From Flavobacterium sp. GT3R68 (GTDB taxonomy: Bacteria; Bacteroidota; Bacteroidia; Flavobacteriales; Flavobacteriaceae): 64,000 nt of DNA. The translations under genes and the position numbers were made by a program. Under the pieces are notes generated by a model, which saw nothing but the letters and a program-made list of their open reading frames with translations, searched no databases and was not told where the DNA came from. The DNA lies in NCBI RefSeq assembly GCF_007109225.1, contig NZ_VJZK01000008.1, positions 32,818 through 96,817 of the forward strand, in the 5' to 3' direction. Positions 1 through 64,000 of the stretch are shown here, piece by piece. The first letter of the stretch is position 1; each line of letters starts with the position of its first letter.

Positions 1-73
1 GACTCGATAGCTCAGTTGGTAGAGCACATCACTTTTAATGATGGGGTCCTGGGTTCGAGCCCCAGTCGGGTCA
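1..73 (+). tRNA. tRNA-Lys (anticodon TTT), first copy
   Basis: A full cloverleaf can be drawn. The acceptor arms GACTCGA (1-7) and TCGGGTC (66-72) pair with one G-T wobble, and A73 is the discriminator. The anticodon arm CATCA/TGATG encloses CTTTTAA, giving anticodon TTT at 34-36. The T arm carries GGTTCGAGCCCC. CCA is not encoded. The gene begins exactly at the window edge, so its promoter lies outside. Confidence 0.95.
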
Positions 74-110
74 CAAAATGACCAATCATTTACAGAATTT
101 CTTGAAGCAT

Positions 111-183
111 GACTCGATAGCTCAGTTGGTAGAGCACATCACTTTTAATGATGGGGTCCTGGGTTCGAGCCCCAGTCGGGTCA
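111..183 (+). tRNA. tRNA-Lys (anticodon TTT), second copy
   Basis: This copy is identical in all 73 bases to the tRNA-Lys at 1-73 and lies 37 bases downstream, so it is a recent tandem duplication or is kept identical by gene conversion. The spacer has no promoter or terminator that I can see, so both copies are probably processed from one transcript. Confidence 0.95.
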
Positions 184-185
184 CA

Positions 186-217
186 AAAAGTCGAGCATTT
201 CCTGCTTGACTTTTTTT
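186..217 (+). terminator. Hairpin with T-run after the tRNA-Lys pair
   Basis: AAAAGTCGAGCA pairs with TGCTTGACTTTT around a 5-base loop with one G-T wobble, followed by more T residues. It could end the tRNA-Lys transcript or act as a spacer hairpin before tRNA-Leu. Confidence 0.55.
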
Positions 218-223
218 ATTTAC

Positions 224-306
224 GGCCACGTGGAGAAACGGTAGACTTGCCAGCTTGAGGGGCTGGTGCTCGCAAGGGCGTGTGGGTTCAAATCCCACCG
301 TGGTCA
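224..306 (+). tRNA. tRNA-Leu (anticodon GAG)
   Basis: The acceptor arms GGCCACG (224-230) and CGTGGTC (299-305) pair fully with one G-T, and A306 is the discriminator. The anticodon arm CCAGC/GCTGG encloses TTGAGGG, giving anticodon GAG. The long variable arm (TGCTCGCAAGGGCGT region) is the class II feature expected of leucine tRNAs. The T arm has GGTTCAAATCC. CCA is not encoded. Confidence 0.95.
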
Positions 307-316
307 CAATAACAAG

Positions 317-345
317 AAAAGCCTATGCGAAAGTGTAGGCTTTTT
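317..345 (+). terminator. Terminator after tRNA-Leu
   Basis: AAAAGCCTA pairs perfectly with TAGGCTTTT around a 10-base loop and runs into further T residues. It closes the tRNA cluster before the regulator gene. Confidence 0.75.
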
Positions 346-388
346 GCGTTTTCACATCCACTCTACACCGTTTATCAAATAAAATCTT

Positions 389-407
389 TATTTTTGTTTA
401 ACAAAAA
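389..407 (+). promoter_or_regulatory. -7 promoter element overlapped by inverted repeat, upstream of the MerR/CarH-like gene
   Basis: TATTTTTG at 389-396 matches the Bacteroidota -7 element TAnnTTTG. Its TTTG is the first part of an inverted repeat TTTGTT-T-AACAAA at 393-405 (17 bases with flanking T and A runs). The same repeat overlaps the crtI promoter and recurs upstream of the tetR operon. A protein bound here would block the promoter, so autorepression by the downstream regulator is inferred. I see no good TTG -33 box. Confidence 0.6.
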
Positions 408-417
408 TGATTATTCC

Positions 418-1314
418 ATGAACATTAAAAATGTCTTTAGTATAAAAGATCTTGAAAATCTCTCTGGGGTAAAAGCGCATACCATTCGGATTTGGGAAAA
501 AAGATATAATATCCTGCAACCAATGCGATCTGATACGAATATCCGTTACTACAATCTGGAAAGTCTCCAAAAATTACTTAACATTACTTTATTACATAAT
601 CACGGTTTTAAAATTTCAAGGATTGCTACATTTTCGGATGAAGCAATCTCACAAATGGTCCTGGATGTTTTATCTGAAAAAAGCGTAAAAAACCATGCCA
701 TCAATGCACTTAAAATAGCAATGATGAAGTTCGATCAGACATCGTTTTCTGTAACTTATATTAATTTACTGGAAGAAAAATCTTTTAACGAAATTTTTTA
801 CGAAGTCTTTATTCCTCTTCTGGAAGAGATAGGCCTGTTATGGCAAACAAACACCATTACTCCTGCCCACGAACATTTCATTTCCTATCTGATCAGACAA
901 AAATTACTGATAAATACTGAAAAAATTCAAATGCTGCCCCGTACCAAAACTGACAAAGTGTTTATTTTGTATCTGCCATTGAATGAAATCCATGAATTGG
1001 GATTGATGTATCTTCACTACGAGATTATGCTACAGGGTTATCAGTCCATCTATTTGGGTGAAAGTATCCCTATGGAAAATCTCAATGATCTGAAGCGATA
1101 TTTTGACTCCATTGTGTTTGTATCCTATTTTACAGTTCAGCCTCAAATGGATCAGATTGACGACTACCTTACTAAATTTACTAACGAAATTTTAAATGAT
1201 TCAACTTCCAAATTGTGGCTTTTGGGAAAAATGACGCGGTTTATCGATACTAAAAAACTGATTCCGAACACAGTAATATTCGACACTATCTCTGAATGCG
1301 TCGATAATCTTTAA
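418..1314 (+). CDS. MerR-family regulator with cobalamin-binding domain (CarH/LitR-like)
   Basis: This is a predicted transcription factor of 298 aa. Residues 6-75 form a MerR winged helix-turn-helix (FSIKDLENLSGVKAHTIRIW). The rest resembles the four-helix plus Rossmann B12-binding module of CarH/LitR photoreceptors. W142 is followed after nine residues by E152-H153, the W-x9-EH signature for adenosylcobalamin, and E190-I-H192-E-L-G195 fits the E/D-x-H-x-x-G motif whose His is the lower cobalt ligand. The residue after W142 is Gln, where T. thermophilus CarH (from memory) has the His that becomes the second ligand in light. I chose the ATG at 418 because MNIKNVFSIKD starts like other MerR proteins; an upstream in-frame extension has no such similarity. 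It lies 57 bases before crtI-crtB-crtZ, and CarH proteins typically repress carotenoid genes in the dark. Confidence 0.82.
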   Translation: MNIKNVFSIKDLENLSGVKAHTIRIWEKRYNILQPMRSDTNIRYYNLESLQKLLNITLLHNHGFKISRIATFSDEAISQMVLDVLSEKSVKNHAINALKIAMMKFDQTSFSVTYINLLEEKSFNEIFYEVFIPLLEEIGLLWQTNTITPAHEHFISYLIRQKLLINTEKIQMLPRTKTDKVFILYLPLNEIHELGLMYLHYEIMLQGYQSIYLGESIPMENLNDLKRYFDSIVFVSYFTVQPQMDQIDDYLTKFTNEILNDSTSKLWLLGKMTRFIDTKKLIPNTVIFDTISECVDNL

Positions 1315-1355
1315 AATATTATATTATAAAATCATTTTCTTGTTCAAGTATTTTG

Positions 1356-1372
1356 TATTTTTGTTAAACAAA
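1356..1372 (+). promoter_or_regulatory. crtI promoter -7 element and inverted repeat operator
   Basis: TATTTTTG at 1356-1363 fits TAnnTTTG, and TTTGTT-A-AACAAA at 1360-1372 is the same inverted repeat found before the regulator gene. The repeat ends on the A of the crtI start codon. If transcription begins 4-7 bases after the -7 element, crtI mRNA has almost no leader. No clear TTG box is present at 18-20 bases upstream. Confidence 0.6.
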
Positions 1373-2829
1373 TGAAAGATATCAAAATAATAGGATCCGG
1401 TTTCTCTGCTCTTTCTGCAGCTTGTTATTTGGCTAAGAGCGGTCACACAGTTACTGTTTACGAGAAAAATGCCGCTATAGGTGGTCGGGCACGGCAATTT
1501 AAAAAAGACGGATTTACTTTTGACATGGGTCCCAGCTGGTATTGGATGCCCGACGTATTCGAGCGTTTTTTTGCCGATTTTGACAAAAAACCATCGGACT
1601 ATTATCAACTCATCAAATTATCCCCTGCCTACCGTGTATATTTTGGAATCAATGACTTTATTACCATTGCCGATAATCTGCCGGAAATCATTTTAGCTTT
1701 TGAAAAAATCGAAAAAGGCAGCGGAGTGGCTTTGGAATCTTTCATAGCAAAAGCCAAAAGTAATTATGATATCGCCATCAAAAATCTGGTTTACCGCCCA
1801 GGGATTTCTCCAATTGAATTGATTACCACTGAAACGGCATTAAAATTAGGACAGTTTTTGAGTACCATAAGTAAAGATGTCCACAAAAAATTTAAGAATC
1901 AGCGATTAATTCAAATTTTGGAATTTCCCGTTTTATTCTTAGGCGCAAAACCATCCCAAACGCCATCCTTTTATAGTTTTATGAACTATGCTGATTTCGG
2001 ATTGGGAACCTGGCATCCTAAAACAGGAATGTTTGATGTCGTATCAGCGATGGAAAAACTGGCGTCGGAGCTGGGTGTCCGCTTTCATACCAATTCTAAT
2101 ATTGAGAAAATAGTCGTAGAAAATAACAAAGCAGTTGCGTTAATTGTCAATGGGGAAATCCGTTACGGGGATGTGATTGTCAGCGGGGCTGATTACCATC
2201 ATACGGAAACACTACTTGATCAGCAACATCGGATGTACTCCAAAAAATATTGGGAAAGCAGGATTTTTGCACCCTCATCACTATTGTTTTACGTGGGATT
2301 TAATAAAAAATTAAAAAACATTTCGCATCACAATTTATTTTTTGACGTCGATTTTGATCAACACGCGACAGACATTTATGACGCACCACAATGGCCTAAA
2401 GAACCTTTGTTTTACGCCAATTTTCCTTCCATGACAGACGAAACAGCGGCCCCTGAAGGCATGGAATCCGGATTCTTTCTTATTCCTTTAGCACCGGATA
2501 TTATTGATTCAGAAGAATTACGTATGCAGTATTTCAATAAAATTATCGAACGTTTTGAAACGATTACTCAGCAAGACGTAAAAAAGAACATCCTATTTAA
2601 AGAATCATTCTGTAAAAATGATTTCGTTGAAGAGTATAATTCTTTTAAAGGAAATGCCTATGGATTGGCCAATACATTATTACAGACCGCTTTCCTCAGG
2701 CCGAAATTAAAAAGTAAAAAAGTCAGGAATCTGTATTTTACCGGGCAGCTGACTGTTCCGGGACCAGGAGTGCCGCCTGCTTTGATTTCAGGAAAACTGA
2801 CCGCAGGATTAATCGAGAAAAACATTTAA
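1372..2829 (+). CDS. crtI: Phytoene desaturase
   Basis: This 485-aa FAD-dependent enzyme introduces double bonds into phytoene to give lycopene. The N-terminal dinucleotide-binding motif GSGFSALSAACYLAKSG starts at residue 8 and is followed by the YEKN and GGRA elements. The C-terminal carotenoid-desaturase signature is seen as TGQLTVPGPGVPPALISGK. The length matches bacterial CrtI (about 490 aa). The start is fixed because the FAD motif begins almost at once. It is the first gene of a crtI-crtB-crtZ operon, with crtB 3 bases downstream, and its promoter is overlapped by the presumed CarH-type operator. Confidence 0.96.
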   Translation: MKDIKIIGSGFSALSAACYLAKSGHTVTVYEKNAAIGGRARQFKKDGFTFDMGPSWYWMPDVFERFFADFDKKPSDYYQLIKLSPAYRVYFGINDFITIADNLPEIILAFEKIEKGSGVALESFIAKAKSNYDIAIKNLVYRPGISPIELITTETALKLGQFLSTISKDVHKKFKNQRLIQILEFPVLFLGAKPSQTPSFYSFMNYADFGLGTWHPKTGMFDVVSAMEKLASELGVRFHTNSNIEKIVVENNKAVALIVNGEIRYGDVIVSGADYHHTETLLDQQHRMYSKKYWESRIFAPSSLLFYVGFNKKLKNISHHNLFFDVDFDQHATDIYDAPQWPKEPLFYANFPSMTDETAAPEGMESGFFLIPLAPDIIDSEELRMQYFNKIIERFETITQQDVKKNILFKESFCKNDFVEEYNSFKGNAYGLANTLLQTAFLRPKLKSKKVRNLYFTGQLTVPGPGVPPALISGKLTAGLIEKNI

Positions 2830-2832
2830 ATC

Positions 2833-3672
2833 ATGAAAGCTATTTTTGATAAAATTTCGTTTGAATGTAGTAGGAATGTCACTAAATCCTACAGTACGTC
2901 CTTTTCGTCAGCAGTAAAAATGCTCGGACCGGATATTCGCCAGGACATTTATAATGTATATGGGTTTGTTCGTTTTGCGGATGAAATTGTCGATAGTTTC
3001 CATGATTATGACAAGGCGATTTTATTTGCGCTATTTGAAAGAGACTTGGAATTGGCGTTAAAGAATAAAATCAGTTTAAACCCTGTGTTGAATTCATTCC
3101 AACATACAGTTGCGAAATACAACATTCCTTTGGAATTGATTGCGTCCTTTATGAAAAGCATGAGATTGGATTTGACAAAAAACCAGTACGCTACCCAGGA
3201 GGAATACAACGAATATATTTTTGGATCAGCAGATGTTGTGGGTTTAATGTGTCTGAAAGTTTTTGTTAAAGGGAATGATGATCAATATGCCGAATTGAAA
3301 AATGCTGCCATGAGATTGGGTTCGGCTTTTCAAAAGGTCAACTTTTTGCGAGATTTAAAAGCAGATTTTGAAGGCCTAAACCGTTCGTATTTTCCCAATA
3401 CTGATATGAACCGACTGGATGAGACTTCCAAACAGAAAATTATTGAAGAAATTGAAGCCGATTTCAAGGCCGGGTATGAAGGTATTATAAATTTGCCTCT
3501 GGACGCGAAATTTGGCGTCTACACCGCATATATCTATTATAAAAAACTGCTCTATAAATTAAAAATGACGCCTTCTGCTCAAATAAAAAACAGCCGGATC
3601 CGGGTTCCCACCTATCAGAAATATGGGCTTTTCGCGAAGTGTTATTTTAGTTATAAGCTGAATATCATTTAA
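2833..3672 (+). CDS. crtB: Phytoene synthase
   Basis: This 279-aa protein condenses two geranylgeranyl diphosphates to phytoene, the first committed step of carotenoid synthesis. The Asp-rich metal/diphosphate site appears as VRFADEIVDSFHD near residue 50. The second one, VNFLRDLKADFEGLNRSYFP, lies near residue 170 and contains the family NxxxDxxxD pattern. The gene begins 3 bases after crtI, which indicates tight co-transcription. It acts before CrtI although encoded after it. The length is typical. Confidence 0.96.
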   Translation: MKAIFDKISFECSRNVTKSYSTSFSSAVKMLGPDIRQDIYNVYGFVRFADEIVDSFHDYDKAILFALFERDLELALKNKISLNPVLNSFQHTVAKYNIPLELIASFMKSMRLDLTKNQYATQEEYNEYIFGSADVVGLMCLKVFVKGNDDQYAELKNAAMRLGSAFQKVNFLRDLKADFEGLNRSYFPNTDMNRLDETSKQKIIEEIEADFKAGYEGIINLPLDAKFGVYTAYIYYKKLLYKLKMTPSAQIKNSRIRVPTYQKYGLFAKCYFSYKLNII

Positions 3673-3682
3673 ATCAAAAATA

Positions 3683-4126
3683 ATGGGATTACAAATTTTA
3701 GTTTTTCTGATGACTTTCTCCTTTATGGAATTCATGGCATGGTTCAGCCATAAATACATCATGCATGGTTTTTTGTGGAAATTGCACGCCGACCACCATA
3801 AGAAAGATCATAATTCGTGGTTTGAAAAAAATGATGCCTTCTTTATTTTTTATGCGATTATCAGCATCGTTTTTTTTCTGCTATGGCGCCATGGCATTTT
3901 AGAAATCGGACTGTCAATTGGAATCGGAATTTTCGCCTATGGTATGGCCTATTTCATCGTCCACGATATATTTATTCACCAACGCTTCAAATTGTTTCGC
4001 AATGCCAACAACGCATATGCTCGTGCGGTCAGAAGAGCACATAAAATGCATCATAAACATCTTGGCAAAGATCATGGGGAATGTTTTGGCATGCTAATGG
4101 TACCATTCAAATATTTTAAAAAATAA
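3683..4126 (+). CDS. crtZ: Beta-carotene hydroxylase (fatty-acid hydroxylase superfamily)
   Basis: This 147-aa di-iron membrane hydroxylase is expected to convert beta-carotene to zeaxanthin, the usual yellow pigment of flavobacteria. The His clusters are present in order: HKYIMH, HADHH, HDIFIHQR and HKMHH. Hydrophobic segments flank them (residues 1-20, about 48-65 and 72-92). The ATG follows crtB by 10 bases and a strong terminator follows the gene, so it ends the operon. The lycopene cyclase (crtY) that must act before it is not in this window. Confidence 0.95.
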   Translation: MGLQILVFLMTFSFMEFMAWFSHKYIMHGFLWKLHADHHKKDHNSWFEKNDAFFIFYAIISIVFFLLWRHGILEIGLSIGIGIFAYGMAYFIVHDIFIHQRFKLFRNANNAYARAVRRAHKMHHKHLGKDHGECFGMLMVPFKYFKK

Positions 4127-4155
4127 AAAAGCGCTTCGATGGAAGCGCTTTTTTT
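4125..4155. terminator. Bidirectional terminator between crtZ and the DUF4252 operon
   Basis: AAAAAAGCGCTTC pairs with GAAGCGCTTTTTT around a 4-base loop. With A residues on one side and T residues on the other it can serve both the crt operon (plus) and the converging sigma-factor operon (minus). Confidence 0.9.
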
Positions 4156-4171
4156 AAAATAAACTGTAAAA

Positions 4172-4708
4172 CTATTTCTTCAGCATCTCTACTATTGGTT
4201 TCAATTGTTCCATATCAAGGTTGGAACTTTTCAAAACAGACATCATCGTCATAATTCCCGTCGGATTCATATCTTTTCCTAAAATGCGGACGACCGCAAA
4301 GCCATTTTCTTTTTGGTTGGCAAACAACACAAACTCTTCGATATGTTCATCATCGCCTACAAAGCTTACAGAAGCTCCTTCTTTACCGTTACCAAACTTC
4401 ATTAACTGCTGGTATTTCTCGTCTTTTAAAATCGTAACCACTTTCGCTCTTTCTGTATCAAATTGTGCTCTGTTAGAATCATTTAGTTTAAAAGCTAAAA
4501 TGTTCATTTTATCAAAGGATTTCAATGCTTCATTCTCTTCGGCAGATAATTTTGTTTTGTCGACATTCAGAATACTTGGCGAAACATCCAAAGCTATAAA
4601 ATTTTTGTTTTCGGTATTTTCAACAAAATATTTCTGCAAAGTAGGTTCATTATGGCAGCCAGTTAAAAACAAGCTGCAAATAATTGCGATGATATAGATT
4701 CGTTTCAT
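4172..4708 (-). CDS. DUF4252 domain lipoprotein
   Basis: This 178-aa protein has a lipoprotein signal peptide (LFLTGC, Cys18) and should be anchored in the envelope. The rest resembles the DUF4252 family, small Bacteroidota envelope proteins of unknown function. It is the last gene of a four-gene minus-strand operon: ECF sigma factor, anti-sigma factor, DUF4252, DUF4252. It is a distant paralogue of the preceding protein (4738-5286). Shared expression with an ECF sigma pair suggests a role in envelope stress, but that is inference from context only. Confidence 0.8.
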   Translation of the reverse strand: MKRIYIIAIICSLFLTGCHNEPTLQKYFVENTENKNFIALDVSPSILNVDKTKLSAEENEALKSFDKMNILAFKLNDSNRAQFDTERAKVVTILKDEKYQQLMKFGNGKEGASVSFVGDDEHIEEFVLFANQKENGFAVVRILGKDMNPTGIMTMMSVLKSSNLDMEQLKPIVEMLKK

Positions 4709-4737
4709 GATAATTTATTTACGTTTTAACGACTCTA

Positions 4738-5286
4738 TTATTTAGAACCTTTTGGACCTTTAGAACCTTTGGTTGCTTTTTTCAACTCATCACCACCCGG
4801 CATTCTCATCTTATCTGTCAACACTGAAATCTCATTCAAATCGAAATCACCTGTCAAGGACATTAATACGGTTTGATTCCCTTTGGAATTCCCTTCCATA
4901 AACATTAGCAATTCTTTAATCTGAGAATCTTTTGAACCTGATTTTACCAAAATCTTGATGTTTTTTCCGTTATCGGTCACACGCATCAATTCTTCCAATC
5001 CTGCAGTTTTCAAATATTTATCTGAAGTTGCCTTCATCTCAGCTGAAACTCTTGTGCTGGTTGTGGTAAACACTTTAAGATTATCTAATTTTTTGATTAA
5101 ATTCAGATACTGTTGCGCTTCCTTATCGGAAGCATCCATTTTAACTTTACTCATCAATTCAAACATTTTTTTGTTCACAATGATTGAAGTTACATCATCC
5201 TGTCCGTCAAATTTATCAAATGCATTTTGTGCAAAAAACAGGGTTGGCAATAAAGCGAATATCAGTGTTATAATTATCTTTTTCAT
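4738..5286 (-). CDS. DUF4252 domain exported protein
   Basis: This 182-aa protein has a cleavable signal peptide (MKKIIITLIFALLPTLFFAQ) but no lipobox Cys, so it is probably periplasmic. The body fits DUF4252. The C-terminus ends in a low-complexity basic tail with repeated GSKGPKGSK-like units, which the lipoprotein paralogue next door lacks. It lies between the anti-sigma factor gene and that paralogue, all on the minus strand with short gaps. Confidence 0.8.
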   Translation of the reverse strand: MKKIIITLIFALLPTLFFAQNAFDKFDGQDDVTSIIVNKKMFELMSKVKMDASDKEAQQYLNLIKKLDNLKVFTTTSTRVSAEMKATSDKYLKTAGLEELMRVTDNGKNIKILVKSGSKDSQIKELLMFMEGNSKGNQTVLMSLTGDFDLNEISVLTDKMRMPGGDELKKATKGSKGPKGSK

Positions 5287-5326
5287 AATTTCTTATTTGT
5301 TGTTTTTTATTTAATTTGTTTTCATT

Positions 5327-5773
5327 TTAATATTTGAACACTCTGTCTCGGGCGACTTCATATTCGTTAATAATATGCACACTTTCTATGCCCACATTCA
5401 CATTCTCTGATAATAATGCCAATGCTTTCTGCGTTTCTACAAAAGCAACTTCCGGATCGTCATAAGAGCCCAAATCCTGATTTTCTACATTATTATTATT
5501 AAAATAGGTGAATGTTCCTATTCCCAGCAAAACAACAACTGAAGCAGCAATCGATAACCACGCTACATTACGTTTTTTAGATTGTAGTGGAATTTCTTGC
5601 TTAAACTCTTGCTTTTTTGCCTGAGAGAAATAGCCAAATAATGGCTGGTATTGCTCCAAATGCTGCGCAACATCTGAGGATGAAAAATAATTTTTCAATT
5701 CATTTTCTTCAGCAATACTGGTTTCTCCCTGAAAGTATTTTTCTACTAATATTTCTATTCTATCTGATTCCAT
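5327..5773 (-). CDS. Membrane anti-sigma factor (putative)
   Basis: This 148-aa protein has a cytoplasmic N-terminal region of about 65 residues, one transmembrane helix at about 71-91 (WLSIAASVVVLLGIGTFTYF) and a periplasmic tail. That is the layout of anti-sigma factors which hold an ECF sigma factor at the membrane. The start at 5773 (MESDRIEILVEKYF) overlaps the end of the sigma gene by 14 bases, indicating translational coupling; a longer reading would run further into the sigma gene. I see no zinc-binding HxxxCxxC motif, so it is not a ZAS-type anti-sigma factor. Confidence 0.7.
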   Translation of the reverse strand: MESDRIEILVEKYFQGETSIAEENELKNYFSSSDVAQHLEQYQPLFGYFSQAKKQEFKQEIPLQSKKRNVAWLSIAASVVVLLGIGTFTYFNNNNVENQDLGSYDDPEVAFVETQKALALLSENVNVGIESVHIINEYEVARDRVFKY

Positions 5774-6269
5774 AACTGTGTGTTTTTGACATAAATTCCC
5801 GTACCGTTTTTCGTCCTCTTGAAAGCGCCACACGAATGGCGGTTTCGTTCATATCTAAAATTTTAGCGATTTCCTCAAACTCATATTGTTCGATGTCCCG
5901 CATTTGAATAATCAATCTTTGCTGTTCGGGCAGCTCATTTATAATTTTTTCTACCCAGCTTAAACTGTCCAAATCCTCTACCTTCTGTTGTACACTCGCT
6001 TCCCTGTCGGTGAAGTTATTATGCACGATTTTTAAATTACCGGCTCTCTTTGATTTCAACTGGTCCAGACAATAATTTTTGGTCATCGTCATCGCAAAAG
6101 CTTCAACACTATTATAATCGCCTAACGCTTCATTTCTGTTCCACAATTTAACCAACACTTCCTGTGTGGCATCTTCTGCTTCTTCTGTACTTACCAGTAA
6201 TCTTTTTGCGAGTCGGAAGACTTTGTCCTTAAAAGGAGAGATTAACTGCACGAACTCTTTTTGGTTCAT
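5760..6269 (-). CDS. ECF-type RNA polymerase sigma factor
   Basis: This 169-aa protein has sigma region 2 (AKRLLVSTEEAEDATQEVLV) for -10 recognition and region 4 (LPEQQRLIIQMRDIEQYEF then IAKILDMNETAIRVALSRG) for -35 recognition, with no regions 1 or 3, as in ECF sigma factors. I chose the ATG at 6269 (MNQKEFVQLISPF) because the upstream extension is not sigma-like. It is the first gene of the operon. A TAnnTTTG-like element lies at 6329-6336 on the minus strand. The trigger is not evident. Confidence 0.93.
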   Translation of the reverse strand: MNQKEFVQLISPFKDKVFRLAKRLLVSTEEAEDATQEVLVKLWNRNEALGDYNSVEAFAMTMTKNYCLDQLKSKRAGNLKIVHNNFTDREASVQQKVEDLDSLSWVEKIINELPEQQRLIIQMRDIEQYEFEEIAKILDMNETAIRVALSRGRKTVREFMSKTHSYGIR

Positions 6270-6328
6270 TTTATAGTTTATTAGGTCGGTTATATAAGCA
6301 AGACGAGGCTTATTATTTTTTGTTACAC

Positions 6329-6336
6329 CAAAAATA
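6329..6336 (-). promoter_or_regulatory. -7 element upstream of the ECF sigma operon
   Basis: Read on the minus strand this is TATTTTTG, matching TAnnTTTG, about 60 bases before the sigma-factor start. A TTG lies 23 bases further upstream, longer than the usual 18-20 spacing, so this is only a possible promoter. Confidence 0.35.
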
Positions 6337-6463
6337 AAAATAGCGAGAATTTCAGAGGTCAAAATGCTTATAAGGAGGAAATTACTGACTTATTTCATAT
6401 TCCTATACAATAAAAGGTACATTTATCCGATAATATAAAGGAACAAAACTCAAAACCTAAAAC

Positions 6464-7081
6464 ATGAAAAACACAACCAAATTATTTTTAGCACTTACAT
6501 CAGTGGTTTCTTTTGCATTTGTAAAACCTTCACCAGAAGAAGTAAAACAGATCAACATTGTTATTGATGCCGGTCATGGCGGATCAGATATGGGTGCCAA
6601 AACGCATCTTTTTACCGAAAAACAGATTGTGGAGCAGATCACGCACAAGATTTATGCGATGAATACCAATAAAAATGTGGTAATTCACCTGACCAGAAGC
6701 TCTGACATTTTTGTTCCGTTAGAGGAAAGGACCAAAACAATCAATGCATTAAAACCGGATTTGGTTTTATCGTTGCATGTGAACTCCAGCAAAAACAAAT
6801 CAAAATCCGGAATGGAAATGTATGTTGCAAAAGAAACCCCATCGGCTCCAGCCTCGCATACACTTGCCACACAACTTTGCAATAAATTTTCGAATACTAA
6901 TTTGAAAACATCCGAAATAAAAACAGCTAATTATCATATCCTGAAAAAATCACAAGTTCCCACAATCCTTATTGACTTAGGATATTTGTCAAACGAAAAT
7001 GATAGAAAATACCTGACCGGTGAAGAAGAGCAAAATCAAATCGCTCAAACCATTGTCTCATTCATCTCGGAATTAAAATAA
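6464..7081 (+). CDS. N-acetylmuramoyl-L-alanine amidase (Amidase_3)
   Basis: This 205-aa exported zinc enzyme should cut the bond between N-acetylmuramic acid and the stem peptide of peptidoglycan. A signal peptide covers about the first 20 residues. Zinc ligands are H38 (IDAGHGG), E52 and H105 (SLHVNSS). The position that normally holds the catalytic Glu (usually ExGYLSN) is Asp171 in IDLGYLSNENDRKYL, a conservative but notable change. It has no SPOR or AMIN domain, so it is a minimal form. It is monocistronic, flanked by terminators. Confidence 0.9.
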   Translation: MKNTTKLFLALTSVVSFAFVKPSPEEVKQINIVIDAGHGGSDMGAKTHLFTEKQIVEQITHKIYAMNTNKNVVIHLTRSSDIFVPLEERTKTINALKPDLVLSLHVNSSKNKSKSGMEMYVAKETPSAPASHTLATQLCNKFSNTNLKTSEIKTANYHILKKSQVPTILIDLGYLSNENDRKYLTGEEEQNQIAQTIVSFISELK

Positions 7082-7086
7082 AGATA

Positions 7087-7139
7087 TTCACATATAAAAA
7101 AAGGCTTCCGATACGTGGAAGCCTTTTTTTATATGTGAA
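7087..7139. terminator. Perfect 23-bp bidirectional terminator
   Basis: The arms at 7087-7109 and 7117-7139 are exact reverse complements with a 7-base loop. The GC core GGCTTCC/GGAAGCC is flanked by A7/T7 and then by TTCACATAT/ATATGTGAA. It separates the convergent amidase and DUF5074 genes and can work on both strands. Confidence 0.92.
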
Positions 7140-7151
7140 GCACTAATTGAA

Positions 7152-8225
7152 TTAGTCATTAAAATAAAAACCTGCAGGAATAACACCTACAGTATAATCA
7201 TGTTCCAATACTCCTGTTAACGAATAAATATACACTTTTCCGTTGGCACTATAATCTCCTGCATCACCAACAAAGATTTTGTTGTTTTCCACTTTAAAAC
7301 TATAAATTCCATAAGCGCCCTGACTTGTAGTGGTAAACAAAGGGGTTGCAGGTAAGGTCGTTGCCGTTAAAGTAGTTTTAAAAATTCCTGAATCCAAAGT
7401 ATAATACACCGCTTCGTTTTCAATTTCCAAATTAGAAGGATGTGATGCCGTCGCAAAATTAATTGTGCCGGTAACGGTATTATTACTCAAATCCACCTTA
7501 ACCAGTTTACCAGCACTTTCAGCACCCGACCAAGAAGGTTTCCCTCCACAAATTACATATAGATTTCCATTATTTATTTCAACAGAATTTGGAAGATCTC
7601 CAACCGGAATACTTGTTGAAACGGTATTCGTAGCCGAGTTAATTACCGAAACGGTACTTCCAAAACCATAACCACCATAATGGGCCACATATAATTTATT
7701 GTTATATTCAACGATTTTTTCCGGACCTTCCAAAACTGAGATTGTACTTGAAACTGTATAATCGGTAAGGTTGATAACGGCTACGAAATCATCATTTGCA
7801 TCATTCCCATTTCCCCAGTTCGTTACATAGCCTTTACCATTTGCAAAAGCGATATATCTCGGATTACTCAATCCTGTAGTAATTGTTGCTACCGTTTCAA
7901 ATGAATAACGATCTACAACCTCTATTTTATTAGAACCATTCAATATGATGAACGCATAATTGTTGTAAAAACCCATGTCCTGAGCGGTATCACCTAAAGT
8001 AATCGTGGGATTCACTACTGAAAAAACAGTGTTTTGAAAGGTTGCAAAATCATTAGAGAGATACGAAACAGATGCATTCCCATTTCCAAAACCACCTTGA
8101 TTCAAAATTAAGGCACCATTGTCATAAGTACCAAGAGGCGCATCCTGCACATTATCATTATTATCGCAAGACACCAAAAAAACAGTACTTATCAATGTGA
8201 CTAAAATTACTTTTTTAAAATTCAT
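7152..8225 (-). CDS. DUF5074 / YncE-like beta-propeller lipoprotein of the B12 uptake locus
   Basis: This 357-aa protein starts with a lipoprotein signal (VSCDNN, Cys about 20). Its repeated beta-strand blades look like a YncE-type propeller, for example KIEVVDRYSFETVATITTG and FVAVINLTDYTVSSTI. It lies 4 bases downstream of the BtuB-like receptor and shares its cobalamin riboswitch. In Bacteroidota, DUF5074 surface lipoproteins commonly sit next to btuB-like receptors, so it probably helps capture cobalamin at the cell surface. No cobalamin-binding residue can be assigned from sequence. Confidence 0.82.
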   Translation of the reverse strand: MNFKKVILVTLISTVFLVSCDNNDNVQDAPLGTYDNGALILNQGGFGNGNASVSYLSNDFATFQNTVFSVVNPTITLGDTAQDMGFYNNYAFIILNGSNKIEVVDRYSFETVATITTGLSNPRYIAFANGKGYVTNWGNGNDANDDFVAVINLTDYTVSSTISVLEGPEKIVEYNNKLYVAHYGGYGFGSTVSVINSATNTVSTSIPVGDLPNSVEINNGNLYVICGGKPSWSGAESAGKLVKVDLSNNTVTGTINFATASHPSNLEIENEAVYYTLDSGIFKTTLTATTLPATPLFTTTSQGAYGIYSFKVENNKIFVGDAGDYSANGKVYIYSLTGVLEHDYTVGVIPAGFYFND

Positions 8226-8229
8226 TGTA

Positions 8230-10059
8230 TTAAAATTTAAGGGTTAGATTCATATTTATATTTCTGCCAGGCATGGGTCTCATCGACACACTTTGGTAGT
8301 TTTCGTTTAGAAGATTCAGGATCTGAAAGCCTAGTTTGCACGTACTTATTTTTCCGAAATTATAATCAATTCCCAGATTTGAAACTTTGTAACTATCCAA
8401 AGCATAATAATTATCCGAGGAAGTAAACACTTGACCGTTATATAGAAATTGGTAAGAAGCCGTTACTTTTTTGAAGGAGTAAGATGCTGAAGCGGTGATC
8501 TTATGAAATGGGACATATATCAGCTGTTTGTGTTTTTGTTCATCATTTGAAACAGTATAAGCATACGTTCCATTCAGCTCAAAATGATGTTTCCCTGTAT
8601 TTTTAACCCAATTAAATAACGCTTCAGTTCCGTAGGTAGTAACCTTGGCGATGTTATTTGGTGACCAGACTCCATTTGGACCCGGTGACCACCGTAACAT
8701 ATCCTCTATTTTAATATAATAACCTGTGGTGGAAAGAGTAATGTTTTTATATTTTATCTCTTGTCCCATTTCGGTCTGGAAGGAACTTTCGGGTTTTAAA
8801 TTGGGGTTTCCGCTTCCCTGCCAATACAAATCGTTAAAAGTGGGAATTCTGAAATTTCTGGAAACGTTGTATTTTAAGGCATAATTTTTAGAAATGTCAT
8901 ATTTTGCCCCTAAAGAATACAAAATAGGGCTTTTATAATTTGTCGTAAATTCTTTTCTGAAACTGATTTCATATTCCAAATTCTCCAAAATACGATGTTT
9001 CATCAATAAAGCTCCCGAACCGATTTGTCTTTTATTTTCACCAATATCCGAACCATAACCTTTCGTTTGCGTGAAATCAGCAAGCACATTTAAACAGATA
9101 TTAGAACCTGCTTTAAAACTTAAATCGTATTTGACGATACTCGTTTCAGCTTTCCCTTTGGTAAAAAAAACAGCATCCTTATCTTCGAAATATTTATATT
9201 CTTCATCCAGAAAAGCCAGCTTCAGTTTGGATATAAATTGCTTATAAGCTCCAACCCATTCCAACATATTCCTGGCATTTACACTCTGGTATTTACTTTT
9301 TGAAGGTGCCGCAAGGGTTCCCGAGAAATGTCTTTCGCTATCAAAAAACTGACTGTATAGCTTTAACGTATTTTTGGTATTTATTTTATAGCCAACACTC
9401 GCATTGAAACTCGTGCTGTAATATTCTCCGTTTTCGTTTTTTTTACTCGTATACAGATACTTATAATCATTTTCAGAATTGTTTCGGGAAATACTAACCT
9501 GAGAACTTATGTTTTCATTGGAAGCTTTCAGATCATAATGTACTCCCAAAGTATTAAAACTCCCGAAGTTCAATTGCAATTCATTCACAAACTGATTCCT
9601 GAAATCCAAATCATTATTCAGGTGAATGCTTCCGCCAATGGCACTGCTGCCATAAATTGCGCTTCCACCGCCAGCCCTTACAGATATCGAACTAAAATCG
9701 CGTGTGGTTATCGTATTGAAATCGGTTTGTCCGTTAAGTTGTGAATTGATGTTGATCCCGTTCCAGATGACCGCGGTCTGTTGTGCGGTTGTTCCTCGGA
9801 AAGAAGGCGAAGAAACCATGCCAAGACCATTTTCTTTAAAATAGATAACCGTATTATAATTCAAAAGCGAAGTTAATGACGGCTGGTTTTTCTCAATAAT
9901 CGAATCGTTTAATTTTTGAACCGATTGGGTGTTGGAGAAGTTTTTAAGATAGGTGTCGGAAATGAGGACTTCATTTAAGTTTGTTATAGAATCATGCTGA
10001 GCCAAACCAATTTGGCACATAAATAAAAGACAAAATAAAAGTAGCTTTTTCGCAGTCAT
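8230..10059 (-). CDS. btuB: TonB-dependent cobalamin receptor (BtuB-like)
   Basis: This 609-aa outer-membrane protein has a signal peptide (LLLFCLLFMCQIGLAQ), an N-terminal plug with the motif AIYGSSAIGGSIHL, and about twenty predicted beta strands ending in the aromatic C-terminus LTLKF. The size matches E. coli BtuB (about 614 aa with signal). Assignment to cobalamin rests on the cobalamin riboswitch directly upstream and on the neighbouring btuFCD genes. It should bring B12 across the outer membrane using TonB/ExbBD energy. The DUF5074 lipoprotein follows in the same transcript. Confidence 0.9.
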   Translation of the reverse strand: MTAKKLLLFCLLFMCQIGLAQHDSITNLNEVLISDTYLKNFSNTQSVQKLNDSIIEKNQPSLTSLLNYNTVIYFKENGLGMVSSPSFRGTTAQQTAVIWNGININSQLNGQTDFNTITTRDFSSISVRAGGGSAIYGSSAIGGSIHLNNDLDFRNQFVNELQLNFGSFNTLGVHYDLKASNENISSQVSISRNNSENDYKYLYTSKKNENGEYYSTSFNASVGYKINTKNTLKLYSQFFDSERHFSGTLAAPSKSKYQSVNARNMLEWVGAYKQFISKLKLAFLDEEYKYFEDKDAVFFTKGKAETSIVKYDLSFKAGSNICLNVLADFTQTKGYGSDIGENKRQIGSGALLMKHRILENLEYEISFRKEFTTNYKSPILYSLGAKYDISKNYALKYNVSRNFRIPTFNDLYWQGSGNPNLKPESSFQTEMGQEIKYKNITLSTTGYYIKIEDMLRWSPGPNGVWSPNNIAKVTTYGTEALFNWVKNTGKHHFELNGTYAYTVSNDEQKHKQLIYVPFHKITASASYSFKKVTASYQFLYNGQVFTSSDNYYALDSYKVSNLGIDYNFGKISTCKLGFQILNLLNENYQSVSMRPMPGRNINMNLTLKF

Positions 10060-10104
10060 AATTTCTGAACTTTTTTTCCCGAAAGTTCGATATTCGTTAA
10101 GAAA

Positions 10105-10285
10105 AAGGCAGGTCTCCTGGCTTGCGTCTTGTTGTTTACCTTCCCAAATAGCTGAAATAATCAGTAACTCAGTGGTTTTGTAGATAACAACAAGCTTAGT
10201 AGCTTACAGTTGCGGGAACAGCTTAGGTTTTGAACCTAATTCCCTTTTAATGTGATTTATGAAAATCATAATCACAACCTTAATT
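10105..10285 (-). promoter_or_regulatory. Cobalamin (AdoCbl) riboswitch controlling btuB
   Basis: Read on the minus strand, the core contains AGCTGTTCCCGCAACTGTAAG, the B12 box-like ACCACTGAG (about 10168-10176), TTTGGGAAGGTAAA and the closing GCAAGCCAGGAGACCTGCC. These are conserved blocks of the cobalamin riboswitch in the usual order and spacing. The region between it and the btuB ATG (10060-10104) can form a hairpin (GAACTTTC with a GAAAAAAAGTTC-like partner) and may be the expression platform. High B12 should reduce expression of the receptor and the DUF5074 lipoprotein. With its promoter, this accounts for most of the gap 10060-10403. Confidence 0.92.
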
Positions 10286-10291
10286 CGAGTG

Positions 10292-10322
10292 CAAATATAG
10301 GTTCTCAAAAAGGAATTAACAA
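10292..10322 (-). promoter_or_regulatory. Promoter of the btuB riboswitch transcript
   Basis: On the minus strand TTG (10322-10320) is followed after 20 bases by TATATTTG (10299-10292), matching the Bacteroidota primary sigma consensus. Transcription would begin near 10285, exactly where the riboswitch sequence starts. Confidence 0.75.
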
Positions 10323-10403
10323 TGTTTTTTTGAAGAATGAATATAATTTCGGACTTTCTTTAATATTTTTCTTATTTTTATAACTGATTTGAAACCTATT
10401 ATC

Positions 10404-11267
10404 ATGAAAAAAACAATACTCTTTCTTTTGTTTTCAACTTTTGCAATGGCACAGTCCACTGTTGAAATTCGAATAGTTAATGCATCATTTGGGCAACCTT
10501 TATTTAATTATACAGTTAATCAGACGACCGAATCCAATGATGCGGTATTAAATGCAATTTTTCAAACGCACCATGTTTATAGCTATATACCAAAAGGTGG
10601 GCATCCTTATCCCAATTATGCAAATAAGGTAATGGAAGCCCAATGTAATAACTGTAACTTGAATCAATTAGCTCTAGATTTGCAATCCTATTCTACGGTA
10701 GTAGCTGCTGCCAAAGTTTCAACTTATGGCTACTTTAAAGATGCTTTGAGACTGCAACTTTTTAATTTAAACTATGGGATTCCAACAGGAACTAACAACA
10801 ACATTATTGTTACAAATGATGCGGGACTAAATCAAATTTTTCAGAATTATAATGTCTTTTATTATACGCAATCCTTTCCATATGCCTCTATTGGATCTTC
10901 TCTATTAAGAGTTTTTGATGTAGTTTGCAATTGCGACAATACCTTATTGAAAACGGCATTGGATAATTACAATACTTTAGTTGACCATGCCGAATATATT
11001 AACGCAGCCTATTTACTTGGAAATTCACAATTTGATTTATCCAAAACGACCATTTATCCAAATCCATTTGAAGATACTTTTAATATTAATGGTACAGAAG
11101 GGATTATAAATTATACTGTTTTGGATAACACAGGAAAACAAATAATTAATACTAAATTAAAAAGTGAATTAGATAATTTTTCTCCTCAATTAAATTCTGG
11201 TCTTTATATCTTAAAACTTCAATTTGAAAACGGACAGAATGCCAACTATAAATTGGTAAAGAAATAA
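10404..11267 (+). CDS. Secreted protein with T9SS type A sorting domain, unknown function
   Basis: This 287-aa protein has a signal peptide (MKKTILFLLFSTFAMAQ) and a C-terminal Por secretion sorting domain (IYPNPFEDTFNINGTEG ... SGLYILKLQFENG). It should cross the outer membrane by type IX secretion. The middle has two similar halves, each with a Cys pair (AQCNNCNL and DVVCNCDN) and a preceding tract resembling LNAIFQTHHVYSYI / LNQIFQNYNVFYYT, so the mature protein is an internal duplication. I do not recognise the family. I used the ATG at 10404; an upstream TTG is possible. It sits between the two arms of the B12 locus, but a role in B12 uptake is not shown. Confidence 0.75.
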   Translation: MKKTILFLLFSTFAMAQSTVEIRIVNASFGQPLFNYTVNQTTESNDAVLNAIFQTHHVYSYIPKGGHPYPNYANKVMEAQCNNCNLNQLALDLQSYSTVVAAAKVSTYGYFKDALRLQLFNLNYGIPTGTNNNIIVTNDAGLNQIFQNYNVFYYTQSFPYASIGSSLLRVFDVVCNCDNTLLKTALDNYNTLVDHAEYINAAYLLGNSQFDLSKTTIYPNPFEDTFNINGTEGIINYTVLDNTGKQIINTKLKSELDNFSPQLNSGLYILKLQFENGQNANYKLVKK

Positions 11268-11293
11268 AATTCCATTTTGCCGTAGGATTCTTA

Positions 11294-11301
11294 TACCTTT
11301 G
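11294..11301 (+). promoter_or_regulatory. -7 element of the btuFCD operon
   Basis: TACCTTTG fits TAnnTTTG and lies 23 bases before the btuF ATG. The nearest TTG is only 14 bases upstream, so the -33 box is weak. No cobalamin riboswitch is present in this short leader. Confidence 0.5.
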
Positions 11302-11323
11302 CATTCTTTGCAAAAGTTTTATT

Positions 11324-12463
11324 ATGAAATCAAATATTCGCCGTATTGTTCTGTTTTTGATGGTAATCTCCTTGCTTGGATGCAAAAAGGACCAAACAAC
11401 TACCCTTACTGTAACCAAAGCACAAAATTCGATTCAATATGCCAACGGCTTGGAAATCTACAAACATGAAGGCTATTCGGTTGTAAAAATTACGAATCCG
11501 TGGCCGGAAGCGAAAGAAAGCTTAACCTATATTCTAAAGCAAAAAAATGGAATTATCCCGGACAGTCTGAAGCAGTTTACCACTATTCCCATTCCGATAA
11601 AATCCATTGTGGTGACTTCAACTACTCATATTCCCTCACTGGAAATGCTTGGTGTTGAAAATACCTTAATCGGATTTCCGAATACGGATTATATTTCTTC
11701 TGAAAAAACCCGCCAACTGATTGATGCCGGGAAAGTCCGGGAAATCGGTAAAAACGAAAACCTGAATACCGAAGTCCTGATTGATATGGCCCCGGATGTA
11801 ATCGTCAGTTTCAGCCTGAACAACAGCAATCCAACGTTAACAAATTTACAGAAAAGCGGTTTAAAAGTAATCCTAAATGGTGATTGGACCGAGCAGTCTC
11901 CACTGGGAAAAGCCGAATGGATCAAGTTTTTTGGCACCCTGTATGGCTTGGATAATAAGGCAAATTCGCTTTTCTCAGAAATCGAAAAAGAATATAATGC
12001 GACTTTGGCTTTAGCCAAAAAAGCAACAACGAATCCTACTGTTTTGAGTGGTGCAATGTTTCAGGATCAATGGTATGTGCCTCAAGGCGAGAGTTGGGCC
12101 GCTTTGTTCCTGCAAAATGCCCAATCAGAATACCTTTGGAAAGACAGTAAAGGAACCGGAAGCCTGACATTACCTTTCGAAAACATTTTAGAAAAAGCTC
12201 AGCATGCCGAATTCTGGGTTGCGCCCGGAGATTTTTCTTCCCTAAAACAAATGAGTGACAGCAACCCGCATTACAATCAGTTTGCGTCATTTAAAAATAA
12301 AAAAGTATATTCGTATGGTGTAAATAAAGGAGCCAAAGGCGGAACTATTTATTTCGAATTGTCTCCAACACGACCCGACTTAGTCCTTAAGGATTTGATT
12401 AAAATTTTTCATCCTGAATTATTACCCAATCATAAACTTTTTTTCTTTCAGAAATTAGAATAA
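11324..12463 (+). CDS. btuF: Cobalamin ABC transporter substrate-binding lipoprotein (BtuF-like)
   Basis: This 379-aa protein has a lipobox (ISLLGC) and the two-lobed periplasmic-binding fold of the iron-siderophore/cobalamin class, for example SIVVTSTTHIPSLEMLGVEN and VLIDMAPDVIVSFSLNN. It should deliver cobalamin from the periplasm to BtuCD. The family also binds siderophores; the cobalamin assignment comes from the adjacent riboswitch-controlled btuB. It is longer than E. coli BtuF (266 aa), as is common for Bacteroidota lipoprotein forms. btuC begins one base after its stop codon. Confidence 0.82.
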   Translation: MKSNIRRIVLFLMVISLLGCKKDQTTTLTVTKAQNSIQYANGLEIYKHEGYSVVKITNPWPEAKESLTYILKQKNGIIPDSLKQFTTIPIPIKSIVVTSTTHIPSLEMLGVENTLIGFPNTDYISSEKTRQLIDAGKVREIGKNENLNTEVLIDMAPDVIVSFSLNNSNPTLTNLQKSGLKVILNGDWTEQSPLGKAEWIKFFGTLYGLDNKANSLFSEIEKEYNATLALAKKATTNPTVLSGAMFQDQWYVPQGESWAALFLQNAQSEYLWKDSKGTGSLTLPFENILEKAQHAEFWVAPGDFSSLKQMSDSNPHYNQFASFKNKKVYSYGVNKGAKGGTIYFELSPTRPDLVLKDLIKIFHPELLPNHKLFFFQKLE

Positions 12464-12464
12464 A

Positions 12465-13496
12465 TTGAACCATACCACCCGAAATACCGCTCTTTTCATA
12501 TTCCTGACCATGGGACTTTGTTTTTTGTTTGTCATCAACATCAGCCTGGGTTCAGTTTCAATTCCGGTAAAAGAGATTTTCACCAGTCTTTTTGGAGGAA
12601 ATGCCACTAAAGACACTTGGGAATACATCATCATTAACTACCGTTTGCCAAAAGCTATTGCAGCGGTTCTCGTTGGAATGGGACTTTCTATCAGTGGATT
12701 GCTGATGCAAACCCTGTTTCGAAATCCGCTTGCAGGACCTTATGTTTTGGGATTGAGTTCCGGTGCCAGTTTAGGGGTAGCCATGGTTATTTTGGGCGCG
12801 GCTTTTCTCCCGCCTTTTATAGCTTCAGTTTTATTATCTTCCTATGGTATTGTTTTGGCTTCCAGTTTAGGAAGTTTTTTTGTGTTATTGGCAGTTTTGG
12901 CGGTTTCCCAAAGGCTGCGCGATACCATGGCCATTTTAATTGTGGGATTGATGTTTGGAAGCTTAACCAGCGCGATTGTAGGAACCTTAACCTATTTTAG
13001 TACTGCTGAACAATTGCAAAAATTTACTTTTTGGTCGTTGGGGAATTTGGGGAATTTATCCTGGACAGCAATACTCATTTTAACAATATGTACAGCCATC
13101 GGCTTGCTGATGGGGATTTTCAGTATCAAGCCATTAAATGCACTTCTTCTGGGAGAAAATTACGCCAAAAGTCTGGGGTTGAATTATAAAAAAGCGAGAC
13201 TGGTCATCATTTTTGCCACGAGCATTCTTGCAGGAAGCATCACAGCTTTCGTAGGACCCATTGCTTTTATAGGGTTAGCTGTTCCACATATTGCAAAACT
13301 AGTTTTCCAAACCAGCAATCACAATATATTATTTTGGAGTACGTTGGTTTTTGGAGCCATCATCATGCTGATCTGCGATATAATTTCGCAGGCACCGGGA
13401 AGCGATATTACCTTACCAATAAATGCCGTGACATCTATTTTTGGCGCTCCTATTGTTATTTGGCTATTGGTTAGAAAACGAAAAATGATGGCATAA
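12465..13496 (+). CDS. btuC: Cobalamin ABC transporter permease (FecCD/BtuC family)
   Basis: This 343-aa protein has about ten membrane helices and FecCD signatures such as LPKAIAAVLVGMGLSISGLL, NPLAGPYVLGLSSGASLG and FVGPIAFIGLAVPHIAKL. The start appears to be TTG at 12465, one base after the btuF stop: the first ATG, at codon 16, would cut into the first transmembrane helix (ALFIFLTMGLCFLFVINISL). A rare start in a tightly packed operon suggests translational coupling. It forms the channel with the ATPase encoded next. Confidence 0.88.
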   Translation: MNHTTRNTALFIFLTMGLCFLFVINISLGSVSIPVKEIFTSLFGGNATKDTWEYIIINYRLPKAIAAVLVGMGLSISGLLMQTLFRNPLAGPYVLGLSSGASLGVAMVILGAAFLPPFIASVLLSSYGIVLASSLGSFFVLLAVLAVSQRLRDTMAILIVGLMFGSLTSAIVGTLTYFSTAEQLQKFTFWSLGNLGNLSWTAILILTICTAIGLLMGIFSIKPLNALLLGENYAKSLGLNYKKARLVIIFATSILAGSITAFVGPIAFIGLAVPHIAKLVFQTSNHNILFWSTLVFGAIIMLICDIISQAPGSDITLPINAVTSIFGAPIVIWLLVRKRKMMA

Positions 13497-14278
13497 TGGA
13501 AAACACAATCATCTTACAAGCTTCCTCTATCAGCATTGGCTATTCTCATAAAAAAGAACAAAGCATTGTTGCTGAAAATATTGATCTATCACTCAAAAAA
13601 GGAAAGTTAGTCGCTTTGATCGGTGCTAACGGAATTGGAAAATCGACTCTTTTAAGAACGATAACCGGAATTCAGAAAACCATTTCAGGTACCGTTTTCC
13701 TCAATGGAAAAAACATCCATGAAAGTGACGCGTTGACCTTGGCACAGAATTTAAGTGTCGTTTTAACCGAAAAATTACCTCCTAGTAACTTAACTGTTTT
13801 TGAACTCATTGCATTAGGAAGACAACCGTACACAAATTGGATCGGAAAGTTAACTGATACTGATATTGCAAAAGTGAACGAAGCGATGGAAATGACGCAA
13901 ATCAGTCACTTAGCAGCCAAAAAACATTATGAAATCAGTGATGGACAATTGCAAAAAGTCTTAATCGCCCGCGCTTTGGCACAAGATACTCCATTAATTG
14001 TACTGGATGAACCTACAACCCATTTGGACTTACTGCACAAAGTATCATTATTCAAATTACTGAAGAAACTGACTCAGGAAACCCAGAAATGCATTTTGTT
14101 TTCCACGCATGATATTGACATGGCGATTCAGCTGAGCGATGAAATGATTGTGATGACTGCGGAAACTGTAGTCCAGGATCAGCCCTGTAATTTTATTGCA
14201 AACGGGACTTTCAGCACGTTATTCAAGGATGATCATATTGTTTTCGATAAGGAGAAAGGTAAATTTATGATTGTCTAA
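13496..14278 (+). CDS. btuD: Cobalamin ABC transporter ATP-binding protein
   Basis: This 260-aa ATPase has Walker A GANGIGKST, Walker B LIVLDEPTTHLD, and a variant signature motif ISDGQLQKVLIARAL in which LSGGQ reads ISDGQ. The switch His lies in FSTHDID. Its ATG overlaps the btuC stop by one base. Together with btuC and btuF it completes a B12 importer. The stop codon overlaps the end of the convergent methyltransferase gene by four bases, leaving no room for a separate terminator. Confidence 0.88.
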   Translation: MENTIILQASSISIGYSHKKEQSIVAENIDLSLKKGKLVALIGANGIGKSTLLRTITGIQKTISGTVFLNGKNIHESDALTLAQNLSVVLTEKLPPSNLTVFELIALGRQPYTNWIGKLTDTDIAKVNEAMEMTQISHLAAKKHYEISDGQLQKVLIARALAQDTPLIVLDEPTTHLDLLHKVSLFKLLKKLTQETQKCILFSTHDIDMAIQLSDEMIVMTAETVVQDQPCNFIANGTFSTLFKDDHIVFDKEKGKFMIV

Positions 14279-15882
14279 TCACCCTTCAACAAATTGATGC
14301 TGACGGTTGCCAACTCCGAATCCGGGAATTTTCTAAAAACATGAGTATCCGGAAATAATCCAGCTTCGGCACATATTTTATGTAACACTTCAATTTCCAC
14401 AATAAACTGATCTGAAAAACCGTGTGTCGCATCATACGCCGTAGCGGCAGTCTTCCCTAAATTGCTGGCTGTCAAATGTGGTGCAATAGTATGTAATTCA
14501 ATCATCAGCAAACCATATTTACTCACATAAGGTGACCATTTCTTGAAATGTTCCAACAAGTTATCTTCTACCCAATTGTTATTGATTCGTTGGCCACGGT
14601 GTGCAAAAGCTCCTGTGGATTCACTAACTCTATCGTTAGTTAAGTGATTTGGCATTTCCCAAATCCGGTTGTGATCCAGAAATGTTCTGACGTTCAGTAA
14701 ATCTTTCAGGTCAATATTATAATTCTCGATCAGGTCATTTGCCAATAAATCCGGACGTCCAATATCACCCCAAATCACTTTGGCCCAAATATCCGCTTTT
14801 ATAAGGTTTGCCCTGGTTACTTTCAGAGCTGTCTGATTATAATCGGCACCCACCAAAAATAAAGGATGATCATCGAGCATTTTACCACGGAGTGTCTGTC
14901 GATCGATTACTTCAAAAACATGCTGTAAAAAAGCGCCATTTCCACAACCCATATCCAAGATTCCTTTGGGCTGTTCTTCAATGGGCAGATTGAATAATTT
15001 TATCAGGATTTCATCTACGATTTTGAAATAGGTATCATGGGCCCCACCGCTTCCCCAAACGTTCATTTCCCTGTCGACATGGATTTCATCCTCCCCTTCC
15101 GAAACAGTTCTTAAAACATTCGGATTACCGAAAAGCAGTTCGTCCATTTTACTGAAAGTGGGCAGATATGAAACTGTTACCCCGTAAGCTGTGGCTCTTT
15201 TAGCAAAAAACAAACCGGTTTCTGTAAATTGGTAATTGCCGTTTTTTTCGGTAAACCAACCCAAATGGCCAAAGAAGTCTAATATTTTTTTGAAGTTTTC
15301 AGGTGATTTGTGGAACTCTTCGGGACGGAAGGAAATTTCCATAAAATATTTATGAAACATGCCGTTCATGCCCAATCGGACTAATGTTGGCCCGACCAAA
15401 GCACCTTCAATGTGTTTTAAAATCTGATATTGTATGGAATTTGTCAAAGCATCCTCCGAGAACTGGATGCCGTAATTATTTTTGTATTTTTCGAATATGA
15501 CATTCAGTTTTTCAAAAGGAGCATCTTCAAAAAGCCGGGGATGAAACTGCATCGAGAACTGAAGCAAATCCACCACATCTTCATACAGGTGAAACATCGA
15601 AAAAGCTATTTCACTTTTTTCGGTAACTGAAAAACGGATTTCGCCATTTTTATTATTGATATTATAATTCAAAAATCCCTGCGAACATAAAACACGAAGA
15701 CCGACATTCAAGTAGCCTTCATTGGCTTTAAATTTGGTTCCAAGTTCCGATAGTGTTGCTTCCTTTTTGTCCACAATATATTCTAATACGCCTTTCTTTT
15801 GAAGAGAAAAGGCTACTGGCGCGGTTACCAAACCATCCAAATGCCTAAAAATGGAACTTCTGAGGGAAATTTTATCTATCAT
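14275..15882 (-). CDS. Class I SAM-dependent methyltransferase with long N-terminal region
   Basis: This 535-aa protein has a C-terminal Rossmann methyltransferase domain: motif I is GILDMGCGNGAFLQHVFE near residue 310, followed by the acidic VGADYNQ. About 300 residues precede it and look like two winged-helix units (SLQKKGVLEYIVDKKEATLSELGTKF and LDFFGHLGWFTEKNGNYQFTETG), as in methyltransferases that carry a dimerisation/substrate domain. The product is not known; small-molecule or polyketide-like substrates are possible. It is alone on its strand and converges on btuD with a 4-base overlap. Confidence 0.7.
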   Translation of the reverse strand: MIDKISLRSSIFRHLDGLVTAPVAFSLQKKGVLEYIVDKKEATLSELGTKFKANEGYLNVGLRVLCSQGFLNYNINNKNGEIRFSVTEKSEIAFSMFHLYEDVVDLLQFSMQFHPRLFEDAPFEKLNVIFEKYKNNYGIQFSEDALTNSIQYQILKHIEGALVGPTLVRLGMNGMFHKYFMEISFRPEEFHKSPENFKKILDFFGHLGWFTEKNGNYQFTETGLFFAKRATAYGVTVSYLPTFSKMDELLFGNPNVLRTVSEGEDEIHVDREMNVWGSGGAHDTYFKIVDEILIKLFNLPIEEQPKGILDMGCGNGAFLQHVFEVIDRQTLRGKMLDDHPLFLVGADYNQTALKVTRANLIKADIWAKVIWGDIGRPDLLANDLIENYNIDLKDLLNVRTFLDHNRIWEMPNHLTNDRVSESTGAFAHRGQRINNNWVEDNLLEHFKKWSPYVSKYGLLMIELHTIAPHLTASNLGKTAATAYDATHGFSDQFIVEIEVLHKICAEAGLFPDTHVFRKFPDSELATVSINLLKGD

Positions 15883-15965
15883 ATTGTACTATTTAAAGAC
15901 ATTTATCGTATTGCAATGTCTCACTCAAATATATAAAATTTCATACGCAAAAGAGAATCTTCCTC

Positions 15966-16421
15966 TTAAATATCATATTCAATTTGTCGTTTTGCCTCAC
16001 CAATAGCGAAGGCTACCGCATTTGCCAGATTGTAACTGCGCACCAAGGGTGAAATAGGAATTGTAAGATGATTTGAAAATGTCGCCAAAATGCCTTCGCT
16101 CAACCCGACACTTTCCTTTCCGAAAACCAACCAATCCCCGTCTTGGAATTTAGCATCCAGATACGAAGTCTCACTATGAGAACTGAACAAGAACACACGG
16201 GAAATATCCGGAATTTGCCCCATCCAATCATCGACGCTCGAATATTCTTTCCAATCAAGATGTACCCAATAATCCAATCCGGAACGCTTGAGGTTTTTAT
16301 CGGTAATCTGAAACCCGAAAGGATGAATCAGATGCAGGCGATTGCCTGTGCCTACGCAAAGTCGTCCAATATTTCCGGTATTATTTGGAATTTCAGGTTC
16401 TACTAAAACAATGTTTAACAT
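15966..16421 (-). CDS. trmL: tRNA (cytidine(34)-2'-O)-methyltransferase
   Basis: This 151-aa SPOUT-class enzyme should methylate the 2'-OH of the wobble nucleotide of tRNA-Leu. Family motifs are visible: VEPEIPNNTGNIGRLCVGTG at the N-terminus, LVFGKESVGL in the middle, and IPISPLVRSYNLANAVAFAI forming the knot. The length matches TrmL (about 155 aa). A small gap separates it from the pseudouridine synthase upstream, another RNA modification enzyme on the same strand. Confidence 0.92.
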   Translation of the reverse strand: MLNIVLVEPEIPNNTGNIGRLCVGTGNRLHLIHPFGFQITDKNLKRSGLDYWVHLDWKEYSSVDDWMGQIPDISRVFLFSSHSETSYLDAKFQDGDWLVFGKESVGLSEGILATFSNHLTIPISPLVRSYNLANAVAFAIGEAKRQIEYDI

Positions 16422-16445
16422 ATTTATATTTGATAAATTTTATTA

Positions 16446-17021
16446 CTATAGGTCCAATTGAAAATCGGCAACCTGAAGCACTTCCCCAGCTTGCAAATCC
16501 TTCAGATAGACATTCCCAATACGGACACGAATCAACCGAAGTGTTGGAAAACCAACCGCTGCTGTCATTTTCCTCACTTGGCGAAACTTCCCTTCATTCA
16601 CGGTAATAGAAACCCAGGATGTAGGGCCATGACGCTCATCCCGTATTTTTTTTCCCCGGGTACCAAAAGCCGGAACTTCTTTCACCAGAAAAGCATCGCA
16701 GGGTTTGGTTATGTATTTTGTGCCATTAAAACCAATTTCGACACCTTTTTTAATTTTATCAATAGCTTCCTGGGTGATAATACCATCAACCTGTACGTAA
16801 TATTCCTTATCTACTTTTTTACTGCGCACCATTTCACTTACTTTTCCGTCGGTGGTCAATAAAAGTAAGCCTTCGGAGTCTTCATCAAGTCGCCCAATCG
16901 CCATGGTTCCGGCGGGAAAATCATACAATTCCCCCAAAAGTTTTTTCTTTCGCTTCAACTCATAAATAAACTGGCTCAAATAACCATATGGTTTGTGAAT
17001 GATATAATGAGAATGTTGCAT
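16446..17021 (-). CDS. rRNA pseudouridine synthase, RsuA/RluE family
   Basis: This 191-aa enzyme converts a uridine in rRNA to pseudouridine. The catalytic motif is GRLDEDSEGLLLLTTDG, with Asp in GRLD as the nucleophile, and FRQVRKMTAAVGFPTLRLIR is the C-terminal family motif. It starts directly at HYIIHKPYG and has no S4 domain, which fits the short RluE type (23S rRNA) better than RsuA or RluB. I used the ATG at 17021; one seven codons upstream is also possible. Confidence 0.88.
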   Translation of the reverse strand: MQHSHYIIHKPYGYLSQFIYELKRKKKLLGELYDFPAGTMAIGRLDEDSEGLLLLTTDGKVSEMVRSKKVDKEYYVQVDGIITQEAIDKIKKGVEIGFNGTKYITKPCDAFLVKEVPAFGTRGKKIRDERHGPTSWVSITVNEGKFRQVRKMTAAVGFPTLRLIRVRIGNVYLKDLQAGEVLQVADFQLDL

Positions 17022-17182
17022 TTTACGTACTTTAGAATGCAAAGATAATCTTGTTTTCTGAGATTTAACAAGAGTTATCCACTTTCCGTAAAGTGTCCAA
17101 AAGCTATGTTAAATGACTGGATATTTCAAGATAAAAGATGTAATATTATAGTTGGAGAATAAATAATAAAAAACACAATGTC

Positions 17183-17557
17183 ATGGAAAGCAAAGATTTA
17201 GGTTCAAAAAAGATGAACAACAAACAAAATGTGAATGAGGGCTTTAGTGGAGACAACATGTCGGCGATGCATAATCCTTCAGGACCCATTCTAAAACCGG
17301 ATGTCGAAATTGACTTAAACGGAAATCCAATAATCGTTCAAAGAGCACGGGACTTAGACACGACACCGGTCCATATTCCTGAGCCACCTCATCATCATTG
17401 GAATGAAGATGAAAACATGAATCGGGATTTATCCGAAGGTGAAGTAAAAAGAACAATAGAAAACAAAGACAGAAATTCAGATATAACAGCCAATAGATAT
17501 CCAAATTCGAACCCGGAAAACCGTGAAGACCGTGGAAATATGAAACTTGATGAATAA
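17183..17557 (+). CDS. Small hydrophilic acidic protein, unknown function
   Basis: This 124-aa protein has no signal peptide or membrane segment. It is very rich in Asn, Asp, Glu and Pro, with a central PEPPHHHWNEDENMNRDLSE tract, and is probably disordered. I do not recognise the family. It has its own terminator and about 140 bases upstream before the pseudouridine synthase. Such small hydrophilic proteins are sometimes stress-induced in this phylum, but nothing here shows that. Confidence 0.6.
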   Translation: MESKDLGSKKMNNKQNVNEGFSGDNMSAMHNPSGPILKPDVEIDLNGNPIIVQRARDLDTTPVHIPEPPHHHWNEDENMNRDLSEGEVKRTIENKDRNSDITANRYPNSNPENREDRGNMKLDE

Positions 17558-17571
17558 TGAATTCAACATTT

Positions 17572-17609
17572 AAAAAAAGCCGACAGGATTATTCTTATCG
17601 GCTTTTTTA
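17572..17609 (+). terminator. Terminator after the small hydrophilic protein
   Basis: AAAAAAGCCGA pairs with TCGGCTTTTTT around a 14-base loop. The A tract on the other side lets it also serve the convergent VOC gene. Confidence 0.85.
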
Positions 17610-17625
17610 TATTTAAAATTCTTAT

Positions 17626-18000
17626 TTAAGATAGCTTAAATTCAGGATTGTATATTAAACCAATACAGTTGCCCCATGGATCTTTAACACTGGCAACCAT
17701 AATATCGCCACCTACATTTTGGGGTTTCTCATGTGCCGTGGCACCCAGGATTAACATTCTTTCATATTCGGAATCAATATCATCTACACCCCAATAGGCC
17801 ATGACGCTTTCCTGCTTTTCGATGGCAGGGATTTCTTCAGGCTGCAGTCCCAATTCATAACCTCCAATATTGAAACCGACATAATACACCTCATCAAAAT
17901 AAGGTTCCGTCTGAAACAGATGTGCATACCATAATTTTGCTTCAGCGATGTTGCCCACTTTATAGATTACAGTTCGCAACCCCAAAATAGTAGTTTTCAT
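17626..18000 (-). CDS. VOC family (glyoxalase/bleomycin-resistance-like) protein
   Basis: This 124-aa protein has the paired beta-alpha-beta-beta-beta units of the vicinal oxygen chelate fold, for example VIYKVGNIAEAKLWYAHLF and the closing VKDPWGNCIGLIYNPEF. Members bind a metal and act on varied small molecules; the substrate cannot be inferred. I used the ATG at 18000, because the open frame upstream is not similar and overlaps the promoter of the divergent rmuC gene. It is monocistronic. Confidence 0.82.
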   Translation of the reverse strand: MKTTILGLRTVIYKVGNIAEAKLWYAHLFQTEPYFDEVYYVGFNIGGYELGLQPEEIPAIEKQESVMAYWGVDDIDSEYERMLILGATAHEKPQNVGGDIMVASVKDPWGNCIGLIYNPEFKLS

Positions 18001-18148
18001 AATAGCTTGTTTAATTCTACTCTCAAATATACTCAGAAAATCAAACAAATGCGAGAACAAAATCGGCTTTTTCAGAAGTAAATTCAATTTCAAATTAACT
18101 AATCCGTAATATTCCTTACTTTTACTTTCTACAAAAATAACTAGCTGT

Positions 18149-19513
18149 ATGTCTGAAATGTTTTCTCTGTTAATTGTCTTTTTTATTGCGCTTGCCATTG
18201 GTGTTTATGTTGGAAAACTCGTTTTTTCGGCCCGGTTTCAATCGGAAAAAATTGGATTGGAAGAAAAATTGCTCAGTATGACCGCGCAGTTCCAAAATCT
18301 GAAAGAACAACAGGCCGAGGACAAAACCGTCTTTGAGAAACAACTGCATCAGGCAAATTTTGAAAAAGAAACCATCCGCAACGAAAAAGAAGCGTTAAAC
18401 ATTCAACTGACGAAAAAGGAAGTCGATTTCGAAAATCTTTGGGAACGCAATAAAGAGCAGAAAGAAGAAGTCGAAAAGCTACAGGAAAAATTTACCAAAG
18501 AATTTGAAAACCTGGCCAATAAAATACTGGAAGAAAAATCGAATAAATTTACCGAACAGAACAGGGAAAATATGAAAAATATCCTGTCACCATTGCAGGA
18601 TAAAATTCACTTATTCGAGAAAAAAGTCGAAGATACCCACAAAGAAAGCATAGATTATCATGCGGCGCTGCGTCAGCAAATTCTGGGATTGAAAGAAATG
18701 AATCTCCAAATGAGCAGGGAAACACTCAACCTGACCAAAGCATTAAAAGGAGACACCAAAATGCAGGGAAATTGGGGAGAATTGGTTTTGGAAAGAGTCC
18801 TGGAGAAATCCGGTTTGGAAAAAGACCGGGAATACTATGTACAGCAGTCCCACACCAATGAGGATGGAAACCGTGTTTTTCCTGATGTGGTGATTAATCT
18901 GCCTGACGGAAAAAAGATGATAGTCGATTCCAAAGTTTCCTTAATCGCCTATGAAAAATACATTAACGAAGAAGACGACCTTTTAAGAATCGGCTTTTTA
19001 AAGGAGCACGTGAATTCCATAAAACGCCATGTGGAACAATTGGGTGATAAAAACTATCATGATTTATACCAAATAGAAAGCCCGGATTTTGTACTTTTAT
19101 TTATTCCGATGGAACCAGCTTTCGCAATGGCCTTAAATGAAGATACATCGTTATACAACAGGGCATTTGAGAAGAATATTGTGATTGTTACCCCTTCTAC
19201 CCTTTTGGCGACTTTGCGCACGATTGACAGTATGTGGGCAAATCAGAAGCAACAGGAAAATGCCTTTGAAATTGCACGTCAGGCGGGAGCATTGTATGAT
19301 AAGTTTGAAGGGTTTGTGAGTGATTTAATAAGAATCGGAAAGAAAATAGACGAAAGTAAAACCGAATATCAGGGGGCTATGAATAAATTAGTAGAAGGAA
19401 AAGGCAACCTGATAACCAGTGTGGAAAAACTCAGAAAAATGGGAGCTAAAGCAAAGAAAACGCTTCCGGAGAATATTTTAAAAAGAGCTGAAATAGACGA
19501 AACCGAACTTTAA
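18149..19513 (+). CDS. rmuC: DNA recombination protein RmuC
   Basis: This 454-aa protein has an N-terminal membrane helix (FSLLIVFFIALAIGVYVGKLVF), a long coiled coil to about residue 160, and the conserved RmuC nuclease-like core (QGNWGELVLERVLEKSGLE ... PDGKKMIVDSKVSLIAYEKY). RmuC is linked to limiting DNA inversions and genome rearrangements. The length is typical. Two small genes follow on the same strand with gaps of 12 and 3 bases, so the three probably share a transcript. Confidence 0.95.
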   Translation: MSEMFSLLIVFFIALAIGVYVGKLVFSARFQSEKIGLEEKLLSMTAQFQNLKEQQAEDKTVFEKQLHQANFEKETIRNEKEALNIQLTKKEVDFENLWERNKEQKEEVEKLQEKFTKEFENLANKILEEKSNKFTEQNRENMKNILSPLQDKIHLFEKKVEDTHKESIDYHAALRQQILGLKEMNLQMSRETLNLTKALKGDTKMQGNWGELVLERVLEKSGLEKDREYYVQQSHTNEDGNRVFPDVVINLPDGKKMIVDSKVSLIAYEKYINEEDDLLRIGFLKEHVNSIKRHVEQLGDKNYHDLYQIESPDFVLLFIPMEPAFAMALNEDTSLYNRAFEKNIVIVTPSTLLATLRTIDSMWANQKQQENAFEIARQAGALYDKFEGFVSDLIRIGKKIDESKTEYQGAMNKLVEGKGNLITSVEKLRKMGAKAKKTLPENILKRAEIDETEL

Positions 19514-19525
19514 AAACCAACTAAA

Positions 19526-19894
19526 ATGAGAAAACTTCTAATTATTATTCCCGTTGCGTTACTCTTGCTATTACTTTGCTATTATGCCTTTTTATATTAT
19601 GTTCCTTATAGTGAAGGCGTCCGTTCCGGCGAACTGATAAAAATCAGCAATAAAGGAATGGTCTATAAAACTTGGGAAGGAGAAGTCAGCCAGGGAATTT
19701 CCGGGGCACAAATATTTGCTTTCTCTGTTTTGGACAAGGACAAAAAAGTCATTGAAGACCTTAAAAATTTTCAAGGCCAGTATGTGAAAGTCACCTATAT
19801 AGAAAGATACCGGACTTTTTCGTGGTGGGGTGATACTAAATATTTTGTCACGAATGTTGAAAAGGAACAATCTCCTCATTTTAACAACCGCTAA
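19526..19894 (+). CDS. Small membrane-anchored protein, unknown function
   Basis: This 122-aa protein has one N-terminal hydrophobic helix (LLIIIPVALLLLLLCYYAFLYY), which may be a membrane anchor, then a small beta-rich domain (GVRSGELIKISNKGMVYKTWEGEV ... QYVKVTYIERY). That domain resembles an OB- or SH3-like fold but I cannot name it. It lies between rmuC and the thioesterase gene in one apparent operon. Confidence 0.65.
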   Translation: MRKLLIIIPVALLLLLLCYYAFLYYVPYSEGVRSGELIKISNKGMVYKTWEGEVSQGISGAQIFAFSVLDKDKKVIEDLKNFQGQYVKVTYIERYRTFSWWGDTKYFVTNVEKEQSPHFNNR

Positions 19895-19897
19895 AGA

Positions 19898-20446
19898 ATG
19901 GAATCCAACTTTAAAACAGTACGCTCATCAAAGGTGACGATTTCAGAATTGATGCTTCCTTCACATTCTAATTTTAACGGAAAAATCCATGGTGGCTATA
20001 TTTTGTCGCTGATGGATCAGATTGCGTTTGCCTGTGCCTCTAAATATTCGGGTTCGTATTGCGTAACTGCATCAGTCGATACGGTGGATTTTTTGAAACC
20101 TATTGAAATTGGCGAATTAGTTACAATGAAAGCTTCGGTCAATTATGTTGGGCATACTTCTATGGTCATTGGTATCCGTGTGGAATCCGAAAATATCCAA
20201 ACCGGAAAAGTGAAACACTGTAATTCTTCTTATTTTACGATGGTGGCCAAAAACGACGCGGGAACTTCCGTGCTGGTTCCGGGACTAATTATATCAAATA
20301 TGGAAGAAGTGCGACGTTTTTACAATTGCCTAAAAAAAATGGCGCTAAAAAAAGAAAGAGAACGTAATGAGGAAACTTTCGATTATAGTTCCAAAGAGGT
20401 TTTAAACGAACTCGCACAATATAATGTTTCAGTAAAACTAAAATAG
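19898..20446 (+). CDS. Acyl-CoA thioesterase (hotdog fold)
   Basis: This 182-aa enzyme should hydrolyse acyl-CoA to free acid and CoA. The hotdog helix and catalytic region is NGKIHGGYILSLMDQIAFAC, followed by VKASVNY-type strands (MKASVNYVGHTSMVIGIRVE). The C-terminal helix contains NEETFDYSSKEV. It lies 3 bases after the small membrane protein. A decayed copy of its C-terminal end is present at 25726-25805, on the far side of the next operon. Confidence 0.9.
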   Translation: MESNFKTVRSSKVTISELMLPSHSNFNGKIHGGYILSLMDQIAFACASKYSGSYCVTASVDTVDFLKPIEIGELVTMKASVNYVGHTSMVIGIRVESENIQTGKVKHCNSSYFTMVAKNDAGTSVLVPGLIISNMEEVRRFYNCLKKMALKKERERNEETFDYSSKEVLNELAQYNVSVKLK

Positions 20447-20558
20447 TTGATTCAATTTAATCAGCAATTCTAATATATCACGACACTTCTTAGCTTGAAT
20501 CAACTTTCAAATTGCCATTTCTAGAAAATGCTTCTCAAAAGCATAAAATAAAGTGAAA

Positions 20559-20604
20559 TTTGTTTAACAATATTTACAAACCGTTAAACATTACATACCT
20601 TTAG
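20559..20604 (+). promoter_or_regulatory. Candidate CarH/LitR-type operator and promoter of the tetR-folE operon
   Basis: TTTGTTTAACAAT at 20559-20571 matches the inverted repeats before the MerR gene and crtI in 12 of 13 positions. A further half-like GTTAAACA lies at 20583-20590. TACCTTTA at 20596-20603 is a near match to the -7 element (last base A instead of G), 21 bases before the tetR ATG. Here the repeat lies about 25 bases upstream of the -7 element instead of over it. The remaining intergenic sequence (20447-20558) shows nothing I can name. Confidence 0.5.
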
Positions 20605-20624
20605 GCTCTAAATCAGAAATACAC

Positions 20625-21287
20625 ATGGCAACTAAAAAAACAGCACTTACAAAAGATAAAATTATCTCTATGTATATAAATTATACCTTGGAGCATAATC
20701 ACAAACCAAAATCAGTTTACAATTTCACAAAACTAAATGGCATTTCGGAAACAGAGTTTTACAGCTTTTTCGGAACGATCGAAAGTATCGATAAGGAAAT
20801 TTTCAAGACTTTTTTTGAAAAGACAGTAGAGTTACTCTATAAAAACAAAGACTATAAAGATTATGACATGAAAACTAAAATGCTGAGTTTTTATTTCACT
20901 TTCTTCGAATTATTGTCTGCCAACAGAAGCTATGTGGTCATGAGTTTGAAGGAACATCAGAACCAACTGAAAAATTTGATGCAGCTTTCAGGTTTGAGAA
21001 ACAGTTTCAAAAAATATGCTTCCGAAATAATTACCGACGATTTCAGAACACAACAGGAACGTTTCCAAAATTTCCAGGAGAAAGCCATTCAGGAAGCCTT
21101 TTGGATACAGCTTTTACTGACTATGAAATTCTGGCTGGACGATTCGTCGCCTGCATTTGAAAAAACAGACATCTTTATTGAAAAATCCGTAAAAGCTACT
21201 TTCGAATTAATGAATATAACGCCAATTGACAGTTTGATTGATTTTGGCAAATTCCTTTTTAAAGAAAAAATACACAACAAATCATGA
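20625..21287 (+). CDS. TetR/AcrR-like regulator
   Basis: This 220-aa protein has an N-terminal helix-turn-helix-like region (KDKIISMYINYTLEHNHKP ... SETEFYSFFGTIESIDKEIF) followed by an all-helical ligand domain. The HTH is diverged (YSFFGTIESI where TetR proteins usually have YYYFGSKEEL), so specificity is not predictable. It is the first gene of an operon with an ABC1 kinase, an SDR, folE and an SDR/DUF2867 gene; its stop overlaps the next start by four bases. It may regulate its own operon in addition to the presumed CarH-type control. Confidence 0.75.
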   Translation: MATKKTALTKDKIISMYINYTLEHNHKPKSVYNFTKLNGISETEFYSFFGTIESIDKEIFKTFFEKTVELLYKNKDYKDYDMKTKMLSFYFTFFELLSANRSYVVMSLKEHQNQLKNLMQLSGLRNSFKKYASEIITDDFRTQQERFQNFQEKAIQEAFWIQLLLTMKFWLDDSSPAFEKTDIFIEKSVKATFELMNITPIDSLIDFGKFLFKEKIHNKS

Positions 21288-22591
21288 AAACCATCGATTA
21301 TATTCCAACATCAAAAATAGAACGTGCAAGTAAATTAATGCAAACCGGCGCTAAAGTGGGTGTTAACTATTTGAAATATTACGGAGAGAAATTAATAAAC
21401 CCCGATATCACCAAAGACAAACTCAACGAGAATAATGCTGAAGACATTTATGGTGGCCTGAAAAGCCTCAAAGGAAGTGCTTTGAAAGTAGCGCAAATGT
21501 TAAGCATGGACAAAAGTTTTTTGCCACAGGCTTATGTAGAAAAATTTTCATTGTCCCAGTTTTCTGTCCCGCCATTATCCGCACCATTAGTATTGAAAAC
21601 CTTTAAGACTAATTTCGGAAAAACACCTTATGAAATTTTCGATGAGTTCAATGCCAATTCAGTAAATGCCGCCAGCATTGGTCAGGTGCATTTGGCGGTA
21701 AAAGACGGTAAAAAACTCGCCGTAAAAATTCAATATCCTGGGGTCGCCAATAGCATTTCTTCGGATTTAGCTTTGGTAAAACCAATCGCGATCCGAATGT
21801 TTAACCTTCAGGGAAAAGATTCGGATAAATACTTTAAGGAAGTCGAAGATAAACTGATCGAAGAAACCAATTATTTATTGGAACTGAAACAGAGCCAGGA
21901 AGTCGTTAAAGCGTGCAAAAAAATATCAAATTTGGTTTTTCCGGAATATTATCCTGAATTTTCTTCCGATAAAATCATTACCATGGATTGGATGAAAGGC
22001 ATCCATCTTTCGGAATTTACCAATAAAAACACCGATTTAAACACCGCTAATACAATCGGTCAGGCTTTATGGGATTTTTATATGTATCAGATTCATGTGC
22101 TGAGAAAAGTGCATGCTGATCCGCATCCCGGAAATTTTCTGGTCAACGAAAAAAACGAACTCGTAGCGTTGGATTTTGGCTGTATGAAACAAATTCCGGA
22201 TGATTTCTACCTCCCCTATTTTGAATTGATTGATAAAAAAGTAATCGATAATAAAAAAATCTTCAACGAGAAATTATTTGCTTTGGAAATCCTGCGAGCG
22301 GATGACAGTAAAGAAGAAATCGAATATTTCACCAAGATGTTTTATGATTTATTGTCGCTTTTCACCAAACCGTTTCAGAAGACGACATTTGATTTTTCCG
22401 ATGCCTTATTTTTTGAAAATATCGCCAAATTGGGTGAACGATTTGCCAATGACACCAATCTCAGAAAAATGAATGGCAATCGTGGTTCGAAACATTTCAT
22501 CTATATGAACCGAACTTTCTTTGGATTGTATAATTTGATGTTTGATTTGAAAGCCGAAATTGTGGTCAATCAATATCAGAAATACCAATAA
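21284..22591 (+). CDS. ABC1/AarF/UbiB atypical kinase family protein
   Basis: This 435-aa protein belongs to the UbiB/ADCK family of atypical kinases. The Ala-rich nucleotide loop is NAASIGQVHLAVKDGKKLAV, the catalytic region is VHADPHPGNFLV, and the metal-binding DFG-like motif is LDFGCMKQIP. The usual KxGQ motif reads K68-V-A-Q71, with Ala in place of Gly; that Gly/Ala position is known to affect nucleotide preference in ADCK3. Family members support isoprenoid/quinone metabolism, often at membranes. It overlaps tetR by four bases. Confidence 0.88.
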   Translation: MKTIDYIPTSKIERASKLMQTGAKVGVNYLKYYGEKLINPDITKDKLNENNAEDIYGGLKSLKGSALKVAQMLSMDKSFLPQAYVEKFSLSQFSVPPLSAPLVLKTFKTNFGKTPYEIFDEFNANSVNAASIGQVHLAVKDGKKLAVKIQYPGVANSISSDLALVKPIAIRMFNLQGKDSDKYFKEVEDKLIEETNYLLELKQSQEVVKACKKISNLVFPEYYPEFSSDKIITMDWMKGIHLSEFTNKNTDLNTANTIGQALWDFYMYQIHVLRKVHADPHPGNFLVNEKNELVALDFGCMKQIPDDFYLPYFELIDKKVIDNKKIFNEKLFALEILRADDSKEEIEYFTKMFYDLLSLFTKPFQKTTFDFSDALFFENIAKLGERFANDTNLRKMNGNRGSKHFIYMNRTFFGLYNLMFDLKAEIVVNQYQKYQ

Positions 22592-22595
22592 AAAT

Positions 22596-22860
22596 ATGAA
22601 TCAAAGAGCTTAATGATCTGGATAAAGAATTAGTTATAGAAATGACTTGGTAAAATCGAGCCACTTTCCATGCTATTTTATTGAATTTTGGATTAAAAGA
22701 ACAGCAAGTAATTAATTTGTTGCAATCCCAATGAAGGCTTCGAGTTTGAAAATGTGGTGCAAGTGAGTTCACGGAGGAAAAAACAAAGAATGAAAAGTTG
22801 CGAGCATTTAAAGAAGTACGTTTTAAATGTACGATGCAAAGACAAATCAATAATAAATAA
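22596..22860 (+). pseudogene. Decayed TIGR03643/DUF2805-type gene
   Basis: The gap between the kinase and SDR genes is a broken small gene. After ATG (22596) a one-base shift leads into ELNDLDKELVIEMTW, then a TAA at 22651, then NRATFHAILLNFGLKEQQVI. A second shift gives MKASSLKMWCK followed by TGA, and a third shift gives KTKNEKLRAFKEVRF...KCTMQRQINNK ending at a TAA (22858-22860). This fits, from memory, TIGR03643 proteins, about 80-90 aa with a K-S-W/RKR and GRKTKHEKLR region. Two stops and three shifts mean it is not functional, unless sequencing errors are present. It interrupts an otherwise intact operon. Confidence 0.8.
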
Positions 22861-22877
22861 AATTTCAAAAAGATAAT

Positions 22878-23561
22878 ATGAAAAACATTGTAATCATTGG
22901 CGGAAGCAAAGGAATAGGGCATGCCATTTTATTGCAGCAACTCGAATACAATACGGTTTTCAATATCAGCAGAACCGCTCCTGAAATTACGCATCCTAAC
23001 CTGAAACATTTTACACTGAATGTGCTCCAGGATGAACTTCCGGAAATAGAAAGCATCGATGCGCTGATTTATTGTCCGGGTTCCATCACCTTAAAACCAA
23101 TTATGAGTTTGAGTATTGATGATTTTAAAAATGATTTTGAAATCAATGTGCTTGGTGCTGTAAAAACCATCCAGAAATATTTACCGGCATTAAAAAAAGG
23201 AAACAATCCCTCGATTGTATTATTTAGCACCGTGGCCGCAAAATTAGGAATGCCGTTTCATGCCAGCATTGCCACAGCCAAAGCAGGTGTCGAAGGACTG
23301 GTAAAATCGCTTGGTGCTGAACTTGCTTCCGTTCTCCGAATAAACGCCATTGCCCCAACGATTACGGAAACATCCCTTTCGGCAAATATCCTGCGAAGCG
23401 ACCGAATGAAGGAAAATATGATGGAGCGTCATCCGATGAAAAATTATTTAAAGCCAGATGAAGTTGCACAAATGGCGCATTTCCTTATTTCGGAAAATGC
23501 CAAATCCATTTCAGGGCAGGTTTTCGAAATGGACTATGGATTGGTCACCTTTAAAATGTAA
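22878..23561 (+). CDS. SDR-family oxidoreductase lacking the usual catalytic Tyr
   Basis: This 227-aa protein has the Rossmann fold of short-chain dehydrogenases: GGSKGIGHAILLQQL at the N-terminus and the structural motif ALIYCPGS. In the active-site region VLFSTVAAKLGMPFHASIATAK the usual Y-x-x-x-K reads I131-A-T-A-K135, so the Tyr is absent while Ser and Lys remain. The C-terminal SGQVFEMDYG is typical. It may bind NAD(P) without normal SDR chemistry or use another residue. It lies between the pseudogene and folE in the tetR operon. Confidence 0.85.
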   Translation: MKNIVIIGGSKGIGHAILLQQLEYNTVFNISRTAPEITHPNLKHFTLNVLQDELPEIESIDALIYCPGSITLKPIMSLSIDDFKNDFEINVLGAVKTIQKYLPALKKGNNPSIVLFSTVAAKLGMPFHASIATAKAGVEGLVKSLGAELASVLRINAIAPTITETSLSANILRSDRMKENMMERHPMKNYLKPDEVAQMAHFLISENAKSISGQVFEMDYGLVTFKM

Positions 23562-23589
23562 ATAAGAATAAAACAACATTACCTAAAAA

Positions 23590-24189
23590 ATGAAAAGCTA
23601 CGAAAAAACTGAAATATACGATATAGAAAAAATTGAATCTCTATCAAAAAATTACAAATCCATTATTGAAGATCTGGGCGAAGATTTAAACCGAGAAGGA
23701 CTTCAAAAAACACCGGAACGCACTGCAAAAGCAATGCAGTTTTTAACCCATGGTTACGATTTGAACCCATCGGAAATATTAAAATCGGCCATGTTCTCCG
23801 AAGAACACAAACAAATGATTATCGTAAAAGACATCGAAGTCTATTCGATGTGTGAGCACCACATGCTGCCGTTTTTTGGTAAAGCGCATGTTGCATATAT
23901 CCCGAACGGAAAAATTGTAGGATTGAGTAAAATACCAAGAGTAGTCGATGCTTTTGCCAGAAGAATGCAGGTTCAGGAAAGACTTACGGACGAAATTAAA
24001 AATTGTATTCAAGATGCTTTAAATCCGCTTGGTGTTGCTGTGGTTATTGAAGCGCAACATATGTGCATGCAAATGCGTGGCATTCAGAAGCAAAATTCCG
24101 TAACCACCACTTCTTCATTTACGGGTGCCTTTGAAAAAGACAAAACCAGAAAAGAATTTATCAGCTTGGTTTCCAATAAATTGAGCTAA
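23590..24189 (+). CDS. folE: GTP cyclohydrolase I
   Basis: This 199-aa enzyme converts GTP to dihydroneopterin triphosphate, the first step to folate and other pterins. Zinc and catalytic motifs are [20 protein letters not shown] and [31 protein letters not shown] is the family signature. In several bacteria a folE copy is light-induced with photolyase under LitR/CarH regulators, presumably to supply a folate antenna. Its place in an operon with a CarH-like operator fits that pattern. It may be an additional copy besides the housekeeping folE, which I cannot see here. Confidence 0.95.
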
Positions 24190-24215
24190 AAGCTTTAAAT
24201 ATATAAATTAAAACC

Positions 24216-25634
24216 ATGAAAATTCTCTTAACCGGCGCAACAGGATATATTGGGAAGCGACTTTTGCCTATTTTAGCAGCGCAGGGTCATGACATTGTTT
24301 GTTGTGTAAGAGATAAAAACAGGTTTTATTGTCCAATAGAATTACAGAAAAATGTCGAAGTTATCGAAGTCGATTTTTTAGATCAAACTACATTATATAA
24401 TATCCCCACAACCATTGATGCCGCTTATTATTTAATTCATTCTATGTCGGGTGCTTCGGATGATTTTGATGAATTAGAGCGTATTTCGGCAGAGCATTTT
24501 GTAGAACGGATTAATCAAACTACTGCAAAACAAGTGATTTATCTGAGCGGCATTGTCAATGAAAAATCGCTTTCAAAACATTTGTCCTCCAGAAAAAAAG
24601 TGGAAGAAGTATTAAATTCCGGAACCTTTCCTGTAACCACTTTAAGAGCCAGTATCATTGTGGGTTCCGGAAGTGCTTCGTTCGAAATCATTCGAGATTT
24701 GGTCAATAAACTTCCCATCATGATTGCTCCCAAATGGCTGAATACAAAATGTCAGCCTATTGCAATAACCGATGTACTCGAGTTTTTAATCAAATCGTTA
24801 CTTAATCCCCTAACCTATAATCAGAATTTTGATATTGGTGGCCCCGACATTTTAACGTATAAAGAAATGCTATTGGGTTTTGCCAAAGCCAGAAAACTCA
24901 AAAGGCGGATTTTTACCATTCCGGTCATGACACCGAAATTATCGTCATATTGGCTTTATTTTATAACCTCAACATCTTACAAACTGGCATCTGCCTTGGT
25001 GAGCAGCATGAAAGTGGAAGTGATTTGCAGAGATCATAGAATCAATGAAATCTTACACATTACACCAATGTCCTATGAACAGGCAATCTCCAGAGCTTTG
25101 ATAAAAGTGGATGAGAACAAAATTGCTTCCAGTTGGAAAGATTCCTTTGTCAGCGGGCGATTCAGCACCAGTATATCCGAATATATTAAAGTTCCCAGAA
25201 AAGATTGTTACATTGACCGCCGAAAAAAAACAATTGAAAACATGGATTTCACCATCAACCGAATCTGGTCATTGGGTGGAGACACGGGTTGGTACTATGC
25301 AGACTGGCTTTGGGACGTAAGAGGTTTTATCGATAAGTTATACGGAGGTGTGGGCTCCAGAAGAGGCCGAACCAACAGAACCGAAATTCATACGGGAGAT
25401 GTTCTGGATTTTTGGCGTGTTTTATATTCCAATAAAGAAGAAGGAAAACTGCTGTTATACGCCGAAATGAAATTGCCGGGTCAGGCCTGGTTAGAGTTCA
25501 AAATCATCAATAATAACTTATACCAAACGGCAACATTCAAACCTAAAGGTATTTGGGGTAAATTATATTGGTATTCTGTTTTGCCCTTTCACGGATTTAT
25601 TTTTAATGGAATGCTTAACAAACTCATTCGATAA
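24216..25634 (+). CDS. NAD(P)-binding SDR protein with C-terminal DUF2867
   Basis: This 472-aa two-domain protein has an N-terminal extended-SDR/NmrA-like Rossmann domain (LTGATGYIGKRLLPILAAQG, residues 2-20; YLIHSMSG near 70). The C-terminal half fits DUF2867, with SLGGDTGWYYADWLWDVRGF and GRTNRTEIHTGDVLDFWRV. Similar fusions are common near light- or stress-related genes, but the substrate is unknown. It closes the tetR operon, starting 26 bases after folE. Confidence 0.85.
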   Translation: MKILLTGATGYIGKRLLPILAAQGHDIVCCVRDKNRFYCPIELQKNVEVIEVDFLDQTTLYNIPTTIDAAYYLIHSMSGASDDFDELERISAEHFVERINQTTAKQVIYLSGIVNEKSLSKHLSSRKKVEEVLNSGTFPVTTLRASIIVGSGSASFEIIRDLVNKLPIMIAPKWLNTKCQPIAITDVLEFLIKSLLNPLTYNQNFDIGGPDILTYKEMLLGFAKARKLKRRIFTIPVMTPKLSSYWLYFITSTSYKLASALVSSMKVEVICRDHRINEILHITPMSYEQAISRALIKVDENKIASSWKDSFVSGRFSTSISEYIKVPRKDCYIDRRKKTIENMDFTINRIWSLGGDTGWYYADWLWDVRGFIDKLYGGVGSRRGRTNRTEIHTGDVLDFWRVLYSNKEEGKLLLYAEMKLPGQAWLEFKIINNNLYQTATFKPKGIWGKLYWYSVLPFHGFIFNGMLNKLIR

Positions 25635-25725
25635 TGATATTAAATTTAATTTCATTATAACTAAAGCCGTTCTCAAACTTAAGTTTGCATAAGGTCACTT
25701 ATATAAAAGTACCGGACTTTTTCAT

Positions 25726-25805
25726 GATGAGGAAACTTTTGATTACACGTCAGAAGAAGTAGTTTTGGAACTAAAAAATACAATATCCAATTGGCATTAA
25801 AATAA
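25726..25805 (+). pseudogene. C-terminal remnant of an acyl-CoA thioesterase gene
   Basis: The sequence reads DEETFDYTSEEVVLEL and, after a frame shift in an A run (25773-25778), KYNIQLALK and a stop. This matches the end of the thioesterase at 19898-20446 (NEETFDYSSKEVLNELAQYNVSVKLK). Only about 27 codons remain. The DNA differs enough that it is an old paralogue, not a recent copy. Nothing else recognisable lies in 25635-25725. Confidence 0.6.
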
Positions 25806-25838
25806 AAAAATCCCGTTCATGAATGGGATTTTTTTTAT
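25804..25838. terminator. Terminator between the DUF2867 operon and the DUF5777 gene
   Basis: AAAAAAATCCC and GGGATTTTTTT pair around GTTCATGAAT, which can extend the stem. A and T tracts on either side allow use from both directions. Confidence 0.85.
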
Positions 25839-25848
25839 ATCGGAATCT

Positions 25849-26724
25849 CTAAAAAACCCGTACCAGATTAAACCCGAAAGCAATTTCGTCTTCACCCCAA
25901 TCACCGGTTGTTTGGCCTAAATAACCCGTTTCATGCATGGCTCTGGAGTTTGTAAAATGCATTTGAAAAACATGTCCGCCTGTCTCTAAATCGACACCAA
26001 TAGACAATGGGTTTCTATAGACGGACTGACTGGCGCGATTGAGATGTGCCGCATAGTCCATATTAACTGACCAGCGTTTCGCAAATTTATACCTGCCGCC
26101 GACTCCAATCGCAAACTGACTGTTATCTTGCGGATTCGGCAAAATCGCATCGTCATTTTCATCCAGAATATCCCGAACGGTGTTTTCATGAAAATAGGTG
26201 GGTGCTACTTCCAAAGACAATTTATCATTGAATTTTCTCGAAATCAATACTTGTGTTACATAACTCAAACGATTGGAAAATTTCATTTTGGGATAATCTT
26301 CCTCCTTCATTTCAGAATTAATAGCAACACTGTTAAATCCAACTATTGCAAAAGGGAATCCATTTTTTTCCTGCGAATGCAAGCGATATTTGACCCCTAC
26401 GTCATAGGTTTCCTGAAATCCGCTTCGGGCCACATGAACAGTCCACCAATCTATTACCCCATATAAAAACTTAAGTTGGGTATTGGCATTATCCATACCA
26501 AAGAAATCATCAAAACCGTGGTTGACATAGTCAAAACGATGTGCAACTACAAAATACAAATCACCTCTTGCGGCCAATTTGGTCGATTCAATATTGACTA
26601 TTTTCATCGATTTGAAAGCCGATTCCACTTTTGTATCCACTTGAGCACTGTCAATTTTAGACAATAAATCATCTTGGGCAAAAGCGCAGAGGGGAAATAA
26701 TAAAGCGAGCAGGATTTTCTTCAT
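25849..26724 (-). CDS. DUF5777 family outer-membrane beta-barrel protein
   Basis: This 291-aa protein has a signal peptide (ILLALLFPLCAFAQ) and alternating amphipathic strands ending in aromatic residues, typical of an outer-membrane barrel. Conserved-looking features are YFVVAHRFDYVN and NRASQSVYRNPLSIGVDLETG with HVFQMHFTNSRAM. It fits DUF5777, a Bacteroidota family of unknown role. It lies 1 base downstream of a T9SS/DOMON-like gene in a four-gene minus-strand unit, which runs divergently from a cytochrome and YceI pair. Confidence 0.82.
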   Translation of the reverse strand: MKKILLALLFPLCAFAQDDLLSKIDSAQVDTKVESAFKSMKIVNIESTKLAARGDLYFVVAHRFDYVNHGFDDFFGMDNANTQLKFLYGVIDWWTVHVARSGFQETYDVGVKYRLHSQEKNGFPFAIVGFNSVAINSEMKEEDYPKMKFSNRLSYVTQVLISRKFNDKLSLEVAPTYFHENTVRDILDENDDAILPNPQDNSQFAIGVGGRYKFAKRWSVNMDYAAHLNRASQSVYRNPLSIGVDLETGGHVFQMHFTNSRAMHETGYLGQTTGDWGEDEIAFGFNLVRVF

Positions 26725-26725
26725 A

Positions 26726-27499
26726 TTAATTCACTACCAGGGTTTTAACAGCCGACCCATCCTCTGTACTGACTTTCAAAAGATAAGAACCTTTTTGTAA
26801 ATTAGTTATATCGATATTGTTTTGCGCATTGCTTACCGATTGTTTTTTGACTATTCGCCCTAAGAAGTCATATACGGCTACTTTCGCATCTGTGAAACCT
26901 TCCGGTAATTCAATGGTTGTATAACCAATCGTTGGATTTGGATACATTTTGAATTTTGCCAAAGCGAAGTCTTCTGTACCCAATGCTAAGTTTACTGTTG
27001 TTGCACCGCAATTTCCGGATTCGTGGTAAGCAACCACCATCGATCCTAGCCTACGAGCATAAACTACATTAATTGGTTGCGCTGCAGCAGGAAAAACATA
27101 ATCGTTGGAATCACCGGTATTTCGCGCTCTAGTAGCGACAACGGTTCTTACTCCGGTGTTTACCACATCTGAACTTATAGTCCAGTTTTGTATTGCATCC
27201 AGAGGAGGTTCAAAGCCTACGCCGACAAATGTTCTGTCTGTCATATTGATACCGTCATAAATAACGACGTCCCTACCTACAGTACCCATTCCTGTCGTAT
27301 TAAATCCCATTCCCAGCCAACTTGTAGAAGGCCCAATTAATGTTAAGGTTACTGTTGCAGCTGTGACATCAATTTTACCAGAATAGGCCGTAGTTGCGCC
27401 ACCTCCAAAAAAAGGAACCGTACCTGTTGAATACGTTTGGGCAAATAATCCACTAGCCGTAAACAATAGCCCTAGAATAGTAAATGTAATTTTTCTCAT
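26726..27499 (-). CDS. Secreted DOMON-like protein with T9SS sorting domain
   Basis: This 257-aa protein has a signal peptide, a domain of about 160 residues, and a C-terminal type IX sorting domain (MYPNPTIGYTTIELPEGF ... GSYLLKVSTEDGSAVKTLVV). The middle resembles a DOMON domain, with SWLGMGFNTTGMGTVGRDVV and RARNTGDSNDYVFP; DOMON domains bind haem b or sugars. It would be exported to the cell surface or medium. Its neighbours, a cytochrome c lipoprotein and YceI, make haem binding the more attractive possibility, but this is inference. Confidence 0.7.
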   Translation of the reverse strand: MRKITFTILGLLFTASGLFAQTYSTGTVPFFGGGATTAYSGKIDVTAATVTLTLIGPSTSWLGMGFNTTGMGTVGRDVVIYDGINMTDRTFVGVGFEPPLDAIQNWTISSDVVNTGVRTVVATRARNTGDSNDYVFPAAAQPINVVYARRLGSMVVAYHESGNCGATTVNLALGTEDFALAKFKMYPNPTIGYTTIELPEGFTDAKVAVYDFLGRIVKKQSVSNAQNNIDITNLQKGSYLLKVSTEDGSAVKTLVVN

Positions 27500-27502
27500 G
27501 AT

Positions 27503-28018
27503 TTAATTTTTTAGAAGTTGCATCAATTTTTCATCGTTGTTCATTTTGGCATAATCCATTGCCGAATTTCCTCTGATATCTTTTAAAGCTATATCCGCTT
27601 TAGCTATTAACAGCATTTCCACAATTTCAAAATGTTTAAAAAGGGTTGCATAAATTAAAGCCGTATTCCCGCTTGGATCAGCAATATTAGGATTGGCTTT
27701 TTGGTCCAGTAAAATTTTAACTATTTCTTTATTTCCTTTTACAACTGCTGCCATTAAAGGAGTTCCCATAGAACTGGTGCCGTTAATATCTTTCACTCTG
27801 GTAACCAAAAAATCGGCAACGGCAATATTTCCTTTGTAACAGGCTAAAACCAGGGGTGAATATCCACCTTCATTAACCGAATTAATGGCGTCCGGATTTT
27901 GTTTAATAATGTTTTTTATTTCCTCAACAGTTCCTTTTCGGGCTACATCAAAGATATCCTGTTGTGAAAATACAGGCTGCAAAACAATCATCATTAAAGT
28001 TACGTAAAAATATTTCAT
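27503..28018 (-). CDS. Periplasmic ankyrin-repeat protein
   Basis: This 171-aa protein has a signal peptide (YFYVTLMMIVLQPVFSQ) and about four ankyrin repeats, for example GGYSPLVLACYKGNIAVADF, GTPLMAAVVKGNKEIVKIL and GNTALIYATLFKHFEIVEML. Exported ankyrin proteins in bacteria often sit beside catalases or cytochromes and act as protein partners. It lies 3 bases upstream of the DOMON protein gene start on the same strand. Confidence 0.88.
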   Translation of the reverse strand: MKYFYVTLMMIVLQPVFSQQDIFDVARKGTVEEIKNIIKQNPDAINSVNEGGYSPLVLACYKGNIAVADFLVTRVKDINGTSSMGTPLMAAVVKGNKEIVKILLDQKANPNIADPSGNTALIYATLFKHFEIVEMLLIAKADIALKDIRGNSAMDYAKMNNDEKLMQLLKN

Positions 28019-28027
28019 AAGAAAAAT

Positions 28028-28423
28028 TTATGGGTTTACTATGGCGCACTGATCCATTTTTAATTCATCCAATAATTCGTCATAGCCTATAAACCGTCCT
28101 TTTATTTTCACAGCAGTTAAAGTCTTTAAATCATTTGGGAACTTATCTTTGAAAACGGCAACCAGCTTATCGTCAAGAATGATAACATTTGCAGAAGGAT
28201 CGCTACCCGAAATTTTCCCGGAAACCTCAATTGTCTTATCCAGATATTTTTGGTTAGATTTGGTTTCATTTTTGATGAACTCAGTATAGATTGAAGTAGC
28301 GGAAACCTTAAAACTTTCTTTTTCCGAATTGATATCGCGGTGGCTTTTATAGATATAAAAATACAAACCAATGCAGGTAATAATAAAAAAAATTGCAATT
28401 ATAAATAATGTATTTTTTTGCAT
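28028..28423 (-). CDS. Membrane-anchored OB-fold protein (tRNA_anti-like)
   Basis: This 131-aa protein has an N-terminal membrane helix (TLFIIAIFFIITCIGLYFYIY) and a single OB-like domain, EVSGKISGSDPSANVIILDD ... VKIKGRFIGYDELLDELKM. It resembles the tRNA_anti-like family of exported or anchored small OB-fold proteins. Despite the name, no tRNA role is implied. It is the first gene of the minus-strand unit, with its start 89 bases from the divergent cytochrome gene. Confidence 0.75.
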   Translation of the reverse strand: MQKNTLFIIAIFFIITCIGLYFYIYKSHRDINSEKESFKVSATSIYTEFIKNETKSNQKYLDKTIEVSGKISGSDPSANVIILDDKLVAVFKDKFPNDLKTLTAVKIKGRFIGYDELLDELKMDQCAIVNP

Positions 28424-28512
28424 GTTTTGTAAATTTATCTTACAAATTTAACTAATTTTTTCTTTAATATTAATTTTTTTATCGCTAACTTTAATAAGCC
28501 AATAGCACTAAG

Positions 28513-28878
28513 ATGACAATCAAAACTTTATTTTTTTATTTTTTTGCAGCAACTCTGTTTTGGGGCTGCGATACCGATTCCGAATCGGATCTGACTGAAA
28601 TCAATAACAATACAGAGCCTATTACTTACACACAAACTGTTCGAGGCATAATCAACAATAACTGCATTATGTGTCATGCAAGCACTCCTGTAAATGGAGC
28701 GCCAATGCCCTTAACTACTTATGCCAATGTCAAAAACGCAGTGCTATTCAGAGGATTATTAGACAGAATCTCAAGACCTCAGGGAAGCCCGGGAATGATG
28801 CCGAACGGAGGAACAAGGTTACCACAAAGTACGATTGACCTGATTGTACAATGGAAAAACGACGGTTTATTAGAATAG
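28513..28878 (+). CDS. Monohaem c-type cytochrome lipoprotein
   Basis: This 121-aa protein has a lipobox ending at Cys19 (ATLFWGC) and one c-type haem site C51-I-M-C54-H55. A downstream Met in SPGMMPNGGTRLP is a likely sixth ligand. The layout fits small planctomycete/Bacteroidota cytochromes with the NCIMCH motif. It should act at the periplasmic face or on the outer membrane. The YceI gene follows after 27 bases. Confidence 0.9.
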   Translation: MTIKTLFFYFFAATLFWGCDTDSESDLTEINNNTEPITYTQTVRGIINNNCIMCHASTPVNGAPMPLTTYANVKNAVLFRGLLDRISRPQGSPGMMPNGGTRLPQSTIDLIVQWKNDGLLE

Positions 28879-28905
28879 TTAGCACATCACCAAATTAACG
28901 CCATC

Positions 28906-29448
28906 ATGAAAAAATCAATAGTTTTATTGATCACCTTCTTGTCATTCCATTCTATTTTTGCACAAGATAAAAAGCTTACCAAAACGGGCACGGTTACATT
29001 TGAAGCTTCAGTCCCTTCCTTTGAAGAAGTGGAAGGAACCAATGAATCAGTTACTTGTATTTTAAACATTAAAACAGGAGAATTTGCCAGTTTGGCATTG
29101 ATTAAAGGATTTCGTTTTAAAATCGCTTTAATGGAAGAACACTTCAACGAGAATTACATGGAAAGCGACACCTATCCGAAAGCAATGTTTAAAGGCGTCA
29201 TTCAAGGTTTTAATTGGAATATTATAGGAACTGCTTCCAAAGAATTCAAGATGAAGGGCAAACTCGAATTGCATGGAAGAAGCAGGGAAATTTACACCAC
29301 TGTAAAGCTTCGAAAAGTAGATGATGCACTGGAAATACTTTCTGATTTCAATGTGAATTCAGAGGATTTCAGAATCAGCATTCCAAAGGTAGTCAGTAAT
29401 AAAGTATCCAAAACCGTCAATATTAAAACCAATTTCCTGGTTAAATAA
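28906..29448 (+). CDS. YceI-family periplasmic protein
   Basis: This 180-aa protein has a signal peptide (SIVLLITFLSFHSIFAQ) and a lipocalin-like barrel of the YceI family, with LTKTGTVTFEASVPSFEEVE and the GKLELHGRSREI strand turn. Known YceI proteins bind isoprenoid lipids such as quinone-like polyprenyl compounds. Here it follows a cytochrome c gene and faces a DUF5777/DOMON unit, so a lipid-linked redox function is possible. Its end overlaps the convergent channel gene by eight bases. Confidence 0.88.
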   Translation: MKKSIVLLITFLSFHSIFAQDKKLTKTGTVTFEASVPSFEEVEGTNESVTCILNIKTGEFASLALIKGFRFKIALMEEHFNENYMESDTYPKAMFKGVIQGFNWNIIGTASKEFKMKGKLELHGRSREIYTTVKLRKVDDALEILSDFNVNSEDFRISIPKVVSNKVSKTVNIKTNFLVK

Positions 29449-30403
29449 AGCAGTGCAGGTCAACTGCATTAAAAATATTCAGCTTGTCTAAATGCAACAC
29501 CGTTTTTGAGCTGTCGCCGCTTCGGGTATACATGGGTTCGAATTTTGCGCCATACACCACTTCATCAAAGGTATAGGACGTTCGCGCGGCAACCGTGTTA
29601 CTAAACATATCATCAAAGGTTTTGATGAAAACCAGTATTTCTCCATTCATATTCGCAAAATCCTCTTTTGTAAATTTATAGAGTGGACTGTCCTCGGTTA
29701 TTGGATGCACCAATGTCCAGCTCAAGGTCAACGCATTAATTTTTTTCAGTTCTAAATCCAATGCAAAAAACTTGTTGGTCTTTATACCATTTTCCTCTAC
29801 ACTCATTCCCAGGGTCATCTTAGCTTCGGCATCTGTAAAATTGGTATTCTTAAAAGGCGTGGTTCTAATCATCAATCCAGTTATTTCACCATAAGGTGCA
29901 ATCAGGGCATTATGTGAAAATTTCAAAAATGCAGTCGGTTTACTGAATCTTCCGAAGAATAATCCTGTCGCAATAGCAAAACTCAACAAACCAATTAAGG
30001 CTTCTGCGGCAGCAATAGAACTAGTCAAAAAACCGGACGGACTAATATGCCCGTAACCCACAGTAGTAAAAGTTTGCGCACTAAAAAAGTAAGCCTGTCC
30101 GAATTTGGTCCATTCCGAACCTGCCGTATCGATGCCGTTTAAGTGTTCAATGCCTATTCCATAATAAATCACAGCAAAAATAAAATTCATTCCAACATAA
30201 AAAGCCAAAACGACAAACATGAATTTCCAACGCGGCAAGTCGATGAGCGTATGATACCAGCTTATCCGGTGTAAAATATGCAGGCCCCGTTTTTCGACAT
30301 TAGCAGTGCCGTTTTTATTGACAAACCGGCCTCCATAATTGGATGCGTTGGTTCCGAATCCTGTATTCTTATCAGTTTTTGCTTTATTGTTAAATTTTTT
30401 CAT
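29441..30403 (-). CDS. Inward-rectifier (KirBac-type) potassium channel
   Basis: This 320-aa membrane protein has two transmembrane helices (about 60-85 and 125-150) around a pore helix and the K+ selectivity filter TVGYG in FTTVGYGHISPSG. The C-terminal half is the immunoglobulin-like cytoplasmic gating domain (EITGLMIRTTPFKNTNFTDA ... VVYGAKFEPMY). It conducts potassium across the inner membrane and is gated by ligands or lipids in known examples. It is on its own transcript. Confidence 0.93.
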   Translation of the reverse strand: MKKFNNKAKTDKNTGFGTNASNYGGRFVNKNGTANVEKRGLHILHRISWYHTLIDLPRWKFMFVVLAFYVGMNFIFAVIYYGIGIEHLNGIDTAGSEWTKFGQAYFFSAQTFTTVGYGHISPSGFLTSSIAAAEALIGLLSFAIATGLFFGRFSKPTAFLKFSHNALIAPYGEITGLMIRTTPFKNTNFTDAEAKMTLGMSVEENGIKTNKFFALDLELKKINALTLSWTLVHPITEDSPLYKFTKEDFANMNGEILVFIKTFDDMFSNTVAARTSYTFDEVVYGAKFEPMYTRSGDSSKTVLHLDKLNIFNAVDLHCFI

Positions 30404-30513
30404 ATATATTGAGAATCAGTAGTTTACGAGTAAAATTAAATAAAATATAATGTGCTAATAGGGCCTGTATCTCGTTTTAATTATTATCTTCGCATTCCAA
30501 ATCTACTGTAATT

Positions 30514-32436
30514 ATGACAATTAAACGCATAGTCCTGTTACTATTTGTATTCATTACGTATAGTTCATTTTCACAAAAAAACATTGACCCGACACTCGAG
30601 GATATTGTTTTAGCGAAACAGCTTCGCGAAAAAAACTCTAAATCTGACGTCGCAGTCCTTTCGAGTTATTCGATTATTTCATTCGGATTAAACTCCAAGG
30701 AAGGAAAGGTGACAGTTAATCATAGCCTACGTGAAAACTTAATGAATATAACACATAGGACGGATATTCAAAAATATGAGTTCTATGATAGTGAGTCTAT
30801 GATTGAAAACTTCAGGCTGAAATACCGTAATGAAAAGAACGCCTATTTTTTGGTTAAGGATGAATTCTATAAAAATGATGATTTATTTTATAATGATGCA
30901 CGTGTAAAATACATGAATGTCGATTTTCCGGTTCAGGGCTATACTTATTTTTATGAGTTGGATAAAAAATACAAAGACGTAAAATATTTTACCACGGTGT
31001 ACCTCAACGATGATTATCCCGTAGTAAAAAAAGAAATTACGATTGTCATTCCAAGTTGGTTGGAACTTGAAATAAAAGAATTCAACTTTAAAGGTTTTGA
31101 AATCAAGAAAACCGAGAAAAAAGACGAGAAAGCTAAGACCACAACATACACTTATACTATCGAAAATGTTGCCCCAACACCTGTTGAAAAAGCAACTCCT
31201 GGCCCCAGTTACATTTATCCTCATTTGATGCTGATCGCAAAATCATACACTAAGGATAACCAAAAAACGACGCTTTTTAACGCAACATCTGATTTATACA
31301 AATGGTATAAGTCACTTGTGGATCTGATGCAGGAAAATCCGGCTCTTTTGAAGGAAAAAGTCAAAGAACTCACTGAAAAAGCAACTTCCGATGAAGAGAA
31401 AATCAAAAACATCTATTATTGGGTTCAGGACAATATCCGATATATTGCATTTGAGGATGGAATAGCAGGATTTAAACCGGACGAATCCCAAAATGTTTTT
31501 CAGAAGCGTTATGGCGATTGCAAAGGAATGGCTAACCTTACCAAACAAATGCTGAAAGAGGCTGGCTTTGATGCGCGTTTAACCTGGATTGGAACCAAAC
31601 GAATCGCTTATGATTACACTACGCCGTCATTATCTGTCGATAATCACATGATTTGCACCTTGCTATTTAAAGGTAAAAAATACTTCTTGGACGGAACTGA
31701 AAAATACAACTCCTTTGGTGAATATGCAGAACGGATTCAGGGGAAAGAGGTTTTAATTGAAAACGGAACTGATTTCATAATCGAAAAAATCCCGGCTACA
31801 AATGCTGCGGCAAATACCGAAACGTTGACTTCCACTTTCCATATTGAGAACGAATCGTTGATTGGAAATACAAAAAACACCTTTCTCGGAGAAAGCCGTG
31901 CGTCCTTTTTGTATAATTATAACAACACCAAAACAGATAAAAAAGAGGAGGCCTTACAGGAATACATCACCGACCGAGATAAAAATTTTACGGTAACGAA
32001 TATCACTACTTCCGACCTGAAAAACAGGGATAAGATGTTGTCATTGGAATACAATACCAAATTGGACAATAAAGTGTCGAGTTTCGACAATGACCTTTAC
32101 ATTGATCTGGATTTCAAAAAAGAATTTGCGACCCTTGATTTTAAGGAACGCAAAAACGATTATGAGTTTCCATACAAGGAAAATTATGAATCAACCATCA
32201 AATTGGAAATTCCCGCCGGATACAAAGTAGTCAAACTTCCGGAATCCATTTCTTTTTCAAAAGACAACTTATTGGTAGACATCAGTTATCAGCAGGTTGG
32301 AAACGAAATTATTTACAAAAAACAATTTACCTTCAAAAACGGAGTGATCAAATCGGCCGATTTTACGGACTGGAATCCTTTTTTGGAAAAATTGTCAAAA
32401 ATCTACAACGAACAAATTACCCTAACCAAATCATAA
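30514..32436 (+). CDS. DUF3857 and transglutaminase-like protein (intact triad)
   Basis: This 640-aa exported protein has a signal peptide (IVLLLFVFITYSSFS), an N-terminal DUF3857 domain (to about 260), and a transglutaminase-like domain. Its triad is visible as C336 (YGDCKGMAN), H378 (VDNHMICTL) and D393 (YFLDGTEKY). Members may be cysteine proteases or transamidases; the role is unknown. A second DUF3857 gene starts 6 bases after it, and the two proteins may act as a pair. Confidence 0.9.
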   Translation: MTIKRIVLLLFVFITYSSFSQKNIDPTLEDIVLAKQLREKNSKSDVAVLSSYSIISFGLNSKEGKVTVNHSLRENLMNITHRTDIQKYEFYDSESMIENFRLKYRNEKNAYFLVKDEFYKNDDLFYNDARVKYMNVDFPVQGYTYFYELDKKYKDVKYFTTVYLNDDYPVVKKEITIVIPSWLELEIKEFNFKGFEIKKTEKKDEKAKTTTYTYTIENVAPTPVEKATPGPSYIYPHLMLIAKSYTKDNQKTTLFNATSDLYKWYKSLVDLMQENPALLKEKVKELTEKATSDEEKIKNIYYWVQDNIRYIAFEDGIAGFKPDESQNVFQKRYGDCKGMANLTKQMLKEAGFDARLTWIGTKRIAYDYTTPSLSVDNHMICTLLFKGKKYFLDGTEKYNSFGEYAERIQGKEVLIENGTDFIIEKIPATNAAANTETLTSTFHIENESLIGNTKNTFLGESRASFLYNYNNTKTDKKEEALQEYITDRDKNFTVTNITTSDLKNRDKMLSLEYNTKLDNKVSSFDNDLYIDLDFKKEFATLDFKERKNDYEFPYKENYESTIKLEIPAGYKVVKLPESISFSKDNLLVDISYQQVGNEIIYKKQFTFKNGVIKSADFTDWNPFLEKLSKIYNEQITLTKS

Positions 32437-32441
32437 TCGCC

Positions 32442-34586
32442 ATGAAATTAAAAATTTTAACCCTACTATTATTTGTTTCCAGTTCGCTTCTGGCGCAGGA
32501 CAAAGCTGAAATAAAAGAATTTTTCTGGGGAAAAAATGATGCCTATAAATCTGTGTCAACGATTCCTGAAAAATGGAAAAATGAATCGGCAGTCATCATT
32601 TATAAATATGAAGATTATGATTATCACAAATTTGGTAAAAACGTTACCTATAGATCCGCATTTCGTAAAAGAATCAAATTACAGGATCAGGCCGGTATAA
32701 CGGAATATTCGGAATTTACATTTTCGGAAAATTCAAAAACACGGTATGGAACCGAAATTGTTCTGGGCATAAAAGTCATCAAACCAGACGGAAAAGAAGT
32801 GGAGATTAATGTGGACGCGGATGCTGTTAAATTGGATAGTAGTAAAAAAATTGCTATTCCTAATTTAGAAGTTGGCGATATCATTGATTATTACAGTTAT
32901 AACACCGAAACCTTCAAATCTTTTATGGAATATGGTTTTGAAGAAGTGGAAAAAACCTTGGGCGATACGCATCCGATAATGAATTACAAACTTACTTTTC
33001 AGACCGAAAATGACTTTTTTGTAAATTTCAATACGTATAATGGCGGTCCTGAATTAAAAGAAATAGCTTTGGATAGAAGCAACGAACGTAAATATGAAAT
33101 AGTTGCCACGGACATTGCCAAAAACGATTTCCCAAAATGGTTTTATCCTTTAGTAGAATTACCTTGTTATAAGTTTCAGGTATTTTTTGCCCGTAACGGC
33201 ACTTTTGAAAAAAGAGCGGATGCCTTTTTGCCTGCCAAAGAAAATATAATTAAAAAGACCGTTTCAAAAGAAGATGTACTGAATTTTTATACCAACAAAT
33301 TCAGACCTTATGGAGATTTAGGACATATTGAACGTTTTCTCAAAAAGAACACATTTGCCACGACAGAAGAAAAAGTTAAGGCGGTGTACTATTTCACCAG
33401 ACATTACTATTACACGATGTATGTGGAGGCTTTTGTTGCTAATGAGGCAAAAATTATGTTCCCATTTGATCTTTATGGTACCAATCCGATATTCTTTACA
33501 CAAGAAGAAAATTTCATCAACTATTTCATGGCTTTCCTGAAGGATAATAAAATTGATTACGATATTATTGTGGCTACCAACCGATATAATGGCGATATTA
33601 AAGACTTATTGATTCAAAAAAATGCCAGCCTGTTATTGAAAGTGAATACAGAAAAGCCAATATACATTGAATATTTCACCCCTTATTCTGATGTCGATCA
33701 ATTCTCATCCCAGCTTGAAAACACGGAAGCCTATGCTTTGAAAGTTTCAAAACTGAAAAAAGTGGTAGATGTAGAACGTGTAAAACTGCCTTCGTCTACC
33801 TATAAAGACAATGTTTGGAAACAGGTGATTACTGCCAGTCTGGCAAAAGATTTCAACACCATGCAGATCAATTTGGAAACGGCTTTGAGCGGACAAAATA
33901 AAACTTCTGAGCAGGCAGAAAAATTATACTTTTTTGATTACACCACTGAAGATTATAAAAAATACGAAACGTTGCCGCTAATGGAACGCGTGAAAAACAA
34001 GAAAAAAAGAGAACAGTATCAAAAGGAATTTGACGCAATTGTCAATAAACTGAAAGATAAAAGAAAAGAGGATTTCAAAAAATCAACTGAGAATGGTTAT
34101 ACTTTTGAAATCGACAATCACAGTTATGAAATTCTCAATACCGGAAGGTATGGTAAAACAACGCCTCTCGCTTACAAGGAAGATTTCACAATCAAAAATG
34201 GCCTTGTGAAAAAAGCGGGTGAAAATTACATCCTGGAAGTTGGAAAACTGATTGGCGTCCAGGTTGACATTTCCAAAAAAGAAAAAGAACGTACCAATAA
34301 TATTTATTACGGATTTCCTCGTTCTTTGGATAATGAACTTATTATTGAAATCCCGGAAGGATACACCGCGACAGGTCTGGAAAAATTAAATAAAAAAGTA
34401 GAGAATGAAACCGGCGGATTTATCAGTTCGGCAGTGATAGAAGGAAATAAACTGAAAATAAAAACGTATAAATATTATACGGATTATTATCAGCCAAATA
34501 AAAACTGGAGTAAAATAGTTGATTTCCTTGATGCAGCATATCAATTCACACAAGAGAAAATTTTAGTTAAGAAAATCAATTCCTAA
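32442..34586 (+). CDS. DUF3857 protein with degenerate transglutaminase domain
   Basis: This 714-aa exported protein (signal LLLFVSSSLLAQ) is a paralogue of the gene just upstream. In the region matching the active Cys it reads NPIFFTQEENFINYFMAFL, with no Cys, and neither the His nor the Asp of the triad is recognisable. It is thus probably a non-catalytic partner of the first protein. The DUF3857 part (residues about 20-260, YDYHKFGKNVTYRSAFRKRI) is well kept. A terminator follows. Confidence 0.85.
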   Translation: MKLKILTLLLFVSSSLLAQDKAEIKEFFWGKNDAYKSVSTIPEKWKNESAVIIYKYEDYDYHKFGKNVTYRSAFRKRIKLQDQAGITEYSEFTFSENSKTRYGTEIVLGIKVIKPDGKEVEINVDADAVKLDSSKKIAIPNLEVGDIIDYYSYNTETFKSFMEYGFEEVEKTLGDTHPIMNYKLTFQTENDFFVNFNTYNGGPELKEIALDRSNERKYEIVATDIAKNDFPKWFYPLVELPCYKFQVFFARNGTFEKRADAFLPAKENIIKKTVSKEDVLNFYTNKFRPYGDLGHIERFLKKNTFATTEEKVKAVYYFTRHYYYTMYVEAFVANEAKIMFPFDLYGTNPIFFTQEENFINYFMAFLKDNKIDYDIIVATNRYNGDIKDLLIQKNASLLLKVNTEKPIYIEYFTPYSDVDQFSSQLENTEAYALKVSKLKKVVDVERVKLPSSTYKDNVWKQVITASLAKDFNTMQINLETALSGQNKTSEQAEKLYFFDYTTEDYKKYETLPLMERVKNKKKREQYQKEFDAIVNKLKDKRKEDFKKSTENGYTFEIDNHSYEILNTGRYGKTTPLAYKEDFTIKNGLVKKAGENYILEVGKLIGVQVDISKKEKERTNNIYYGFPRSLDNELIIEIPEGYTATGLEKLNKKVENETGGFISSAVIEGNKLKIKTYKYYTDYYQPNKNWSKIVDFLDAAYQFTQEKILVKKINS

Positions 34587-34602
34587 TTAAGATTGTCCCA
34601 TA

Positions 34603-34630
34603 AAAAAATCCCTCAGCTGAGGGATTTTTT
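34603..34630. terminator. Bidirectional terminator between the DUF3857 pair and carB
   Basis: AAAAAATCCCTCAG pairs with CTGAGGGATTTTTT, a near-continuous palindrome with a minimal loop, so it serves both convergent transcripts. Confidence 0.9.
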
Positions 34631-34649
34631 ATTTTTATAATGATTGGAT

Positions 34650-37502
34650 TTATTTACTCAAATACATTTTTCTTCTGGAGTACAATTCATAGAATTGATC
34701 GTCTTTCAAATCGTCGATAAACAAAATGCTCTCTCCTGTAGATTTCATTTCAGGACCTAATGCTTTATTCACGTTTTGGAATTTGCTGAATGAGAATACA
34801 GGTTGTTTAATCGCAAATCCCTTTAATTGCGGATTGAATTTGAAGTCGGTCACTTTATTATGGCCCAGCATTACTTTAGTGGCATAATTCACATACGGTT
34901 CGCCATACGCTTTTGCTATAAATGGTACGGTACGGGACGCCCTTGGATTGGCTTCAATAATATAAACAGTATCGTCTTTTATCGCAAACTGGATATTGAT
35001 AAGACCAACAGTCCGTAATGCCAAAGCGATATTCTTCGTATGGTCTTTGATTTGCTGCATGACGAATTCCCCTAAATTGAAAGGAGGCAATGTCGCATTA
35101 CTGTCTCCGGAATGGATTCCGCATGGTTCAATATGCTCCATTATACCGATAATGTATACATTTTCGCCATCACAGATCGCATCCGCCTCTGCTTCTATTG
35201 CACCATCCAAATAATGATCCAACAGCAATTTATTCCCCGGAATCGATTTTAATAGATCAATTACGTGTTCTTCTAATTCTTGTTTGTTGATGACAATTTT
35301 CATTCCCTGCCCTCCCAAAACATACGATGGTCGAACCAAAAGCGGGAAATCCAGAATATCCGCCAGAGCAGATGCCTCGTCAGCCGTTTCAGCGATACCA
35401 AACTGAGGGAAAGGTATTTTCAATTCGGTCAGCAATTCAGAGAAACGTCCTCTGTCTTCCGCTAAATCCAAAGCATCAAAGCTAGTTCCTAAAATTTTGA
35501 TTCCGTATTTCGAAAGCTTTTCAGCTAATTTAAGCGCCGTTTGTCCTCCCAATTGTACGATGACACCTTCCGGTTTTTCGTGACGGATAATATCATAAAT
35601 ATGTTCCCAGAAAACAGGCTCGAAATACAATTTATCGGCGGTGTCGAAATCAGTGGAAACCGTTTCCGGGTTACAATTGATCATGATGGTTTCGTAACCA
35701 CATTCTTTGGCTGCCAAAACTCCGTGAACACAAGAATAATCGAATTCGATACCTTGGCCAATCCGGTTTGGTCCGGAGCCCAATACCACTACTTTTTTCT
35801 TATCGGAAACGATACTTTCGTTATCAACATACCGTTCACCGTTTGGTTTCTCGATTTCAGCTTCAAAAGTCGAGTAATAATAAGGGGTTTTTGCTTTGAA
35901 TTCAGCTGCACAAGTGTCCACTAATTTGTAAACTCTTTTTACGCCTAAATCCTCTCGCAATTTATATATCTGACTTTCCAGACAGCCTAACATGTGGGCA
36001 ATTTGTCTGTCAGCGAATCCTTTTTGTTTCGCTTCCAAAAGCAATTCTTTTGGTAACGTATCTATTTTGAAATTTGAAATTTCTTTCTCTAAAGTATAAA
36101 GTTCTTCATATTGCTTTAGGAACCACATATCGATTTTGGTGATTTCGTGGATTCTGCTCAATGGAATTCCCATTTGAATTGCATCATATATCACAAAAAC
36201 ACGGTCCCAACTTGCAAAAGTCAGTTTCTCGATAATCTGTTCGTAATTTTTATATCCTTTTCCGTCAGCTCCCAATCCATTTCTTTTGATTTCCAAAGAT
36301 TGTGTGGCCTTGTGAAGCGCTTCTTGAAAGGAGCGTCCGATTCCCATTACTTCCCCTACCGATTTCATCTGTAAGCCTAAAGTCCTGTCGGCACCTTCAA
36401 ATTTATCAAAGTTCCAACGTGGGATTTTCACGATAACGTAATCCAGTGTTGGTTCAAATAAGGCGGAAGTCGATTTGGTAATCTGATTTTGCAGTTCATC
36501 CAAATGATATCCTAAAGCTAATTTTGAAGCAATTTTGGCAATTGGATAACCAGTAGCTTTTGATGCCAAGGCAGAAGAGCGGGAAACACGTGGATTGATT
36601 TCAATCGCTACAATATCTTCTTTTTCATCCGGTGAAACCGCAAACTGAACATTACAACCTCCGGCAAAATTTCCGATACTACGCATCATCAGAATGGCCA
36701 TATCACGCATTTTCTGGAAAGTCGTATCCGATAAGGTCATTGCCGGCGCCACCGTAATACTGTCTCCGGTGTGGATTCCCATTGGGTCCATATTTTCGAT
36801 AGAACAGATGATAACTACGTTGTCGTTTTTATCTCTTAAAAGCTCCAGTTCGTATTCTTTCCATCCAATTAATGCCTTATCAATTAAGACCTCATGGATG
36901 GGTGACATTTCTAATCCATAGGTTAGTTTTTCGTCAAACTCTTCCTTTGTATGTACAAAAGCAGCTCCGGTTCCTCCTAAAGTAAACGAAGGACGGATTA
37001 CTAACGGAAATCCAAATTCCTGTGCTATTTCTTTTCCTTTTAAGAAAGAAGTCGCTGTCTTTGCAGGTGCCGCCGGAATTCCAATTTTCTCTAAAAGCTG
37101 CTTGAACTGCTCTCTGTCTTCGGTAATATTGATGGCATTGATATCCACCCCGATTAATTTCACCCCGAAATCCTGCCAGATGCCTTTTTCATCCGCTTCC
37201 AAACATAAATTCAAAGCTGTCTGTCCTCCCATAGTCGGTAAGACCGCATCAATTTGCGGATGCTCTTTTAGGATTTGAATGATTGATTTGGTAGTCAGTG
37301 GCAATAAATAAACATGATCCGCCATGGATGGATCGGTCATGATGGTAGCCGGATTCGAATTGATCAGGATTACCTCGATTCCTTCTTCACGGATAGAACG
37401 TGCAGATTGGGATCCGGCATAATCAAATTCGCATGCCTGGCCGATAACAATTGGACCTGACCCTATTATTAAAACGGATTTTATTGAATTGTCTTTTGGC
37501 AT
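34650..37502 (-). CDS. carB: Carbamoyl-phosphate synthase large subunit
   Basis: This 950-aa enzyme makes carbamoyl phosphate from bicarbonate, ATP and ammonia delivered by CarA, for pyrimidine and arginine synthesis. Both ATP-grasp halves are present: IRPSFTLGGTGAAFVHTKEE in the first and VRPSYVLGGQGMKIVINKQE in the second; the linker with the GSGPNRIGQGIEFDY motif lies near residue 570. It ends at about E. coli residue 936, so the C-terminal allosteric MGS-like domain (UMP, ornithine) is absent. carA is not in the window. Confidence 0.97.
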   Translation of the reverse strand: MPKDNSIKSVLIIGSGPIVIGQACEFDYAGSQSARSIREEGIEVILINSNPATIMTDPSMADHVYLLPLTTKSIIQILKEHPQIDAVLPTMGGQTALNLCLEADEKGIWQDFGVKLIGVDINAINITEDREQFKQLLEKIGIPAAPAKTATSFLKGKEIAQEFGFPLVIRPSFTLGGTGAAFVHTKEEFDEKLTYGLEMSPIHEVLIDKALIGWKEYELELLRDKNDNVVIICSIENMDPMGIHTGDSITVAPAMTLSDTTFQKMRDMAILMMRSIGNFAGGCNVQFAVSPDEKEDIVAIEINPRVSRSSALASKATGYPIAKIASKLALGYHLDELQNQITKSTSALFEPTLDYVIVKIPRWNFDKFEGADRTLGLQMKSVGEVMGIGRSFQEALHKATQSLEIKRNGLGADGKGYKNYEQIIEKLTFASWDRVFVIYDAIQMGIPLSRIHEITKIDMWFLKQYEELYTLEKEISNFKIDTLPKELLLEAKQKGFADRQIAHMLGCLESQIYKLREDLGVKRVYKLVDTCAAEFKAKTPYYYSTFEAEIEKPNGERYVDNESIVSDKKKVVVLGSGPNRIGQGIEFDYSCVHGVLAAKECGYETIMINCNPETVSTDFDTADKLYFEPVFWEHIYDIIRHEKPEGVIVQLGGQTALKLAEKLSKYGIKILGTSFDALDLAEDRGRFSELLTELKIPFPQFGIAETADEASALADILDFPLLVRPSYVLGGQGMKIVINKQELEEHVIDLLKSIPGNKLLLDHYLDGAIEAEADAICDGENVYIIGIMEHIEPCGIHSGDSNATLPPFNLGEFVMQQIKDHTKNIALALRTVGLINIQFAIKDDTVYIIEANPRASRTVPFIAKAYGEPYVNYATKVMLGHNKVTDFKFNPQLKGFAIKQPVFSFSKFQNVNKALGPEMKSTGESILFIDDLKDDQFYELYSRRKMYLSK

Positions 37503-37602
37503 TGTGTGTTGTTGTAGTTAGTGTGTAGTTATAAGTATTTCAGGTAACATTTAATCGCTTCGAATTAAAGCTTTTAGGCTTTTTTTAGTCACGACAAGAT
37601 AT

Positions 37603-37640
37603 AAAAAAAGGCGATACTAATAGAAGTAACGCCTTTATTT
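37603..37640 (-). terminator. Terminator after rpmH
   Basis: AAAGGCGATACT pairs imperfectly with AGTAACGCCTTT and has A/T tracts on both sides. On the minus strand it would end the rpmH transcript before carB, which then needs its own promoter in 37503-37602; I see no clear one. Confidence 0.65.
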
Positions 37641-37655
37641 ATGTTTATTCAAACA

Positions 37656-37817
37656 TTATTTTTTATGTCTTGGTTCGCAAGATACAGTCAATTTATGTCT
37701 TCCTTTAGCTCTTCTGCGAGCAAGGACTTTTCTTCCATTAGCAGAAGCCATTCTGTCCATAAATCCGTGCTTATTTCTTCTTTTTCTTTTCGATGGTTGA
37801 AATGTTCTTTTGCTCAT
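37656..37817 (-). CDS. rpmH: 50S ribosomal protein L34
   Basis: This 53-aa protein reads [20 protein letters not shown] at the start, then [20 protein letters not shown] and a short tail CEPRHKK. It matches L34 exactly in form, with a slightly longer C-terminal tail than the 46-aa E. coli protein. It is highly basic and belongs to the large ribosomal subunit. A strong promoter (TTG-N19-TATATTTG) lies about 75 bases upstream. Confidence 0.97.
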
Positions 37818-37891
37818 TGTTTGTTATCTTTAAAATCTTGAATTAAAATATCTGTATTGGTTTTTTACTTGTGTTGTTTTAAAACCGAGTG

Positions 37892-37921
37892 CAAATATAC
37901 AAAGACTTTTTTTTCTGGCAA
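37892..37921 (-). promoter_or_regulatory. rpmH promoter
   Basis: On the minus strand TTG (37921-37919) is followed after 19 bases by TATATTTG (37899-37892), a full match to the Bacteroidota consensus. The transcript would carry a leader of about 70 bases. Confidence 0.75.
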
Positions 37922-37986
37922 GTGGTTTTGTAAAAATATTTTAAAATCCTTTTACTATCTTTGCCAACTCATAAAAACACTTATAT

Positions 37987-38502
37987 ATGTTTCACAGAAA
38001 TATTAAGCTTATAATAGCCGGACTTATTATTATTGCAGGGGTTTGGCAATTTACAGAAGGAAATATAGGAAATGGGATTTTCCTGATTTTACTAAGTGCA
38101 ATACCTGTTCTTTTGTACTTCAAAAACGAATTTATTCTATTGGCCTTTTTAAAATTAAGAAAACAGGATTTTCCTGGTGCCCAAAAATGGCTTGCCTATA
38201 TCAAAAAACCTGAATCGGCATTGGTACGCAAACAGCAGGGTTATTTCAATTACTTACACGGAATCATGCTTTCGCAGACTAATTTGTCACAGGCAGAAAA
38301 GTATTTCAAAAAAGCTATCGAGTTAGGTTTGTCCATGGATATGGATTTGGCTGTAGCCAAATTAAATTTAGCTGGGGTTGCAATGACGCGCAGAAGAAAA
38401 TTGGAGGCAACCAATTTACTGAACGAAGCTAAAAAATTAGACAAACAAGGTATGCTGAAAGACCAGATCGTCATGATGAAAGGTCAATTAAAGAAAATGT
38501 AA
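37987..38502 (+). CDS. Membrane-anchored TPR-like protein
   Basis: This 171-aa protein has two adjacent N-terminal hydrophobic segments (KLIIAGLIIIAGVWQF and IFLILLSAIPVLLYF) and then a cytoplasmic helical region with TPR-like repeats (NYLHGIMLSQTNLSQAEKYF, AKLNLAGVAMTRRRKLEATN). The role is unknown; scaffold or assembly functions are usual for TPR proteins. A TATCTTTG -7 element lies at 37956-37963, upstream of the ATG. Confidence 0.72.
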   Translation: MFHRNIKLIIAGLIIIAGVWQFTEGNIGNGIFLILLSAIPVLLYFKNEFILLAFLKLRKQDFPGAQKWLAYIKKPESALVRKQQGYFNYLHGIMLSQTNLSQAEKYFKKAIELGLSMDMDLAVAKLNLAGVAMTRRRKLEATNLLNEAKKLDKQGMLKDQIVMMKGQLKKM

Positions 38503-38543
38503 TTTTTAGTCAAAAAATACTTCTTATTACGACATCAACAATC

Positions 38544-38570
38544 AAAACCACCTCAGAAGGTGGTTTTTTT
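38544..38570 (+). terminator. Terminator after the TPR-like gene
   Basis: AAAACCACCT pairs with AGGTGGTTTT around CAGA, followed by a T run. Confidence 0.9.
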
Positions 38571-38668
38571 GTGCAATTAATGTTTTTTAACGAGTATTTT
38601 TACGATTCATCGAATAATTTTTGCGAATAACCGTTCATGTAGTAGTTTTGCCACAGATTTAAACTCTC

Positions 38669-39364
38669 ATGAATAAAACTTTACTTACAGTCCTTTTTAT
38701 ATTCTCGTTTTCAGCTTCTTATAGCCAGGACTCCATTGTTTTTTTCTCCGATGCTTTGAAAGCTAATATCAAATCCTATAATAAGGCCAGTGACCTTGCT
38801 TTTGAAAAAAGAGATTTTAACGAAGGACAGCGGTTATTTGATTCTTTGGTACAGTATAAATTAGTAGGTACCCAATTTGATAACTTTACTATTAAGAGTT
38901 ACAATTCCAAAAAAGTGGAGCTGAATAAAATCACAAAACCGGTATTCATCATCACTTATGCTTCGTGGTGTGTCTTAAACAAAGGCGAAATCCCAGCATT
39001 GAATAAATTAGCGAAAGAGCACCGCAATAATATGGAGTTTATCGTATTGTTCTGGGATAAAAAATGCAACATCAAGAAAATTGCCAATCTCTTCAACAGC
39101 AATATAAAAGTGTGTTACGCCAACGAATCTTACGATAATGATTCCCGTATTGTTTCGACCCTAAAACACACCTTGGGCTTCCCCACTTCATACTTTATTG
39201 ATGAAAATAAGAAGGTAGTCAGCATTAAACGTGTTGTGAGTCAATTTCAACCTAAAACGGCATTAAAAATTGCAATAGCTCAGAGCTATGATAATTTAAG
39301 TAAAAGCATCAACGAATCACTGATAAATAAATCAGTAGTACATTCGCGTCTGGCTACCAATTAG
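38669..39364 (+). CDS. Thioredoxin-like (redoxin/TlpA-type) exported protein with single active-site Cys
   Basis: This 231-aa protein has a signal peptide (LLTVLFIFSFSASYS) and a thioredoxin fold from about residue 70 (FTIKSYNSKKVELNKITKPV, then IITYASWCVLNKGEIPALNK). The usual CxxC reads C-V-L-N, so the resolving Cys is missing; the cis-Pro is seen in GFPTSYFIDE. It may act as a peroxidase-like or binding protein, not a disulfide reductase. Two other Cys lie in KKCNIKK and VCYANE. Confidence 0.82.
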   Translation: MNKTLLTVLFIFSFSASYSQDSIVFFSDALKANIKSYNKASDLAFEKRDFNEGQRLFDSLVQYKLVGTQFDNFTIKSYNSKKVELNKITKPVFIITYASWCVLNKGEIPALNKLAKEHRNNMEFIVLFWDKKCNIKKIANLFNSNIKVCYANESYDNDSRIVSTLKHTLGFPTSYFIDENKKVVSIKRVVSQFQPKTALKIAIAQSYDNLSKSINESLINKSVVHSRLATN

Positions 39365-39366
39365 TA

Positions 39367-40263
39367 TTAATTGTAACCTTTCAAAGGGATTTCAATGGTG
39401 TAAATTTTCTTATTCACATTGTCCAATTTCTTATCTCTCAACCACGGATTGTGGATTTTCAATATCTTGTAATTAATTCCCTGTCCTTTGGCAAAAGTGG
39501 CCAAATCCGTAATAGAACTGTCTACCTCAATTTTTTTTGTCGGCAAAATAAAATATAATTCCTGCTGTGGAATTGTATAACCATATTTTTCAGGATTTTT
39601 CATAATTTCCTTTAAAGCCAAAATCCTGAATACATATCTGGAGGTTTCATCGTTCAGCAACAAATCATAATAATTGGTTACTTTTTGACTTTCCATTTGT
39701 CTTAAAACCCCGCCCATACCCCCGTTGTAAGAAGCCGCAGCTAAAGTCCACGATCCAAATTTCTCTTTTGCAGTCAATAAATATTTACAGGCCGCTTCGG
39801 TCGATTTCTCCAAATGATACCGTTCGTCAACTGTTTCACTTACTTCCATGCCTATTCCCTTAGCGGTATCCGGCATAAATTGCCACACTCCTCTTGCTCC
39901 CGCTGAGGAAACTGCATTGGTCAACGCACTTTCGATTACTGCAAGATATTTAAAATCATCAGGCACTCCATTTTTTTTCAATATAGGCTCAATGACAGGG
40001 AAGGCACGATTAGCCCTTTTAATTACCAAAATCGTGGAAGAATGGAGATTCGTATTAATCAATAGCTCCTTATCAAAACGTTCGTTGACATCCGAAATAT
40101 TTAAAGGCGTTTGCTCTCCGGCAAAATCTACTTCAGTCGGAAAAAAATTTGACGTACCTTCATGGGTGATTTTATTTTTATTTTGAGTAGAAATGGCGAA
40201 AATAGAAACACCACTTACAACCACTACCGAGGCAATAATGCCAGTTTTTTTTATCCAGTTCAT
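39367..40263 (-). CDS. Lytic transglycosylase (MltD-like SLT domain)
   Basis: This 298-aa envelope enzyme cleaves peptidoglycan glycan strands with formation of 1,6-anhydro ends. It has an N-terminal hydrophobic segment (GIIASVVVVSGVSIFAIS). The catalytic Glu lies in LAVIESALTNAVSSAGARG, with GVWQFMPDTAKGIGM and AAASYNGGMGG as other family motifs. LysM domains found in E. coli MltD are absent. The upstream hydrolase ends 51 bases before its start, on the same strand. Confidence 0.9.
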   Translation of the reverse strand: MNWIKKTGIIASVVVVSGVSIFAISTQNKNKITHEGTSNFFPTEVDFAGEQTPLNISDVNERFDKELLINTNLHSSTILVIKRANRAFPVIEPILKKNGVPDDFKYLAVIESALTNAVSSAGARGVWQFMPDTAKGIGMEVSETVDERYHLEKSTEAACKYLLTAKEKFGSWTLAAASYNGGMGGVLRQMESQKVTNYYDLLLNDETSRYVFRILALKEIMKNPEKYGYTIPQQELYFILPTKKIEVDSSITDLATFAKGQGINYKILKIHNPWLRDKKLDNVNKKIYTIEIPLKGYN

Positions 40264-40314
40264 TTTCTTTCTTTTACTGTTTTCAATTCGTAAACCTACA
40301 AAAATCTGTCCGTT

Positions 40315-40980
40315 TTATAAATCCCGCCCCAAAATAATTTTCGGCAGATTGTCATTCAGCCATCTGTGCTTCGTCAGGATCATAATGTGTGTCCCTCCTT
40401 TTACAACGATGCAGTCGGAAATATATTTTATCGGAAATATCTCATCAGCATCGCCGTGGATATGAATTACATTTTTATCCGCTTCCGTTCTGTCCCACAA
40501 AACTACCTGCTCGATAGCCCAATCCAAGTATCCCCGATCCCGAACGGAAAGAAATTTTTCATATATTTTCAGTCTTTCATTGATGGTTTCCCCAAAAGAA
40601 TATTTAGCCCAACTTTCAAGATTTAAAATCATATTTGTCGGTATCAGCTTATAGGCTTTCGTGGTTTTTGCAAACGCCATTCTCTTGGGAAATTCCAAGT
40701 TACTTTTGACACTTGAAATAATAATTACTTTACTGGTTACGATAAACTGAGCCATTTCCTGAACCACAATCCCACCAAAGGAAACCCCGATTAAGACCGG
40801 GTTTTCATGTGTAATTTTTGCGGAAATTCGTTTTGCATATTCTGATAAGGATTCATTCTCTAACGGAATTTCCCATTCCAAAAGGAAAGTGTCAAATTGT
40901 TCTACTGGCAAATTTATCCGTTCGAAAATAAGCGGGCTTGCAGCCAAACCGGGCATAAAGTAAACTGGAATTTTGGCCAT
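40315..40980 (-). CDS. Alpha/beta hydrolase
   Basis: This 221-aa protein has the alpha/beta-hydrolase nucleophile elbow GVSFGG (Ser in IGVSFGGIVVQEMAQ) and a C-terminal His in KGGTHIMILTKH with an Asp in HIHGDADEIFP. The three residues can form a catalytic triad. Its substrate is not predictable. It has no signal peptide. The gene lies upstream of the lytic transglycosylase on the same strand, so they may be co-transcribed. Confidence 0.85.
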   Translation of the reverse strand: MAKIPVYFMPGLAASPLIFERINLPVEQFDTFLLEWEIPLENESLSEYAKRISAKITHENPVLIGVSFGGIVVQEMAQFIVTSKVIIISSVKSNLEFPKRMAFAKTTKAYKLIPTNMILNLESWAKYSFGETINERLKIYEKFLSVRDRGYLDWAIEQVVLWDRTEADKNVIHIHGDADEIFPIKYISDCIVVKGGTHIMILTKHRWLNDNLPKIILGRDL

Positions 40981-41178
40981 GTACTAAAATTTTTATAAAA
41001 ATAGTTTTTTTAAAATAACCCGTCCGGAAGGCCACATTTATTTATCAATTAATTATGACTCTATTCTGACTTAACCACTTTCTGAACAAGTAATAGAGCG
41101 ATAAATCGATAACATCGGTACGCTGTCAGTTTTTACCGACAAACAGCAGGCTAACACGGAGATATGAGTCAAAATTAT
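40981..41178. other. Intergenic region without a recognised gene
   Basis: This is the upstream half of the 417-base gap between the divergent hydrolase and GNAT genes. I see no gene or repeat here. A small imperfect hairpin GCTGT...ACAGC occurs near 41131-41156. The other half is a promoter and long leader, listed separately. Confidence 0.5.
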
Positions 41179-41208
41179 TTGATATTGAAAGGCAAATCGG
41201 TATCTTTG
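41179..41208 (+). promoter_or_regulatory. Strong promoter far upstream of the GNAT gene
   Basis: TTG (41179-41181), a 19-base spacer and TATCTTTG (41201-41208) match the Bacteroidota consensus fully. It lies about 190 bases before the GNAT start, which implies a long leader. Confidence 0.7.
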
Positions 41209-41212
41209 TAAC

Positions 41213-41397
41213 TGTTGTTTTGCTTTTTTCTATTTAAGTATGTTAAAAGTATAAAAACAATTAAATACACAGTATAATTCCCTAAAACGGTGTTTATCTT
41301 TTGAATTGAAGGAGAAATCCAGATAAAACAAAACCACTTTGAGCCCCAAAGATGCTTTAGGAATAACCATTTTTTTTAACCAATGCAGTAATAACTT
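41213..41397 (+). other. Long unexplained leader before the GNAT gene
   Basis: About 185 bases should be transcribed ahead of the ATG at 41398. The region can form GTTTATCT...AGATAAAAC and CTTTG...CAAAG stems. It has no good long open frame on the plus strand. It could be a structured leader or a small RNA, but I recognise no known family. Confidence 0.35.
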
Positions 41398-41700
41398 ATG
41401 GAAGCACAAGCAGCTATGGAAATTAAAGACAACACATTTTCGAGACAATTTGAAACCTTCGTGGACGGCAAATTGATTTCACTTGAATATTCTTTTCAGG
41501 AAAAGAAGATTTTCCTGACCAAGATTAACGTGCCCGATCATTTTGAAAACGAAGAATTCATAGTGGATTTTCTTAAAAACATTATGGAAATCGCCTATGA
41601 ACGCAAATTAAAAGTAGTTCCTATTCTGCCAAAAATAGCTGCTTTCTTCAGAAAAAATTCCACCTACAAAGATTTATTACCTCCAGGAATTAAGATATAA
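41398..41700 (+). CDS. GNAT-like N-acetyltransferase (YjdJ type)
   Basis: This 100-aa protein resembles small GCN5-related acetyltransferases of the YjdJ type, with a single beta-alpha core: KLISLEYSFQEKKIFLTKIN, then EFIVDFLKNIMEIAYERKLK and VVPILPKIAAFFRKNSTYKD. The last part, PxxAxFFRKNPxYxDL, is the family signature. The substrate is unknown. An in-frame ATG at 41416 is an equally good start. It has a long leader and its own terminator. Confidence 0.85.
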   Translation: MEAQAAMEIKDNTFSRQFETFVDGKLISLEYSFQEKKIFLTKINVPDHFENEEFIVDFLKNIMEIAYERKLKVVPILPKIAAFFRKNSTYKDLLPPGIKI

Positions 41701-41702
41701 AT

Positions 41703-41730
41703 AAAAACCGCCTTTAGCAGGCGGTTTTTT
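41703..41730 (+). terminator. Terminator after the GNAT gene
   Basis: AAAAACCGCC pairs with GGCGGTTTTT around TTTAGCA, giving a strong GC stem and T run; the A tract also allows use by the convergent mtaB gene. Confidence 0.92.
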
Positions 41731-41751
41731 ATTTCAAATGCTATCCACAAA

Positions 41752-43080
41752 TTATGTTAGGACAGCAACAAATTCCATTCTTACGCTACCATCTTCATCT
41801 ATCTTCGTCAGGTTGATCTCGTATAGTGTGTTAACCAATTCCGGATTCCATGGGGTTTTAACTTTTACATAATTCTCGGTAAACCCGTGAATATAACCTT
41901 CTTTGTTTTCACTTTCGAACAATACGGTTCTGTTAGTTCCCAACTGGCTTTCATAAAAAGCACGACGTTTCTTCACTGATAATCCACGAAGCATTTTACT
42001 TCTTTTGCTTCTTACATTCGCAGGAACTTCCCCAGACATAGTAGCGGCTTCGGTATTATCCCGTTCCGAATACGTGAAAACGTGCAGATACGAAATATCC
42101 AGATCATTCAAAAAATGATACGTTTCAAGGAAATGTTCGTCAGTTTCGCCCGGAAATCCCACAATTACGTCGACACCAATACAAGCATTCGGCATCACTT
42201 CCCGAATTTTATTCACACGTTCCGTATACACTTCGCGCAAATAACGACGCTTCATTAACTTCAGTATGTCATTACTTCCCGATTGCAACGGAATATGAAA
42301 ATGAGGAACAAAAGTCCGGCTTTTGGAAACAAATTCAATAGTTTCATTTTTTAATAGATTGGGTTCGATAGACGAAATTCTCAATCTTTCAATACCTTCT
42401 ACTTTATCCAACTCCTGAACTAACTCAAAGAATGTATGTTCGTGTTTCTTATTTCCAAATTCTCCTTTTCCGTAATCACCAATATTCACTCCCGTCAGTA
42501 CAATTTCTTTGATGTTTTGTTGTGAAATTTCTTTCGCATTTTTCAATACATTTTCCAATGCATCGCTTCGGGAAATTCCCCTTGCCAATGGAATCGTACA
42601 ATAGGTACATTTATAGTCACATCCATCCTGAACTTTCAAGAAAGCACGCGTTCGGTCTCCGATGGAATAACTTCCCACGTAAAAATCGGCTTCTGAAATT
42701 TCACAGGAATGCACCTCGCCCATATCATTCTTGGACAAGTCATTGATATAATCAGTAATCTTGAATTTTTCGGTGGCACCCAAAACCAAATCCACGCCAT
42801 CCACTGCTGCCAGTTCTTCAGGCTTCAATTGAGCATAACAACCAACCGCCGCGACGAACGCTTTATCGTTCAGCTTCATCGCCTTTTTCACCACTTGCTT
42901 GAACTGTTTATCAGCATTTTCGGTAACCGAGCAGGTATTTATTACATAAATATCAGCCACTTCTTCAAAATCAACACGGTCGAAACCTTCATCCTGAAAA
43001 TTTCGGGCAATTGTTGATGTTTCTGAAAAATTCAGCTTACAACCGAGCGTATAAAAGGCAACTTTTTTTCTGTTTTCCAT
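41752..43080 (-). CDS. mtaB: tRNA (N6-L-threonylcarbamoyladenosine(37)-C2)-methylthiotransferase
   Basis: This 442-aa radical-SAM enzyme adds a methylthio group to t6A at position 37 of ANN-decoding tRNAs. It has an N-terminal UPF0004 domain with three cluster Cys residues (TLGCKLNFSE, INTCSVTENADKQ, AVGCYAQLKP), the radical-SAM motif CDYKCTYC and a C-terminal TRAM domain. The VxxxCxxxxxA spacing and absence of MiaB-specific elements fit MtaB. A palindromic repeat lies in its upstream region. Confidence 0.94.
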   Translation of the reverse strand: MENRKKVAFYTLGCKLNFSETSTIARNFQDEGFDRVDFEEVADIYVINTCSVTENADKQFKQVVKKAMKLNDKAFVAAVGCYAQLKPEELAAVDGVDLVLGATEKFKITDYINDLSKNDMGEVHSCEISEADFYVGSYSIGDRTRAFLKVQDGCDYKCTYCTIPLARGISRSDALENVLKNAKEISQQNIKEIVLTGVNIGDYGKGEFGNKKHEHTFFELVQELDKVEGIERLRISSIEPNLLKNETIEFVSKSRTFVPHFHIPLQSGSNDILKLMKRRYLREVYTERVNKIREVMPNACIGVDVIVGFPGETDEHFLETYHFLNDLDISYLHVFTYSERDNTEAATMSGEVPANVRSKRSKMLRGLSVKKRRAFYESQLGTNRTVLFESENKEGYIHGFTENYVKVKTPWNPELVNTLYEINLTKIDEDGSVRMEFVAVLT

Positions 43081-43100
43081 AAATCCATTCTCTTATTTGG

Positions 43101-43180
43101 GTGTGCCCCTATCGGGTCGGGCTTTCCGTTTCAATCCACGCCCAAAAGCGTGGGATTTCCACTGCAATCCCTCACACAAA
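43101..43180 (-). repeat. Palindromic intergenic repeat, copy 1 (5' of mtaB)
   Basis: The core at 43121-43169 is GGCTTTCCG..., then the stem CCACGC/GCGTGG, then TTTCCACTGCAATCC. On the minus strand it aligns with copy 2 at 48243-48315 over about 48 bases: GATTGNAGNGGNA, the CCCAC stem, GTGGAT and CGGAAAGC are shared. It starts 20 bases from the mtaB ATG and lies downstream of a TAAATTTG -7 element, so it would be in the mRNA leader. Confidence 0.75.
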
Positions 43181-43201
43181 ACACTTTATAAAAAGAGTTT
43201 G

Positions 43202-43209
43202 CAAATTTA
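43202..43209 (-). promoter_or_regulatory. -7 element upstream of mtaB
   Basis: On the minus strand TAAATTTG fits TAnnTTTG. No TTG box occurs at the usual distance. If used, transcription starts near 43197 and the palindromic repeat becomes part of the mtaB leader. Confidence 0.4.
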
Positions 43210-43338
43210 CATACAATAATCGGTTTGAAGAAATTATTAATCTGCTACATATCAACTATTTGAATTAATTCCGAATTGAATAATAATCAAAACCACGACT
43301 ATATGTATAATCGTGGCTGGAGATTATTTCTTTTTAAT

Positions 43339-44733
43339 TTATTTGGATTTTGGTGCCAGCATATTTTCGGGATTCAGAATGTCATCCAATTGTTCTTTAG
43401 ACAAAAGATTGTGTTCCAATACGAGCTTGTAAACACTCTTACCGGTTTCCAATGCTTCTTTGGCAATTTTGGTGCTGTTTTTATATCCAATATATGGATT
43501 CAGCGCGGTCACAATTCCGATACTATGCAAGACCATTTCTTTACAGTGTTCCTCGTTGGCAGTGATTCCGTCAATACATTTGGTCGCCAAAGTATCCATT
43601 CCGTTTTCAAGCAGTTTCATCGATTCCATAATACTATAAATCAAGACCGGCTCCATTACATTTAATTGCAATTGCCCGGCTTCGGCTGCCATGGTAACGG
43701 TAAGATCATTCCCGATAACCCTAAAACAAACCTGGTTCATTACTTCAGGAATCACCGGATTTACTTTGCCTGGCATAATGGAAGAACCCGGCTGCATCGG
43801 AGGAAGATTAATTTCATTCAAACCACAACGCGGACCGGAAGAAAGGAGGCGTAAATCGTTGCATATTTTAGAAATTTTGATTGCCATTCTTTTCAATGCA
43901 GAAGAATAAATCACATACGAACCCGTATCGGGCGTTGCCTCAATGAGGTTCGGTGCTGAAACGAAAGGATGACCTGTGATTTTCGCCAAATTTTCAGCGC
44001 ATAATTTTGCATACCCCGGCGCGGCATTCAAACCCGTACCGATTGCGGTTGCACCCATATTGATTTCAAAAAACAAGGCCGAATTTTGGTTCAGGCGTTC
44101 GATTTCTTCTTCTAAAGTAGCAGCATAGGCTTCGAATTCCTGCCCCATAGTCATCGGAACAGCGTCCTGTAATTGGGTTCTTCCCATCTTAAGGACATGT
44201 TTGAACTCCTCACCTTTTCGTCGGAATGACTGAATCAATTTTCTTAAATGTTCAATCAGGTTGCTGTTCGAATTAATGCTGGCCAGCTTTATTGCAGTCG
44301 GATAGGCATCGTTAGTCGATTGCGATAAGTTCACATGATCATTGGGAGAACAATATTGATATTGACCCTTTTCATAGCCTAAAATTTCAAGTGCACGATT
44401 CGCAATCACTTCATTGATATTCATATTGGTAGAAGTTCCGGCACCACCCTGAATCATATCTATTGGAAATTCTTCATTAAATTTTCCCTCAATCACTTCT
44501 TTGGCAGCCTGAACTATCACGTCTTTCATTTTTTCATCCAGCAGACCCAAGTTAAAATTGGTTTCAGCTGCAGCCCATTTGACATACGCCAGGCCTTTGA
44601 TAAATTCCGGAAACTGATTTAATTTGACACAGGAAATTTGAAAATTTTCAATTGCCCGTTGTGTCTGAACACCATAATAGGCGTTGACGGGAACATTGAG
44701 ATCGCCTAATAAATCATTTTCTACTCTATACAT
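43339..44733 (-). CDS. aspA: Aspartate ammonia-lyase
   Basis: This 464-aa enzyme of the fumarase/aspartase superfamily should convert aspartate to fumarate and ammonia. The signature GSSIMPGKVNPVIPE is complete, with GGAGTSTNMNINEVIANRAL and PNDHVNLSQSTNDAYPTA as the two other superfamily regions. The family is split between aspartase and class II fumarase; the N-terminus YRVENDLLGDLNVPVNAYYG and the flow of motifs fit aspartase better. It has no co-directional neighbour within 150 bases. Confidence 0.87.
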   Translation of the reverse strand: MYRVENDLLGDLNVPVNAYYGVQTQRAIENFQISCVKLNQFPEFIKGLAYVKWAAAETNFNLGLLDEKMKDVIVQAAKEVIEGKFNEEFPIDMIQGGAGTSTNMNINEVIANRALEILGYEKGQYQYCSPNDHVNLSQSTNDAYPTAIKLASINSNSNLIEHLRKLIQSFRRKGEEFKHVLKMGRTQLQDAVPMTMGQEFEAYAATLEEEIERLNQNSALFFEINMGATAIGTGLNAAPGYAKLCAENLAKITGHPFVSAPNLIEATPDTGSYVIYSSALKRMAIKISKICNDLRLLSSGPRCGLNEINLPPMQPGSSIMPGKVNPVIPEVMNQVCFRVIGNDLTVTMAAEAGQLQLNVMEPVLIYSIMESMKLLENGMDTLATKCIDGITANEEHCKEMVLHSIGIVTALNPYIGYKNSTKIAKEALETGKSVYKLVLEHNLLSKEQLDDILNPENMLAPKSK

Positions 44734-44830
44734 TTTATGTTATTTTGTATTAAATTACTCTAAAGATACTTCTTATTTTGTAGCCAAAAACTACTGAATA
44801 TCATATTTTAAATAAATTAAGGGATAAAAA

Positions 44831-44867
44831 AAACCGCAAAATGATTTCTCAATTGCGGTTCGTTTTT
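44831..44867. terminator. Terminator between aspA and the GlmU-like gene
   Basis: AACCGCAAAATGA pairs with TCAATTGCGGTT, followed by CGTTTTTATT on one side and preceded by an A tract on the other. On the minus strand it ends the GlmU-like transcript. Confidence 0.75.
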
Positions 44868-44886
44868 ATTACAAATATGGTAAAAC

Positions 44887-46062
44887 TTATTCCTTTCGGT
44901 ATTTTTTTGTTTCTTCAAATACGTGTTCCATAATTTTAGCATCCTGCTCCGTAAAGTCAACATGCCGTCTCGACATTACGATTCGTGCCGTCTCGAAAGC
45001 TTTTTTCGTGATGTAAGTCGTGAACCCAGAAGCACCGCCCCAAGAAAAACTCGGGATAAAATTTCGTGGAAAACCGCTTCCGAAAATGTTGGTACTCACA
45101 CCAACTACTGTACCGGTATTAAACATCGTGTTGATACCGCATTTACTGTGATCTCCCATCATCAAACCGCAGAACTGCAGGCCTGTTTTGGCAAAGCCTT
45201 CAGTTTCGTAGCTCCACAATTTCACTTCCTCATAATTATTTTTCAGGTTCGAATTATTACTGTCGGCACCGATATTACACCATTCCCCCAATACAGAATT
45301 CCCTAAAAACCCATCGTGTCCTTTATTGGAATACCCAAACAACACGGAATTATTTACTTCGCCCCCAATTCGGCAATGCGGACCTACAGTCGTTGCACCG
45401 TATACTTTGGATGCCAATTTCACCTGCGCTTCCTCGCACAAAGCAAATGGTCCGCGGATTACAGAGCCTTCCATGATTTCAGAGTTCTTTCCGATATAAA
45501 TAGGCCCTGTGGATGCATTTAAGGTAACAAATTCAAGTTTCGCACCAGCTTCAATAAAAATATTTTCCGGGGCCATTACATTGACACTTTTCGGGATTGG
45601 TTGTGAGGTCCGGTCTTCGGTCAACAGTTCAAAATCTTCACGGATAGCGGCATCATTTTTCGCGAAAATATCCCATGTTTTTTCGATCGTCAGGCAGTCT
45701 TCTTTATAATCAATGATGTCATAGGAATCAAAATCCACTTCTTCCTGAGATTCCTGGGTATAGAAAGCAATCACTTCCTCTCCCTTGAAAATAGCCTGAT
45801 TCGGCTCCAGATTGCGCACGAGTTCCGACAGTACATTATTAGGCAGAAACGAAGCATTGATCATCACATTTTCTTCCAGTTCGACCATTGGGAATTTTTC
45901 GGAAAGATACTCTTCGGTCAAAGTCGTGGTAGTGGAACCCAAATGCTTTTCCCATTTTTCGCGGATTGTCAGAATCCCTACGCGAATGTCGGCTACAGGT
46001 CTCGTGAAAGTAAAGGGAAGTAATGCGTTGCGGACTGTACCGTCAAAAAGTATATAGTTCAT
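44887..46062 (-). CDS. GlmU-family putative sugar nucleotidyltransferase
   Basis: This 391-aa protein has an N-terminal nucleotidyltransferase-like region (PFTFTRPVADIRVGILTIRE) and a C-terminal left-handed beta-helix with hexapeptide repeats (GPIYIGKNSEIMEGSVIRGP, YGATTVGPHCRIGGEVNNSV). The N-terminus lacks the full GxGTRM motif of GlmU, so it is an atypical form found across Bacteroidota. A role in cell-envelope sugar nucleotide synthesis is likely but the exact substrate is open. Confidence 0.85.
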   Translation of the reverse strand: MNYILFDGTVRNALLPFTFTRPVADIRVGILTIREKWEKHLGSTTTTLTEEYLSEKFPMVELEENVMINASFLPNNVLSELVRNLEPNQAIFKGEEVIAFYTQESQEEVDFDSYDIIDYKEDCLTIEKTWDIFAKNDAAIREDFELLTEDRTSQPIPKSVNVMAPENIFIEAGAKLEFVTLNASTGPIYIGKNSEIMEGSVIRGPFALCEEAQVKLASKVYGATTVGPHCRIGGEVNNSVLFGYSNKGHDGFLGNSVLGEWCNIGADSNNSNLKNNYEEVKLWSYETEGFAKTGLQFCGLMMGDHSKCGINTMFNTGTVVGVSTNIFGSGFPRNFIPSFSWGGASGFTTYITKKAFETARIVMSRRHVDFTEQDAKIMEHVFEETKKYRKE

Positions 46063-46177
46063 AAAAATGTCGATTCGTTAATTCGTTGATTTGGTTATTC
46101 GATATCCTGATTCCAAAAGTCTAATAGTCACAAAATTTAGAATTCAAAGTTACAAAGTTTTCAATTCAATAAAAAAC

Positions 46178-46206
46178 AAAAAAGCCTTCCGATTGGAAGG
46201 CTTTTG
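46178..46206 (-). terminator. Terminator after rpmE2
   Basis: AAAAGCCTTCC pairs with GGAAGGCTTTT around GATT; on the minus strand the T run follows the stem and ends the L31 transcript. Confidence 0.88.
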
Positions 46207-46227
46207 ATATATAAGGATAAACTACTA

Positions 46228-46479
46228 TTATTTAGTATGTTTAGCGTATTTAGTTTTAAATTTATCAATACGTCCTGCAGTATCGATAAGTTTAGATTTA
46301 CCTGTGTAAAAAGGGTGAGAAGTTCTGGAGATCTCCATTTTCACAACTGGATACTCAACACCATCAACTGTAATAGTTTCTTTAGTGTCTGCTGTAGATT
46401 TAGTAATAAAAACTTCTTCGTTAGACATGTCTTTAAACGCTACTAATCTGTAATTTTCTGGGTGAATTCCTTTTTTCAT
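46228..46479 (-). CDS. rpmE2: 50S ribosomal protein L31, type B
   Basis: This 83-aa protein starts [20 protein letters not shown] and contains the [20 protein letters not shown] block of L31. The zinc CxxC motif is missing, which marks it as type B (zinc-independent). It has its own promoter and terminator. Confidence 0.96.
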
Positions 46480-46591
46480 CTTGTAAATCTTTTTTTATTT
46501 GTTGAATTATAACCTGTTTTGAAGCTTTTCGTTTAATTGAAAAGGTATAAACCCGCTATAACTTTTATTTTACTATATTATTTTGAGTTTG

Positions 46592-46620
46592 CAAATTTAC
46601 AATTATTTTTTAATAATCAA
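46592..46620 (-). promoter_or_regulatory. rpmE2 promoter
   Basis: On the minus strand TTG (46620-46618), an 18-base spacer and TAAATTTG (46599-46592) fit the Bacteroidota consensus. The leader would be about 110 bases. Confidence 0.65.
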
Positions 46621-46688
46621 ATCTTTAAGTGTGTTTTTTTAAACTTTATCTAAAACTAAATTTTATCGTTCCATAATTTGGTAATTCA

Positions 46689-46696
46689 TATATTTG
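46689..46696 (+). promoter_or_regulatory. -7 element of the DUF4199 gene
   Basis: TATATTTG lies 23 bases before the ATG at 46720, the expected distance for a short leader. No TTG occurs at 18-20 bases upstream. Confidence 0.5.
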
Positions 46697-46719
46697 TGGT
46701 TTAATTTAAATTAAAGAAA

Positions 46720-47259
46720 ATGACAGAAAAAATTTCACCAGCTAAATCTGGACTTCAGTTAGGTATTTTATTTGGAGTTATTATGGTTTTAGAATTCGTA
46801 ATAATGTACGTTATAGGAATGAAATCCTTGATTGGTTCACCCGTTGGCATGATCGTAAATCTTTTAAACTTTATTGGACTCCCATTATTATTTATTTATA
46901 TGGGATGTAAAAACTACAAAAATCTGAATAATGGTTTTGCCTCATTCGGTGAATGTCTAAAAGTGGGCGTTTCTATGATGGTTATAGCTGCTTTGATTTA
47001 TGCTGCTTTCAATGTTATTTTTAACTTAATATTTCCTGAATTCGTTGATGAGATGATTTCGATAATTAGATCTGAGATTATAAAGAAAACTCCCGAAATA
47101 ACAAGCAAACAATTAGAAATGGGTTTATCATTTCAAAGAAAATTCATGAATCCAATGATTGCATTTCCGGCCACTATAGCTATGTATGCCTTTTTTGGAC
47201 TATTGTACTCCTTAATAATTGGGGCTATTGTTAAAAATGAAAAGCCTCAAAGTTTCTAA
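46720..47259 (+). CDS. DUF4199 membrane protein
   Basis: This 179-aa protein has four predicted transmembrane helices (QLGILFGVIMVLEFVIMYVI, IVNLLNFIGLPLLFIYMGC, VGVSMMVIAALIYAAFNVIF, IAFPATIAMYAFFGLLYSLI). It fits DUF4199, which commonly precedes a GT2 glycosyltransferase in Bacteroidota, as here with a 10-base gap. The function is unknown; a role with the downstream enzyme in membrane-linked sugar transfer is possible. Confidence 0.85.
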   Translation: MTEKISPAKSGLQLGILFGVIMVLEFVIMYVIGMKSLIGSPVGMIVNLLNFIGLPLLFIYMGCKNYKNLNNGFASFGECLKVGVSMMVIAALIYAAFNVIFNLIFPEFVDEMISIIRSEIIKKTPEITSKQLEMGLSFQRKFMNPMIAFPATIAMYAFFGLLYSLIIGAIVKNEKPQSF

Positions 47260-47269
47260 TTTCCAATTA

Positions 47270-48226
47270 ATGAACCTATCCGTCATCATACCTCTTCTTA
47301 ATGAAGAAGAATCCTTGCAGGAGCTCCATAACTGGATTGTTTCTGTAATGGATACGCATAATTATTCTTATGAAGTTATCTTTATTGATGATGGAAGCAC
47401 TGATCATTCCTGGTCAATCATTAAACAATTATCCTCCGAAAATCCAAATATAAAAGGAATCCGTTTTCTGAAAAATTTCGGAAAATCCCAGGCTTTACAT
47501 GCCGGTTTTGCTGAAGCCAAAGGTGATGTGGTCATTACCATGGATGCTGACCTGCAGGACAATCCGGAAGAAATTCCAGAGTTGTACCGGATGATTATGG
47601 AACAGCATTTTGATTTGGTTTCGGGCTGGAAAAAGAAACGGTATGATTCGGTTGTAACCAAAAACATCCCATCGAAATTATTCAATTGGGCGGCCCGGAA
47701 AACTTCCGGTGTGCAGCTGAATGATTTCAACTGCGGCCTGAAAGCCTATAAAAATGTGGTGGTCAAAAATGTGGAAGTTTCGGGCGAAATGCACCGTTAC
47801 ATTCCGGTTTTGGCCAAAAATGCCGGATTTGGAAAAATCGGCGAAAAAGTGGTCAAACACCAGGCGAGAAAATACGGTTCGACCAAATTTGGAATGGATC
47901 GTTTTATCAACGGGTTTCTGGATCTGATTACGATCTGGTTTTTGTCGCGTTTCGGAAAAAGACCGATGCACCTGTTTGGCGCCTTAGGTTCCATCATGTT
48001 TATCATTGGGTTTGTTGCCGCGGGAATAATAGGAGTTACCAAATTATACCGCCTTGGCAATCACCTGTCTGCGAATCTGGTAACCCAAAATCCGTGGTTT
48101 TATATTTCATTGACGACGATGATTATTGGAACCCAATTGTTTCTGGCCGGGTTTTTAGGCGAAATTATCCTGCGCACCAAAAATAATGAGGAACGCTACA
48201 AAATCTCAAATACTGCCAACATATAA
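47270..48226 (+). CDS. Family 2 glycosyltransferase (DPM1/DPG-synthase-like)
   Basis: This 318-aa protein has a GT-A domain with LSVIIPLLNEEESLQELHNW at the N-terminus, the DXD-like site TMDADLQDNPEEIP, and a C-terminal pair of membrane helices (LFGALGSIMFIIGFVAAGII, FYISLTTMIIGTQLFLAGFL). This fits dolichyl/polyprenyl-phosphate sugar synthases such as those making undecaprenyl-phosphate sugars. I used the ATG at 47270, because MNLSVIIP is the usual start; the upstream frame overlaps the DUF4199 gene. Confidence 0.9.
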   Translation: MNLSVIIPLLNEEESLQELHNWIVSVMDTHNYSYEVIFIDDGSTDHSWSIIKQLSSENPNIKGIRFLKNFGKSQALHAGFAEAKGDVVITMDADLQDNPEEIPELYRMIMEQHFDLVSGWKKKRYDSVVTKNIPSKLFNWAARKTSGVQLNDFNCGLKAYKNVVVKNVEVSGEMHRYIPVLAKNAGFGKIGEKVVKHQARKYGSTKFGMDRFINGFLDLITIWFLSRFGKRPMHLFGALGSIMFIIGFVAAGIIGVTKLYRLGNHLSANLVTQNPWFYISLTTMIIGTQLFLAGFLGEIILRTKNNEERYKISNTANI

Positions 48227-48242
48227 TTGTTTAGACTAAATG

Positions 48243-48315
48243 CCTAGCCCTGATTGAAGCGGCATCCCACACTTTTTTGTGTGGATACAGCGGAAAGCAG
48301 GAAATAGCTCCTGAA
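48243..48315 (+). repeat. Palindromic intergenic repeat, copy 2 (5' of pgm)
   Basis: The core at 48252-48298 begins GATTGAAGCGGCATCCCACAC, has the loop TTTTTT, then GTGTGGATAC and CGGAAAGC. It pairs as CCACAC/GTGTGG. In copy 1 the same stem reads CCACGC/GCGTGG, so one base pair has changed on both sides. It ends 13 bases before the phosphoglucomutase ATG and has the same orientation relative to it as copy 1 has to mtaB. Confidence 0.75.
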
Positions 48316-48327
48316 AAAAATAAAGAA

Positions 48328-50055
48328 ATGCATATCGAACAAAACATACTAAATGCTGCAAATGAATGGTTAACTCCAGCATTTGACCAACAGACCCAAG
48401 AGGAGATCAAGGAAATAATGACTTCTTCGCCTAAAGAACTCGAAGATCGTTTTTACAAAAACCTGGAATTCGGCACTGGCGGTATGCGTGGCGTTATGGG
48501 CGTGGGTACCAATCGTATCAATAAATATACGTTGGGGAAAAATACGCAGGGACTTTCCGATTATATGCATCAGGTATTTCCGGGAAAAGAACTGAAAGTC
48601 GTTATTGCTTATGATTGCCGTCATAACAGTGATACTTTGGCAAAAGTGGTTGCGGATGTGTTTTCGGCAAACGGCATTCAGGTTTATCTGTTTTCGGACA
48701 TGCGCCCGACGCCGGAATTGAGTTTTGCAGTGAAATATCTAGGCTGTCAATGTGGTATTGTGCTTACCGCTTCCCATAATCCGCCGGAATACAACGGTTA
48801 TAAAGTCTATTGGGAAGATGGCGGGCAATTGGTTCCGCCTCAGGATGCCGAGATTATTAAAGTTATCGAAGATTTAAAATACGATCAGATTAAATTTCAG
48901 GCGAATGAAAACCTGATTCAATATATTGGCAGTGAAGTGGATGAAGCCTTTATCCAGTCTTCGATTAAAAACGCAAGTTTTGACACTGCTGCTGCCTCAA
49001 AAGAAAACCTGAGCATTGTTTTCACGTCTTTGCACGGAACTTCGATCAAATCGGTGCCGGATACTTTGGCGCAGGCCGGATATTCCAACGTACACATTGT
49101 GGAGGAACAAGCCGAGCCGAATGGAGATTTCCCTACGGTAAAATCACCGAACCCGGAAGAGCCTGAAGCACTGACCATGGCTTTGGCACTGGCAGAAAAA
49201 GTAAATGCCGATATCGTCGTGGGAACCGATCCCGATTCTGACCGATTAGGCGTTGCGGTACGGAACAATGAAGGTAAAATGATTTTGCTTAACGGGAATC
49301 AAAGTATGGTGATGATGACCGCTTTTTTACTGGAGCAATGGAAAAAACAAGGTAAAATCAACGGAAAGCAATTCATCGGGTCTACGATTGTTTCGACTCC
49401 GATGATGTTGGAACTGGGTTCTGCATATGAAGTGGAATGCAAAGTCGGACTGACCGGTTTCAAATGGATTGCCAAAATGATCAAGGATTTCCCGGAATTG
49501 AATTTCATAGGTGGTGGCGAAGAAAGTTTCGGATTTATGGTCGGCGATGCCGTTCGTGACAAGGATGCTGTAGCCGCTACATTACTGATATGCGAAATTG
49601 CCGCTCAGGCAAAAGCCAATGGCAGTTCGGTATATAAGGAATTACTGAACCTGTATGTTGATTTCGGATTTTATAAGGAACATTTGGTTTCAATGACCAA
49701 AAAAGGAATAGAAGGATTAAAGGAAATCAATCAGATGATGGTGGATTTACGCCTGAATCCTTTGAAAGAAATTAATGGCGAACGTGTGGTGATGGTAGAA
49801 GATTATAAGACTTCCATTGCCAAAAACCTGTTTACCGGCGAAGAAGAGACGATGGAAATCCCCAAATCGGACGTATTGATTTACTATACTGAAGATGGCG
49901 CTAAAATTGCGGCAAGGCCAAGCGGAACGGAGCCGAAAATAAAGTTTTACGTTAGCGTAAACGCTCCTCTTCATTCGGTTGAAGAGGCTGCTGAAGTGGA
50001 AGCTGAGTTAGATACTAAAATCAAGAACATTTTAATAGATTTAAAAATCGTTTAA
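48328..50055 (+). CDS. Phosphoglucomutase/phosphomannomutase
   Basis: This 575-aa enzyme interconverts sugar 1- and 6-phosphates. The phosphoserine loop is VLTASHNPPEYNGYK, the metal site is GTDPDSDRLG, and the sugar-binding loop is GGGEESFGFMVGD; the C-terminal phosphate loop is ARPSGTEPKIKFY. The length and motifs fit the Bacteroidota/PgcA-type alpha-D-phosphohexomutase. I used ATG 48328 (MHIEQNILNAA); an upstream in-frame start lies inside the palindromic repeat. It overlaps the next gene by one base. Confidence 0.94.
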   Translation: MHIEQNILNAANEWLTPAFDQQTQEEIKEIMTSSPKELEDRFYKNLEFGTGGMRGVMGVGTNRINKYTLGKNTQGLSDYMHQVFPGKELKVVIAYDCRHNSDTLAKVVADVFSANGIQVYLFSDMRPTPELSFAVKYLGCQCGIVLTASHNPPEYNGYKVYWEDGGQLVPPQDAEIIKVIEDLKYDQIKFQANENLIQYIGSEVDEAFIQSSIKNASFDTAAASKENLSIVFTSLHGTSIKSVPDTLAQAGYSNVHIVEEQAEPNGDFPTVKSPNPEEPEALTMALALAEKVNADIVVGTDPDSDRLGVAVRNNEGKMILLNGNQSMVMMTAFLLEQWKKQGKINGKQFIGSTIVSTPMMLELGSAYEVECKVGLTGFKWIAKMIKDFPELNFIGGGEESFGFMVGDAVRDKDAVAATLLICEIAAQAKANGSSVYKELLNLYVDFGFYKEHLVSMTKKGIEGLKEINQMMVDLRLNPLKEINGERVVMVEDYKTSIAKNLFTGEEETMEIPKSDVLIYYTEDGAKIAARPSGTEPKIKFYVSVNAPLHSVEEAAEVEAELDTKIKNILIDLKIV

Positions 50056-51881
50056 TGAGTAATTTCAAAAAAATATATCCTTTTATTATTCCGTATAAAA
50101 AGTTTGCTTACCTAAATATCTTTTTTAATATTTTGTATGCTTTGTTCAGTACACTTTCCTTTATGGCATTGATTCCGATGATGCAGGTATTATTTGACCA
50201 GACCAAAAGAAATACCATAATGCCAGTTTGGGAAGGAATAGCTAATGCAAAAGGATTTCTAGAAGATTTTTTAAGTTATTATATTACCACTTCTACCGAC
50301 AATAACGGGATTGGGTTTACTCTATCGATAATGGTTGCCGGAATTATTTCCATTTTCTTACTAAAAAACCTGAGTGATTATTTAGCGATGTTTTTTATCA
50401 CTTTTCTTCGAAATGGTGTTTTAAGGGACATGCGGAATGCGATGTATAAAAAAACCATCGATTTGCCGCTTGCTTTTTTCTCTGAAAAAAGGAAAGGCGA
50501 TACTATTTCCAGGATTGCTGGCGATGTGAATGAAGTACAAACATCCTTTCTTTCAATTCTGGAACTTATTGTAAAAGAACCGTTAACTATTATTTTTACA
50601 ATAACAGCAATGTTGACCATCAGTGTAAAACTCACGTTGTTTGTATTCATATTTATTCCCGTTTCAGGATTAGTAATATCCAAAATCGGAAAGCAGTTAA
50701 AAAAACAATCCACGAGAGCACAACAGGAACAAGGGCAATTTTTATCGACTATAGAGGAAACTTTAGGAGGATTGAAAGTCGTAAAAGGCTATAATTCGGA
50801 AAATTATTTCAACCGGATATTTCAGGAGTCTACCCAACGTTTTTTTAATTTATCCAATAGTATTGGCAACCGACAAAATCTGGCGTCACCTGTAAGTGAG
50901 TTTATGGGAATTATGGTGATTGCAATTTTGCTTTGGTATGGCGGACACATGGTTTTAATTGAAAAAACACTGAATGGCGCCTCGTTTATCGCCTATATGG
51001 GTTTAGCTTATAACATTCTTACGCCTGCAAAATCTATTTCCAAAGCATCTTATAATATCAAGAGGGGAAATGCCGCAGCAGAACGCGTATTGGAAATTTT
51101 AGACCAGGAAAATCCAATTACCAGTAAGATGGATGCCGTGGAAAAACACACATTCGATTCGGAAATAAGCATCCAAAACATCAATTTCAAATACGAAAAA
51201 GAAAATGTTTTAAAGGACTTTTCTTTAAATGTCAACAAAGGAGAAACTGTTGCGCTTGTTGGTCAGTCCGGAAGCGGAAAAAGCACTATTGCCAATTTAT
51301 TGACGCGTTTTTATGATGTCAATGACGGAACGATTGCCATCGACGGTCTGAACATCAAAGATATGGACCTGCAATCGCTTCGTGGATTGATGGGATTGGT
51401 AACACAAGACAGCATTCTGTTCAACGATACGATCAAAGCGAATATTTCCTTAGGGAAGTTAGATGCTTCGGATGAAGAAATCATAGATGCCCTTAAAATT
51501 GCGAACGCTTACGAATTCGTTAAGGACTTACCTCAAGGTATTTATACTAATATTGGGGACAGCGGAAACAAACTTTCGGGAGGCCAGAAACAAAGACTGA
51601 GCATTGCCCGTGCCGTATTGAAAAACCCTCCGATTATGATTTTGGACGAAGCGACTTCTGCGTTGGATACCGAAAGCGAAAAATTCGTTCAGGTGGCTTT
51701 GGAAAACATGATGCAAAACAGGACTTCTATTGTGATTGCGCACCGACTTTCCACCATCCAGAGAGCCGATAAGATTGTTGTAATGCAAAAAGGAATCATT
51801 GTCGAACAAGGAAAACACGACGAATTGATGGCACTGAATGGTACCTATAAGAAATTAGTGACGATGCAATCTTTTGAATAA
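50055..51881 (+). CDS. MsbA-like ABC exporter (fused permease-ATPase)
   Basis: This 608-aa half transporter has six membrane helices over residues 15-340 and a C-terminal ATPase. Walker A is GQSGSGKST, the signature is KLSGGQKQRLSIARAVL, and Walker B is IMILDEATSALD, with the switch His in IVIAHRLST. MsbA-like exporters move lipid A core or other lipids and drugs. Its ATG overlaps the mutase stop by one base, linking it with sugar-phosphate metabolism. Confidence 0.92.
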   Translation: MSNFKKIYPFIIPYKKFAYLNIFFNILYALFSTLSFMALIPMMQVLFDQTKRNTIMPVWEGIANAKGFLEDFLSYYITTSTDNNGIGFTLSIMVAGIISIFLLKNLSDYLAMFFITFLRNGVLRDMRNAMYKKTIDLPLAFFSEKRKGDTISRIAGDVNEVQTSFLSILELIVKEPLTIIFTITAMLTISVKLTLFVFIFIPVSGLVISKIGKQLKKQSTRAQQEQGQFLSTIEETLGGLKVVKGYNSENYFNRIFQESTQRFFNLSNSIGNRQNLASPVSEFMGIMVIAILLWYGGHMVLIEKTLNGASFIAYMGLAYNILTPAKSISKASYNIKRGNAAAERVLEILDQENPITSKMDAVEKHTFDSEISIQNINFKYEKENVLKDFSLNVNKGETVALVGQSGSGKSTIANLLTRFYDVNDGTIAIDGLNIKDMDLQSLRGLMGLVTQDSILFNDTIKANISLGKLDASDEEIIDALKIANAYEFVKDLPQGIYTNIGDSGNKLSGGQKQRLSIARAVLKNPPIMILDEATSALDTESEKFVQVALENMMQNRTSIVIAHRLSTIQRADKIVVMQKGIIVEQGKHDELMALNGTYKKLVTMQSFE

Positions 51882-51947
51882 TGATAAAAATCCGTACCTT
51901 CAACATGGATTTTAAAAAAGTTGAACTGCGAATTACTCTAATATAAT

Positions 51948-52649
51948 ATGTATCTCAAAGACAAAAACATCGATCTTCCCTACGATTCAGATACTATTGT
52001 CTGGAAATACCTTGACCTGTCCAAATTTGTCGATTTACTGCTTTACCGAAAATTATTTATGTCCCGCTCCGATAAGTTCGAAGACCAATATGAAGGAACT
52101 TTCAGCGAACCTACTTTTGAGGAAATCCGGAAATTATCGGTAAACAATCCCGACTTTTTGGATTTTTATAAAATGCATCGGGAGAATGTAGTCATCAGTA
52201 GCTGGCATCTTAACGAATACGAATCGTTTGCGATGTGGCAGATTTTTACCCAGAAAAGCGAAGGATTAGCTATCCAGTCTACCGTGGGCAGATTACAACA
52301 AGCTTTGACCCCGGAAGTAAACTACGATCAATATATTGGTGCGGTAAACTATATTGATTACAAAAAAGAATACATCCCTTTTGACGATGCCTTTTTTCCT
52401 TTTTTGTTCAAACGGAAGAGTTTTCAGTACGAAAGAGAAATCAGGATCATTTCGGATTTGACGCACCAAAACGTCTCCATCGATAATGGACTTAAAATTG
52501 ATGTAGATATCAATCAGCTGATTGAAAAAATCTACATTCACCCCAAATCAGAAAACTGGTATAAAAACCTGGTCATTGAATTGGTAAAACGGTTGGGGTT
52601 TGATTTTAAAATTGAAAAATCAGATTTGGAAAGTGATATCCTGATTTAA
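51948..52649 (+). CDS. DUF2971 domain protein
   Basis: This 233-aa protein matches DUF2971 in form: VWKYLDLSKFVDLLLYRKLF at the start, LFMSRSDKFEDQYEGTFSEP, then SSWHLNEYESFAMWQIFTQK and FLFKRKSFQYEREIRII. These residues resemble those around the active site of ADP-ribosyl-like or nuclease-like families, but the function is unknown. It follows the MsbA-like gene by 66 bases. It may be an accessory gene with defence links in other genomes. Confidence 0.85.
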   Translation: MYLKDKNIDLPYDSDTIVWKYLDLSKFVDLLLYRKLFMSRSDKFEDQYEGTFSEPTFEEIRKLSVNNPDFLDFYKMHRENVVISSWHLNEYESFAMWQIFTQKSEGLAIQSTVGRLQQALTPEVNYDQYIGAVNYIDYKKEYIPFDDAFFPFLFKRKSFQYEREIRIISDLTHQNVSIDNGLKIDVDINQLIEKIYIHPKSENWYKNLVIELVKRLGFDFKIEKSDLESDILI

Positions 52650-52651
52650 GA

Positions 52652-53353
52652 TTAAATCGGTTTGTAATCCAGAACTTTCCAATCTTTATTGGATAAATCC
52701 ACAAAGTGATAATAGAGAATATCGGTTTTATCGAACTGGCCATTTTTATTGGCATCTTCTATGGTTCTGAAATACAGACGGTTTTTGGACTCAATTACAT
52801 TCCAATCAATTAAGTCTTGTAAATCAGGCGAAAGTTTCATCAATCGCTTACCGCTGATTTCACTGATATAAAGCGTTTTGATATCACTTGTGTCCAATTT
52901 GCCATCTTTATTAGTATCTACATCCGCCATCGTATACACCATGATCTGCTGCTTGGTTTTATCCGAAACCGTTTTAAGATATGTGGCCGTTTGGATCAAT
53001 ACCGGTTTGTCAGTCAATGCTGTAATTGTATCCGAACCAATTTTCTGGAATTTTAAATTTCGTAAATAACCGGTAATTTCAAATTCACTGGTATTTGAAA
53101 TCGTGAAACTGACACGATCCGCATACTTTGCCTTTCCATCTAAAACGCTTAAATCTCCTACCGGATGAATCATATAATTCGTTCCTTGCATTTGGATTGG
53201 TAAATCGGCAATTTCAATTTGGGCAGTATCCCGTTTAGTGGTTTTACCTTTATCTTTTGTTGCTTCATAAATTACTTTAGGTTTTGTTTCTTGCTTGCAG
53301 CTGGTGAGCAACATAACAGAAAATCCGATGAGAAGTATATTTATTGTTTTCAT
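52652..53353 (-). CDS. Lipoprotein with EF-hand/dockerin-like calcium loops
   Basis: This 233-aa protein has a lipobox (VMLLTSC, Cys about 19) and two loops that fit EF-hand/dockerin calcium sites: DVDTNKDGKLDTSD and DANKNGQFDKTD, each D-x-N-x-D/Q-G. The rest is a beta-rich domain I do not recognise. It would sit on the envelope and may bind calcium. A TATATTTG -7 element lies 50 bases upstream on the minus strand (53415-53408). Confidence 0.75.
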   Translation of the reverse strand: MKTINILLIGFSVMLLTSCKQETKPKVIYEATKDKGKTTKRDTAQIEIADLPIQMQGTNYMIHPVGDLSVLDGKAKYADRVSFTISNTSEFEITGYLRNLKFQKIGSDTITALTDKPVLIQTATYLKTVSDKTKQQIMVYTMADVDTNKDGKLDTSDIKTLYISEISGKRLMKLSPDLQDLIDWNVIESKNRLYFRTIEDANKNGQFDKTDILYYHFVDLSNKDWKVLDYKPI

Positions 53354-53439
53354 TGTTTCGATCTTTTTATTCTTATGCCCTCCAAATTTTGGGGTGAATT
53401 ACATAGTCAAATATAAGCAATTTTACGCTTTCTAATCTA

Positions 53440-55905
53440 TTACAACCTTGCGGTAATTTTTAAATTAAAAGTCCGGGTGGTCATATAATTTGGAATTCCG
53501 TATTGATTCTTAGTGTAAACATCGCGTACCCAAGTATTGGTAATGGCATTCTGATTGTTGAAAAGGTTGAAAATTTCCAAACCAACAGATAAATCTTTAA
53601 ATTTTTTTAGCCAATGTCCGTCAGGACGATCTTTATTATTATCCGTGAAAACCTTCGAAAAACCAACATCCGCTCTGCGGTAATCTCTCAAACGGCTTTG
53701 ATATACATAAGGATCTGCATATGATGGTGAACCACCAGGCAAACCTGTGTTGTAAACCAGATTTAGGTACAATTTCACACTCGGAAGATTGGGCATATAA
53801 TCCTGGAACAAAACGCCAAATTTTAATCTTTGATCTGTTGGCCTTGCAATAAAACCTTTGTTTTCGATATTTTCTTCGGTTTTTAAATAACTAAAACTAA
53901 ACCACGATTCGGTACCGGGAACAAACTCACCGTTTAAACGGAAATCCAATCCTTGCACATAGGCCTTGGCATTGTTGGCAGCAGCATAACGAATCCGTAC
54001 ATTTTCAAGCGTATAGGGATTTACATCCGTTAATGACTTGTAATAGACTTCGGAAACCAATTTGAAAGGACGGTTCCACATTTTGAAACTATAATCATTG
54101 CTCAATACAAAATGTATGGATTTTTGGGCCTTAACATTAAGAAGCACTGTTCCGGTGGAATCCCTTAGCTCCCTGTAGGAAGGTGGCTGAACATACAACC
54201 CTGTGGAAAATCTGAAAACCATATCTTTTTCCCAAGCGGGTTTAATTGCAAATTGCCCTCTGGGACTGAATTCCATCTGACTTTTACCTTGTATATTTCT
54301 ATTTTCTACCTGCCACTGATGCATTCGGACACCGGCATTGAACCATACATCGTGATTTCCCAATTTGCTTTTTCTATTCCACTGAGCATAACCGGATAAT
54401 CTGTTTATAACATTAAAATTAATGGCTCTCACATTATGATAAGGTACCAATGGCCCCATGTAAGGATTGTTAGGCTGATCATTAACAGGATCAACATATA
54501 TAGGATTGATGGAAAATCCTGCAGAATCAATAACTTCCCACTCCACTACTCTGTCTCGGATATCTTCCCGTGTGAATTTAACGCCCCATTCTATCTGGTT
54601 TTTTTTCAGAATATGGAATCCTTTTATTTCCCCATTTAGTATCACGGCATCCAAATCATTTCGGGCATGATTCAGTTGAGTACCGATAGCTCTATTGAAA
54701 GTAACATCTCCCAGTGTTTCCGAACCGATATTGGTATCTACCTCACCTAAAAAATAGGCTGCATAAATATCAAAATATTCCTGTTCTAAGGTATGATACC
54801 CCGAAGCGATAACTTTAAAGGTATTATTTTCATTGGGAGTAAAGGTAGATTTCATTGCTCCGAAATACGTGTCGTAACGGTCTTTCTCCTGTCCTTCATA
54901 AAACACCTGTAAAGCAATTGGTTCATCGATTGTACCAAAATTAGTCTGACGCGATAACGGTTGGTAATTATATTTATTTTGAGAAACATTACCCAAAAAA
55001 CTCCATTGCCATTTGGTCGAAGAAATGAAATTAATATTGGTCTGAACATCGGCAAATGTCGGTTTGAAATTAGTTTCCGTTTCCTGACTATTGACCAAAA
55101 GACTGTTGTCGCGGTAACGGATTCCTGTTATTGCTGACCATTTTTGGTTCTTTGAAACGGCATCTATGGCTAAACTTCCACCAAGAAGACTGGCTTCTGC
55201 GGCAGCGGCAAATTTAGTAGGCCTTCTATAGGTAATATCCAGAACAGAAGATAGTTTGTCACCATATTTAGCTTGGAAACCACCGGCAGAAAATTCAACA
55301 TTCTGTACTAAATCCGTATTGGTAAAACTCAATCCTTCCTGCTGTCCGGAACGAACCAAAAAGGGCCGGTATACTTCGACTTCATTAACGTAAACCAGGT
55401 TCTCATCATAATTCCCGCCGCGAACCGCATACTGCGTACTCAATTCGTTGTTCGAATAAACACCCGGTAAGGTTTTTAAAATATTTTCGATCCCGGCATT
55501 TGCTCCCGGAATTTTTCGGATTACTTCGGGCTCAATACTGGTGATACCCTGTACACGTTTGCGGTTATTAGCAGTTACGATTACTTCGCCCATTTGTTCA
55601 GCGTTTTCGTTCATAACCACGTTAAACTCGAAATCTTCGTTAGGCTTCAGGTTAACTGTCGCTGTAGTTTTTTTAAGGGAAATATGCGTAAAGACCAACA
55701 CTACTTTTTGGTTTGCCGGTACCGTTAACGAATAAAAACCGTTGGCATTGGTAACCACGGATTTATTTTGATAAGAAATATTAACATTTTCAACCGGATT
55801 ATTGTTCTCATCCAGAATAATTCCCTTTACTCTCGCATTCTGTGCAAAAACCGCACATCCGACGAACAAAAAAAACAGGGTTGTAATTTTAAATATGATT
55901 TTCAA
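53440..55905 (-). CDS. TonB-dependent receptor with carboxypeptidase-like N-domain
   Basis: This 821-aa outer-membrane protein has a signal peptide (FFLFVGCAVFAQ), a CarboxypepD_reg-like domain (residues 22-105, VKGIILDENNNPVENVNISY), a plug (residues about 115-230, VIRKIPGANAGIENILKTLP), and a barrel ending in FNLKITARL. There is no SusD-like partner next to it, so it is not a typical glycan utilisation pair. The substrate is unknown. It lies 11 bases downstream of an M23 peptidase gene on the same strand. Confidence 0.92.
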   Translation of the reverse strand: MKIIFKITTLFFLFVGCAVFAQNARVKGIILDENNNPVENVNISYQNKSVVTNANGFYSLTVPANQKVVLVFTHISLKKTTATVNLKPNEDFEFNVVMNENAEQMGEVIVTANNRKRVQGITSIEPEVIRKIPGANAGIENILKTLPGVYSNNELSTQYAVRGGNYDENLVYVNEVEVYRPFLVRSGQQEGLSFTNTDLVQNVEFSAGGFQAKYGDKLSSVLDITYRRPTKFAAAAEASLLGGSLAIDAVSKNQKWSAITGIRYRDNSLLVNSQETETNFKPTFADVQTNINFISSTKWQWSFLGNVSQNKYNYQPLSRQTNFGTIDEPIALQVFYEGQEKDRYDTYFGAMKSTFTPNENNTFKVIASGYHTLEQEYFDIYAAYFLGEVDTNIGSETLGDVTFNRAIGTQLNHARNDLDAVILNGEIKGFHILKKNQIEWGVKFTREDIRDRVVEWEVIDSAGFSINPIYVDPVNDQPNNPYMGPLVPYHNVRAINFNVINRLSGYAQWNRKSKLGNHDVWFNAGVRMHQWQVENRNIQGKSQMEFSPRGQFAIKPAWEKDMVFRFSTGLYVQPPSYRELRDSTGTVLLNVKAQKSIHFVLSNDYSFKMWNRPFKLVSEVYYKSLTDVNPYTLENVRIRYAAANNAKAYVQGLDFRLNGEFVPGTESWFSFSYLKTEENIENKGFIARPTDQRLKFGVLFQDYMPNLPSVKLYLNLVYNTGLPGGSPSYADPYVYQSRLRDYRRADVGFSKVFTDNNKDRPDGHWLKKFKDLSVGLEIFNLFNNQNAITNTWVRDVYTKNQYGIPNYMTTRTFNLKITARL

Positions 55906-55916
55906 GAGCTTTCTTT

Positions 55917-57614
55917 TTATTGTTTCTGACTTCTAAAAAATTGAGTTTCAAAGATAGTTGAATTTCCTACATTATCAGAAACCTCCACTTTTAAATCGTT
56001 CTTCCCTTCTGCAACTATTGCGTCATCGAAAGTGTGGGTTAGCATTCTGGTTTTATAATCGTATTCAAATAAAATCCACTGCCCGTTGAGATAACCGTTA
56101 TATTGTTTTACACCTGATAATTCATCTTTAATAGAAAGCCGGATGCTTTTTTGATCCGTCAACCACTTCCCCTCAATACTTTTCGGAATTGTAATTTTTG
56201 GGGCAACAGTATCCAAAGCCAAAACAAACTGGCCTAAGTTTTTGGTATAGGTAGTAAACGTATATTTATTACGTCGCGTCGGATTATAACCCCGTTTTTT
56301 ACCTTCAACGGAAGCAATAAACATTTTTTCTTTTTGTTTGTCAGTGGCTACGGAATCCTGAATCGAAACCACAAAATTGGTATGAACAGCCACATCATCA
56401 TTATGAAAATAAAGTACACTGTCCTTTACGTCAAAATCCAGATAAAAATCCTCGTAGAACGTTCCGGCCGGAATAAAGACAGACATATTGTCCTTTTCGA
56501 AGTTGTACTCTTTATTATTTTTTACCAAATAGGGTGTTTCCTGCACCTGCGAATGGTCGGTAGCTGTAGCCGAGGAATACTGAATCGGAATGCTGACAAT
56601 CGTTTTATTGTCATTAAAATCGGAAACTTCAATCCGGCACATCTGTGTCATATTTGGTAACACCTCAATAATTCCATTATTGCCGTCGGGCTGAATAATA
56701 CTAAGGTTGTATGGTTGTTTCATAAACAATTTCTGAACTCTTTGCGACATTTTTTTATATCTCGGATAATCAATCAAGGCATTGACATAGCGGGCTTCAT
56801 CAAATGAAAAGGTATCGAATTGGTATCCGAATGAGAATCTTCCATTCAGGAATGACTGGATTTTATAAACGCCATTCCTGTCCCAGGCAACATCATAAAC
56901 ATCATAGGTATTGATTCCAAAACCAATTTTTCCATTGGCAAGTACCTTTTCAGCCAGGTAAGAACCGTCGCTCTGCAAAGTAAGATTCAGCATCATCGGA
57001 TTTTGGGAAAGGTTAGCGACGGAGTTTTTATCCAGCGGATAAACCATCAGATTGGTAACTATAGGTTTTTTGGTGTCTTTTATCTGGCTTCCATAATTAA
57101 AAAACATCGGATTGATGACTTTCTCACTTTGTGTGTCCCTTATCTCAAAATGCAAATGCGGACCATCGGAACCTCCTGTATTTCCTGAAAATGCAATAAT
57201 ATCTCCATTCTTAATTACCAATTCTTCGGGCTTCGGGAAAATATCAATCTCAAAGGTTTTTTCTTTGTACTGATTGGCTTTTATGTATTTTTCAATTTTT
57301 GGCACTGCAAATTTTAAATGCCCATACACAGAGGTAAATCCATTTGGATGTGTGATGTATATGGCCTTACCATAACCGAAAGTAGATATTTTAATTCTGG
57401 AAATATATCCATCTGCAACAGCATAAACATTTAGCCCTTCCATTTTTTGAGTCTTTAAATCAAAGCCCGCATGAAAGTGATTGGGGCGCAATTCCCCGAA
57501 ATTTCCGGAAAGTTGTAATGGGATATCCAATGGAGACCTGAAATACTCTTTAGGGTACTGATTTTGGGCAAAAAGGGATGCATAACAAATAAAAAAAAAG
57601 AAAATAAATCTCAT
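55917..57614 (-). CDS. M23-family metallopeptidase
   Basis: This 565-aa exported protein has a signal peptide (FIFFFFICYASLFAQ) and an N-terminal LytM/M23 zinc peptidase domain with ligands in RPNHFHAGFDL and GPHLHFEIRDTQ. This would cut peptidoglycan cross-links. The remaining 350 residues are beta-rich (Ig-like) domains of unknown role. It is the first gene of the unit with the TonB receptor. Confidence 0.92.
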   Translation of the reverse strand: MRFIFFFFICYASLFAQNQYPKEYFRSPLDIPLQLSGNFGELRPNHFHAGFDLKTQKMEGLNVYAVADGYISRIKISTFGYGKAIYITHPNGFTSVYGHLKFAVPKIEKYIKANQYKEKTFEIDIFPKPEELVIKNGDIIAFSGNTGGSDGPHLHFEIRDTQSEKVINPMFFNYGSQIKDTKKPIVTNLMVYPLDKNSVANLSQNPMMLNLTLQSDGSYLAEKVLANGKIGFGINTYDVYDVAWDRNGVYKIQSFLNGRFSFGYQFDTFSFDEARYVNALIDYPRYKKMSQRVQKLFMKQPYNLSIIQPDGNNGIIEVLPNMTQMCRIEVSDFNDNKTIVSIPIQYSSATATDHSQVQETPYLVKNNKEYNFEKDNMSVFIPAGTFYEDFYLDFDVKDSVLYFHNDDVAVHTNFVVSIQDSVATDKQKEKMFIASVEGKKRGYNPTRRNKYTFTTYTKNLGQFVLALDTVAPKITIPKSIEGKWLTDQKSIRLSIKDELSGVKQYNGYLNGQWILFEYDYKTRMLTHTFDDAIVAEGKNDLKVEVSDNVGNSTIFETQFFRSQKQ

Positions 57615-57741
57615 CGATAACGTTTTTGCTAATATAAGAAAAAGGGGGCAAAAGGGATAAAAATATTATTAGTTATAACTTACTAACATACAATTTATTA
57701 TAATTAACGTTTACAATTATGCTAAAATTTCGGTGAAATAA

Positions 57742-57772
57742 TTGTTATAATTAAATAGGAATACTAACTTTG
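57742..57772 (+). promoter_or_regulatory. Promoter of the coiled-coil/zapA/6S operon
   Basis: TTG (57742-57744), a 20-base spacer and TAACTTTG (57765-57772) match the Bacteroidota consensus. The leader to the ATG at 57800 is about 22 bases. Confidence 0.75.
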
Positions 57773-57799
57773 TCCATTAAGTAACGAATATAGTTTCTA

Positions 57800-58090
57800 A
57801 TGAGTGAAATTGCAGAAATAATTGATACTCTTGAAAATAGGATAGAAAAACTCTTTAGTAAAATAGCGACTTTAGAGCAAAATACCCAAAGTTTAAAACA
57901 AGAGTTAAAACAGTCTGTAACCATCATACAAAAACAATCTGAAGAGATTGAAGTGTTTAAAACACAGTATGAATCACTTAAAATTGCTAATTCATTGCTC
58001 GGCAGTGACGATAACAAAAGAGATACCAAGCTAAAAATAAATTCATTAATTCGGGAAATTGATTACTGTATAGCACAGCTATCTGATTAG
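57800..58090 (+). CDS. Small coiled-coil protein upstream of zapA
   Basis: This 96-aa protein is almost entirely helical with heptad-like spacing (IIDTLENRIEKLFSKIATLE, QNTQSLKQELKQSVTIIQKQ). It has no membrane segment. It lies 6 bases before zapA, so it may be a division accessory like ZapB, but sequence evidence for ZapB is not conclusive. Confidence 0.8.
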   Translation: MSEIAEIIDTLENRIEKLFSKIATLEQNTQSLKQELKQSVTIIQKQSEEIEVFKTQYESLKIANSLLGSDDNKRDTKLKINSLIREIDYCIAQLSD

Positions 58091-58096
58091 AAAAAT

Positions 58097-58390
58097 ATGG
58101 ATGAAAAGCTTAAAATCAAATTATCAATTGCAGACAGAGTATATCCGTTAACGGTAGATTTGTCGCAGGAGGAAGGGCTAAGGAGTGCTTCCAAAAAGAT
58201 TGATATTATGATTAAGCAATTTGAAGAAAATTATGCTGTTCGTGATAAGCAAGATGTTTTGGCCATGTGTGCTTTACAATTTGCTTCTCAATTGGAACAA
58301 AAGCAAATCGACAAGTCAATCGATAATGTGGAAACAAACGAGCGACTCAAGAAGATTAATGATTTATTAGCCAAATATCTCGATAAATAA
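58097..58390 (+). CDS. zapA: Cell division protein ZapA
   Basis: This 97-aa protein has the ZapA pattern: a beta-hairpin N-terminus (KLKIKLSIADRVYPLTVDLS), EEGLRSASKKIDIMIKQFEE as the first helix, and a C-terminal coiled coil. ZapA crosslinks FtsZ filaments at the septum. It follows the coiled-coil protein and precedes a 6S-like RNA and rny, a gene order also known in other flavobacteria. Confidence 0.93.
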   Translation: MDEKLKIKLSIADRVYPLTVDLSQEEGLRSASKKIDIMIKQFEENYAVRDKQDVLAMCALQFASQLEQKQIDKSIDNVETNERLKKINDLLAKYLDK

Positions 58391-58410
58391 ACGTTCTTTA
58401 CAAAGACTAA

Positions 58411-58577
58411 GATACTGCCTACATTAGTTCATATTGGTAAACTCAACACTAACATTTTAGAATGAGCGAATCATCACTACTAAAGCATGCCACGCTTCGG
58501 CGAGGAAACTTGAACAGTGAGTTAGCTCAAAACTTGTCTTTTCGAGTTTATACAAGCAATCTAATGTAGGCTTTTTT
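58411..58577 (+). ncRNA. ssrS: 6S RNA (6S-Flavo type)
   Basis: The gap between zapA and rny contains a closing stem: GCCTACATTAG at 58417-58427 pairs perfectly with CTAATGTAGGC at 58561-58571, followed by T6. Inside is a large, AT-rich internal loop with smaller hairpins (GCATGCCACGCTTCGGCG region). This matches the layout of 6S-Flavo RNAs, which imitate an open promoter and bind RNA polymerase. Position beside zapA and rny fits what I recall for flavobacteria. The 5' end is approximate. Confidence 0.72.
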
Positions 58578-58597
58578 ATATATAAACATTAACAAAC

Positions 58598-60163
58598 ATG
58601 GACAGTACATTAATTATAATTATTTCAGGATTTCTAGGCATTGCGGGCGGTTTTGCTATCGCAAAATTTATGGAGAAGAACAATGTTTCCAACCTTATCA
58701 AAAATGCCAAAAAAGAAGCGGGATCTATCTTAAGAGACGCTAATGTGGAAGCGGAAAACATTAAGAAAGACAAGATTCTGCAAGCCAAAGAAAAATTCAT
58801 TGAATTAAAAGCCGAACACGAACAAGTAATCCTTTCCCGCGACAGAAAAGTGGCGGAAGTAGAAAAAAGGACCCGTGACAAGGAATCTCAGATTTCAAAC
58901 GAATTGGCTAAAGCCAAAAAAGTAAACGACGATTTCGAGGCAAAAACCTTGGAATATACCACTAAAGTAGAGCTTCTGGACAAGAAGCAATACGAAGTGG
59001 AAAGAATGCACAAAAGCCAATTGGAACAATTGGAGGTTATCTCCGGTTTATCTGCTGAAGATGCTAAAGAACAACTAGTAGAAGGCTTAAAAGCGGAGGC
59101 TAAGACCAAAGCAATGTCGCATATTCAGGATACTATTGAAGAAGCAAAACTAACGGCACAACAGGAAGCCAAGAAAATCATCATAAACACAATCCAAAGA
59201 GTTGGAACTGAAGAAGCGGTAGAAAATTGCGTTTCTGTTTTCAATATTGAATCGGATGATGTTAAAGGTAGAATTATTGGACGTGAAGGACGAAACATTC
59301 GCGCATTGGAAGCCGCTACAGGAGTTGAGATCATTGTTGATGACACGCCGGAAGCTATTATTCTTTCTTGCTTTGACCCGGTAAGAAGAGAAATCGCCAG
59401 ACTGGCTTTACATAAATTGGTAACGGACGGAAGAATCCACCCGGCAAGAATCGAGGAAGTAGTCGCTAAAACAGCCAAACAAATCGATGACGAAATTATC
59501 GAAGTTGGTAAGCGTACCGTAATCGATTTAGGAATCCACGGATTACACCCGGAATTGATTAAAGTAGTTGGACGAATGAAATACCGTTCTTCATACGGAC
59601 AAAACTTATTACAGCACTCTCGTGAAGTATCCAAACTTTGTGGAATCATGGCTGCTGAATTAGGATTGAATGTAAAATTAGCCAAGAGAGCCGGATTACT
59701 TCACGATATTGGTAAAGTACCGGATACCGAAAGTGATTTACCACACGCCTTATTAGGAATGCAATGGGCTGAAAAATATGGTGAAAAAGAAGAGGTTTGC
59801 AACGCTATTGGAGCACACCACGATGAAATCGAGATGAAATCATTATTATCGCCAATTATCCAGGTTTGTGATGCTATTTCAGGAGCGCGACCAGGAGCAA
59901 GAAGACAAGTATTGGATTCTTATATCCAACGTTTGAAAGACTTGGAAGAAATTGCTTTTGGATTCCATGGTGTGAAAAATGCGTATGCTATTCAGGCCGG
60001 TAGAGAATTGCGTGTCATTGTTGAAAGCGAAAAAGTATCTGATGATAATGCAGCTACCCTATCTTTTGAAATTTCACAAAAAATCCAGACTGAAATGACA
60101 TATCCAGGTCAGGTGAAAGTAACGGTAATCAGAGAAACAAGAGCGGTGAATATTGCAAAATAG
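58598..60163 (+). CDS. rny: Ribonuclease Y
   Basis: This 521-aa endoribonuclease begins with a membrane helix ([20 protein letters not shown]) and a long coiled coil to about residue 200. It then has a KH domain ([20 protein letters not shown]) and an HD domain ([15 protein letters not shown] and [10 protein letters not shown]). RNase Y starts decay of many mRNAs. The length is the usual 520 aa. A terminator follows. Confidence 0.97.
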
Positions 60164-60180
60164 ACCCTCTCAGAAATAAT

Positions 60181-60211
60181 AAAAAAGCCTTTCGAATCGA
60201 AAGGCTTTTTT
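60181..60211. terminator. Bidirectional terminator between rny and the two-component pair
   Basis: AAAAAAGCCTTTCGA and TCGAAAGGCTTTTTT are exact reverse complements around a single A, giving a strong hairpin usable from both strands. Confidence 0.92.
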
Positions 60212-60214
60212 ATT

Positions 60215-60604
60215 TTAGAATATTTTATTTATCTGCTCACCATCCATTGGTTTTAGAAGATAACTGGTAATCTCTTTTTTAAAGTCGGCTGATTTATTTA
60301 AATCCACACTGTCGTTCGAGGAACTTATAAGATATATAAGTGGTTGTTTTTTTAGTTGGTTTTTTATCGTTCTGAATTCTTCTAAAAATTGCCATCCATC
60401 CATGATTGGCATATTGATATCTACGAGAATTAAATCCGGAAGATCGTTTTCGAAATCTATCTTGTCTTTCAATTCTATTATGGCATCAAGACCATTTTCA
60501 AAAAAAACAGGAACCGTTTCAATATTGTTTTTCAGCAACAGCTTTTTAATAATAAAATGAAAAACCTTGTCGTCATCAACGATAAATACCTTTTTAAATT
60601 TCAT
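60215..60604 (-). CDS. Single-domain response regulator
   Basis: This 129-aa CheY-like receiver has acidic residues in VFIVDDDKVFH, the phosphoacceptor Asp in LILVDINMPIMDG, the Ser/Thr site in IYLISSSND and the Lys in SYLLKPMD. It has no output domain. The start at 60604 overlaps the end of the histidine kinase by 11 bases, which suggests coupled translation and a dedicated partner pair. The longer open frame upstream lacks receiver similarity. Confidence 0.9.
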   Translation of the reverse strand: MKFKKVFIVDDDKVFHFIIKKLLLKNNIETVPVFFENGLDAIIELKDKIDFENDLPDLILVDINMPIMDGWQFLEEFRTIKNQLKKQPLIYLISSSNDSVDLNKSADFKKEITSYLLKPMDGEQINKIF

Positions 60605-62117
60605 TATTAAAGTATATTTTAAATGTCGTCCCCACTCCCACTTCACTCTCAATCTTCAGACTTCCGCCCATCGCTTCAATCTGATTTTTAGTTATAAACA
60701 AACCGATTCCTCTGGACTTTGGATGCTTATGAAAGGTCTTATACATCCCATACAGCTTATCCCCATGTTTTTCCAGATCGATACCGAGACCATTATCCTT
60801 TATTTCCAGCGATTTTACCCCATTCGTAATAATGAAAGTATATTTAATTTCAGGATTTCTGTCCGGGCTGCAATATTTAATAGCATTGGTAGTAAAGTTT
60901 AAAAGAATACTCTCCAAATACGCCGGATTAAAATTCACAGTACTATCAGCGGGAATGTGATTATGTATAATTACTTTATTTTCATTGATTTCTTCTCCAA
61001 GGATGCTTATGGTGTGATTCAAATAGTAATTTAAATCCAGATTTTCACGCTTGTGCACAAGTCCCGATTGTATGTCCATCAATTCTTTCAGGTGATTGAT
61101 AGTTTCGGTCAGGGAATTTGATGTAGATTTTAAATGAGAATAACTTTCTTTAATTGTTTCCGCATCATCCTCACTATTGATAATCTGCAGTAGCATATTT
61201 AAATTACCCACATGGGAACTCAGATTATGTGATACTATATGGGCAAAATTCAGTAAACGACTATTTTGCTCACTAATGATCTCAAAAGTTCGTTTTAATT
61301 CCTGTTCTTTTTCTTTCTCAACAGAAATATCGGTGTGCGTGCCAATAATTCTTAAAGGAGCCCCGTTTTTATCTCTCTCAATAACTTTACCTCTACTTGA
61401 AATCCATTTATAGGTTCCATCAATGGCAAGCATTCTTTTTGAATTCTCGTAGACGGGGGTTATACCGTCCAAATGCATTTGAATGACTTTCCGATAGTTC
61501 TCCTTATCATCAGGATGAACCCGATTTTCCCAGGTTTCGTGCGAATTTACAAGATCACTATCTCCGTAACCCAACATTTTCATGGATTGTGAAGAATGAA
61601 AAACTTCGTTAGTACTTAAATTCAAATCCCAAATTCCTTTTGTGGAAGCTTCTAAAGCAAATTGATATCTTTCTTCCGATAGCTTCAATTTTTGTTCATT
61701 TGCTTTCTTTGCTGTAATGTCCGTTAACCTTCCATAAAAAATAATACTGCCATTCTCATCTAATCCTACCGTCGCTGCACCTTTCACCCAGCGTAATCCC
61801 TTGGACGGAATATTTACACGGAATTCATAAAACCAAGATGTACAGTCCGTCTTAGCGTCCTCTATTGATTGTACAAAACCTTCAAAATCATCAGTAACAA
61901 TTCTGCTTTTTACAATTTCAAATGCTCCTTGAAATAGTTCTTTACTGCTTAATTCAAAATAAGCAATAACGGACCGGCTCAGAAAAGGAAAGTTCACATG
62001 GGCATCCCTTGAGATAGTGGCCTGAAAAATTAAATCAGGGATTTGAGATAATAATTTCTTGTAGAAAATTATTTTTTCTTCCAATAGTAAAGTATCAGAA
62101 AAAGTATCAAACTTCAT
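60594..62117 (-). CDS. PAS-domain sensor histidine kinase
   Basis: This 507-aa protein has two PAS/PAC regions (about 15-140 and 145-270; TSWFYEFRVNIPSKGLRWVK and WENRVHPDDKENYRKVIQMH). An HWE/HisKA-like phosphoacceptor helix follows (FAHIVSHNLSSHVGNLNMLL), then an ATPase domain with N box LNFTTNAIKYCS, G1 DNGLGIDLEKHG and G2 SRGIGLFITKNQIEAMGG. No membrane segment is seen, so it senses an internal signal. The single-domain regulator lies downstream. Confidence 0.92.
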   Translation of the reverse strand: MKFDTFSDTLLLEEKIIFYKKLLSQIPDLIFQATISRDAHVNFPFLSRSVIAYFELSSKELFQGAFEIVKSRIVTDDFEGFVQSIEDAKTDCTSWFYEFRVNIPSKGLRWVKGAATVGLDENGSIIFYGRLTDITAKKANEQKLKLSEERYQFALEASTKGIWDLNLSTNEVFHSSQSMKMLGYGDSDLVNSHETWENRVHPDDKENYRKVIQMHLDGITPVYENSKRMLAIDGTYKWISSRGKVIERDKNGAPLRIIGTHTDISVEKEKEQELKRTFEIISEQNSRLLNFAHIVSHNLSSHVGNLNMLLQIINSEDDAETIKESYSHLKSTSNSLTETINHLKELMDIQSGLVHKRENLDLNYYLNHTISILGEEINENKVIIHNHIPADSTVNFNPAYLESILLNFTTNAIKYCSPDRNPEIKYTFIITNGVKSLEIKDNGLGIDLEKHGDKLYGMYKTFHKHPKSRGIGLFITKNQIEAMGGSLKIESEVGVGTTFKIYFNNEI

Positions 62118-62183
62118 TTTTATAGGTGTTAAATAATTTGAGCAATTTTTTGATTTTATTTGAAAAAAAATATAAATCAGCCG

Positions 62184-62191
62184 GCAAATTT
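62184..62191 (-). promoter_or_regulatory. -7 element upstream of the histidine kinase
   Basis: On the minus strand TAAATTTG fits TAnnTTTG, about 67 bases before the kinase ATG. A TTG box at proper distance is not clear. Confidence 0.35.
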
Positions 62192-62213
62192 AGCGATAAA
62201 AAATAATACTAAA

Positions 62214-63110
62214 CTACTTTCTGGGATGGAATGTGTTGATTATCTGTGTTAAATGTTTTCTGTCAAGATGAACATAGATTTCTGTAGTGGTAATTGACTC
62301 GTGCCCCAGCATGAGTTGGATGGAACGTAGATCAGCGCCATTTTCCAATAAATGGGTTGCAAAAGAATGCCGAAACGTATGGGGGCTAATGGTTTTATTG
62401 AGATTAATTTTATGGGCTAAATCCTTAATAATTATAAAAATCATAGCTCTTGTCAAATGTCGCCCGCGTCGGTTTAAGAATAAGGTATCTTCGTGGCCTT
62501 TTTGGATATTGATATGATTACGAACAGTGCCTGTATATATCTCAATATATTTTTGGGTTAAATCTCCCACCGGTACAAACCTTTGTTTATTGCCTTTTCC
62601 GGTAATTTTGATAAATCCTTCCTCAAAAAACAAATCGGAAATTTTTAAAGAAACTAATTCGGAAACCCGCAGTCCACACCCATACAAAGTTTCAAGGATA
62701 GCACGGTTGCGTTCGCCTTCATTTGAGCTTAAGTTGATTGCCGCAATTAACAAATCAATGTCCGATAAAGACAATGTGTCTGGTAATTTCCTGCCGGTTT
62801 TTGGCGTTTCGATTAATTCCAAAGGGTTATCTGCGCGGTAATCTTCAAAAATCAGATAAGAAAAAAAACTTTTTAATCCCGAGATCATTCTCGCCTGTGA
62901 ACGGGGATTTACTTCTTTGGAAACGCTATAAATGAATTGCTGCAACGTTTCTTCTTTAATAGTTAAAGGCGAGACAGTAATGGAATTCTCCGTCAGGTGT
63001 TGGCACAATCTCTCAATGTCAAAAGAATAATTGTCTATCGTGTTTTTAGACAACCCTCTTTCAATCCGAAGGTACGACTGAAAATTTTTGATATACGAAT
63101 CCCAATTCAT
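62214..63110 (-). CDS. xerD: Site-specific tyrosine recombinase XerD
   Basis: This 298-aa recombinase resolves chromosome dimers at dif together with FtsK. It has an N-terminal core-binding domain (SYLRIERGLSKNTIDNYSFD) and catalytic residues in order: Arg (YGCGLRVSEL), Lys (ITGKGNKQRFVPV), His and Arg (HTFRHSFATHLL), His (MLGHESITTTE) and Tyr (EIYVH). The length matches XerC/XerD. It could be the only Xer protein (single-recombinase XerA-like use) in this genome; I cannot tell. Confidence 0.93.
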   Translation of the reverse strand: MNWDSYIKNFQSYLRIERGLSKNTIDNYSFDIERLCQHLTENSITVSPLTIKEETLQQFIYSVSKEVNPRSQARMISGLKSFFSYLIFEDYRADNPLELIETPKTGRKLPDTLSLSDIDLLIAAINLSSNEGERNRAILETLYGCGLRVSELVSLKISDLFFEEGFIKITGKGNKQRFVPVGDLTQKYIEIYTGTVRNHINIQKGHEDTLFLNRRGRHLTRAMIFIIIKDLAHKINLNKTISPHTFRHSFATHLLENGADLRSIQLMLGHESITTTEIYVHLDRKHLTQIINTFHPRK

Positions 63111-63140
63111 GATTCGAAAGTAAGCATTTATTTGGCATAA

Positions 63141-63165
63141 AAAAACCTCGGAAGAGTGAGGTTTA
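63141..63165 (-). terminator. Terminator between the barrel gene and xerD
   Basis: AAACCTC pairs with GAGGTTT around GGAAGAGT, with an A-run on the plus strand giving a T-run in the minus-strand transcript. Confidence 0.75.
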
Positions 63166-63184
63166 TAGTTGATTAAAAATATTT

Positions 63185-63730
63185 TTAAAGTTTCACCCCG
63201 ACTGACACTTGGATCACCCCGTTTTTAGAACCGTCCTCTCCGGATGGCACTCCTTTTTGAACCTCAATAACACCATAATCATAGCGCAATTGTGCAAATA
63301 TTTTTGTGGTAATGTCATAGTTCACACCCGCATCCACGCCGAAATCAATCGCATTGAAGGAATCTTTTACATCCAAATCCCCATCTTTTGCAGAAATTAA
63401 AAAACCTACTCTCGGACCGGCCTCCACACTAAAATAGTCAAGGAAATAATATTTAAACATTACTGGCACCGTGATGTAGTTCAACTTTAAGTCACCCGTA
63501 TCGTTTTTGGCTCCCTGGGTCGAAAACAAAACTTCGGGCTGCAACGATAATTTTTCGGTTATTACCGTAAATTCAGCGAGACCACCAAAATGGAAACCAA
63601 TCAAGGTGCTGGAATCGGAACTTGATAATGAAGCGACATTCACACCTGCCTTGACTCCGAAATTCATATGTTGGGCTTCAGCATATTCCAAAACAAACAT
63701 TGCAGCTAAGAGTAATATAAACTGTTTCAT
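63185..63730 (-). CDS. Outer-membrane beta-barrel protein (porin/OmpA-like fold)
   Basis: This 181-aa protein has a signal peptide (FILLLAAMFVLEYAEAQ) and eight predicted strands starting MNFGVKAGVNVASLSSSDSS, with the conserved LQPEVLFSTQGAKN and a C-terminal strand GVIQVSVGVKL. It belongs to the small PorT/OMP_b-brl_2 type of barrels. A paralogue lies just upstream on the same strand (63874-64000, cut by the window edge). The function is unknown. Confidence 0.9.
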   Translation of the reverse strand: MKQFILLLAAMFVLEYAEAQHMNFGVKAGVNVASLSSSDSSTLIGFHFGGLAEFTVITEKLSLQPEVLFSTQGAKNDTGDLKLNYITVPVMFKYYFLDYFSVEAGPRVGFLISAKDGDLDVKDSFNAIDFGVDAGVNYDITTKIFAQLRYDYGVIEVQKGVPSGEDGSKNGVIQVSVGVKL

Positions 63731-63828
63731 TTTGATACTATTTTAAACTTCTTTTAAAGTTAACCAATACTATAAAAAGTCTTCCTATTTTTCGGACAAT
63801 TAACCATATAATCCGACTAAAAACAAAA

Positions 63829-63857
63829 AACCTTCCGTCGTTGGCGGAAGGTTTGTA
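63829..63857 (-). terminator. Terminator after the truncated barrel gene
   Basis: AAACCTTCCG pairs with CGGAAGGTTT around TCGTTGG, with A-rich sequence on the plus strand that becomes the U-run of the minus transcript. Confidence 0.85.
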
Positions 63858-63873
63858 TATAAAGTGCTTTTTA

Positions 63874-64000
63874 TTAGAATTTGTATCCAAATGACACTTG
63901 TAAAACCCCATTTTGAGATGCATCCTCCCCTGGAAAAGGCTCTTTTTCAATATCAGACAAACCGATAGTGTAACGAGCATTTAAAGACATATTAGAAGTA
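63874..64000 (-). CDS. Outer-membrane beta-barrel protein, C-terminal part (truncated by window edge)
   Basis: The last 42 codons read SNMSLNARYTIGLSDIEKEP and NGVLQVSFGYKF before the stop at 63874-63876. They align with the end of the barrel protein at 63185-63730 (FAQLRYDYGVIEVQKGVP, NGVIQVSVGVKL), so it is a tandem paralogue. Its start lies beyond the window. Confidence 0.85.
   Translation of the reverse strand, partial: TSNMSLNARYTIGLSDIEKEPFPGEDASQNGVLQVSFGYKF

Follow-up and report, generated by a model that had tools for sequence, protein, structure and literature searches.

A CarH-like regulator gene heading the carotenoid operon of Flavobacterium sp. GT3R68, a predicted B12-using light switch with glutamine in place of the second cobalt ligand

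A gene at the head of a carotenoid operon in Flavobacterium sp. GT3R68 very probably encodes a B12-using light switch for the adjoining carotenoid genes. The gene lies in a window of 64,000 nucleotides, the whole stretch of DNA analyzed here, and we compared it with related loci and genomes of the family; the fold of its product, the conservation of its residues, the order of the operon, the operator-like sites and the B12 genes were all obtained by computation. An earlier note on this DNA had called the protein a CarH-like B12 regulator, and that call is well supported by the fold, the conserved AdoCbl-contact residues, the place of the gene in the crt operon and CarH-type half-sites in the promoters. 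What is new here is mainly a glutamine conserved across the family at the second-ligand position, together with a rearranged operator; glutamine at this position already has published precedent. The family glutamine points to switching that does not depend on the second histidine of Thermus thermophilus CarH (TtCarH). More tentatively, and as a possibility that we would not yet call the probable outcome, the Flavobacteriaceae may hold a large class of predicted B12 light repressors that have glutamine at the second-ligand place, are water-capped in the light with no bis-His step, carry a loosened nucleotide-tail motif (perhaps for other cobamides), and cover the -7 box and the start codon of crtI, whose mRNA would have almost no leader, by binding half-sites spaced by two helical turns and a further, inverted half-site.

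The carH-like gene, its operon and the supply of B12

The carH-like gene occupies positions 418-1314 of the plus strand, on which all features below lie unless stated, and encodes 298 aa (translation of 418-1311). W142, Q143, H151, E152, H153, E190, H192 and G195 all read from this translation, and the motifs W142-x9-E152-H153 and E190-x-H192-x-x-G195 are present where the earlier note had placed them. We set the start at 418, not at the first ATG of the open reading frame at 325, because homologues align from residue 2 and because an operator-like site occupies 393-405. Pfam searches matched a MerR-type winged-helix DNA-binding domain at 436-633 (residues 7-72; MerR_1 PF13411, 7.8e-15; PF00376, 3.5e-07), which includes R24-x-W26-E27-x-R29-Y30, and a B12-binding_2 four-helix part at 682-930 (PF02607, 9.7e-10), the helices of which are seen in the structure model. 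R24, W26, E27, R29, R43 and Y45 are invariant in the DNA-binding domain across the 51 rows of an alignment (A2). The Rossmann-type cobalamin-binding part (940-1311, residues 175-298) gave no match in the Pfam search and was recognized from the alignment and the model; its distal motif is degenerate. The codons for W142-Q143 lie at 841-846, those for H151-E152-H153 at 868-876, and those for E190 to G195, which include the predicted lower axial ligand H192, at 985-1002. The full-length AlphaFold model has a mean pLDDT of 92.7. In a Foldseek search with this model, ranks 1-14 were all T. thermophilus CarH chains, and a second structure aligner scored the TtCarH cobalamin-binding domain at Z 20.6 (rmsd 2.7, 195 residues), tied with the light-responsive proteins SasPcob (Z 20.1) and CtMerR (Z 19.9). 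Upstream, window positions 1-307 hold a tandem pair of tRNA-Lys(ttt) genes with equal Rfam scores and then tRNA-Leu(gag), with carH directly after; two Flavo-1 RNAs and one 6S-Flavo RNA, at or above their Rfam gathering scores, lie at 43111-43182, 48242-48308 and 58441-58549.

The gene heads a carH-crtI-crtB-crtZ block. Following it are crtI, of phytoene desaturase type (1372-2829; NCBIfam CrtID NF058655, 722.9 bits, cut-off 640), crtB, of phytoene synthase type (2833-3672; PF00494, 2.6e-42), and a crtZ-like hydroxylase gene (3683-4126; FA_hydroxylase, PF04116, 2.3e-11) found in the same place in relatives. This order is kept in 19 of 20 genomes for which the downstream 20 kb were compared, and 32 out of 40 loci from more divergent members of the family keep it as well; among the other eight, six read carH-crtB-crtZ without crtI, one has crtI and crtB 1.2 kb further on, and L165 has none of these genes. 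In the six divergent loci with crtB and crtZ directly after carH and no adjoining crtI (L162, L164, L169, L177, L182 and L192), crtI appears from the gene order to have moved or been lost. The crtI product of the window exceeds the cut-off of CrtID, a model for bifunctional phytoene desaturase/3,4-desaturases, and a 3,4-desaturated carotenoid is therefore a possible pigment. Similar arrangements have been reported: in GF1, a MerR regulator with a vitamin-B12-binding domain precedes the zeaxanthin genes, and the authors suggest regulation by photooxidative stress (PMC6974559), and MerR genes occur with crt clusters in Flavobacterium TH167 (PMC5887021) and Nonlabens spongiae (PMC11855829). All three share the association of MerR with crt, and in the available text of these papers they are described by gene order, without residue, operator or biochemical analysis. 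Chryseobacterium lacus makes carotenoid in the light, yet neither car nor lit genes were found in it by its authors (PMC7064467), so other flavobacterial light switches may exist.

We assessed residue conservation in 208 aligned rows, reduced to 201 by dropping rows that share their last 200 residues; 192 of these were classed as Bacteroidota, a class into which every locus through L110 was placed, including some whose record titles give other taxa. Seven rows (L034, L035, L036, L046, L050, L055 and L079) are Flavobacterium-like carH genes with 59-67% identity to that of the window, and the names of their MAGs (Klebsiella, Bifidobacterium, Rhizobium, Chitinophaga, Bdellovibrio) are probably wrong. 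W142, E152 and H192 occur together in 188 of the 192 distinct Bacteroidota rows, the exceptions being L070, L142, L113 and L112; further counts are from these 188 rows, within which the three residues are fixed by the filter. In a set of 57 rows spanning Bacteroidota, Thermus and Proteobacteria (A1; mean column identity 34%), G139, W142, E152 and H192 are the sole invariant columns. Both A1 and A2 were hand-picked from the 208 rows without L070, L112, L113, L142 and L205, and since rows lacking key residues were left out their invariance is partly by choice, and 188/192 is the fairer figure. By comparison with TtCarH and CtMerR, the four invariant residues would make corrin, adenosyl and lower-ligand contacts (PMC10442372, PMC11796333). 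This pattern indicates strong selection on the AdoCbl pocket, which does not extend to the second cobalt ligand of TtCarH.

The source genome encodes a PduO-type adenosyltransferase and has methylmalonyl-CoA-mutase genes and three PF02310 matches. Across the family a CarH homologue (E <=1e-10) was found in 161 of 199 genomes, in 157 of the 184 with PF01923 versus 4 of the 15 without it (Fisher p 2.5e-6), an association confounded by small/reduced or incomplete genomes. In those four (G008, G048, G062 and G064) PF02572 was also not found. All four encode other B12-binding proteins and a motif-intact CarH, so a genome that lacks a known transferase need not lack AdoCbl; G008 and G064, with neither the PF01923 nor the PF02572 adenosyltransferase, are ~99% complete.

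The window also contains a B12-uptake locus (7152-14278). It comprises a cobalamin riboswitch on the minus strand (10090-10297; RF00174, 104.5 bits, the sole match in the genome), a BtuB-like TonB-dependent receptor gene, also on the minus strand (8230-10059; TIGR01779, 3.4e-34, below its cut-off), genes for a nearby BtuF/C/D-like transporter (Peripla_BP_2, FecCD permease, ABC ATPase), and a DUF5074 beta-propeller gene that we take to be in a BtuG-like position from its presumed resemblance to BtuG. Linkage of carH to B12 uptake was rejected as a rule: BtuB-/BtuC-like genes occur in 1 of 20 downstream 20-kb regions (L216), and among the seven of these regions scanned for a riboswitch, one was found in L216 only.

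A protein that binds AdoCbl but senses the state of cobalamin or redox rather than light, repressing with AdoCbl and leaving crt on without it, is unlikely in our judgment. The riboswitch-linked uptake locus ~6-13 kb downstream would suit such a sensor, and no residue proves photochemistry, as photolysis is intrinsic to AdoCbl and its coupling to a response is not. However, the uptake linkage recurs in a single relative of 20, and W142 and E152, the counterparts of the adenosyl-contact pair in TtCarH, are kept together with H192 in 188/192 rows.

Glutamine at the second-ligand position

The residue after W142 is Gln in 161 of the 188 rows, with Gly in 9, Leu in 6, His in 3, Ile, Ser and Thr in 2 each, and Ala, Asp and Arg in 1 each. 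The earlier note had put a histidine, His132, at this place in TtCarH, and CarH of T. thermophilus HB27 (L111, plasmid pTT27) does read W-H where the window protein reads W-Q. The difference from TtCarH is therefore real, but it is no peculiarity of a single protein: glutamine is the family norm. Likewise, the alignment with CarH/LitR proteins that the note proposed as a check recovered the motif residues and the TtCarH histidine, and it showed the glutamine to be commonplace in Bacteroidota. The conservation pattern makes glutamine the rule in the clade that holds the window protein. The Gln rows group together in a tree built from 122 rows (7 changes versus a shuffled mean of 29.8), in which many forks are open and long non-Bacteroidota branches unsure; L205 and rows at least 70% identical to a kept row had been removed. 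Of the nine rows from outside Bacteroidota, the two from Thermus have His after the Trp, six others have Q, A, R, A, E and E there, and L205 is without the motif. Many CarH homologues in a myxobacterial set carry the histidine (PMC9304148).

Variation at this site, Gln included, has been published for light-responsive proteins (PMC11796333, PMC10979010). The photocobilin SasPcob of Saccharothrix syringae (PDB 8J2W/8J2X) shares the B12 fold and is stated to have glutamine at the TtCarH His132 place (PMC11796333); its light state is water/hydroxide-ligated and monomeric, with no large domain swing (PMC10979010). SasPcob differs from the window protein in that a biliverdin-binding domain replaces the DNA-binding domain, in its W-x10-EH spacing (PMC10979010) and in its output, as it is no transcription factor; its oligomer change requires bound biliverdin, and without biliverdin it is monomeric in both dark and light (PMC11796333). 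CtMerR of Chloracidobacterium thermophilum (PDB 8JBS/8JBT) shares with the window protein a MerR-type domain, a B12 domain and a non-His site, but it has Arg rather than Gln there and a divergent DNA-binding domain; it passes from tetramer to monomer in the light (PMC11796333).

Q143 probably does not ligate cobalt in the way of Thermus His132, and SasPcob (Gln) and CtMerR (Arg) are light-responsive without a bis-His state, so a water- or hydroxide-capped light state would be the best guess for the window protein. That its photocycle differs from that of T. thermophilus CarH, as the earlier note raised, is a reasonable possibility. The missing histidine could also weaken the switch, since the TtCarH H132A variant, which has a 352-nm spectrum, stays mostly tetrameric in the light, although an earlier study saw disassembly (PMC10442372). 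For dissociation of the window protein without this histidine, our best guess, by analogy, is that loss of the adenosyl group would weaken the oligomer. The conflicting H132A results bear on how general the bis-His light state of TtCarH is, as an essential step or as a trait peculiar to certain lineages (PMC10442372), and a natural, family-wide set of Gln proteins (161/188) with presumed operators makes this question askable with native flavobacterial switches.

A bis-His light state could instead arise through another residue, with H151 or H153 swinging onto the cobalt after photolysis, which we consider distinctly improbable. H153 is kept in 178 of the 188 rows and position 151 is His in 128 (Gln in 35, Asn in 24, Arg in 1); both adjoin E152, in the helix whose SasPcob counterpart moves in the light. 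The Glu-His helix of SasPcob shifts by ~2.4 A, however, and its light state is nevertheless water/hydroxide-ligated (PMC10979010), and TtCarH H142 is the same histidine as H153, yet the published light state uses His132. Position 151 is Asn or Gln in 38 of the 161 Gln rows (H 123, N 24, Q 14) and Gln in 21 of the 27 others. H151, which the earlier note had offered as a substitute ligand, is thus rejected as a family-wide replacement, the residue being H, N or Q.

Operator-like sites at the carH and crtI promoters

The palindrome TTTGTTWAACAAA occurs by exact search at exactly two places in the 3.06-Mb assembly, upstream of carH at 393-405 (TTTGTTTAACAAA) and at 1360-1372 (TTTGTTAAACAAA), where it ends on the first base, A, of the crtI ATG. 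Its left arm coincides with the end of a presumed TAnnTTTG box, and applying this consensus, which we take to be that of the Bacteroidota -7 box, we place the -7 boxes of carH and crtI at 389-396 and 1356-1363 (both TATTTTTG). A degenerate upstream repeat, CTTGTTCAAG, lies at 1339-1348, 21 bp before the crtI-side palindrome, and holds a minus-strand TnnACA core.

The placement of these sites recurs in relatives. Across 120 loci, which are related and hence not independent, the carH flanks contain 2.79 sites per kb that agree with the palindrome in 12 or 13 of its 13 bases (101 sites in 36,156 bases); the density outside the flanks is 0.013 per kb (14 in 1,083,479), and 78 of the loci have one such site or more. 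In 205 loci, with the same dependence among them, such sites were found on the crtI side in 86 and on the carH side in 44, and in 0/205 on each side after shuffling; the crtI side of 119 loci and the carH side of 161 fall below 12/13. Exact 13-mers within 150 bp of carH number 16 of 127 among the matches listed (14 genomes), with 0.04 expected for a 1,200-bp target in 3.7 Mb, a count that includes the two source-genome sites where the motif was first seen; the matches listed are 150 of 327 sites, 127 of them in 56 genomes with carH coordinates and 23 without. Genome-wide, the 13-mer is no more common than its reversed control (327 versus 327 exact occurrences in 199 family genomes), so only its position is informative. 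A larger regulon, searched for genome-wide as exact sites, was rejected: the exact palindrome is present only at the carH locus of the source genome, and its family frequency equals that of the reversed control.

Published CarH operators consist of TnnACA half-sites in tandem 11-bp repeats (PMC9304148). The flavobacterial arrangement is different: 31 of 36 distinct crtI-side promoters carry a second copy of TTTGTTTAAC, matched in 8 or more of 10 bases, at a distance of exactly 21 bp upstream; each other offset from 10 to 40 occurs in at most 2 of the 36. Of the TnnACA cores in these promoters, two are on the minus strand, at -19 (33 promoters) and +2 (30), and one is on the plus strand, at +5 (35); the +2 and +5 cores follow partly from palindrome-based site choice and the -19 core does not. 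In the window the cores are at 1341 (-), 1362 (-) and 1365 (+) on the crtI side and at 395 (-) and 398 (+) on the carH side. The first ATG falls 11-15 bases past the first base of the site in 79 of 87 rows (twelve commonest classes), and in the window crtI starts with the ATG at 1372. With this ATG at the end of the site, the crtI mRNA is probably nearly leaderless, and a bound repressor would cover both promoter and start codon. For carH, the ATG is 25 bases past the first base of the site, a spacing that is also the most frequent one among relatives (38/94).

Contact between the CarH-like protein and the palindrome is inferred, and the palindrome might belong to another regulator while this protein acts elsewhere or differently. 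We hold that to be very improbable: both genome copies flank carH, placement before carH and crtI recurs in relatives, and the cores agree with TnnACA, the half-site published for CarH (PMC9304148).

We regard as probable, if well short of certain, a CarH-like repressor that binds AdoCbl in the dark, shuts off carH and crtI-crtB-crtZ, and is released by light in a water/hydroxide-capped state. In this model, the binding of AdoCbl, the repression and its release by light are inferred, as are the ligand of the light state and the sizes of the oligomers. In the dark, adenosylcobalamin would be bound base-off, with H192 under the cobalt and W142, E152 and H153 round the adenosyl group, and the bound oligomer would sit on the TnnACA half-sites of the carH and crtI promoters, over the -7 box and, at crtI, also the start codon, keeping carH and crtI-crtB-crtZ off. 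Green or blue light would split the Co-C bond and release adenosine, most likely leaving cob(III)alamin with H192 as its lower ligand and water or hydroxide as its cap. The oligomer could then open through the loss of the adenosyl group combined with movement of the E152/H153 helix.

Relation to known B12 sensors

Several features of a strict CarH are present, namely the N-terminal MerR-type DNA-binding domain (PF13411, PF00376), Wx9EH in the four-helix bundle (W142-x9-E152-H153) and the lower-ligand motif E/DxHx2G (E190-x-H192-x2-G195). The earlier note had taken two motif sets as defining the CarH class. Wx9EH and ExHx2G hold, but the classical B12 motif continues as x41 SxT/V x22-27 GG (PMC8156234), and here these parts read S236-Y-F238 and L269-G270. 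GG is found at 269-270 in 3 of the 188 rows; the methylmalonyl-CoA mutase of the same genome keeps SSL and GG. The SignatureFinder signature of light-responsive cobalamin-binding domains, GxxW/EH/GxxxP, is matched by G139-LL-W142, E152-H153 and G214-ESI-P218, and its GxxH element is broken by N189, a position that is Asn in 148 and Gly in 22 of the 188 rows. The protein scores 76.2 bits against the NCBIfam CarH equivalog NF052513 (cut-off 400). At the carotenoid promoter, TnnACA cores are present as in CarH/LitR systems and the tandem 11-bp spacing is absent. Because of N189, SxF...LG in place of SxT/V...GG and a score below the NF052513 cut-off, we describe the protein as a variant that would work in the manner of CarH, outside the strict CarH class; because of the first two, binding of the nucleotide tail could differ.

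TtCarH, a CarH/LitR protein (PDB 5C8D/5C8E/5C8F, 8C31), remains a close parallel. Both proteins have a MerR DNA-binding domain, four-helix bundle and Rossmann domain, both carry Wx9EH and ExHx2G, and the TtCarH gene also adjoins a carotenoid gene. The two differ in that identity is 18-20%, and the window protein has Gln for His132, Asn for Gly in GxxH, and SxF and LG where TtCarH has SxV and GG; the operator cores of the window are 21 bp apart with an inverted one, in contrast to tandem 11-bp repeats.

A B12-independent, CarA-like repressor with a fossil B12 fold would agree with the degenerate SxT/V and GG parts and with relatives that have lost B12 residues (the Persicobacter proteins L112 and L113, and L070 with H192N), but CarA lacks the Trp of Wx9EH (PMC9304148) and here W142 is present along with E152 and H192, the three being kept in 188/192 rows, which makes this reading the most improbable of all.

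Among the open-licence literature matches listed, with subscription journals mostly outside their scope, we found no study of a flavobacterial CarH protein, the Gln class or its operator. If the model is true, it would bring B12- and light-based carotenoid control to a phylum for which we found only remarks on gene order in that literature, and it could provide a green-light tool for Bacteroidota promoters.

Some natural variants fall outside the general pattern. In L070, from Flavobacteriaceae bacterium PS02334, Asn replaces H192, so that a member of the Gln clade has naturally lost the lower cobalt ligand. On Persicobacter plasmids, L112 and L113 have both lost H192 and H153, and L112 also E152; they resemble CarA-type offshoots. 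A cobalamin-dependent protein of Azospirillum thermophilum (L207), encoded near a histidine kinase gene, has W-Q and AHEH, and by its sequence it appears to be another Gln-type B12 sensor, outside Bacteroidota.
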